This document shows, one piece after another, positions 1-64,000 of a stretch of DNA of 64,000 nucleotides (the stretch's first letter is position 1; the number at the start of each line of letters is the position of its first letter). A program made the position numbers and the translations under genes. This DNA is from Saccoglossus kowalevskii (taxonomy: Eukaryota; Hemichordata; Enteropneusta; Harrimaniidae), in assembly GCF_000003605.2 (NCBI RefSeq), contig NW_003126890.1, forward strand, positions 76,141 through 140,140, read 5' to 3'. Below the pieces are notes generated by a model that ran no database searches, was not told the DNA's origin, and was given only the letters and a program-made list of their open reading frames with translations.

Positions 1-1499
1 TGCCACTCTCAAAAATTTACCGCTACGCCAATAGGGTTGGACGTGCGTTCTTGGGAAAAGTAAATATTCTAAAACAAAAATAAAGTGAAAAAATTGTTTT
101 TGTACCGCTATTATAAAATAAAATTAGTTTTATATTTTCAGCTTCCAATTTCACGAATCATTTGGCTTTTAGAAGAAAGATGTGTCTGCTATGTTGATAA
201 AATAATATTCATAGGTGGGGTGCTATCTGATTAAAATAAGATCCTAGTTTTGGCTTTATTGTTTTTGTGATTTTAATTATTTATTTTCATTATACATTTT
301 CTTTTACTTTATTTTAATCTATTTATTCGCTGGCAGTTATATAAGAGTATTAGTAATCGCGAAAGCCTACAAGAATTTGACCCAATGTCCATATAAACCC
401 CGGTCAAATCTCGTATAAGCTACAGCCAATCACAGCAAGCTTTTTATATTGACCGACGGTGTACTTACTAAAGAAAATTAAAAAAGCAATTACAATGTAC
501 AAAAAATAACGATCGTGTTGCATGGCGTTGGTTTCATTTTGAAGAAAATCATCTCAATAAAAAGTTGGCCAGGGAAAAGTGGGTATTTTTTCCAATGATG
601 GATATGGATATGAATGTCAATTAATGTGTATACTTCCTGCTGCATCTTCGCCAGTCAAGATTCGTTTATCCAGCCATCGCTTCAATTTTACACCAAATAC
701 TGGACATAATTAACAATATAGTAAACAGTCAAATCCCAAACTGGATAGACCCCCAAAGACTTAAATTGTATAACGGTCTACGGCACACGGCTATGTTAAG
801 CGATTATACTGGCCCTGGGTTTATAATAGTTTCCTTGTGTTAAAGGGCGGTAGTCGTCGTTCCACGCATGCGCAAGATATATGTCTAATATAAACAATGA
901 TTGTGACTTTGACTGACGCTACCAATCTTGAATATATTTGTTTAGGTGTTTGGAAGGTATCGAAGGATTCCCATTAGAAGAGTGTGTTGCATTGTGGGGA
1001 AAATAATGTTTATCAGCACAAATATCGCGCTTTCTTAAAGCTAATTACATTAAAAATGTTTAGGGGGATCTGATGGATTTTTATTCCAAATTTTTTTTCG
1101 GGTACACCCCCAAACCAGATGTAGAATGTTTAAATTCCCCCTCTTACATGTTTCGAGTAAATTCACCCCACCACACACAGCTATCTCACAGTCTCACCAA
1201 AATTTAATTACGACTTGCCAAAATGGATGACAAATGTTTTGTTCCTATGGCAACAAGATAACAGACTACCCAACACTGATTTTAAGACTTTGACTATAGG
1301 CCACATACAGTTCTCTAAATGGTTCTCTAAAAAAAACAAGTCTTGCATGGCACAGTCCCCGTTTGTTATCAAATTTAAGATACATTTAGTTTTGTTTATA
1401 GCAAAATAGTTGGAACATAAACATGTCAGAAGTATGGATCCAGAAAATGATGCTTGGTTATGATGATATTTTAACATTAAAATGACTGACATCTTGTAC
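1..1499. other. No gene seen
   Basis: AT-rich sequence with only short open frames of about 60-100 codons, none with a recognisable motif. I see no exon with convincing splice sites and no structured repeat. Confidence 0.5.
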
Positions 1500-2130
1500 C
1501 AGATCATCAAACGAGTACTTCTCCATGTTGAGAAATATTGCTCTGGAACAGCAATAATTAAAACAAAATGGCCACAAGTCTGCCATTTTCAATACATCTA
1601 TAACAGGATGTGAAACGAATATATAAAATTTGATCATAATCAGTCAAATCATGTCAGAGATACGGCTCTAGAAACACATTCATTAAAGCAAAATGGCCGC
1701 CAGTCAGTGACCCATAATGTCTTATGTATGTACCAAGTTTGAACAAAATCCATTCATAAACGACCAAGATCCGGTTCCAGAATGCCAGAAATGCTTGATT
1801 TGAATGAGTTTTCAGCACAAACATTGCCGGCATTTGGCCATTTTGAATCAGATAGTCAAACAAATATATTTGTATATCTATGACATGATCTATAATGAAT
1901 ATATAACAGTTGAAGATAATCAGTCAAATTATGGTAGAGATATGGCACTAGGACTGCATTCATTAAAACAAAATGGTCGCCAGTCGGTCAATTTTAATTG
2001 AATCTGTAAAAATAAAATGTGGTACATCAAGGTTCCATAATGTTCAACGTATGTACCTAGTTTAAACAAAATCCATCCATAAATGTTTGATTTTGATGAT
2101 TTTTTAGCACAAAAAAGGTCACCAGATATG
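1500..2130. repeat. Dispersed repeat with internal diverged units
   Basis: A block beginning with the words AAAATGGCC/TCGCCAGTC recurs at about 1567, 1692 and 1970. Related words follow each copy, for example 'atgtaccaagtttgaacaaaatccat' type text at about 1730 and 2053, and 'ataatcagtcaaat' type text at about 1640 and 1916. This is seen directly. The same 'AAGATGGCTGCCAGT' style core occurs at 39.3-40.6 kb in elements I read as Helentron-associated, so this may be an older copy. I could not fix the ends. Confidence 0.5.
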
Positions 2131-3982
2131 GTGTACTGCTTTAATAAAAAAGTATTGTTAGTTTCTGCAGTTTGTTGTTGATACTATTAAACCTTGTTTT
2201 AAGTACATGGATAATGATTTTCTTTCTGTCCTCTGATATTAAACAAACTTTCAAGCTCCCTCCCCCTGAACAGTACAGTTTATTTCAAGTCCTCCCTCAG
2301 CAACAGAAATTAATTTCAGCCCCCCCCCCTGATCTCTTCAGACCCTCTCCTAAATATTTTAATGGCTTAAGAGGCACAGTCCCATGATCATTTGCGCCCG
2401 TTCTGTGCCGCCATTTTGTTCATATTTGGATTGGATCGGGTGAACATGTGAGTATAAAATAGTTAAATTTTCATCTGATGATCAGAATTAGTAATCACTA
2501 AGTCATGCTAACCACGGACGACGGTAACTGTGTTTTTACTATTCAACGCCCTCAGCGGCAAGAAGTATCTAGTTTGTGTTTATACCTTCGTCATTAAGGT
2601 AGAAGCCTACTCATAAATTAAAATAACCAGAATTTATTCATTTTGCAATAAACTGTTCTCCAAAGCAATATAAAGATATTGACTTTAAAAAAGTTGGGGG
2701 TCACCAGCCTCATTTTCAAGTAATTGATGGTTGTATTTTAGTGGAAAGTCGTCATTTTGGCACTATTTTAATGCTTTTACCATAGGTTACTATGGCAGAG
2801 ATATGCAATATCTCAAAATCTAGCCTGGTGACATAGGCAGAAAAAAATTGTATGTTGTTAATGATAGAGTACTTTTTATTGTTCTGAATTATTCAAAAAA
2901 ATGGGTTTTAAAAAAATGGCAAAAAAAGAAATTTTTCTTCAACATTGTGTTCTATGGAATTGTCCTAAAAGAAGTAATTTTCAGAAATAATAGGACACGT
3001 TTCTCAAAAAGCTTAACTGTAACATACAAAATAATGCTATTTCATTGTACCATGGGACATTAGTCTCATGATTGGACATAATAAACTAATAAACATTGTA
3101 ATGCGATTTATGACCAATTTTGTCAACATTTATGAGTACCTTAATAAATTGAATTTTTTTAAAGATTTACTGAATATCTCAAGATATTTACTCAAGGAAT
3201 TTACTCATTGTTATAATAAACAACTACTGGGTGTTGTTTCTCAACAACTCCTGTATACGCGTATTCCAACAGGACCATTCTTATAATTTTCTATTATTCG
3301 CCAAATTTTATTTTAATAAATACAAAAAAATAATTAGAATTCACAATACTCTCTTCAATCACCGGTGGTAGTCAAACCTTGTATACAACAAATTAAAACT
3401 GCAACAGGAAGTGACATCCATGTAAGTTGTGTGACCCATTTTTTTTATTATTATTATAACTTTTCTCATTTGTGGTGAATCAATTTTCAATTATTCTTCG
3501 AAGTGGTTGCTATGCATTGTAAATTCCTTAAAATAAAAAAATAAACGAATAACCATGTTCAGTTTTTTTTTATAGAAAAAAATGCAAGAGGGAGCACTGC
3601 AATTCAGCGACGCCACTAAGTGGGGGAGATAACGATTTTGAAAAAATGCTGGGGATGTAGTATAGATTTTTATTTTATTGTTTTATATTATACTCCATAA
3701 ATGTCTATAATATAATAACTAATACTCCAAATAATATGAGTAATAAGCAAGTCAATTGGCCTATTGGAAAAGGTAATAATGACAACAGTTCATCTTACAA
3801 GAACCTAATTCCCTCGAATTTCCTGTGCCCTCCTCCTGCTATTACTGCAATATATCATGATCCCTGGTCATATAAAACTGTCCACAATGTGTGTAGAATA
3901 TTTCTAAAGTCAACATTTGAATACTTTTTTATTTTTTACATCCTAACCACTATGGAAAAATATAAGCCGGAGTCAGTGGTAG
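2131..3982. other. No gene seen; low-complexity A/T-rich sequence
   Basis: Short open frames only. A C-rich patch lies near 2260-2350 and A-rich stretches near 2890-2950. Nothing recognisable as a gene, RNA or bounded element. Confidence 0.45.
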
Positions 3983-4154
3983 AATAGGAAAGGAAACGAT
4001 CAATATCGCAAGAAAAAAGAAGGAGAATGAACTCGTGTGGGGAGAAGGATTGAGGGCGCATTTGCAGGGTAGCAGCATCAAAGTGGAGGTGAGTGTGAGA
4101 GAAGATGAGTCACCATTACTACCAGAGAATGAAGCTGTGCTGTGTCTCATCCAG
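3983..4154 (+). CDS. Orphan coding exon, product unknown
   Basis: A 172-bp stretch is open in one frame, with a possible acceptor (TAG at 3980-3982) and a good donor (CAG followed by GTAAAC at 4155). It encodes about 57 residues of ordinary globular composition: a basic run (ARKKKENEL), then GEGLRAHLQGSSIKVEVSV and an acidic C-terminal part. The frame has a stop just upstream (TAA near 3963) and another just after the donor, as expected for an internal exon. I do not recognise the family. A short open frame with a Cys-rich end (KCPFPGCN at about 4235) follows in another phase and could be part of the same or a decayed gene. No further exons were identified. It could be a gene fragment or part of a transposon. 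A 35-bp piece of it recurs inside the mariner element at 5475-5509. Confidence 0.42.
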
Positions 4155-5340
4155 GTAAACAGTGTCTAAACCAAAGTATGTGGGGGGAACCCCCTGCACC
4201 TGCAAAGCCGGAGAGGACGTTGGGGAAGATTTCCAAATGTCCGTTTCCTGGGTGCAACATATCAGTTTAAGGTGTGGTGATGATTTATCTGAAGTAGGAA
4301 CTGGTTAAACCATGGAGCGATACGTTTTATTATCATTGTTAAATATATGAGACGTTTAAAAACACTCTTTGTGATATTAAAATGGCAAAGTTTTGTACAC
4401 AGTGACCAAAATGTAGATAAATGTAGTTATCAACTCGTATAGCTTAAGTTGGTCATTGTGGGCTCAGCATTTGTATTAACGTATATTCAATAACTGCTTT
4501 ATAAATTGTCATCTTAATTTTTTAAGTAATTTTGTATTTTGGTTGTTTAATATTTTTAAAATTATAATGACAAACAAACATGTAGGTGTATCCTCACAAT
4601 GAAAATATAGGTGGCACTGTACTTTAACAGACGGAGCCGATTATCTCGTAATACATTCTAAACTGTTTACTATAGTCGTATCTTATTCACATGAAGAAAC
4701 AGGTAAACTTTGATTGCTCCAATTTTAGATAATATTTTGAGTCGGACATCACACATTGCTAAAACATACCTACAAAAACCTGTTTAATGATACAACACGT
4801 CATTGGCCTTCACAGTTGGTATCAAAGGAGCAAAAACATGACCTTAATGGAATTATGACGTTACGGCGTGTGTGGGCGACGGAAGTATTATGCGAGGATT
4901 GTGAAAGGACAATGATTGTGGTTTCGTATGCAACAAATTTTCTGAACGTGATTTACAATATTTAGCTGATTTAAACGTGATTTGGAGGCATTTTTTGGCA
5001 AAATAACGAATTCCTTGGTATCCTAAAAATATAAACGCAGTGAAGTGTCAAACCAAAGCTTATGTAAAGCTTTTCAATTGCCTGTAATTATGCATGGAAT
5101 TATCGTGATTTACATAATTACAATATGATTGATTATATTTGCTGTTATAGCTAAATTTATTGGTGTATGTAGTTATGTAGTTTAACCTGAATTTGAATAT
5201 ATCTCATGGTCTCATTATATTATAGTTTTTAATATGACGGTCATGATGACAGGAGGTTTTGTCAGGAGAAACTTTGTACAGATACCGTGACAAACGTCAC
5301 AGAATTTGAAAGTGTAAATATATTCAGAGTTCAGAGCTGG
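4155..5340. other. No clear gene
   Basis: Contains a short open frame with a CPFPGC motif near 4166-4260 and a 69-codon frame at 4756-4965. Neither has convincing exon borders. Otherwise AT-rich. Confidence 0.4.
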
Positions 5341-5791
5341 TACGAGGGTCGTTCAATAAGTAATGCCCCTGACCCACTTCCAGTTGTCTGATCTAGATGA
5401 AATTTTGCATGTGTAATAAGTTACATCTCTATGGGTCATGTTGCGAAAACAGCCCTAAACTAATTGTGGTTTCTGCATTTGCAGGGTAGTAGCATCAATG
5501 TGGTGGTGACCTTGCACCCTCTGACTTTCATCTCTTCCCAGTCAAGAAGTTGTTTTTGAAAGGAAAGCGTTTCCGAGATGGTGCAGCCTTGATTACTGAA
5601 GTTTCGACGTGGTTGTAGTTCAACCTGGGGTGTTCTACAAAAACGGTGTGCGGTGCTGCATCAAACGATGAGAGAAATTCATAACTCTGGTTGGTTCCTA
5701 TGTAGAGAAAGACTAATAACTGTGCCAAGTTTCATTAATGTCCTGATATGGGAAATGGGTCAGGGGTATTACTTATTGAACGCCCCTCGTA
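5341..5791 (+). mobile_element. Deleted mariner-family transposon
   Basis: A 447-bp element (5343-5789) is flanked by TA on both sides (5341-5342 and 5790-5791), the target of Tc1/mariner transposons. Its terminal inverted repeats begin CGAGGGTCGTTCAATAAG and, on the other strand, CGAGGGGCGTTCAATAAG. They match at 32 of the first 34 bases. Inside is a decayed transposase C-terminus (5553-5716). The element is far shorter than an intact mariner (about 1.3 kb), so it is an internally deleted, non-autonomous copy. Bases 5475-5509 match the exon-like sequence at 4058-4092 (see findings). Confidence 0.9.
5553..5716 (+). pseudogene. Mariner transposase C-terminal remnant
   Basis: Reading forward with a frame change near 5610 gives FLKGKRF, then VSTWL in one frame, and in another QPGVFYKNGV, a stop, and SYVEKD followed by TAA. 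This order (KGKRF, then a Trp-containing helix, F-Y-x-x-G-V/I, Y-V-E-K at the very end) is the C-terminus known from mariner transposases. The upstream catalytic region is absent, and in-frame stops and a frameshift rule out function. Confidence 0.75.
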
Positions 5792-8700
5792 ACTGTCACA
5801 TTCCGACTAAAGCGTAGGACGAATGAAAGTGTAATGGCGAGAAAGGATCCGTAAACGATGGCTTTGTTTTTATTTTACACTGCTAGATTCCCAGAACATA
5901 AGCCAAACCGTTGCGAGTGATCGGGTCATTTTATGACATCAGATCCACATTGACGACAAAACCTATCACCTTGCCTAGAAGGTGTGTGTGAAAGAGACTG
6001 TCGTAGTCCATTCGTTGTAAGTGGATTTCCGTTGTAACAGAGTTTTTACTCGTATATTATAGATTACAACCCTTACACCTTAGATATTTGTTCAATTTTG
6101 ATGCCATTAAGCATTTCAATCCGTGTGTCTGGCGCCCGTAAATAATAAAAGTCGTGTATGCCACCATATAACCAACATAATTGCAGAATCTATAAATTTC
6201 AAGTTCGGATTCTCAAATTCAGATCTGATGACAAAGGAAAGCGATGCCATTTTAGCTGCACGTATGGTTATTTCGTAATTTAAAAAATAAAATTCGATTA
6301 AAAGAAAATTATTGTATCGAAACGTAAATTATTAGGATTTTCATTAATGAAAAACGTGTGACGTATGTACGAACTTATATTATTCCCCGGAACAGACATA
6401 TACCACAATACATCGCGTCTTATGAGTATTAAACAAAATATACGTCATCCGACGTCAGTAAATCACTCACATCTCTAGTCACAGGGCCATTGTGCTGCGT
6501 ATATTTAAGTAGAATAGTAACATGGCGTAAAAATCCAATCAAACTAATATATCTTTCAGCAATCTAACATGAGTCATGTATCTTGTTACTGCTTAGTCCT
6601 ACAGATGAATATGAACTGAATAAATACATTGTTAAATGTCAAGAAGTAGAAAACAGTTGTATGTATATATATGACGTAGTATTACATTTACTTAAGAAAA
6701 TCACATTAAATATTTATACAAAGCGTTATTGCTGCATGCTTTGTTTTGAACTGAACGCAGTGTTTTGTCCGTCAAATATTGCAAATAATCAGTCAAACGC
6801 GTAACGCCAATAAATGGTTAGTGACAGCAATGGTGATTGTCTTAATATAATATAGTATGGTATGTAATCTGATAGCACACGTGACTTACCAAGTCGTACA
6901 TTTTATAATTAGCAGGTGTAATGCGACACGTCAGATATTGTAAGCATAACAACATGCAAATATAACAAAGTATAATAAATCATAATCAACTTTATTTTTC
7001 CACGTTTCGTTTAAAAAAACAATAGTAAATATATATGTTTTTGTTCATATTGTATTTTTAAATTAAATTGTAATTGTATCTGCTTATTTTCAACTATATT
7101 TAATATTGTTTGGTCCTGTTAATTTGTACATGTTTGTATTCCCAGTAAATGAACAAATCGTTAAATAAGAGTACCTGTCATAAAATAACAATTACAACTC
7201 ACCAATCGAACATTTCATGAATGTTTGTGCTGCATATTATGAGGTTATGACAAGGTTACCTAAAAGTATGCCCGAAGACAGTACAGCGGAAGTATCGACC
7301 GACGCACTTGCTGCCTGAGTGCATACTTTGAGGTATCTTCGTAATAACCTTATTATTATACATCTTTTCCTTCCACGGATACCATCATGGAAATACCGAA
7401 ATCCAAAATGTTTCGAACTTCTGTGTGGAGTCCGGTCAAACCCCAATGGCAGCCATGTTTTTTTTTTTTATTAGAGGACGCTTACGCGCTAGATAATTCC
7501 CTATTTGGAATTCGCATTTCCTTCTATGATAGGACGAAAATACCCCACGCTGCACGTTACAACTTATGGCGTTACGGTGACAGATGTATAATAATAGTGT
7601 TTTCTCTATGACAAACTGGGTTATTTGTGTGCTCATATGTATATTTATAATTTCAGAGACACATCAATAACATGTTCACTATTTTTTGAGAAAATGCATT
7701 TAATGGTTAATCCGTCCATGAGAAATACACAATCAAACATAATAAAAACTAACACGTCATTTGAAACTACTTGAGCCATTTCAGCTTAGCCTGAGATCTA
7801 ATTCATTCATTCACACATATTTTGATAGTCGTATTAACACATGAATTAATCAACGTCTTAATTGAGAAGTCACGTGCAGCTATTTCCATCTCATGGTAGA
7901 TTTTCCTGTCCGCTTTTCAGTTCCTTCTCAAAATAGTAGCTGGGAAAACGTAATTCCAATAGCTCCAATGTAAAGTTAAAAATCTAAAAAGAAATGCTTG
8001 ATGAACCTTTCATAGCATACCAATGCAACTACGAAAAATAACGTTTAGTTTGCATGGAAAGGATGGAAACTTCCAACTTGTACATTTTAAGTCAAAAGGT
8101 GCTTTATTTATTTCTCCACAATTGTGCATATGACGAGAATGTTTTAAATCGCAACAGGGTACAACTAAATAATTTACTCCGCTAGAATAATGCTTTGCTG
8201 CGATCTATTGAAAGTAAGCCTCAAAGACCTGATCAATGCTTTGAATTATTTCTATAGTATCTGATACTTGTACTTGATACCTGGGGTCGAGGTATGTGTT
8301 GCTTATTTTATTTTATTCTATATTTATCAAACGCAATTTTTAAACCCCAAATCATGAAAACCATTACGTCCTAGGTGTTAAATGGGGAACCAGTTACTAA
8401 TCAATTCCGACGTACATACTTTTCATATTTTACATATTAATTAGGTTTTTTGGAACACATATGTTATATTGTTTCTTTCGAAAAATAGTAATCAACTAAT
8501 GCAAGTCGGTCTCATTAACTCAAATGTGTATCATGCATATTTATCACGTAGTAGAATGTCACAAAGTATAGAAGACAATAGACCGATATCCCTCTGGGCC
8601 AAGTGAAAAATATTAACTGCCTTTCTCATTAATAGATGATTTGCGTCATCCAGAGTTATAACTATAATGGGTTTATAGCTTTTAGCATTAGTGACCATGT

Positions 8701-9854
8701 GATCGATTGTTCAGACTATATATCGTACTCGTTTGAGTAGGTTACTTGGAATTGACTGCCAATTGTGAGGACAAGATACAGTAAAAGTCCCAGCGTTTAT
8801 GACAACATATGAGAAAAGGTACTGTACTGTCATCTTTGTATCTTTGCATTCAGATTTACGGGTGAGCTGTGCCGTTTCTAACATCTTATATCTGATCGAA
8901 ATTGGATAGTTCAATATCAAAATATGTAGAGACTATTTCTAGGAGAGGTATTTCAAATTTTCAAATGAAACGGACTAGGGGCGTTGAAGGTATTTCAAAT
9001 TGAATTTCTTTAAGGATATTTGCCAATTTACATAATGTTTTTAACAGAAATGTCATATACTATTTTGAAACGGCCTTAACACATATTAAAAGTAGTATTT
9101 TCACAATCTGGTAAAAATGAGTATAATATATATATATGTGCGTGTAATATATAATATATGCATATATTCTCATATGCGTATTTCACTGCTTAATAACATT
9201 AACATTCCAAAAAATATTGTTTTCAACATTTTAATAAACGCTTAAGAAACGTTTTACATACTCACGGAAAATAGTATCAAACTTGTATCGTTTCAAAGTA
9301 TTAAACTATAATATGTTTGTAGTGGGACGCTGGGTGCATTGCTTTAGGCTTGGCGTTTTTGCCGTTGTCGGGAAGACAAAGTCGTGTACTTTTTTTTTCT
9401 GTATTGTATTTCACACCATCTCATGTCCTCGTAATACCCCAACACTAGGACCGATTTCCGCTGAATGATAAATATCAATTGTGTCACATAGTAAGAACAT
9501 CAACGATTAGTGTGGTGGGTTCTACTGGCGAACCTATATGCAGAGCAAGTTACTTTACGGGATTCGCCGGAGAAACAACCAACACGAGTGATACCAACTC
9601 TAGGAATGACTACATACCACCGATAACATACAATCTAATACTGCCTACCCAAAATACATACTCCAATGAAAACATATCAGCAGGATCAGTCGTGTCCTTA
9701 TATACATTCTGGTAACGTACAGGTTTTATAACTTTCCCATTGATCCCCACACCGTGATAGTGTTAAAAAGGCATATGTTATGTTTCAAACAAAAGTTAAA
9801 ATAGAAATTACAACTAAAATAACTCGACAAATCTAGGGTCAAATTGCGTAGTTA
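5792..9854. other. Gene-free stretch
   Basis: Only short open frames. A somewhat more GC-rich patch at about 7250-7570 is open on both strands for roughly 70 codons but shows no family motif. An AT dinucleotide tract lies near 9125-9165. A 78-codon frame (9479-9715) rich in Thr/Asn is unrecognised. No RNA gene seen. Confidence 0.4.
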
Positions 9855-9900
9855 CAGGCCCGTAGCCAGCACTTTTGAATAGGGAGTTCGAAAACAACAA
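9855..9900. mobile_element. Possible transposon terminus (TAGCCAG type)
   Basis: The sequence CAGGCCCGTAGCCAGC at 9855-9870, followed by GGGAGTTCGA, looks like a DNA-transposon end. A diverged inverted counterpart (GGGGGTTCGACAAATCCGGCTA region) lies near 12079-12100. If these are partners, a 2.2-kb element spans 9855-12100. The match is short and gapped, so this is weak. Confidence 0.3.
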
Positions 9901-10779
9901 TTATATATTTGATGTGAAATGTGTGAATTTTATAATATTGAAAAAGTGTATTTGAGCTCTTTTACAGACATTTTCATATTATCGGTTTTAAATTCAATTG
10001 ATTTACTTTGTGTTACGTTGGTAAGATATTTCACATAATATCTTTGAACTATTTTACCATTTTAGAGAAGGGGTCCTGAGCCATTCCTCACCTACAGACA
10101 AACACATCCACACCATTGATCCACTACGGCAAAATGTTGTACACAAAGAAGACAAGACTGTACTTATCTTAGCATTATTGTCTAAGTATTTTAAGGTAGA
10201 AGGCTACTTACGATTTTTTCGCTCTTCGCAGATGTTAGCGCACATAAAAAGTGACACGATTTTATGTCGAAGTCTGTCTACAATTATTCATTTTAGTATT
10301 AGTAAATGTTGTATTATGTAATTTTATTTCTGTACAGGGCCTCAGCCTATCGTACAAAATGTAATGGGTAGAAAAGTGCATAGCACGTTTTAAACACAAT
10401 ACAACATCCATGTATACATATGGTACTAAGTTAAGCTGAATTCATATTCGTCTCGTCGCTTGAAAACTTTTAAAAGATATAGAGCTATTTGATATATGGT
10501 GTGACAGTTTGTGTAGCGACGAAGTAAGCCCAGACTGTCAGTATTTGCATAATTGCATAGGGTTATTAGATCATTATAAAATGGACATATAAAAACAAAG
10601 TGAATTTCATTTTCTACCATGCTAAATTCGAACATATCACTGCAAAAACTAAAAAAATATTGATCTAACTGTATTGTTGTGTGTCTGCCTAACTCAACAT
10701 TATGTTTATGATCAAAAACAGCAAATTCTCGTCAGTATATATTTTAGTCTATAATTGCTTGCCAATAAATCTCCCAGGT

Positions 10780-11270
10780 TATAAAACTACTTTGATTTTT
10801 TCAAAAGTACACAGCCTGGATGATTGTGAATTTCTCCAACTTGTTTTTCAAACCAGACAATGCCGTAACCATATTTGAACAGGAGATTTTTATGTGGGTT
10901 TCCCAAGCAAGTCTGCCGGTTTTGTCTAATCGTTTAAGCATGATACAACATGTTTTGGGGTTTCAGTAATTTTAACCTTATGAGATACAACGCTTGAAAT
11001 AACCACAGCACAATANNNNNNNNNNNNNNNNNNNNNNNNNNNNNNNNNNNNNNNNNNNNNNNNNNCTCGATTTCCGAATTTACGTACCCCCATATCGCTA
11101 CCATAAGAAATAGTTGGCACAATGATTGCATCAAACAAATTAAATGCACTAACCAATGGCATACTACCAAGTTTCTTACAGTATGTAAATATATTTGGTT
11201 CACTGTAAATCTGTTTTTTAGAGGGCGGTAAAATAATATGCATACAGTGGCAGTTTAGCAGCGGTCTCAT
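10780..11270 (-). pseudogene. LINE (non-LTR retrotransposon) remnant
   Basis: Read on the minus strand from 11270 downward, the translation contains LFDAIIVPTISYGSDMG. This matches the conserved block just after the reverse-transcriptase domain of non-LTR retrotransposons (pattern LFD-x(3)-P-x(2)-x-YG-S/C-E/D). Further on, after an assembly gap (11016-11065), stops and a frameshift, there is WETHIK and KNLLFKYGYGIVW. This resembles the W-x-x-H-x-K-x-L-L-x-x-x-G-F/Y-G-x-x-W block near the C-terminus of such elements. The catalytic RT core and the endonuclease are missing, so it is a dead 3' fragment. Confidence 0.72.
11016..11065. other. Assembly gap (50 N)
   Basis: Exactly 50 N, the same length as the second gap, which suggests a fixed-size placeholder rather than a measured gap. 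It interrupts the LINE remnant. Confidence 0.99.
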
Positions 11271-14130
11271 TAGACTTCAATGACTACAACTCCTTTTATG
11301 AACCCACTAAAAATATAGTAAATTTTCTGAGACATAAAAAAAACGTGTAAAAAAAATATGTTTGCAATTTATGATTCATCACATAGTTTCAGTGCTGAAG
11401 CAACACTGTGGGGTAAATTGTTGGCTGCAAGAAGCTCTTCGGCCTATACAACTCGTGATGATAAATCTTCGGCATTTTTTTAATGATATGTCCAACCCGT
11501 AGCTGTACACCATTGTTCAAAAACAGAGACTACACGTACTAATACAATAAGTTAACTAAATTTGGCTGATACACTTGGAACAAAACAGTGATATATGCCG
11601 TCATTAACGTGAAGAATGCAAAACTAATGAACCAAACTAGGAAAGTACAGTGTGGTGTTGTCGTGTCAATCCCGTTCGATCCCCACACTTTACTAACTGA
11701 GCGAAAATTAGCACAAGACAAACTGCCTATTCAGGACCACCACATCATTCAGAGAGAGACTACCATTACATTATTGTTTCAATGTTGTTTTAATATTTAA
11801 CATCAGGTGCTTGAACGCGATCTTCATTACACCATCGCGGAAAAACCGAATAAAAGCCTGCCTATTTATAACAACCTGTTTTGGTTGGCTGCTGTTGAGC
11901 CGAGACGGCATAACTTCACGATTGACATTTAAAGCTCGTTGCGACCTAAATGCATCTTACTATGCATTACTCATTACGGAGTCAAGCGATTTAAACAATG
12001 ATAATTATTTTAATTAATGCTGTTTGTTTTGTTATGTTTTAATCTACGATCATAAATCTATTAACTTCCAAAATTTAGGGGGTTCGACAAATCCGGCTAA
12101 ATAAATAATCGATGAAAATAAAAAAATAAAAAATGTGCAAATGAAAGCGTTACATAACTATTTAAAGTTGGCTTGAAATTAATTCCTGTGAAAAACTATA
12201 CATTCATGTCATAGAATATAAATGCAATTATATTACACAATAAAACACGTACATTCCACCCTATTACTCAACCTAATAGTTTAATATTGATGCGTTGGTA
12301 AAAGCCATGTTAATTATTACATACAGATTTACTCATATATCTTGCATGCAAATTGAAACTAACACAGGAAGTATGGTGTTTGTCATTTGGTTTTAGTAAT
12401 TCATCTCGTTACTTCAGATTATTATCTACTTTCGTTTGTGGGTGTACGTGGGTGTGTGTGCATCATGTTGCTGTCGGTGTTCTCGTGGCATTTTATATAT
12501 AATTTGTCTGCCTGTTGAACGCAAGTAGAATACAAGTTCATTATTATATTAAATATTTATATTGTGTGCAATACCATTAGTTTTTCTCAATGGCACTGTG
12601 TTATTATTGTTTCTAAAATATGTTAATGTAATTTCTGAATGTCAGTCGATTTATCTTTTGTTTGTATTGCTTGACGGTCAACTCCGACAGATAAAATCTC
12701 TATAAACCTCCTGGAAACGTAGTATTTACCACAAATTCTCCCTTCAATTTTCATTAATTTATGCATTCCATACACAAATGTAAAATGAATTTTAAGACAT
12801 TGAAAAAGGTTTGTATCTGTCCTAGTCAGTTGATATTGCTTGCTGACAATACGCCCAGGAACCAGATCAAAAGTAAACCAGACAATTTAAAAAAGTGTTA
12901 CATCAATGGCATTGATATGTGTCGAGAGACTCAGATTGTGGGCGAGGTAAAGGCCCGATAAAACTCTGGACAGAGCAGTGCAAGAGAGTGAGTAGTTAGA
13001 AATAATTGGAGACTACTTATTACAAAGCACAACACAAGAATATATGATTGTGCAAATATATTCCAATATCGCAATATTCCATTCCATCCGCATTCGAATC
13101 AATCTAGGCAGTTGAATGACGTCAATAATAAATTGGTATTGAGCCAGATTGAACTGTACAAATGTGACGCTATCACAATGTAGTATTCAGTCAGTATGTG
13201 CCATACCACTCCTAGCAATTATACAAATTAATGCTACTTTCTCTAACACGATTATGTCGATGAAGACACAGGATAGAACAATGATGTGATATTATTGTGT
13301 ACATTCAGCTAGATTTAGGGGTTCGTACATCACTATGAAAGGTTTGCAATCCGGATGTCACAAGATTCATAGCTCTGTAAAGCCGTTGTAATGTTGTGTT
13401 TTCATGGAATACAGCGTACATGTAGTAGATATACACAAAACACGGGATCATTGATGAGATGGAGTAAAAAGACGGGAACACTGGGACAAGATATGTTAAA
13501 AAATCTACGCATAAATATATGTCCACAAAACACATTTCATGTACCATATCTCTTTATCTTTTTTATTTAAGAACATGTTATTATGCAACATGCAATATTG
13601 CGTACTTGATTGATTGGTCAAATATGTGACATTGCAAGGGCAAATTTCATTTTTTTCACAATTTCCCGATAAAAACTGAATGAACATATATAAAGTATTG
13701 GAACTCTAAACTAAAAAACTATTAGTATCTTTAATCAGTGTTCAATTGCCTATCGTACATCATTATACACTTTTTGAAATTTATCAAATCTAAGAGTAAA
13801 TGATTATTGGAGAACGGCAGAACAACATTTATTGTCTATTTATCGCTTATCGAAGCTACCAGTTCTTTTCCGGTGCTATTTTTAAATTTGCCGGCTTTCT
13901 GTATGTTCATTCAAATTCAATGTAGATTAAGCTATGATGTGTTTTTGGGTATCATGCTGCCCATGCGACAGAGCTGTCACGATCAGTAAAATACGTAGGT
14001 AAATAAAACGGTATTTAAGGTATCTCTATTTGTTTCTTTTTGTAGCGTTTCACAGAGGGCGTTATTTAACTTCAATAGATTGAAACGTGATATATAAAGA
14101 TAAGAAGAAAGTTCCAATGTTTTGCGAAGC
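11271..14130. other. No gene seen upstream of the GPCR
   Basis: Short unrecognised frames only. The last 200 bp before the GPCR start contains no obvious upstream coding exon. A CACAGAGGGCGTT word lies at about 14048 (see findings). A GTTCGATCCC word near 11673 is not part of a tRNA. Confidence 0.4.
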
Positions 14131-15201
14131 ATGGTGAATATCACTAATCCGAAGAAAATAATTGTATATTTCACATCTGGACCAATCACGTGGATCGACA
14201 TTTGTCTTGTTATAATTGGCATCACAGGGCTTGTCGGAAACAGTTTGGTCTGTATCGTTTTTTTGTCAATAAAGAAACTGCGAACAACGACAAATTATTT
14301 CATCGTTAGTTTGTCTGTTGCCGACTTGATTTCATCGCTGCTTTTTCTAGTCCGTACCATTAAGATTTCAATTCCAGGCGGAGTTGCTGGTGAGCTGTAC
14401 TGTAGACTGTTCTACTCTGGGGCTCTTACTTGGATTTGCGTTAAAGCATCTGTTTTTAACTTGGTTGCAGTTACTATTGAACGTCTATGTGCCATTGTGT
14501 ATGCCATAAAGCACAAGGTATATTTCACAAAATCAAGAGCAATTGTACTTTTAACATTTGTTTGGATTTGTGCATTTGTCTTGGAAAGTTTTCTGTTTTA
14601 TATGTACGCATATAAAAATGGACAGTGCATTTCCGGCTGGCCAAGTGACGCATTCAGAAAGTTTGTTTCAGTTGTAAATTTGACGGTGTCGTATATTATA
14701 CCTTTGTTTGTCATACTAGTGGCATATACGAAGGTATTGATTTATCTGAAAACACATGCAAAATCTATTTCCAGGGACAACCAATCGAATACAAACACTG
14801 CGTACACACTGCTGAGAACTCGCCGAAAATTGGTGAAGCTACTACTATTTGTGTGTGTAATTTTCAATATATGTTGGATGCCTATACACTTTGTATTTTT
14901 AGCTTATAACTTTGATGCACCGTTGGACTATGATGCAAACTATTTTCAGTTTTGTATTTTACTTGGCTATGCTAACTCTTGCGTGAACCCGTTTATTTAC
15001 GCATTTAAGAGTGATCACTTTAGAAGAGGAATTCTGTTCATATTTTGCGGTAAGAAAACAAGGGGGAATTCGATTACAAATGTACCGACAGGGATCGCAT
15101 GGCCAGCAAGTAGTATCAATCCTCAATTACGAACTGGTAGGACCCCTCTACAGGAAAATTGTGTCACACAGACTGTTGGTATATCAACAATTTCATCCTG
15201 A
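14131..15201 (+). CDS. Class A (rhodopsin-like) G-protein-coupled receptor
   Basis: An intronless 356-residue seven-transmembrane receptor. The ATG at 14131 has a purine at -3 and G at +4. The open frame extends only three codons further upstream, without another ATG. Landmarks: an N-glycosylation site N3-I-T; TM1 with GNSLV (N37 = N1.50); TM2 with LSVADL (D65 = D2.50); C91 before TM3, pairing with C166 in the second extracellular loop; ERL at 117-119 in place of DRY; W145 in TM4; Pro in TM5 (SYIIPLF); CWMP in TM6; NPFIY in TM7. The C-terminal tail is about 60 residues and Ser/Thr-rich. These are the signatures of family A. The aromatic-rich TM6-TM7 region suggests a peptide or orphan receptor, but I cannot name the ligand. 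A single-exon structure is common for such receptors and also fits a retrocopy. No related receptor is next to it. Confidence 0.93.
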   Translation: MVNITNPKKIIVYFTSGPITWIDICLVIIGITGLVGNSLVCIVFLSIKKLRTTTNYFIVSLSVADLISSLLFLVRTIKISIPGGVAGELYCRLFYSGALTWICVKASVFNLVAVTIERLCAIVYAIKHKVYFTKSRAIVLLTFVWICAFVLESFLFYMYAYKNGQCISGWPSDAFRKFVSVVNLTVSYIIPLFVILVAYTKVLIYLKTHAKSISRDNQSNTNTAYTLLRTRRKLVKLLLFVCVIFNICWMPIHFVFLAYNFDAPLDYDANYFQFCILLGYANSCVNPFIYAFKSDHFRRGILFIFCGKKTRGNSITNVPTGIAWPASSINPQLRTGRTPLQENCVTQTVGISTISS

Positions 15202-16595
15202 GTCCATACCCATGTACTGGTGTTACATATATTATTATACATTGTGCTTATTAATTCATTTTCATTTTCCTGAATTTATATTCTGATACATTTAAAAATT
15301 TCTATTCTCGTGATATTAAACTATATAATAATTGAGACGGTTTAGATACGATTAGGAAACTATAATGTTAATTCTCGATGTGGTTACCGCCCTCTAGTGA
15401 CAAATTTGAACACTTATGTCTTGTGATGAGAGGAAAGTCGGACAAAAAACAATGGTTTCGCTTTCTTGGTGTTGACATTTCGCATTGGAAATAGTTCACC
15501 TTTTGATTTTCGAGTTTCGCCATTTATTGATTCTTTGTTGTGTTTGAGTATTTGTATTGTCAGTAATATTTACCTTGTCTATGTATTTGATACTTTCACT
15601 CAATACTAATTCGGTATTTGCATGTGACTCGCTATTATGTGTTCATGCCCTGTATTGCCACTCGATGGTACAGACGTGTAGGAAGTTCATCTTTCATTGT
15701 GGTCATCTCTCTTTGAGTATTTATTTTCCTAAATCTTCACTAGTAGCCAATGAGGTAAATATAACTTTAGAGGGTATCCATCGCAGCAATATTATTTTGG
15801 TTATTTGAGTCAAGATTTACTTGTCATTGAAAAATGCACGTGTTTGAGCACGTCGTACAACTAGCCATGTGTTGCTGATATGTATTGTATATCATTATTC
15901 TGAAATGAATTGTGTTGTTACAGTTATTGGATATTATTCATATTTGTATTTGTCTGTATTTTTCAGTTTTTACAGATCTTAAGATTGTGAATACGATGTT
16001 CATAAATGTGCTTGGTTTCACACTACAGATGGTTTGCTGCAGTTTGTATAGCAGACCGGAATTATCGTTATGAATAAATCACAGCTCAAGTATATGAAAT
16101 TCTTGTAGACTTGTCACTTGTGAAGTAAACCCCTTGGTGACACATCTGACTAATGTTTAAACCCACGCATGGACACAATCAATATTATTTGGTATTATTA
16201 TATCACTTTTGAATGTTACTGTATTCGAACTTGTAACACTCAGTTTCAGATGTCGAACACTTCCTAGTGCAAATTACACTGTTATTAACACCTAGAACTT
16301 AAGTGTTACCTCCGTTTTGTGTCGCTAACCTCATTGCTATTATATGTCATTGCCCATTCATCAACAAATAAATTTGAATTTGTATGACCTTGTACTGAAA
16401 GGGTACCAAATTGCGCATGTGATGAACAATTGAATAATGTTGACCGTATTTTAGTCTGAATGTTAAAGGTCAACGTTACAGTTTTATTTGTTCATATACG
16501 TGGTGCCATGTTTACCTTATATATCACGTTTATAGAATTTAATACAAATTACGATTTCTTACATATAATTTCCTTTCATCGGATCAATTTGAATA
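15202..16595. other. Probable GPCR 3' UTR and spacer
   Basis: No other gene seen. A 15-bp reverse CTCF-like word (ACCGCCCTCTAGTGA) lies at 15386-15400. Confidence 0.4.
16073..16078 (+). terminator. Candidate polyadenylation signal of the GPCR
   Basis: AATAAA about 870 bp after the GPCR stop codon. Another AATAAA-like word occurs near 16366. Neither can be confirmed without transcripts. Confidence 0.3.
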
Positions 16596-16599
16596 AATT

Positions 16600-18118
16600 C
16601 TTTGATTATATGTCAAATAACTCTCCACACCACCACATACAATCTTTCTTTAATTATGTAAGTTGATTTTCCATACCACCACATGCACACTTTTTAATTA
16701 TATGTCAAATGACTTTCCACATAATCTCATAATCTTTTTTTTTTATTATATACCAGATGCTTTCCACATCATCACATACATTCTTTCTTTAGTCATATGT
16801 CAGAAGACTTCCCACACCACCACATACACATAATCTTTGATTATATGTCAGATAACTTTCCACACCACCACATACACATATTCTTCGATTATACATCCGT
16901 TGATTTTCCACACCAGCACATACAATCTTTCTTTGATTATATGTCAGCTGACTTTTCACACCACCACCACATACAATCTTTCTTTGATTATATGTCAGCT
17001 GACTTTCCACACCACCACCACATACAATCTTTCTTTGATTATATGTCAGCTTACTTTCCACACCACCACATACAATCTTTATTTGATTATATGTCAGTTG
17101 ACTTTCCACACGACCACATACAATCTTTCTTTGATTATATGTCAGTTGACTTTTCACACCACCACATACAATCTGTATTTGATTATATGTCAGCTTACTT
17201 TCCACACTACCACATACAATCTTTATTTGATTATATGTCAGCTTACTTTCCACACCACCACATACAATCTTTATTTGATTATATGTCAGATGACTTTCCA
17301 CACCACCACATACAATCTTTCTTTGATTATATGTCAACTTACTTTCCAAACCACCACATACAATCTTTATTTGATTATATGTCAGTTGACTTTCCACACT
17401 ACCACATACAATCTTTCTTTGATTATATGTCAGTTGACTTTTCACACCACCACACACAATCTTTTTTTGATTATATGTCAGTTGACTTTTCACACCACCA
17501 CATACAATCTTTCTTTGATTATATGTCAGCTTACTTTCAACACCACCACATACAATCTTTATTTGATTATATGTCAGTTGACTTTCCACACTACCACATA
17601 CAATCTTTTTTTGATTATATGTCAGTTGATTTTTCACACCACCACATACAATCTTTCTTTGATTATATGTCAGCTTACTTTCCACACCACCACCACATAC
17701 AATCTTTCTTTGATTATATGTCAGCTTACTTTCCACACCACCACATACAATCTTTATTTGATTATATGTCAGCTTACTTTCCACACCACCACATACAATC
17801 TTTCTTTGATTATATGTCAGCTTACTTTGCACACCACCACATAAATCTTTCTTTGATTATTTGTCAGTTGACTTTCCACACTACCACATACAATCTTTCT
17901 TTGATTATATGTCAGATGACTTTCCACACCACCACATACAATCTTTCTTTGATTATATGTCAGCTTACTTTCCAAACCACCACATACAATCTTTATTTGA
18001 TTATATGTCAGTTGACTTTCCACACCACCACATAAATCTTTCTTTGATTATTTGTCAGCTTACTTTCCACACTACCACATACAATCTTTTTTTGATTATA
18101 TGTCAGAGGACTTTCCAA
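16600..18118. repeat. 48-bp minisatellite, about 31 copies
   Basis: Unit (48 bp): GATTATATGTCAGTTGACTT, TCCACACCACCACATACAAT, CTTTCTTT. Sporadic 51-bp units have an extra CAC in the CACCAC run (about 16961, 17007, 17690), and shortened units ending in 'ataaatctt' occur at about 17840 and 18030. The first five or six copies (16600-16830) are strongly diverged, the middle is homogeneous, and the right edge decays at 18118. Because 48 and 51 are multiples of three and the unit has no stop in several phases, the array is open for 335-412 codons in two forward frames and 347 in one reverse frame. I read it as non-coding: three frames are equally open, variants do not favour synonymous changes, and there is no promoter or splice context. 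Confidence 0.95.
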
Positions 18119-18593
18119 ATGTCTTGTGACTTTCAACACATTTACGCACAAAATATAAACCGGTAATCCATTCCTATATGACAAATAGATGCAAACAGAT
18201 CTTGTCATCTGTATTTTACGACATTATAAGTTTTTCAAATAATGCATCAAGAAATCCAGACTCTTTATTCCCAGTCTTTACTTACTGACGGGGTGAAGAG
18301 CCGTCTTCCCCGCCAAGGGGTCATGTTGTATGTCAAGTGATGTTGAAGCGTCAAATGGTAAAGTGTTAAGATTCCCTGACTGGTTAACCAGATTATGCTA
18401 GTTGTGAATCACGGCCTTTTACTCTAAGTGACTTTTTTTGGCTTGAAAGTCTTTAATATATTGTTGATGGAGGCTGTTGAGATATAATTCACATCCTAAA
18501 ATGAGGCATATTGGTCACAATGAATTTTGGGGTTATATTGCCCATTCTTCCTTCTATTACATGCACATGGTCTAGTCATATCTCGAATAAAAT

Positions 18594-19180
18594 CGTTATA
18601 TATATATATATATAATATAATATATACACTGAATGAACAGTGGGTTATATAGGCATATTTTAAGCACTGTTACATACATAATTCAATCAATGCTATATCG
18701 AAGACATTGGACAAGATAAATGGCGAGCATATTAAATATATACATGGTCAAGGGAATCAAACCTCATGTTATACAATATCTCTAGCATTGGTGTAGACAG
18801 TAACCAATGTTATATTGAAGGCGTTGGACAAGAAATATGACATATTATATGACCACATATGGACATTAAATCACAGCATATATGCATATCTTTAATTAAC
18901 AACTTATATTACAGATGGAAACATATAATCAATTCTATAGTGAAGGCTTTGGATAATATAAATAGTCAACATATTGAATGGCCTTATATCATTATGCGAA
19001 CTCATTAAATATGCAGATTGAGAAATGTACGCAGTGATATAATAACAGTATGGACAACATATTAGATGACCATATATGGCGATAGAACGCCATTAAATGA
19101 GTATGAATCAAGCTTTATTTCAGATAGAGACATACTACCAACGATATATTTAAGGGACTAGGTGACAGATATGTTAAACA
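18594..19180. repeat. TA tract and degenerate ~115-125-bp tandem repeat
   Basis: A (TA)n tract at about 18596-18630 is followed by a diverged repeat. Its marker phrase (atgYtatatYgaagRcRttggacaag) recurs at about 18692, 18808 and 18930. 'Gaccatatatggcgat' type phrases follow at about 18850 and 19070. The copies are old and insertion-rich. Confidence 0.55.
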
Positions 19181-19814
19181 TATCAGATGAGATTACATGC
19201 TGCTATTCACATATTTATTATTAATTAATTATTATTGCTCTTTATAAAAGGGGAAAGATTTAAGTTTAGAATGATCAGAGACTCATACATGCTTATTAAT
19301 CTAAAAAATGATGCATGTCATATAAGTATATGTACGTATATGTATTGTATTATATTCACATACACTGTACATTGGTAACTTTTACTAGCAAAGGATCACT
19401 TAGAGCGCATCATCAACCACATGATTAACTGCTTGCTACATTAATACTCGTAATTTGTATAAGCTGTATGATACATCGCGGGTCGTATATAGTTGGGTTG
19501 GGTTGTTTGTGGTTCTACCATGCATTGGCATTATCCTGCAGACATTAAAACTCAAAGGTATACCACGCAGACAATTCTAGTTTTGAGACTTGCTGGTTTA
19601 CACTATTTACACTCTATTATAGGTCTACGTGTATTTATAACATTAAATGATCGTGACATCCCCAATCTTCAGTCAACTTACTTATGTTTCTCAGTACAAG
19701 AATCCGAACTCCCAAGTCACCAGGTAAAAAAATGGATTATCAATGCTCTATCAAGTAAAACTTACACAGAATTGGAGCACCAACATGACTGGAGATGACA
19801 ATTTAAACTATGAC

Positions 19815-20012
19815 TTCATAAAAAATACACACAACACGTACATTAAACATATGAAGTACAAACGCTATATATATAGTAATTTTAGTCATGTTTTTACCTG
19901 TATGTAAGAATTAAAATTATCAGGAAACATCTACATTTCATAAAAAATACACACAACACGTACATTAAACATATGAAGTACAAACGCTATATATATAGTA
20001 ATTTTAGTCATG
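19815..20012. repeat. Perfect 76-bp direct repeat
   Basis: Bases 19815-19890 and 19937-20012 are identical over 76 bp, starting TTCATAAAAAATACACACAA and ending TTTTAGTCATG, offset by 122 bp. The 46 bp between them are unrelated. The perfect identity indicates a recent duplication or an assembly artefact. Confidence 0.9.
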
Positions 20013-22861
20013 ATTTTAATTAACATACATTGCGAGTGGGACGGAAGTGCGTTTCCATAGCAATCCGCTGGAATTGAAGTACATACATATAAGTATAACA
20101 TTAGTAATGACTGACCTCGATAACATCGAGGTTCATCATTTGCGCCTGGTATGAAATTTCTTGTCTCTCGCCTGTATCGATTGTTTTGAAATAGATACAG
20201 TAAGATACACAGATATCTATACCTCGACACCGTAAGTATATCACATTACGTGTTGGCCTACATCGCATTCATAACATGTCGAGTGCACAATTTGTAACAT
20301 ATATTTCGGCAAAATAATGATTGGAAATATTATAAAATTGCAGTATAGGTATGACTAAATCCATTTTAAATGATTTAATAACACCAGAATAACCAGCTAT
20401 TCAATTTACATTCAACAGTATGCATTCACGTAATATGCATGCATTGAACAACATTCATAACAGGCATTCTAATGCATTTTATTGCTTGTTGTTTTGAATG
20501 TATCGATGTGTATTCTATAAATGTACAGTACTATCACACTGTTAAGCATTTTACCATTGATGGAAACCACATAATAAGATTTCGCAATAGTATGACAATG
20601 GCTATTCCAGTGCTGCTATTTGTGCTATTCTTCTAATTACGTTGAAAACACGGACGTCTTGTTCAAATCGAACGTTTTTTATCGGCGTTTCTTTATTCAT
20701 TCTCCGTGCCGTCGCTATTAGGTTTCTGTAATTGCATTCAGGGGATGTGCCTTGTCTACATCTAAACGTTACACAATTGAGAACGTGGGCGTTTGTGATT
20801 GCTATGAAACAATTCACATATGAGGTTATACAATTCTAGTCAATCCTGTGTTTGTATCTGCTTTTGTGTTCTCTCTCAGTTATCAGTACGATTTGACAAA
20901 AAAAATGTATTATCCAGTTGTTTCTCATAAAAACATACAAACCCATTTGTATCAATTTCCGCGGCAAATACTGTTAGGGAAGTTAAACATGCCATAGGTG
21001 AGAATTATTTTTAAATTCAATAAATGCGAACTAATAAACAAGATAAAAAAACACCTGATAATGGTCATAGAGGTGGTTAGAGTATCATAGAAAAGCGTTG
21101 TGTGTAACGTAAAGCATCACGGTAGTTGTGCCTTGTCGTGTTCGATTTGGGTCACATGACGTAAACAACGCGATACATAGTTTTAACCGAAATTCGAATT
21201 GAAATTACTTGTGTATATGCCAGTAGAAAACTTTACTTGAATATGAACTACTCGACGCATTGTGATTATACATGTAATATAAGTGTATTCCAATATTATT
21301 ACTAGATTGTATTACATAAAGAGTGGACGAATCAGGTTGCTGTTTCTCTTCAAGGTTCTCAAGTAAAAAATGACGACGCGAACAAAAAAATTATATTTGG
21401 CCATGATGTTGTTCAGTGCGTCTCGTTGCAATATGTTAATTTATGTTTATTATTCTAATAAAATATATTAATAATAACCGATAACTTTGCTGTTGTGAAT
21501 TGACAAAACAAATAAAATGAGCCAAGATCGTGTAATTATTCTTTATATTAAAAATAAGAATAACAACATAACAGCATATGTATTTACTATCACTGTAATA
21601 TTAATATGTGCATAATACATAACGTTACACACAATGAACATGAGCTGTCAAACATTCATGATTTTTTTTATCTTATATCGTTAATGTGATATGAATAACA
21701 AATTTGTTTATTTGCCGTTGCTAGGATACTGGTAAAACACACGGGCTAACAAGATCTCTCTGGTGTATTAATGTGTGAGAGTGAACCCTGGGATACTCAG
21801 TGACTGCATTCATATCTAGGTATGTTTTGATCACAATTACCGTTCTAGTATCAGACACAAATATTCGAGTTTAAAAAAAAGTGTGTATTTTAATGTCCTT
21901 GATCATTTGTGCGCAATGATAAAAGCATATACGGCATTCTCAGCAACAAGTGATTTGTATTGATTATATCCGGTGCGATACAATGGTTTCAAATTGGCAA
22001 CGTAACCAACAGATTGTATAGACTATGATTCGGATATTCATTATATGTAAATTAAACCTTGTTTAAAATTGTGTCCAGTAATGAAGTGAATATGTATATT
22101 AATTCTATTCAAACTAATTCCCGATTTATATTTCCAAGAAATTCGAAGTGCCCCACCGATATTGATGCAATGCAATCTTTGTTGACGTGTCTTTGTGATC
22201 TAAATCAATTTTTAGACTTACTTGATTTAGTTACAACATCGGTTTTCTCGGCAAACACTGCGTTGCCATATAGTCGTACATAAATATGCATTTATCAATT
22301 AATAATCATTTATCTTTATAGAAACCCTTTTCGAATGTGTTACAATGGAAACTTTCTTTTCTTTTCTTGTCACGTACTCGTGTACGTAGTAATATCAGTG
22401 TTTTACATTCTGTGAACAATGAACGCAATGGGTATAATGGGTTTTTTATCACCAGCGAAAAAAGCGAAATTGAAACCCAGTGAGTAATTGATGCATTTAC
22501 ACTAGAGAATTATGAAATGCCAACTAGTTGATAGGACAAGTATTACATGCCCGAATTATCTCACCCAGCCACTACACAACTAGCCCCTGTATATCGTAGC
22601 CGGCCATCCCTTCGTAGGAATGGTACTGAACCACGACTTGTTATAGAATGTTGAAAAGCTTTAAATTGATTTACGTTGTACCTGAACCAACACTTTTTGT
22701 AGGGATCGTTAATTTGCTCACTGTTGAATGCAATTAAACCGACAACCAGCAACGTTTGTATTTCCTCTCGTGAGAATAGAATTCTTCAATATCAAGTATA
22801 GCTTAAATGTGGTGTGACTGTGAACGGGCGGATACCCCCATATACGTACCGTAATAGAAAC
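20013..22861. other. No confident gene
   Basis: A small hairpin (ACCTCGA / TCGAGGT) lies at 20114-20132. A slightly GC-richer patch at 20602-20817 is open for 71 codons on the minus strand (starts MNCFIAIT, ends with a basic helix-like stretch), unrecognised. A 74-codon frame at 22059-22283 (+) is likewise unrecognised. The last part should contain the promoter and 5' UTR of the lectin gene, but I see no clear TATA box. Confidence 0.4.
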
Positions 22862-28126
<5,265 letters not shown>

Positions 28127-28255
28127 CAATCAGGAAATTGACATTTCTCCTCTGAGGATATATCCACGTACATATATCTGTTAGTGAAATGAACACACAC
28201 ATAAACATCCCTTATAATTTCTTACCATAAATAGTTCAGGGCGATTTACTGCTTG

Positions 28256-28261
28256 AATAAA
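28256..28261 (+). terminator. Candidate polyadenylation signal of the lectin gene
   Basis: AATAAA 130 bp after the stop codon, the first such hexamer downstream. Confidence 0.45.
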
Positions 28262-30106
28262 TGCGCTGAATGTATTTATTTAGGTCCCCACCTGTATCGT
28301 GAATAATATAATAATTGAATAATGCTAATGTTAACACAATCAGCATAACAAATGATCTATTTAATAGTAAGTAAAACAACTAGTGTTATTATTGAAATTA
28401 TACAATTTTTATTATGAGACCATTTGACTATTGTACTCAATATTGTTCTAGTTTGATTTAGGCCTTGACACATTTGACACATAGGCGCAACATTTTTATT
28501 ATATTTTAATATATGTCATAAGTAACAAATATAATATCTCACTGGTTGCGGTCTAATTACAAACCTTTGGTGACGAATAGTGTGATTCTTCTGTGGAACA
28601 CCCAACATGAAAATGGTATGCGATTAGATGAGAACGATCCCAAGGCGTGTTCTTGTTTTGCTATTATACAATGACGATTCTGGAATCTTTGACTTGGGAC
28701 GTCAGAATGGACAAGCGAATAGTGTACAATTATTTTTGGTCAAGGCGAATTGCCTGCATTGAAGGTTATAGACAGAAACTCTCACAATTGGCTATCTCAT
28801 TCATATTCATTCCATTGGATTTTGCATGGATGGATTCTGTAATATGGAGTATAATGTATGTGTACATTGCTTTGTGTAGTTGACGAAAACTGTGGGGTTT
28901 GTTATAGAATGGATACATATTACAAGGCTGTTGAATTCATTCCGAACTTATAGTTCAAGAAAACTGGCAAATAATCTACGGAGAATGTAACGAAGTTGAC
29001 GTCAGAAATGAATTATACATTCAGTTAAATTAAAAGATTTGGCAACGATTGTACCACATTGCAAGGATCAATCATAATAAATGTATAAACCAGCTATTGG
29101 AAACAGATTTGGATTTGGTTTAACTTTACAATTCAATTTTTAAAATTAGTGCAATTGACATTATGTTTTTTGAATACCATTATATGTTTTTATTTATCAA
29201 ATAGAAATGAAAAAGTATTCTACGCACAGATATACATGTATTATATATTTTAAGAAAGCATTTGATAAGAGCACCAGTTAAAAAATATACTCTCACACTC
29301 ATAGGTTTACAAGTATGGGTTATTTTCTTATAGGGTGTCACAAAATGGCTGAACTTTATTGCTCTTATATAAATTACATGAAAAAAACAATTACACAGAC
29401 TCTTTAGTTGTAATCGTTTGTAGATTAAATTTAGCTACATCAAAATTCATAAAAAATTCAAAATGTGGTGATGCTCAGACAAATGTGTAAATGGTTTATT
29501 GAATGGCACTTGTCTTACTTTGTATATATTTATAGAGAACTTTGTCATATAACTGTGAGTGAACACTCCGACTGCTCAAGTCAATAAAGCAGCAGTCATG
29601 CTTTCATCACAGATCACGTATTTGGCAGAGCCATTGGAACATGTGCGAAAACATCACCTTGAACTTGATTGCAATTTCTCACACTATTGTGTCAATCCAC
29701 CTGTCTCATACAAATTATATTTACTTGCGTCATTGAAGACTGTTGCCATCTTCAATAAATATATTCATTGCCTTTCAATGGTATGGTTTGCCAATCAACA
29801 AACCCCAGAAATTACTGCCGAATTGTATATGCCCACTTTAATATAAATTTATGCACATTTCTACAATTATTGTATTATCAACAACTATTATAGTTGTATC
29901 AACATGGGAAATATACAACATCATGTCAATGCAATGTCTTGGCAAATTATAGTAAAATAGGCTTTATTTGACTAGTCCGTTTATTACGGTCATATAATCC
30001 AACGACACGGCTCTACTGTGATGTAAATCAGTTAAAGGAACACTGTTTCCTACGAAAATATTATCTCGATCAGTAGTGGTTCATCAATAAAAAAATATAC
30101 TACTAC
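28262..30106. other. No gene seen
   Basis: Only unrecognised short frames (78 codons at 28647-28883, 95 codons at 29559-29846), without motifs or splice support. Confidence 0.4.

Positions 30107-30161
<55 letters not shown>
30107..30161. repeat. GTT microsatellite, 18 units
   Basis: An uninterrupted GTT run directly preceded by three TAC units. Confidence 0.97.
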
Positions 30162-30162
<1 letters not shown>

Positions 30163-30277
30163 TAGATATTTGCTATATTTTTAACGACGACTACACCACC
30201 AACATTTGGATAGTGTGTTGAATGATTATAAAATACACAGCCCTAAAGATGAAGTGTCATCTCGGAATACTTGTGAG

Positions 30278-30298
30278 CACGTGGTTATCAGTCACGTG
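30278..30298. promoter_or_regulatory. Pair of CACGTG E-boxes
   Basis: Two palindromic CACGTG words (30278-30283 and 30293-30298) are spaced 15 bp start to start, in similar context (CACGTGGT). They lie about 165 bp outside the solo LTR, so they are host sequence. Confidence 0.35.
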
Positions 30299-30499
30299 GT
30301 GACAGTGCAATGTGTAGAAGATGGCAATGTACTGTGACATTATATCAGGGTAATTTAATTAGGTTTTTGTTTCAGTATCCAAGATGTACATGTGAAGATG
30401 TAAATTTCATTATGCAAACCGTTGACATTTAAAAGTTTGCCTTGGTTCACAAATTTACTACTGTCGCATACGACTTATTTACCACTTCCGTGTTACTGA

Positions 30500-30615
30500 G
30501 AATGTTCTAGAACCGTACTGTGTCTGGGTGGAATATTCTAGATTTTTTAAGAAACTGGTTGAATAAGTAATAGAACACTGTAGGAGGCAATAGAAGGTAA
30601 TGGAACATTCTAGAA
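30500..30615. promoter_or_regulatory. Cluster of three heat-shock elements
   Basis: 30500-30512 reads GAAtgTTCtaGAA, a perfect three-unit HSF site. 30531-30543 reads GAAtaTTCtaGAt, one base off. 30603-30615 reads GAAcaTTCtaGAA, perfect. All share the core TTCTAGA and lie 65-180 bp upstream of the TATA box, the range in which HSF acts at heat-shock promoters. Confidence 0.8.
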
Positions 30616-30680
30616 ATTTATAGTAAATTCCAGACTCATTATGTATGCGGATGTAATGGTCTATTTATAGACAGTGTGGG

Positions 30681-30690
30681 TATATATAGG
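30681..30690 (+). promoter_or_regulatory. TATA box of the LTR
   Basis: TATATATAGG followed by GGAG. A perfect MEF2-type word (CTATTTATAG) lies 11 bp upstream at 30661-30670 and may be a second TATA-like element. Confidence 0.55.
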
Positions 30691-30972
30691 GGAGTTGTTC
30701 AGCACTGAGTTCAGATCGGAGATCTCGTTGAATTGTATTGGAGTTTAAGTATCTAGTCATTGGAGTAGTGGAGTTTTACCGCGTCATTGTACTTGATGTT
30801 TGCAGAGTATAATAATACCAGTACCCGTTGGAACCTAATCTGTTGGCTCCGTGTTCGTATGTTATCATCGCCGCCAGTGAAGTCTTTCTGTTACTTTTGC
30901 CATTTTGGTATTTGAACCATCACACCTGTACTATACCAATTACGGTAATATTACGTTACGTGTGACAACTAC

Positions 30973-32576
30973 ATACATGAATATAATAAATAAGAACTGA
31001 GCTAAAGTAGGTATGGATTAGTATACACCAGATGGGTCACAACAGTTAGGGATGTTACAAAACAACAGCTCCTTGCAGTACTATTAACATACAGTACAGA
31101 GAGCAATGAATCTTAGCCAGATGTTTTACAGGAAAGTAGGGTCTCGTATGAAAAATGCATCTGTCATATCTCAACATACGACATATACAACATAATTAAA
31201 GAAGTATTGCTGTACCTGTACGTAGGAATAATTGGGAGGACATTTAATTCGATTCAGAGATTTATTTGACAGTATGTTTTGATTAGAGAGGCAACATTGA
31301 AAGTTATCATGAATATCCCCTGTCCACATTTCGCAATTTTATTAGACTTTATAATAATGTTAAATTCTGACTTTACTAAATCCTACAAATTGGTTATATA
31401 GCTGCTAGTGAAAATGGTGTTGGCATATTTCATATCATAAAAATCAATTACAGAAATCGAGTGGGATTCTTTCTGTGAAGCATGTGGTGACAAAGTGGTC
31501 CAGGAATGTATTTTTGGAAAAATTTAAAACTAAAAACCGGAAGCTGTTTCATTGTAACCTATGCTCGTCATATTTCATGATTTTATGATTTTTTTGTGTA
31601 TACTTTCAGTACAAAAATCATTTTCTTTTTTCAGTGGTTGTGGTTTTGTGATATCTAATTGTTGAATCACGTGTTCAGGCACTTAATGTATACATGGCCT
31701 GTTAGTGATGGATATCGCATGTAAATGTCACTCGTACTCTTGTGTGATTAGTTAATAAAATCGCTATGTTTTAGGTTCATGCTACAACTTGAATGTGAAT
31801 TTGAAGAAAACTATTTTAAATAGAACGGCCACAGTTCCGAATCCTGCCGGACATGTTCTATATTATAGCGTCTGTGCTGGTAAAAAGTCTGTATAAGCTT
31901 GATGTTGAATAATCTTGGAAGAAAAACTGTGGTCTTTGTGGTAATGTGGTCATTGCAAGGTATATTGCCTACTTAAGTACCGTCAAGCTGTTGGATACCT
32001 GTCACACACAACTTACCATTTAAACCATGCATGTACTTGCAGGAAATTAAAACTTTACATTTGTACAATTTGTGGGACACATGTTCAACTACCTTTGACA
32101 ACATACTGAGAGTGTAATTCCTGTTTTGCAATGTTTCGCTCACTTTAATCATAACGCATGTTCATGATTTTTACGAGTCCTTCATGGCCCAAAAAATGAC
32201 CATTAATTCCTGCTAACGTACTCAATAGGGTATATCTAGATGTAATGACGTTAAAGATGAAATCAAGCTTGGTAGAATGCTAATGCCTAACATGTTTTTC
32301 TAAGAGCACTTAATTAAGAATAACAATTGAGTTTTCAGAAAATTTTATCAAAAATAAATATGAGAGGATTATTCAAAATGCATTCTTCAACCATCGCAAG
32401 TCTAAAATTGTCTTCAATTTTCCACTCACGTGTTTCACCACTAGATAATGAGATCTGATGTTACTCGTACTATGATGGATGACAGATGGTGTGTGGACAA
32501 TAGGCGTGCCCCTTCCCGAATTTCTAGATCCACCAGTGCTTATAAATCAACTTATTACAACATTCATACTAAGTGC
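30973..32576. other. No gene seen
   Basis: AT-rich unique-looking sequence. No open frame of interest and no continuation of the LTR element. Confidence 0.4.
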
Positions 32577-32581
32577 AAAGG

Positions 32582-32809
32582 CAGTGGCGGCAGCAAAAAA
32601 TGTTGGGGGCGTCGTCCCTTCAAAAAGCTGAAACCCTTTGTGTCAGCAAAATTTGCCCCTCAAATTGCTGGAAATAAGTTTCAGAGGGTTTAGATTTCAA
32701 TTTTTTTAACAGGGAGCATGCCCCAGACCCTCTAGTAAGGTCGCGCCTTTGGCATGACATTGTGAGCAGTTCTCCCTCCCTCATGCAAAATGTTGTGCCA
32801 CTGCCACTG
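32582..32809. mobile_element. Short TIR transposon (MITE), 228 bp
   Basis: Ends CAGTGGC... and, inverted, CAGTGGCAGTGGC. It is flanked by AAAGG on both sides (32577-32581 and 32810-32814), a probable target duplication. A shared AAAATGTTG word lies just inside both ends. CAGTGGC ends are typical of hAT-like MITEs, but their duplication is normally 8 bp, so the superfamily is open. Confidence 0.6.
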
Positions 32810-32814
32810 AAAGG

Positions 32815-34530
32815 CCAACTTGAAGTAATTATTAATACTTGATTTGTAAAGAAACAAATATTAGACAATTGAAATAATCTGTGGTAGGGTCCAAATTGAA
32901 TGCAAAATACTTGTAAATTAAAGTTTTTAAATACGTGCTACGAGTGGTTTCATATAATCAATGGTAGCTCTACTTGTATTGTTATACGGAGTATGATGTC
33001 CATGCATGCTGCTTTGCGGAGATATACAGAAGTCTGCATCACAGTCAAGTTATTACAGAGAAAAGGTTAACTCAAACATTCTCTTTCAAGAATGATTGAG
33101 TGGATAGTGATGTCTGTGCTAAGCAAATTGGTGCGCAACTGACAAATAATCTACAGTTGGCCAACACTGGTTTCTCAACCAACCCAGTAATTGTTATGCA
33201 AATTAGGCAATTAATATGCATGGCTTTCAACCATAAACTAACCAGGTCATTACCCCAGAGCATATATGCACCAAGTTTCATTTAAATTCAGTTAGTGGTT
33301 CTTTAGATATCAGAGAAACGCATACCCACAGACAAATTAACTTCAAAGATTTCCATTGTGTGCAATGAACTATTTCAAAAACAGAAATTCCATAGCACCA
33401 CTTGTGTGATATTTTATGTAAATGTTTTCAAACATGTCTAGTCCCCGGATAATTATGAAGTGGCTTTTCCCTTGTGTTTGTGAAATGTATTCCATCAACA
33501 TGAGGACTTTCAATAATAGATACAATAATGCGTGTCTCTGAAGATCGTTACATGACAAGAACTGACACATGTCTCGGACACATTATATAATATAAATAGA
33601 AGATCATGATGCAACTGCCTTTCAATAATGAAAATGCATGCATTCAGATGAATGATGCATCCTTGTAGAAATAGTTTAACCCAACCAGTTTTAATCCAGA
33701 GACACGCATAGCAAACCGAGCTGGCAATGTTGTTATTCTGGTATCCAGAGCAATATGGCAGTGGCGGTAATAACGATAAAATTGTAACATACATGTAGAC
33801 ATGTCCTGTAATCTCCAACATGGAATATTGTGTCTATGGCAAAGTTTCCATATTTGCTCTTTTAGTAGCATCTGCACTTATTTAAATGTCAGAGGTACAT
33901 GCACGTCTATGGTCAAAATAAGTTATACTTCTAAGAGAACAAACACAGTATGGCTGGCAATTGTCACCTGGTATGCATGTACAATAACAAATTACACATT
34001 CATAAGGACAACATAATATCTTTATTTCTCACTATCATAAAACAATGCATAGGTATGTTGGATACTTCATTCATAATTTAACTATATTACAATTAATATT
34101 AATTTATTTAAAAATAATTGCACTATATACTGTAGTATACATAACACGGGGCTGTGAATATCTGGGGGATCTATTCAATAATCACTTGATATTAGTCTCG
34201 GAAATTCGGTTACAACACTATAACTTACAAAAAAAATAATCTATTTTCACTTAAGTTATTATATTACCCGATACAGGTTTAATATCTGCTCAGTAAGAAA
34301 AAACTTTTCATTGCAAGCTGCAAAAAGATCTGTTCCTTTAATTAGGTCATAAATGTCATGCATCAAATCTATATCCTGTAGTACATGTCCACAGAACCCC
34401 CCCCCCTCTCTCTCGCTCTCCCCCTCCCCACCCACCATCTATGCACACACACATACACAGGTATCTCATGAAAGATGAAGTCATTAATTCAAATACAGTT
34501 AATTACATACATGAAATTTATGTTGGGTTT
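32815..34530. other. No gene seen
   Basis: Overlapping short frames on both strands, none recognisable. A C/T low-complexity tract lies at about 34398-34437. Confidence 0.4.
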
Positions 34531-34532
34531 CA

Positions 34533-34612
34533 ATTAAATTCCAGTTTAATTAAATTGAATTAACTTGAATTCAACTGAAATTAAATTCAATTTAATTAAA
34601 CTGGAATTTAAT
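34533..34612. repeat. 80-bp near-perfect palindrome
   Basis: Arms 34533-34562 and 34583-34612 are perfect reverse complements over 30 bp (ATTAAATTCCAGTTTAATTA...). The 20-bp centre itself contains TTGAATTCAA. It is almost pure A/T, with one CCAG/CTGG landmark per arm, and would extrude as a cruciform or fold as RNA. Confidence 0.88.
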
Positions 34613-34879
34613 GTAACCAGATAAATAGGTATGCTGTATATCAACCAAACTCTAAACTTAAATTGGCTTCTTTTTTATGGTAGTAATTCACTTGTATGAT
34701 ATATTCAATGAAATGGCTTCACTTTTCATGCAAATAACACACATTTCTGTTTGGCTAATGAGGCTGGTAATACAACAAATACCTTCAGCTCGGACAGCCA
34801 TGAAATACAGTTGTATGTGGTGATTGGCCTCTGCAGATACAATCACACAGCAGGGCATCTAGAACCATACTACATACAT

Positions 34880-35160
34880 TAGTGTGGTGTAATACCATGT
34901 CAGTGTGGTGTAATACCATGTCAGTGTGGTGTAATACCATGTCAGTGTGGTGTAATACCATGTCAGTGCGGTGTAATACCATGTCAGTGTGGTGTAATAC
35001 CATGTCAGTGTGGTGTAATACCATGTCAGTGCGGTGTAATACCATGTCAGTGCGGTGTAATACCATGTCAGTGTGGTGTAATACCATGTCAGTGTGGTGT
35101 AATACCATGAAAGTGCGATGTAATACCATGAAAGTGTGGTATAATACCATACTGGTGTCA
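34880..35160. repeat. 21-bp minisatellite, about 13 copies
   Basis: The unit is AGTGTGGTGTAATACCATGT plus C, with G/C variants (GTGTGG/GTGCGG) and diverged units at the right edge. The period is a multiple of three, so it is open for 100-150 codons in several frames (for example repeats of WCNTMSV forward). Non-coding by context. Confidence 0.93.
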
Positions 35161-36520
35161 AGTAATAACATATTGCCGAGGTGTAATAATTTTACAGTTG
35201 AAGTGACAAGTTTGAGAAGCCCTATATGCATGCATACACACCACACCAAGTGGTAGCCTTAAGACAGATGCTCTAACAATACAAATACACATATTTGTAC
35301 ACTTTTAAAAACAAAATACTTACTTATACAAAATAACTATGTAAATTTACTTACAATAATAAAAAGTCACTCAGTAGCACCTTTATGCGAGAAGAAAGCA
35401 TACAATATTGAGCTTAAAATATGCTGAGTTGTTTAAAAAAAACATTATATAAAATCCAACCATTGAGTCACTCTGGTATATTAAAGGCACTGATCCTGAA
35501 TTCCCATTTTTAATGGTGTCACTCTGTTTTCTGTACCGATATCCAGAATTGCAAAGCATCACACCCAATTATAATAGTTTAAAAAACAAGGAGGAAGTGA
35601 CCTCATAATAATGAAGTGAGATTACATATTGCAAGTACATTTGAAAATTCAGTGGTTTTACACTCAGAATCAATTTGCATTATGAAAACAAAGTGTATAT
35701 CAGCACGTTTATTCATGAGCACTGAAATATAATACCTGAAATTGTCATCGCCATATTTGGATGTTTTCCCGAAGACAGTTGTGAGACTCCAAGTCAACTC
35801 ACTTTGGAGAGCAATTCACTAAATACAAACAAGTAATTGATTATGACTGGCCTTATCAGCTGATTTCACCATATTGGGCAGATTATTAAGATTATATAAA
35901 AATGTAAATTAAATAAAAAAAAAAAAAAAAAAGGAAAGGGAGAAAAAATATCTACAGTGAATACAGTTTTTATAAAAGTTGTTGAAAATGTAGTAAAATA
36001 TTTAAAAAAACATGTGAAATTTTGCATATTTTAAAATATCTGTACTATGCGATACACAAGTCAATTTTGCATAGATGATGGAGATACATTTGGTCAAACT
36101 AGCCTTCACAAAGTTTCAACTGCTGCGGCAAGAAATTACTTTTCGATAATGTTTTGGTGAAGTCACTACTAATAATTTCAGTCCTTTGCAAACGCATCAT
36201 ACATTGTCGTGTCTTACTGACATCCACAGCTTACTGTGTTCTTAATAAGGCTTTAAATGCAAATGAGCCAAACAAACATAACCATATAAGGCAAGACTTT
36301 TTTTTTTAGTATTGATAGAAACTGTAAAATATTGCAGGCTCTATCCACCCATTCAAAACAGATAGGTCTCTTCTAAACCTGTATTTAACAAAATCTAAAT
36401 CATAATCCTCCTTCGTATTGTCATGATTAACATGCAAATGAGTATTTCCTTATATGGCAATATTAAGGACTATAAGAGGAAATTTGCAGCAAATTGTAAT
36501 ACAAAGTTGCTAACAGTAAA
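35161..36520. other. Smoothelin 3' UTR and downstream DNA
   Basis: No other gene seen. On the minus strand the first AATAAA that I see after the stop is at 35708-35713, about 800 bp away, a candidate poly(A) signal. An A-tract lies at about 35914-35934. Confidence 0.4.
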
Positions 36521-45475
<8,955 letters not shown>

Positions 45476-46539
45476 CTTGAAAAAATTAAATGAAAGCACA
45501 TTTAGGTTACAATGATTTTAACTTTATGATGATAAGACACTGTATATTCACTGACCAGCTTCGAATAAGGGGCCGGTTTGAATCTATGGACAAGTTCTGA
45601 ACATTGCGAGGAATTCTTGCTATGGAGGTCAGGTTGTTTTGTAATGCCACACAACGCATGGAGCATATCACATGACATTATCCATTGTCTCTATCTTTCA
45701 TTTTTTATTTTGATCTGTTAGACTAACAGTGTTGTCATTCTGTGAATAATTAACTTTTCTGTGTACTGTTTTACAAGGCAAATGTTTTAAGTAAAGCTGT
45801 TTATATATAAAACAAATTGTCATAATTTCAAATGCCAGCCCAGAAAATTATTTATTACAAGCTCATTTAACTTTCCTGCAGATTCAATACATGGTTTAGA
45901 ATCGGGATACACAGGGTTTGTTGTAATACAACACAGCATGTATTAGCCGTTGAAATTGGTTGCTGCTACGCTGAGATCGATCGCTGCTATGCTGAGAGGA
46001 AGGGAATGATTTAATCACTTTACAATATCAATTTATTTGGCCTCACAGTAGTATAAAAAACTGTATTAGAAGCTGCAGCTGCAGATTGTGATTTTTTGGT
46101 TCTCAATTGTTCAAAAAGAACGAGTTCAGCTTGTGATACAGACTTTACATACATATGCATGCCTGCCTGCTAACAGCCCTGGTACATGGATAACATTGAT
46201 TTTAATGGTCTAACAGAATATTGAATCTCCTATCACAACAACTACCAGGCATTTAACAATCATATCGATTTCATTTTTATCACATCATTGAACCCTGCAA
46301 AGGTCTCCATAAAACCACAGCCATACACCCAAGTGATATATACTGATACAAGCAGGTGGCATCATTACAGACTTCAACTGGTTCTAATTTTAGACTTTAG
46401 TCCTGATCCCAATGTTACACACAGGCCTGGTGCTCAAATACTAATTCCATAGTTTCAGAGAGGTCAAATTTATTATGACCTTAGTACATGTGTATATGTG
46501 TGACCTTCTCTTACATACAAAATGAAATAGAAGCAGACC
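45476..46539. other. No exon recognised
   Basis: Probably the next smoothelin intron on the minus strand. A short unexplained duplication (GATCGCTGCTATGCTGAGA-like) lies near 45960-46000. Confidence 0.35.
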
Positions 46540-48305
46540 CCTATCAAGAATTGGAATAGATGTAGATCCTTATCTTGGAATGGAATTGATGTAAACCCCT
46601 CATCATGCAATGGAATTGATGTAAACCCCTTATACAATTAAATAGATGTAAACCCCTTATCATGCAATGGAATTGATGTAAACCCATTATACAATGGAAT
46701 AGATGTAAACCCCTTATCATGCAATGGAATACATGTAAACCCCTCATAATGCAATGGAATTGATGTAAACCCCTCATAATGCAATGGAATTGATGTAAAC
46801 CCCTTATCATACAATGGAATTGATGTAAACCCCTTATCATGCAATGGAATTGATGTAAACCCCTTATCATGCAATGGAATTGATGTAAACCCCTCATCAT
46901 GCAATGGAATTGATGTAAACCCCTCATCATGCAATGGAATTGATGTAAACCCCTCATCATGCAATGGAATTGATGTAAACCCCTTATACAATGGAATAGA
47001 TGTAAACCCCTTATACAATGGAATAGATGTAAACCCCTTATCATGCAATGGAATTGATGTAAACCCCTTATACAATGGAATTGATGTAAACCCCTTATAC
47101 AATGGAATAGATGTAAACCCCTTATACAATGGAATAGATGTAAACCCCTTATCATGCAATGGAATTGATGTAAACCCCTTATACAATGGAATTGATGTAA
47201 ACCCCTTATACAATGGAATAGATGTAAACCCCTTATACAATGGAATAGATGTAAACCCCTTATACAATGGAATAGATGTAAACCCCTTATCATGCAATGG
47301 AATTGATGTAAACCCCTTATCATGCAATGGAATTGATGTAAACCCCTTATCATACAATGGAATTGATGTAAACCCCTTATCATGCAACGGAATTGATGTA
47401 AACCCCTTATCATGCAATGGAATTGATGTAAACCCCTCATCATGCAATGGAATTGATGTAAAACCCTTATCATACAATGGAATTGATGTAAACCCCTTAT
47501 CATGCAATGGAATTGATGTAAACCCCTCATCATGCAATGGAATAGATGTAAACCCTTTATCATACAATAGAATAGATGTAAACCCCTTATACAATGGAAT
47601 AGATGTAAACCCCTTATCATACAATGGAATTGATGTAAACCCCTTATCATGCAATGGAATTGATGTAAACCCCTCATCATACAATGGAATTGATGTAAAC
47701 CCCTTATCATGCAATGGAATAGATGTAAACCCTTTATCATACAATGGAATAGATGTAAACCCCTTATACAATGGAATAGATGTAAACCCCTTATCATACA
47801 ATGGAATTGATGTAAACCCCTTATCATACAATGGAATTGATGTAAACCCCTCATCATACAATGGAATTGATGTAAACCCCTCATCATGCAATGGAATTGA
47901 TGTAAACCCCTTATCATACAATGGAATAGATGTAAACCCCTTATCATACAATGGAATTGATGTAAACCCCTTATCATGCAATGGAATTGATGTAAACCCC
48001 TCATCATACAATGGAATTGATGTAAACCCCTCATCATGCAATGGAATTGATGTAAACCCCTTATCATGCAATGGAATGGATGTAAACCACTTATCATGCA
48101 ATGGAATTGATGTAAACCCCTTATCATGCAANNNNNNNNNNNNNNNNNNNNNNNNNNNNNNNNNNNNNNNNNNNNNNNNNNAAACCCCTTATCATACAAT
48201 GGAATTGATGTAAACCCCTTATCATGCAATGGAATTGATGTAAACCCCTTATCATACAATGGAATTGATGTAAACCCCTTATCATGCAATGGAATTGATG
48301 TAAAC
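46540..48305. repeat. 27/30-bp minisatellite with higher-order structure, about 60 copies
   Basis: The 30-bp unit is CAATGGAATTGATGTAAACC, CCTTATCATG. The 27-bp unit lacks three bases (TTATACAATGG). Further variants are AATAGATG/AATTGATG and CCTCAT/CCTTAT. The order of variants repeats in blocks: a 111-bp block (27+27+30+27) at about 46982 and 47092, and a 177-bp block at about 47551 and 47728. Both periods are multiples of three, so the minus strand is open for 590 and 497 codons in two frames. No translation is likely. A 50-N gap sits inside it. Confidence 0.95.
48132..48181. other. Assembly gap (50 N) in the minisatellite
   Basis: Exactly 50 N. The true array length is therefore unknown and the array is probably longer than shown. 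Confidence 0.99.
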
Positions 48306-49483
48306 CCCCCAATCATAGCAGCAGATAACCAATGTCAATCAGAAATGTTAATAAGTAAGAAACCATATTACCAAGTGGAACTGAATGACTAAACTGAACA
48401 CAATACACAAAGAAAACTCATTAAGATGCAGTGATTGTGTTTTATTGAAAAATGTTTCCCATTCAGCACACAAATTAAGCATTTCTTGCATTTCCATTAG
48501 TCAAGGTTGGTGAGTATGTACATCAGCAGAGACTCGAGAATATTACCTCAAATCACAAATCAGTTTAGATTAGTTTGGGCAAATGAAAAGAAAAAAATAT
48601 TTTGGATTCGAATAACTCTAATCAAAATTGATAGTCTATCCTAAACATTTTGTTTTTAACACAAGCAAAGACTTGATTAAAAATGCATCGACTATACACT
48701 AGCACCAGCCTTAGCTGTCTTCTTAAAAAACAGCTATGAAACAAAACAGCAACAACTATCAGTGTATTAGGTTGAAATTAGAGAGTGTTTTCTATTCTGT
48801 TTTCTCCATGGGTTGCAAATTGGCTTTATTTTTTATTTTTATTTTATTTTTTATTTGTTTCATATAGTTTTTAATTTTCTTTCTGTAAGACCCTTTTTAT
48901 CCTTTCCTAAGGATTTTATGTGTCTAATAAATATTATTACAGAAATTTAGCCAAATTGGGAGGATTTTACAAAAACATTCTTACACATGGGACTTGTTGA
49001 TCAAACTAGATGCAATCGGACTGATCGACAAAAGGATATCCAACGTGCATAACTTTTTGCAGTTTTTGAAGTGCATCTTAACACAAACATGCAATTTTTG
49101 CCTTACTTCAATATCTAACTGTAGTGTACATGTTGGCATTTATCTCAAATTACTTGCATTTGTACTTGTTTCAAACTCCCCCTATTCCTAGTAAGCTTTC
49201 TTAGAGTTGGGAATTGCCCCAGGGTGCTTACATTTAGACATGCAGCTTTACTCTGCCATAATCAATGACATAACTACATGTTTGATTGAACAGGCTATCC
49301 TGTCATTGATACCAAGTTTGTCAAAGAAAATATGTTGATCCCTTGTTTTCCTATCCTTATAAAGACCTTATGGGTCACAGCGACCAGACAGGACGCCATC
49401 AATAAATTCATCGCGTTTTTAGTGGTATACATGCAGATTTGTTTGATTGAAGATGATTCAGAAGTATTTTGCAATTTTTTTTA
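48306..49483. other. No gene seen
   Basis: T-rich tract near 48828-48870. No exon recognised on either strand. Confidence 0.4.
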
Positions 49484-49713
49484 TCAACCTTTTCACCAAT
49501 AGTTCCCCATTTTCATCACAAATTTGTTTCTAGTCTACACCTCCTATCAAAAGATTGGGACAAAATAGCTACATTTTTTGTGTACAAACTGAAAATTGAC
49601 TCAAATTTTGTCTGTTGGCTCCAAAATTAGGGTTCATTTTGAGAAATATTGAAGAATATAAGAAACAATTGTAGAATAATTTGGGTGGGACAGTTTGGTG
49701 CTGAAAAGGTTAA
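49484..49713. mobile_element. MITE, CCTTTTCACCA family, copy 1
   Basis: Ends TCAACCTTTTCACCA and GGTGCTGAAAAGGTTAA (TTAA-type target, left copy mutated to TCAA). Its interior matches the reverse complement of the copy at 58940-59157 over most of its length, for example AAACTGAAAATT, TTTTGTCTGTTG and ATATAAGAAACAA. Confidence 0.75.
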
Positions 49714-51920
49714 TCTTAATGTTTTTTCTTTATAAATATAAATTATATAATATGTGTCATGTCATTTTGGTAAGTGCTAACAGTACTTGTGTTCAATAGG
49801 GCTTGGTGAAGCGCACTAATTTTCCATTATGAAGGCGTAAATTGCTGCAGCCCTGTCACCTAATCCAAAACAAGGAACAGAAAAAAAAAAAAAGAATTTG
49901 TGTGGCAAAATACACTACTGTTCCATGCACCATCAGTAATTGCAATTTGTACATTTAAAAATTGTCAGCAGAGACAACAGTCACATTGAATGTCGGGAAA
50001 TACATGTATCACTATGCATAACAATATTGATGAATATACGCAATGTCATTGCGTTATGCCACAGAAACCATATTTCACATTTAAGAATATGTGAAACGGC
50101 TGTGTGATAATATACATGTACTACTTTTTGTGAACATAACTTTGTAGTTGTGGAATACCATTTAAAATTTAACAGATCCAGTGGTCATGACCTTTGCTCA
50201 TTTGGCCAATCACAGATATCATAAGTTGTTGGAGAATTACTGATCTGAGTAGCAGACATGTATGCATCCCAATGTAGGCAGGATTGACAACAACAGGTGA
50301 CAAATACATTAATAGACAACACCATTCTACTTATGAAATGTACATTGAATGATACACATAACTACAACTGTAGAATGCACAAGGTCAAATGAATAACATA
50401 AAGGTTGTAATTGAAGCGCTAACAACATCAAATGATTTGATAAATAAATACCAAATATGGAAGCCAAATCACCCCCCCCCCCCCCATCACAGAATATTGA
50501 CTCAGATATTACCATACTTTTGAAATGATTTGCAGTTTACATAACAAATTCAAGGATTAGGTTTTAAAACAGTTTATTTGATAAAATTTGTGGCTTATTG
50601 TACACTGGAGTTTTGGATTCTCAAGAATTTTGTCAAAATTTTATGCTAAAGACAGTTTCACTGATGATTGCATAGATCCTGAAGGGATTTAAATAACAAT
50701 ATAAACAATCCCACAATTCAACAGTGTAACCCCAGCGATATATACTTTTTTTTTTTACAGCACAGTCATCTGAGTTCACTTATCCATAGAGCTACAATGT
50801 AAGTGATGCAAGTGGCATCATGGGATGTATTCATATTATAATTATGCAGGCCTGATGTCAATTGCCTGTGAACCTGTCATAACCTCAGTATATAATTGCA
50901 GAAAATTCCACCGGTGTTGGAAACAAATTATTTACCAACTTGTTAATATTGTCCAAGGAAGTTCAGTTTCTGAGAAAAATTTTTTTTTTAAATAGTTTGG
51001 AAACCGTTTTTAGTCGAAAAGTGATTTTAAATATACTCATAAAATCGACCTTCTTTACACAACACTGCATTTATATTTAGTTTTATCAATGGGATTATCT
51101 TAGCATCAATAAGCTTCACTTTTAGAAATATCTTTGAGGTGAAAACGTGAAATCAATGATCTTCAAGTAAAGTTATCAGAACAATACTTAATAATGTGCT
51201 TGGCCACTGTACACAGCAGTGCACTGCTATCCAGTCAACTGTACAATGAATTGTAGTACATCATAAAACTACATAAATTGATGGGACAATGAAAGTTAAT
51301 TAAATTTTAAGAGCTGAAAAAGAGTCCATATACAGTATTCGTGAGTTGACAGCATACGTACTGGTATGATTCATCTCATTATTTTAATGCCTGCACAGTA
51401 GTATTATTGACCTATAAAGTCTTTATTTAAAACAACCCTGTCTCAATCATGATGCACAAACTTTGGTGGAAGAGGAAATGTCGCAGAGATAATCACTAAG
51501 TTTTAAATTCACTGATGAGTGAAGGAAACAATACATCAATTTAATATTAACTGGGTGAATTAAAGGGACCATGACAATGATATAGAATACATTTGTACTA
51601 CCAAGAGTAATGTTGATAGCCCTAAGAATGGATAGTGTGGCAAGGTCAAACGATCACACACAGGGTTGCAATGTTAGGAAGAACCTTGTCTTAATTCAGT
51701 CATATTCTGCTATCAGTGAAATAGGTGAAAATAAAATGTAACTAATTATTAAGTCCTATTCAGTATCAAATGTGACATGTAGACGACAGTTATAGACAGC
51801 AAAGTGAATGATAGTACTTGGTAGAATAATTACTAGTACGATAGGTATTGATGTACAATTGGTCGTCATTTAGGAATGAATAGACATCTTACATACAAGT
51901 GTGAAGAAACCATAGGAGCC
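49714..51920. other. No gene seen
   Basis: A pure C run lies at 50472-50485. No coding exon recognised. Confidence 0.4.
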
Positions 51921-51928
51921 TCATGCAC

Positions 51929-52015
51929 CATAGGAATAAAACAATGCACCATGGGAGTACAACAATGCACCATGAGAATACAACAATGCACCATGGGTGT
52001 ATCACAATGCAACTT
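51929..52015. repeat. 21-bp minisatellite, about 4 copies
   Basis: The unit AACAATGCACCATGGGAGTA plus C, with single-base variants, is open in frame as repeats of QQCTMGV. Confidence 0.85.
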
Positions 52016-53334
52016 AGAAGTACCACACACTAGAGTTTATTGGTACAAAGTAACCCATGCCCTGCCACTGTCAAGACGCATGGCATTTCACGATTTGAAA
52101 GGTGTAATCTATAAAAATACAAGTCTTCGATGGCGTGCTATACGGTAGTCATTTTGAATCAGAACTAGAAGCAAAAATATGTGTGACAAGAGGTATAACA
52201 TACATGTATGTGTACAGTTTTGATTGCATTTAGCCAAGGCATGCCATGTAATGTACATGTTTTCAAGGACTAATCATATTCCGTGTTTCGTTTAAAATTG
52301 ATACCTACATGTATGACTGGTAGAATTGTGGTTTTGATTGCCAAGTCCTGAGAACAAAGAATTATCTGAATACGATGGATTGAACCACTGGCAGAGATTT
52401 ATTAAAGAAACGACTTAATTTTTAGAAAGTTGTTAAGATCAGCAGGTGCTTGTATTTATACTGGTCGGGTTGGTGCCAGGAGAGTGCATTAACTTGTCAT
52501 AATGCTATTATAATAGAAAGGTGGTTCCTGTCACGTAATATTGTTTCAGTGGCAATATGCTTTGAATGTACACACAGTTTACACATTTGAAGAGTTGGCA
52601 TTTAATGACCCTTCTAACCACCGCTACCAGTTTGACTCATTAGTCCAAATAAATACAGACGACAGTGAATTAAATGGATGTGCATTAAAGTACCATTAGT
52701 CACCATTATCAAGAAATGTCAGGTATTTTCTCACTCCACAACTTATGACAGCTTGTGTCCTGGCAAGCTGAATGCATGTACAAAGGGCAACTAACATCTT
52801 CCAAAAAAAACGTAGACTAATTTTAAAACACATAATTCATGGAAGATTACATTTTAGTAAATTTGAGGATTATTTTAGATACATTCCTTATTTCCCGCTG
52901 AAGTCAGAATTATCATTAAAAGTAGTATTTGCTCTATTAGACGTGTATGACCATATGTAAAAAAAAAAAACAGAAATGAATCAGAGTAGGTGCATAAATC
53001 CCACAAAACACTCAGCTTTTATTAGAGATCCACCTCTATAGAAGCGAATACTTTGATGAAGCAATGCTAGTAGAACTTTAAATTTGTTGAAGCTGAATTT
53101 TAGAAATTTGAAGAAAAATTCTCCTTGTCCAGAACAGAGCGCTGAGTGATACCGAGACCATTTTGTGCAGGACTTTTTTTCTTTCTCAGTAGCAGTGACT
53201 GTAAGCGATGAGAAATCAACGGCATGTACGGTAACTGGGTTACTGCGCATTGCACCATACAAGACACTGAAATTCAGATAATTACTGATCTGGAGAATGG
53301 CCAACATATTAAAGCCAGCTCAATGATGTCAGTT
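52016..53334. other. Unassigned; a 108-codon minus-strand frame
   Basis: The frame 53307-52981 (minus) starts MLAILQISNYL and continues with Ser/Thr- and Lys-rich sequence (KWSRYHSALCSGQG). I do not recognise it. An RFX-type site lies 28 bp before its ATG (53335-53348). It could be a small gene start or chance. Confidence 0.2.
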
Positions 53335-53348
53335 GTTGCCATGGTAAC
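53335..53348. promoter_or_regulatory. Consensus RFX X-box
   Basis: GTTGCCATGGTAAC fits the 14-bp X-box consensus (GTHNYYATRRNAAC) at every position and is nearly a perfect palindrome. Confidence 0.5.
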
Positions 53349-54430
53349 CAAATTCTGATTCTGATTTCAGGGTCTGCTTGGGATTGTTATTAATGATAAA
53401 GACCAGACTTCCACCTATATAGTCACAGTACCAGTCATGAATACTATTAGCACATTTCCTTCTATTAAAACTATTTCTCACATGAGACTCATTCTCACAT
53501 TTCCTATTAAAACCATAATTCTTTTCGATTAAAACTATATTTCTCACATCAGACTCATTCTCATTCATTTCAGATTTGTCTTTCTCATCTCACCCTACAA
53601 AGCAAGCAATTACTCTGAAAGGAACTTCAGTAGTCAACTTGAAGGTTGTAATTCTGTTGAAATATTAAGCAATTCGACTGATCATTCACTGAACATGTAA
53701 AGCAATTCCAGAAATGCAAAATCGGTCCAGCAGAAGAATATAAACAATGTTTACAATCCTTAAGCAGGGAAATAGCAGCCTTCATGGGATCAAAGGTCAC
53801 TATGGTCCTGCCAGTAACTATCTGAAGCATCCATACCCATAATTCATTAGGATTTTTTATGCATCACTTAATATCATACACAAATCACTGCATTTCTTGT
53901 AGGTCACCAGCCTCAGCAACACAGTGCTGTGTGTGACCTGCCAGGGATACCATACACATAACCTACCAGTAACATAATACACTGGACCCAACAGTGGGTA
54001 ATAACAATGTATATACAAAACCAATTATAACCAATCCCTGAAGGAATCCATTACTAAGGCATCTCCCCCATTGCCCATATTGACCAGCCCCTTGATATAC
54101 AGTCAACTTGATGAGTGAGGTGACACCAAAGGAACGTGATATGTGAGAGTTCAGTAGTGTAAGTGTGCCATGAAATTCTAAACTGGGTCCAATTAACACT
54201 CTCCAATTATATAATAAGTCTAGTAAGATAACATTAGGTTTTTATGTGGTTATGTTGGCTCTAGAATTTAAACATTATGTCTGTCAGGCACGGCTGTATG
54301 TCAATATGGGCTAAAGAATGTTTCTAATTTCACTCTGGAGAGATGGGAGAATATTTTAATTTAAACCAATATCTAAAGTGTATATTTATTGCTAAAAAAA
54401 ATTACTGGTATAGAATAGCAAACTATGGAC
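53349..54430. other. No gene seen; short diverged repeats
   Basis: Three phrases of the type 'attaaaactatttctcacat-agactcattctc' recur at about 53463, 53502 and 53528, a small degenerate tandem repeat. No exon recognised. Confidence 0.4.
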
Positions 54431-54830
54431 ACCATAATATGTTTACATCTCACAGTAAACACCGTAATATGTTTACATCTCACAGTAAACACCGTAATAT
54501 GTTTACATCTCACAGTAAACATTGTAATACGTTTACATCTCACAGTAAACACCGTAATACGTTTACATCTCACAGTAAACACCGTAATACGTTTACATCT
54601 CACAGTAAACACTAATATGTTTACATCTCACAGTAAACACCATAATATGTTTACATCTCACAGTAAACACCGTAATATGTTTACATCTCACAGTAAACAC
54701 CATAATATGTTTCCATCTCACAGTAAACACCGTAATATGTTTCCATCTCACAGTAAACACTGTAATGTTTCCATCTCACAGTAAACACCGTAATATGATT
54801 ACATCTCACAGTAAACACTATAATATGTTC
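54431..54830. repeat. 30-bp minisatellite, about 13 copies, with an internal stem
   Basis: The unit is GTTTACATCTCACAGTAAAC plus ACCGTAATAT. Each unit contains GTTTAC and its complement GTAAAC eight bases apart, so each copy can form a small hairpin. Deletions of 2-3 bp shift the frame in some copies. Confidence 0.94.
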
Positions 54831-56795
54831 ACGTCCCACAGGACAATGTTAAATTTGCGTGAAATAAAACCAATATTTTTTCAAGACAAAAACCAAAGGA
54901 TTAAAAACATTTCTGTCTAACAAATGAGTCATTAAGTATATCTAATAAAGTTCCAGAATTGACAGGAGTAAAGTAAAAGGTCAAAAGATATCAAATAAAA
55001 TACAACATGCAATAAAATCATTACCAGCAGTAGCGTATGATTGCGCATCACATTTCTACATGTGAACAAAGTTACAATCATGTCTTTAACACATGCAATG
55101 TACCCAGATTGGGGGGAGGGGTAGTGATAAGAAAAAAATAAAGTTATAGCAATGATTCATAGAACAAAAATGCCAATATTTCAAGTGCCCCAGAGATTTA
55201 CAATTTTCAGACTAGAAAAGTCATGACAAGCAAACATCAATTTTACAATCCAATATAGTTTACCTTTTCCCCCCTTGTGACTAATGACATAAGAACTAAG
55301 TACAAGTAAACATCTACACATTTGTAAAGTGTAGTGTAGTATTGAACTGCATGCCTGAAAATGGCTAAAACAACCAAGAATGACAGATTTGTCTTAGATA
55401 TAATATTAGTTATAGAAACCAGCCATTGATCTTTTCTCATAAGGCACGCATGCACATCTTTCTGTACAATATCTTGAGTTAAAAATCACTTTTCATAATT
55501 CTTTTAAAATAAATCTCTCATGTCCATATTTTTTCAAATTAATTGATAAATACCTGAATCCAATCGAAAGCGCCTGAATATGTTCACGTAGTCCAAAACG
55601 AACAAAGAAATTAATAAATAATTCATAAAAATTTGTAAAATGATGCATACATATTTGAGTGGTGAAAATGTTCTTATATCAATACAGATTTTATCAATGA
55701 GGACATCTTATCTGTGATCTGAGCAAAGTTTTCTGTGAAGTAAATATTACACTCATCAAATATTAGAGTGCCAAGGAATTTGTACCTAATTCAGGTCGCT
55801 GAACTCAAGGACATTGTTGACATCACTGCTGATGTCACTAGATGAATTATGACATAATTATTAGAGATGCAAAACATCACAACTGAAGAAAACAACATCA
55901 TTGGAATTGTAACACGTGGAAAAGAGCTCCAATTATATAGTTTTCAAAGTCGGTGGATAAATGGTCGTATTTGAGTGCGATGAAACAGACATGTTTTTAT
56001 CAACCCTTATAATCAAACAGACACACTGTTAGGTCCAGTTTGAATAAAATAGTCACTATTCCTGAAACCAGCGCCATCCAATCAAAACCACAAGTTTCAT
56101 GTAAAACTTGTAAGGAAGTCAAGCAAATCAAGCAAACCTGGCATTCCATATTTTGAAAATACATTAAAAAATAATGATTGACAAGGGATTATTTTTCAAT
56201 ATTTCAATACAATAGTATCAAAGAGACATTAAGATGGGATTTAGATCAATAAAATATTATTAGGGCTATTTTTTCATATGAAAATATTAATCTAATATAA
56301 ACAGATGGACATATGGTGATGAGCATGTCGAAATAACATGTTATCATTGGCATGACTGATATTTTTAATAAATAAAACATACATGTGAACACTAAATGTC
56401 CACACACGGTGATGAACTAAGTAACATTATCATAATTTCTACACAAGTTTTCACCAAAATTAAGAACGAATATAAATTTAGTATATTCAATGTACAACAT
56501 TAAAAACTTTCACTTGAACATTTCTAACCATAATTTTGTTTTTTATTTTTTATGTATCTTTCTATAATTTTTTAGAAAATTTTGACAAAAAGAGACATAA
56601 TTTCCCATTGGCTAAAAGAATTGATCAAAATTTTAAAAAAAAATAAAAAAAATTATTCGGTTTGAAATTTGTGATGGTGTGAAAAATTATCATTGGCGAT
56701 TAAAAGGTTAATGAACATTCTAATATACATGTAGTGTTATAAACATCTGTACTTTCCTGTAAAGTGAAAATACCATGACGGGGATCATGCAAGAA
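54831..56795. other. No gene seen; AAAAGGTTAA element near the end
   Basis: About 56520-56712 looks like a diverged relative of the MITE family at 49.5 and 58.9 kb (TTCTAACC..., ending GGTGTGAAAAATT...AAAAGGTTAA). Its left end is not clear. Confidence 0.4.
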
Positions 56796-57007
56796 TACTG
56801 TAAAGGGGGTAATTATTCACTGGGTTTTAATTTAGCTTATTTCGCTGACTGGAAAAATGCGCTAAATTAAAACACAGTGAATATGTAAAATTTAGCATAG
56901 AACACATTATCTAAATGACGAAACCGTGAATTTAAAACCCACTGAATATGCCTGAAATGGTAAATCAGTGAAATTTAAACCCCGTGAAAATTGGTCATTT
57001 TACAGTA
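56796..57007. mobile_element. TACTGTAAA MITE, 212 bp
   Basis: Ends TACTGTAAAGG and TTTTACAGTA. The inverted repeats stay similar for about 40 bp (for example ATTATTCACTGGGTTTTAAT against ATTTTCACGGGGTTTAAATT, inverted). The interior has further self-complementary AATTTAG/CTAAATT words. TA at both ends would fit a Tc1/mariner-type target. Confidence 0.68.
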
Positions 57008-57344
57008 AGTAAACACGTATAAATACATAATAGCAGCATGTTGCCACAGGCATTGGCTGCACATACTAGGGTTAGAAAGTAAGTGATTCACATAGGAATG
57101 TATGTACTTCAAGGGGAAACCAAGTTACTGACTGAGACAGCCTTGGTGAACCTGAAAATACCAGTTTGACAAAAGACACAAAATTGTCAGCAAACGCAGA
57201 GGATCATATTTTACATGTTGAGTGGTTTGGAGAAAAGTTTATAATGACACGCACCAGTAGACCGGATAATCACTACGATGAAAGCATTATAGTATAGCAT
57301 TGTATTACAGCAATGTAGCACATTCATAACGGTTTTGTGAACGC

Positions 57345-58308
57345 AGAAAAGTGGGCCTACTGTTGGTGACAAGTACTGGAGCACTGAAAAAGTGGGCCTA
57401 CTGTTGGTGACAAGTACTGGAGCACTGAAAATGTGGGCCTACTGTTGGTGACACGTACTGGAGCACTGAAAAAGTGGGCCTACTGTTGGTCACCAGTACT
57501 GAAGCACTGAAAAAGTGGGCCTACTGTTGGTAACAAGTACTGAAGCACTGAAAATGTGGGCCTACTGTTGGTGACAAGTACTGGAGCACTGAAAAAGTGG
57601 GCCTACTGTTGGTCACCAGTACTGAAGCACTGAAAAAGTGGACCTACTGTTGGTAACAAGTACTGAAGCACTGAAAAAGTGGGCCTACTGTTAGTCACCA
57701 GTACTGGAGCACTGGAAAAGTGGGCCTACTGTTGGTGACTAGCACTGAAGCACTGAAAAAATGGGCCTACTGTTGGTAACAAGTACTGAAGCACTGAAAA
57801 AGTGGGCCTACTGTTGGTAACAAGTACTGAAGCACTGAAAAAGTGGGCCTACTGTTGGTAACAAGTACTGAAGCACTGAAAAAGTGGGCCTACTGTTGGT
57901 AACAAGTACTGAAGCACTGAAAAAGTGGGCCTACTGTTAGTGACAAGTACTTGAGCACTGAAAAAGTGGGCCTACTGTTGGTAACAAGTACTGAAGCATT
58001 GAAAAAGTGGGCCTACTGTTGGTCACCAGTACTGGAACACTGAAAAAGTGGGCCTACTGTTGGTGACTAGCACTGAAGCACTGAAAAAGTGGGCCTACTG
58101 TTGGTGACTAGCACTGAAGCATTGAAAAAGTGGGCCTACTGTTGGTGACTAGCACTGAAGCACTGAAAAAGTGGGCCTACTGTTGGTGACTAGCACTGAA
58201 GCACTGAAAAAGTGGGCCTACTGTTGGTGACTAGCACTGAAGCACTGAAAAAATGGGCCTACTGTTGCACCGAGAAAGTGGGCCTACTGCTGGTAATCAG
58301 TACCATAG
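57345..58308. repeat. 41-bp minisatellite, about 23 copies
   Basis: The unit is GAAAAAGTGGGCCTACTGTT, GGTGACAAGTACTGGAGCAC, T. Three sub-types differ in the middle (GTGACAAGTACTGG, GTAACAAGTACTGA, GTGACTAGCACTGA) and cluster along the array, showing stepwise local spread. One short unit lies near 58266. The period is not a multiple of three, so no long frame results. Confidence 0.95.
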
Positions 58309-58939
58309 CAATTATCATAAAGAGGGTGAGGGCAGGAGGAAGGGTTGCAGAAATAAAACAGTTTAGTCACAAATGATATAGACTAGCAATTGTCTCAGTG
58401 CAGACCTTGAAAAGCTTCAATGCTTGTGGTAAACAGCTGCTACATAAGACCTGTGTTAAAACACATGTTATTGGTTACTGAATGCCATGCTGTGGATGGA
58501 AATGTGTTTATGTTGGCATAATTCCATCCTTTCACAATCCAGGACAACCAGAAAAGGCCACAGCCGGGAAAACAATATTTAAACTATGAACCCTTTACAC
58601 AAGAGATTACTTAACCAGACCAGATGACAATAGGCTAACCAGGTCAGATAACAATAGGCTAACAAGACCAGGTTCAGGCTATGCAATCATAGAAAACATA
58701 ACGGGCTATTTCCTGTTATTGAAATCACATGCAAAAAAGAAATGAGAGTTGAATTAAACGCAGTGCCTGGTGACATCCTCGGACACTCAATGGTATAGTT
58801 GTTTCTCTATAATTGTTTTATCTCTTGAATATCTCCTGAACACAGGAACATGAGTGATGAGCAAGTGATGCTATAAAAATCTCTTCAAAATAGTATGGAT
58901 TTGGGAGTGTGATAATTAGCTTTTTCTGTACTCAACTTT
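58309..58939. other. No gene seen
   Basis: A small duplication (GACCAGATGACAATAGGCTAAC-like, three times at 58617-58670). No exon recognised. Confidence 0.4.
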
Positions 58940-59157
58940 TTAACCTTTTCACCACCAGACTTTCTCGCCCAAATTTGTCTGCACTTGTTTCTTATATTTT
59001 TCAATATTTCTGGATATGGACTCTAATTTTAAGTCAACAGACAAAATTTTCAGTTTTAAATAAAAAAAAATGACTATTTTTGTCCTAATCTTCTGAAGGA
59101 AAATGAATACTGTAAAGTATTTTTTAATCTGTGATGAACTGATGGTGTAAAGGTTAA
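58940..59157. mobile_element. MITE, CCTTTTCACCA family, copy 2
   Basis: TTAA at both ends (58940-58943, 59154-59157), with inverted repeats CCTTTTCACCA and, inverted, CCTTTACACCA. It is the inverted relative of 49484-49713. A further diverged piece ending AAAAGGTTAA lies at about 59500-59676. Confidence 0.78.
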
Positions 59158-60074
59158 AGTGATAGGCAAGATAGAGTGACTATTCCCTTTAGAAATTAGC
59201 ATCTGATAATCAAATGGTTCTAGTTGTACATCTTATTGCGGATGTATTTTTAAATAGGTGCAGACTAAGGCAACAGATTGACAGTGGGGTTTGTTATTCT
59301 TCAAATAATAGCTCACTTAAAACAATATACAGTGTATTGCCAGATCAGTGGTTGTTACAAACATATCAAAATAAACAAACACTGGGAAAAGTGAAACATT
59401 AGAATTCACATCAGTAATACAGTTACCATAGTAACAATCAAATATCAATAAGGTCGACAAAACAGGTATGTTGGCACAACATTTTGTCTTTTTTTATATA
59501 TTTTTCTATAAAATCGTTGTTAATTTTAGATCAAATTGATACAATTTCTTATCGACTAAATTTTTTCCCTATCAACTTAATTTTTTCGATCAGAATTTTG
59601 TAAAAATGTAGAAAAAACTATGTGGTGTTATTTTGTGAAAGAGGACAATAGTTAACCTATGCCCTCAAAAGGTTAACATCAACATGAAGACACAGTTGAG
59701 TTTATTTTATCAAGATCTTCAAATTATTACAAAAAATATATTAAAAAAAAACAATTTTCAGACAAAAAAAAACCTCACTGCAGAGATTATCCTGTGTTAT
59801 GATTTATACTTGAATTACATATATCGCAATAGTTTACACAGCATTCACACTGGATATAAACATAGGTATCATGTCCTGAATAAGATTATGAAAGTCAATA
59901 CTAAATGTGAATGAACTTGACCTTGAAATACTCAAGTTATAATATCAAAGATAATATCAAATGACTTCTTGGTAATTTGGGAGAAACCATGCTCGAGGAA
60001 TGAATGATATGCTTAAAATTAAAATATTATTGACAAATCTCCGCAATTCACAGCAGCCTGATATCAACTTAGCC
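59158..60074. other. No gene seen
   Basis: Short unrecognised frames and the diverged MITE piece at 59500-59676. Confidence 0.4.
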
Positions 60075-60265
60075 ACTCAGTATAGCCTTAGATACCCTCC
60101 TCCCTCCTAGTCCCCCCCAGTCTAGTTTTACACACATCCCAATTACCTCTAAAAATATGGAACCTTCTAAACTCAGTATAGCCTTTAAATACCCTCCTCC
60201 CTCCTAGTCCCCCCAGTCTAGTTTAACACGCATCCCAGTTACCTCTAAAAATATGGAACCTTCTA
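60075..60265. repeat. 96-bp tandem duplication
   Basis: ACTCAGTATAGCCTTAGATA starts the first copy at 60075 and its partner at 60171. Both run through CCCTCCTCCCTCCTAGTCCC to ATATGGAACCTTCTA, differing at only a few bases. Confidence 0.9.
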
Positions 60266-61882
60266 GTTTATGCAGGAACTGTCATACATGTGCAAAATTT
60301 CTTTCTTTCTCAACTATTTGTAAATTTCTTTGATGATTGGTAGAGAAACATTTGCACCTTGGTGAGCAAAGTTTAGTGTATTTGTTGTCTATGATATCGG
60401 TGATTGTGAAACCAACAAAGCACAAGGTAGATAACCTAATAAATGATTGCTTTTGATGTTCACAAAAATAAAAATGGTCTTTAACATCTTTGGTAGGTAA
60501 TAAAAGTCGGGTGCGCTTAGGTCAGCCGTATTATTTTTTGATGACCTAATTTGTGACTGTGTTCTACAAGATAAAACACAACAGGAATGTTCACAGACTT
60601 TGGATAATATGCTTTCAGACAGGAGTGTAATGTAAAAGCAATTTAAACTGAACTGTGTAAACCATGAAACCTTCAAAGTCTTGCTTAAATAACGCAGATT
60701 CTATGAATCAAACACATTTCTTTGGGGTTCATTTTAGACAAGTTACAACAAACAAGAAAGTAGAATGTCATTGCGGCTATGGCAACCGTCACCATGACAA
60801 CCACTTAAGCTATCATTATAGAGTAACATTTTAACAGAAAGAGTTATGATTAATCATACTAGCTAAAGTGAACAATTTTAAAAATGCAGTTAGTAGTAAA
60901 ACAGCTAGCTCTTTTAAGAGGAAAGACAAGTAGAAAGTTAGATATGGTGAGGGCACAATTAAGTAAAATAATATATGAAAATAATATGACTAAAGCAGCC
61001 ATGTTATTTATTGAATGACTGGTGTTTTTATAAAATTCAACTTTAATGGAGTTTTATAGATATCTACACAGATTATGATGCTGCTGTTAGGGGAACTGTG
61101 AATCAGTTGGATGTATGACTGGATGGTGTCTGATTTCACCAAGATGAACTATATCATTATGATACTTGAAACTTTGAAAAACAAAATGTCATCTTTCAAC
61201 ATTTTTCTTCATGCTAATGCTACACATTCTATTTACCATAAAACATGCTAATGAACTACATATCATAGACAGATTGTTATACTTGGACTTTCAGTTATAA
61301 CCACAAGATCAGATGAAATTAAATCTTAGGATTATTTTTCCTGTAAAGTAACAGTTAAAAAATCAAAAACATAGAAGGAACAGACAGCCTATGGCAAATC
61401 CCGCAATTTTTTAAAAAAATGGAAACTTGACAATTACATAATTTCATTCTACAATATCTCAGCTTTCTGAAAACATATATTGCCATGGTTACATGCTTAG
61501 TTACTGGTGGAGTATGCCCTAATTGCAATTAAAACAATTACTTATTTTTCTGTCACTACTTTAAAACATTTTCAGTAATAACAAGTCAAAAATTCAGATG
61601 CTGTAATTCACATTCTAGAAATCCCTGTGGGACAAATGGATACAGGAATGAATTCATACATCTAACAAGAAACAGCAGTTTATCCAATCAGAACGGAAAC
61701 GTTCAAATTCAGTTTGAAATGAATATGCAGATGTAAAAACACTTTGGAGAAATAGTAGATGTGCACACATTCAAAAATGTGCAGAATGCCTGATAGCCGT
61801 GCTACTACTGACCTTTATCAGAGAGCCAGGGATGTTTCCCTTCTCTTAAGGAACGTTCTGCTCTGGTCGATGGATATAATAA
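60266..61882. other. No gene seen
   Basis: An X-box-like word (GTCACCATGACAAC, 60788-60801) is the only notable site. A 95-codon minus frame (60389-60676) is unrecognised. Confidence 0.4.
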
Positions 61883-62161
61883 ATGTCCCACAAAGCTGCA
61901 ATGCACTCGAAGCACACACAAAAATCCTGGCACAGAAAAGGTTTTCTTGACAGAAACAAACTTAGCAAAAGAAAAAACAGGTTCCGGAGGAAAAATATGA
62001 AGTGTGTATCTTGGAGAACGCTGGCTGTCTATAACAACCACATCTGTTCACTTCACTGGCCTCAATTCCTACACAACCAACACTGTTTTTATTTTGACAT
62101 AGATATGCTTGTTGACACGGGGGCGTCACTCCTATTAGTTTTTAAGTTAATTAAGTTTTAA
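61883..62161 (+). pseudogene. Possible retrotransposon protease fragment
   Basis: An isolated 92-codon frame ends with FDIDMLVDTGASLLLV. L-V-D-T-G-A-S is the active-site signature of retropepsin-type aspartic proteases of LTR retrotransposons. No flap region, reverse transcriptase or LTR is seen next to it, so at most it is a scrap. The basic region before it (KRKNRFRRKN) has no zinc knuckle. A chance match of seven residues is unlikely but possible. Confidence 0.35.
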
Positions 62162-64000
62162 AAGAAAGTTAGAAATCAAATTCTTTATATAATAAACCAG
62201 AGACAAAAACATAATAAATTAATGCAGGCATTTATACGCTGTTTTTGATTGAGTGAGCAATTAATGTTTCCCATTTATGACAGTTTACCACCATAAACAA
62301 GCTCCAGAGAAGCACTACAAAAACAGAGCGCCAAGAAAAATATTTATCATGTAGATTCATATTTCAGATACATTACTGAATACATTCAGTGTTGTTTTCA
62401 TTTCAAAACTCCTAGTAATCACATGTGAATAGCAGATAAATTACACTAAGGTGTGGACCCCCTGATTCACATCATTATTGAGTGCTATACCGAGGCACTA
62501 CTGATTAATAACAACTAGGAGGCCCTTACGTCAATCACTCCATCAGAGGTAAAACATCATGGCTGGATGCACTGTTAGTTAGATCATTTACGTCACTTGC
62601 ACAGTCAGCCAATCACAAGGGTCAGTCTTAACCACAAGAATGGAAAGCCATTTAGATGGTAACCTTTGGTCTTTATAAACAAGGTTTTTTTAGATCAATC
62701 TTTTTATTCAGTTTATTGAACTTATCTGTGCATAATTATAAACTTAAAATTAATTTTTGATTTTGATGAACGAATACAAAGAATCATTTTAGAGGGAATT
62801 ATATTCATATAGCTTCATATAAAAACAAGCATTATTATGTTAACATTTTGTTTTTCAATTGTCAATCACCAAGGTATATTGACTTATAAAACATGTCCCC
62901 CAAAGTCAGAGTATTATTGGTTTAATATTTGTTCTCCAAAACACAATCAGTATTCTATATTTTATAGATGATAGAACTAACCAATTACATAAGAAGACAT
63001 TATCAGCTGAGGGGAAGATAATGCATTTGGAAGAGCCGGCCCTTGCACAAAGCTTTGCAAAACAAAAAAAAAAACAATTACTTGAGCAGATCAAGATAGA
63101 CCCAACTGCTCAGGAACAGTATTCGTTTACTTTACCACGATGTAAACTAGAATGTTTAAAAATCTAAATGCATTTTTTAATAAATGTATGCAATAAAGAC
63201 TGTGCACGTTCACAACAAAATTCCCTACACAAGGCCTTGGATTAACAGAGCCTGCAACAGCTAGGTAAAATATGCCAAGCATTTCAGACACTCATGATAT
63301 TCATGCTGTCTTCCAATGCAGACTTTTTGCTGGAGAAGGACACAGTCACTTGACAAATGAATCATCACAGATATTGAAATTGTCTCATATTTCCTTCACA
63401 CCAATGACAGGTAAGTTAAAATTACAAGTCATATTATGTTTTTGTGTACAGGAACAAAGAAAATTACAAAACAAAACTATTGAATCCACTAATTGGATAA
63501 TCAAATTGGGCAAAGTTTTCCAAAAGCATGGTTCACTGTCTGGTAATTTGACAAATGACAGTATATGTATAAGATGTCTCCATTTTAAATCTTCACAAAT
63601 TACAAATCTGACCTGAAAAGTGAATATCCCTCAAAATAGAAGCCAGTTTTGTTGCAGTGTTTTCATACATGCATGTGTTCGAGGCCAATCATTATTCTGT
63701 TATATGCATTCTTACAATGTCATCACTATCATCAATATTACTAATGAAAGCACACACTGTAAACTGTTTAACATTCATCGCTACATTTCTACAATTTGAC
63801 AAATGACATAATGATTCACAAAGAATCCTAAGTAAGTATTTTCACTGCTACAATATGTTTCTTGAATCAGAAAAGCACATACATTTGTCTCCAGTGAAAT
63901 AAAAGTTGTTTACCATATTTAAAATTTGATGAATTCAAGAAAGAGGGTCATTTTGATTCCATATATGGAATATTCATTATTTGATGCCCTGGATTGATTG
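62162..64000. other. No gene seen to the end of the window
   Basis: Short frames only (62 codons at 62906-63094 minus, 114 codons at 63272-63616 plus), without motifs. No smoothelin 5' exon recognised. Confidence 0.4.

Follow-up and report, generated by a model that had tools for sequence, protein, structure and literature searches.

The window, the 64-kb stretch of DNA analysed here, contains a 506-bp solo LTR with two perfect heat-shock elements (HSEs) and a weaker one ahead of a TATA-like sequence. We think it probable that this LTR belonged to a young Ty3/Gypsy-type element of integrase-first domain order and that its HSEs make the LTR promoter stress-driven via HSF.

A solo LTR with clustered heat-shock elements

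The LTR was found exactly where it had been predicted. It starts with TGTCGCA (TGTCGCATAC), ends with TGTGACA (ACGTGTGACA) and is bordered on either side by a perfect ACTAC target-site duplication (Table 1). Both features required of a solo LTR, TG...CA ends and a short target-site duplication, are present. The prediction of two perfect sites and one near-perfect HSF site before a TATA box was also borne out: two 9/9 matches to GAAnnTTCnnGAA and one 8/9 match were found 65-180 bp upstream of TATATATA. With these two perfect three-unit sites the LTR has the at least three adjacent nGAAn units looked for. Transcription would be expected to start about 25-32 bp 3' of TATATATA.

Table 1. Features of the solo LTR (window positions)
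Feature	Position	Strand	Basis
5' target-site duplication ACTAC	30457-30461	.	sequence
Solo LTR, 506 bp, TGTCGCA...TGTGACA	30462-30967	+	ends, duplication, at least 40 copies
HSE1 GAATGTTCTAGAA, 9/9	30500-30512	+	perfect in 44/49 LTRs
HSE2 (middle site) GAATATTCTAGAT, 8/9	30531-30543	+	absent from subfamily B
HSE3 GAACATTCTAGAA, 9/9; overlapping 8/9 frame at 30608	30603-30615	+	perfect in 45/49 LTRs
TATA-like TATATATA	30681-30688	+	sequence
3' target-site duplication ACTAC	30968-30972	.	sequence

Dinucleotide shuffles of the LTR (20,000) contained a mean of 0.0038 perfect sites and never two (0/20,000), a result that is optimistic because the motif was picked after inspection of the sequence. 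Over the whole window, HSE-like sites were not clearly enriched against shuffles: we counted 25 sites with no more than one mismatch, four of them in the LTR, against 19.6 expected, and 12 of 100 shuffles reached 25. HSE2 and HSE3 are identical at 12 of 13 positions, which possibly reflects copying of one site from the other, though HSEs resemble one another anyway.

Host HSF and HSP70-type genes

A search for the HSF DNA-binding domain gave one match (E 7.2e-23; 2 candidates), in a frame of 404 aa. We cannot assign this gene to HSF1 with confidence, and such a domain search could overlook an HSF1 gene interrupted by introns. The frame (L065:676-1890, minus strand) is short, with its DNA-binding domain within one exon, and may be an unusual HSF paralogue.

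Three HSP70-type loci (C1346, C3049 and C449) were scanned upstream of the first matched exon. At C1346 we found GAATGTTCTGGAA approximately 340 bp upstream, close to a TATA-like TTTTTATA and accompanied by 8/9 sites; it equals HSE1 of the LTR except for one spacer base. Support comes from a single locus out of the three. Upstream of C3049 there was one 8/9 site, and the perfect site of this locus follows the first matched exon; no HSE was detected in the upstream scan of C449. Confidence in the stress-driven reading is slightly lowered because two of the three loci have no perfect upstream HSE.

These observations bear on the strongest alternative, namely that the GAAnnTTCnnGAA sites are real and serve something other than heat. 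They could be used by HSF in development or the germ line, or by another factor acting on the palindromic TTCTAGAA; the LTR promoter would then be constitutive or tissue-specific and heat would do little. Factors other than HSF also recognise palindromes like TTCTAGAA, and a germ-line function is known for some HSF genes. The shortness of the HSF-type gene and the two HSP70-type loci without a perfect upstream site both point this way. Against it stand the HSE-like 5-bp phasing of three sites within a single LTR and the near-identical site found ahead of the HSP70-type gene at C1346. We consider a non-heat role somewhat unlikely.

Copies of the LTR in the genome

We used the LTR as a query against the genome (572,110,611 bases, 4,830 contigs). 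Of 597 candidates 40 were scored, and all 40 proved to be copies, 95-100% identical to the query and each on a separate contig, so that the genome has at least 40; the 597 are first-look candidates only and not a copy number. The 506-bp repeat is therefore present elsewhere in the genome and, together with the fragmentary proviruses described below, these copies support the multi-copy retrotransposon family that had been proposed behind the solo LTR. Thirty loci were cut out, and as the best matches to the window copy they are biased towards its subfamily. In 25 of the 30 a perfect 5-bp duplication lies directly at the LTR ends, and these were read as solo LTRs. The duplications of L003 and L023 match at 4 of 5 bases, duplication status is unclear for L007, and the LTRs of L010 and L017 adjoin internal sequence.

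With a 677-bp internal query we obtained 27 matches, at 25 candidates, against 597 candidates for the LTR. So large a deficit is consistent with a family made up mostly of solo LTRs, but the internal regions of many copies read N, which depresses the internal count. The K2P distance between paired LTRs was 0.010 (L049), 0.027 (L064/L036) and 0.029 (L035), and the family is young.

Heat-shock elements across copies

We surveyed the HSEs in 49 LTRs from 47 elements (the pairs being L049/L049b and L036/L064), 43 of subfamily A and 6 of subfamily B. The internal query contributed 21 LTRs from 20 of its 27 loci. Dropped from it were L034 (the L017 LTR), L057 (the L045 element), L039, L056 and L060 (partial LTRs) and L044 and L051 (no LTR match), and L064 was added to the 49-LTR set. 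The counts exclude the partial 5' LTR of L035 and a fragment in L055. Also outside the 49 are L038 (truncated, both HSEs perfect), L047 (truncated, none perfect) and L010 (the L049 LTR).

HSE1 is perfect in 39/43 LTRs of subfamily A and 5/6 of subfamily B, HSE3 in 39/43 and 6/6, and at least one of the two in 47 of all 49. The copies sampled, subfamily B included, thus do not lack the HSEs. The middle site reaches at least 8/9 in 30/43 LTRs of A and in 0/6 of B; part of A has a weaker version with TCTATA instead of TCTAGA, and L055 has TCTATA as well. Conservation of the three sites, proposed as a check of the original prediction, therefore holds in most copies for HSE1 and HSE3 but not for the middle site, which B lacks.

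When group states are called by majority (at least 60% of A and 4/6 of B), A and B are distinguished by two substitutions and by 11 indel columns, the latter spanning the middle site, with further indels in single B copies. In a tree built without the middle-site columns, and rooted for drawing only, a single branch (96/90) separates B from A, and most inner branches are weak. End-branch lengths of the 6 B copies and the 12 A copies from the internal query did not differ (Mann-Whitney P 0.45), so gain and loss of the middle site both stand.

Minor variants occurred at 1.0% in the core columns of HSE1 and HSE3 and at 2.0% in the rest of the LTR, and 20% of random position sets were as conserved as the HSE columns. 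Conservation thus gives no backing to the earlier suggestion of selection for HSF binding: it is no better than chance, leaving selection on the HSEs unproven, and it is uninformative because the family is too young.

To see related elements, we used the RNase H protein as a query (150 of 432 candidates scored), which found the element's own family first and then others at no more than 60% identity. Six stretches of approximately 1.3-1.4 kb downstream of RNase H, on five of the nearest contigs (C1757, C395 twice, C4564, C726 and C1595), contained no HSE frame of 8/9 or better; the LTR ends are unmapped there and part of an LTR may fall outside the stretches. From these sequences the HSE cluster looks specific to the family of the window LTR, and the relatives without HSEs imply that the wider group does not need them.

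The same data allow a second alternative to be weighed, in which the HSE cluster was a chance feature of one founder LTR that recent amplification spread, functionless, through the genome. The youth of the copies, HSE columns not significantly more conserved than the remainder and the related elements on five contigs without sites are all consistent with it. It has to account, however, for two perfect sites that no shuffle of the LTR reproduced, and for a subfamily B that is perfect at HSE1 and HSE3 in nearly every copy (5/6 and 6/6). We find it improbable.

The parent element

On the 3' side of the L010 LTR we found TC followed by a PBS-like TGGGGGCTCGTCC, which we take to be complementary to the 3' end of tRNA-Pro, and directly 5' of the L017 LTR a PPT-like run, GAGAGGGGAGGCA. 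PBS-like sequence is present in L010/L031 and PPT-like sequence in L017/L032. Paired LTRs enclose internal sequence at L035, at L049 and at L064 with L036. The internal sequence matched the Pfam models RVT_1 (E 4.8e-23), RT_RNaseH (E 1e-40) and RT_RNaseH_2 (E 4e-36); models of this type match beyond Gypsy too.

The domain order was pieced together from two fragmentary copies, L035 and L064, no single gap-free copy holding all domains. L035 is N-free and internally deleted, with approximately 1.7 kb between its LTRs. From the 5' LTR it reads integrase C-terminal-like piece, RT, RNase H, approximately 210 bp, PPT and 3' LTR; the integrase piece matched SH3_Tf2-1 (4.5e-5) and Integrase_p58_C (1.1e-4), both below the curated cut-off. 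L064 has a 5' LTR (92.5%), an ORF, an N run, an integrase H2C2 match (7.6e-11), a weak match to the integrase core (rve_3) and RNase H. Its first ORF, which has no credible Pfam match, is presumably gag by position. L049/L031 passes from the end of integrase straight to the 3' untranslated part and is thus deleted, with 50 N masking length. L049 (C2039) keeps PBS- and PPT-like ends around its internal deletion, part of which a 50-N run hides, and its LTRs are only 1% apart, which hints that deleted copies moved recently.

Taken as sequence, these fragments point to a parent of Ty3/Gypsy type in which integrase precedes RT and RNase H. Copies with internal sequence were indeed recovered, as fragmentary proviruses, but an intact copy was not found among those read, where N-masked stretches cannot be judged. 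In the related elements, TGTC-type LTR-like starts were seen by eye within approximately 200 bp after RNase H in L080, L082, L083 and L084, which suggests that these relatives may share the integrase-first order; L081 enters a tandem repeat and L085 has no TGTC-type start. A short element of another kind with 5-bp duplications, which would suit the fact that most of the 30 loci stand alone, was rejected as next to impossible, as in the fragmentary proviruses the LTR sequence borders internal sequence with PBS-like, integrase, RT, RNase H and PPT-like parts, and the paired copies L035, L049 and L064/L036 contradict it.

Neighbourhood of the LTR

Upstream of the LTR the window contains an ORF with a C-type lectin domain at 24045-24569 (Pfam 1.3e-11) and another at 27731-28126, possibly a membrane-side exon of the lectin gene; the two would form one gene. 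The LTR lies 2.3 kb beyond the last lectin-side ORF and its promoter faces away from the lectin gene. An effect on that gene, which is speculative, would need to be enhancer-like. The next ORF of at least 110 aa after the LTR starts 3.8 kb on, at 34785, and is repetitive.

Elsewhere in the window, a 365-aa open frame at 14104-15201 has a rhodopsin-type GPCR domain (7tm_1, 3.9e-45), and the stretches 16725-18166, 25739-26125, 34785-35258 and 46544-48334 are repetitive and open in several frames. Approximately 2.5 kb past the L010 element lies a transposase-type gene, a 333-aa ORF (L031:3435-4436, minus strand) with a TNP-like RNase H N-terminal domain (PF21787, 3.5e-27). One HSE-bearing copy, L002 (C3049:292343-292847, minus strand), was found approximately 18 kb upstream of the HSP70-type locus on C3049, in the same orientation. 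This HSP70-type gene or pseudogene (C3049:266776-273941) consists of several pieces with stops. The proximity is probably coincidental, and distance by itself proves nothing.

Comparison with known systems

In Brassicaceae, ONSEN/COPIA78, COPIA37, TERESTRA and ROMANIAT5 have LTRs with three- or four-unit HREs and are heat-induced; the ONSEN HRE arose by duplication of a proto-HRE, and HREs were gained in particular families (PMC5059998). The LTR described here resembles these COPIA families in its clustered nGAAn units and in the presence of solo LTRs. It differs in that they are Copia elements whose heat induction was measured, whereas ours is a probable Gypsy-type element of an animal-like genome, with two separate three-unit sites, known from sequence. 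HSE-bearing LTRs with a measured heat response are already known in plants (PMC5059998), and ours is likely an instance of the ONSEN kind in an animal. According to the same source, 16 Arabidopsis ONSEN fragments or solo LTRs gave no heat response, but they also had no functional HREs; solo LTRs may therefore be silent.

Integrase upstream of reverse transcriptase is described for the Gmr1 clade of Ty3/Gypsy (PMC8220671, PMC6238403), a clade also named in PMC8556966. What our element shares with it is the domain order, integrase before RT in a pol of probable Gypsy type, and an HSE-bearing LTR such as ours is not mentioned for the clade in the available text of PMC8220671 and PMC6238403. Among animals, Caenorhabditis Helitrons carry HSEs, with HSF-1 ChIP and expression evidence (PMC6927752). 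They too are mobile elements spreading HSF sites in an animal genome, but they are DNA transposons, whereas ours is an LTR element known from sequence. In Cryptococcus, TCN3 and TCN12 have putative HSEs in the LTR and raised mobility was measured at 37 C; TCN3 is a Ty3/gypsy element with 5-bp duplications (PMC12810828). Both are, like ours, LTR retrotransposons with putative HSEs in the LTR, but fungal. For the LTRs of Drosophila copia and gypsy, HSF sites have been predicted (PMC10745035); the two sites printed there have no perfect GAAnnTTCnnGAA, whereas the window LTR has two. Searches of open-licence papers uncovered no animal LTR element with a perfect HSE array, apart from the weaker sites predicted in PMC10745035, and no integrase-first Gypsy-type element with two perfect HSEs.

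A probable stress-driven LTR promoter

If the LTR is indeed a stress-driven promoter, as we favour, recombination between the two LTRs of the element would have left the solo LTR, with the two perfect three-unit HSEs and the weaker one before the TATA box in its presumed U3. Heat or protein stress would activate host HSF trimers, which would bind the HSEs and drive transcription out of the LTR. Transposition of the element, or of deleted copies mobilised in trans, would then occur mainly under stress. Solo copies would keep the promoter, and might serve as scattered promoters or enhancers responsive to stress. We infer HSF binding, the induction of transcription by heat, movement in trans and any effects on neighbours. 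A bolder version, which we hold to be unlikely, is that the HSE array was self-built in the LTR of a young animal integrase-first Gypsy-type element that is now heat-driven, HSE3 perhaps having served as template for the middle site, and that the solo LTRs, perhaps several hundred, are dispersed HSF-responsive promoters.

Subfamilies A and B provide a natural experiment, in which a contrast in heat response would measure the effect of one extra HSE. The young solo copies, in turn, make it possible to ask whether promoters that respond to stress are spreading into host genes.
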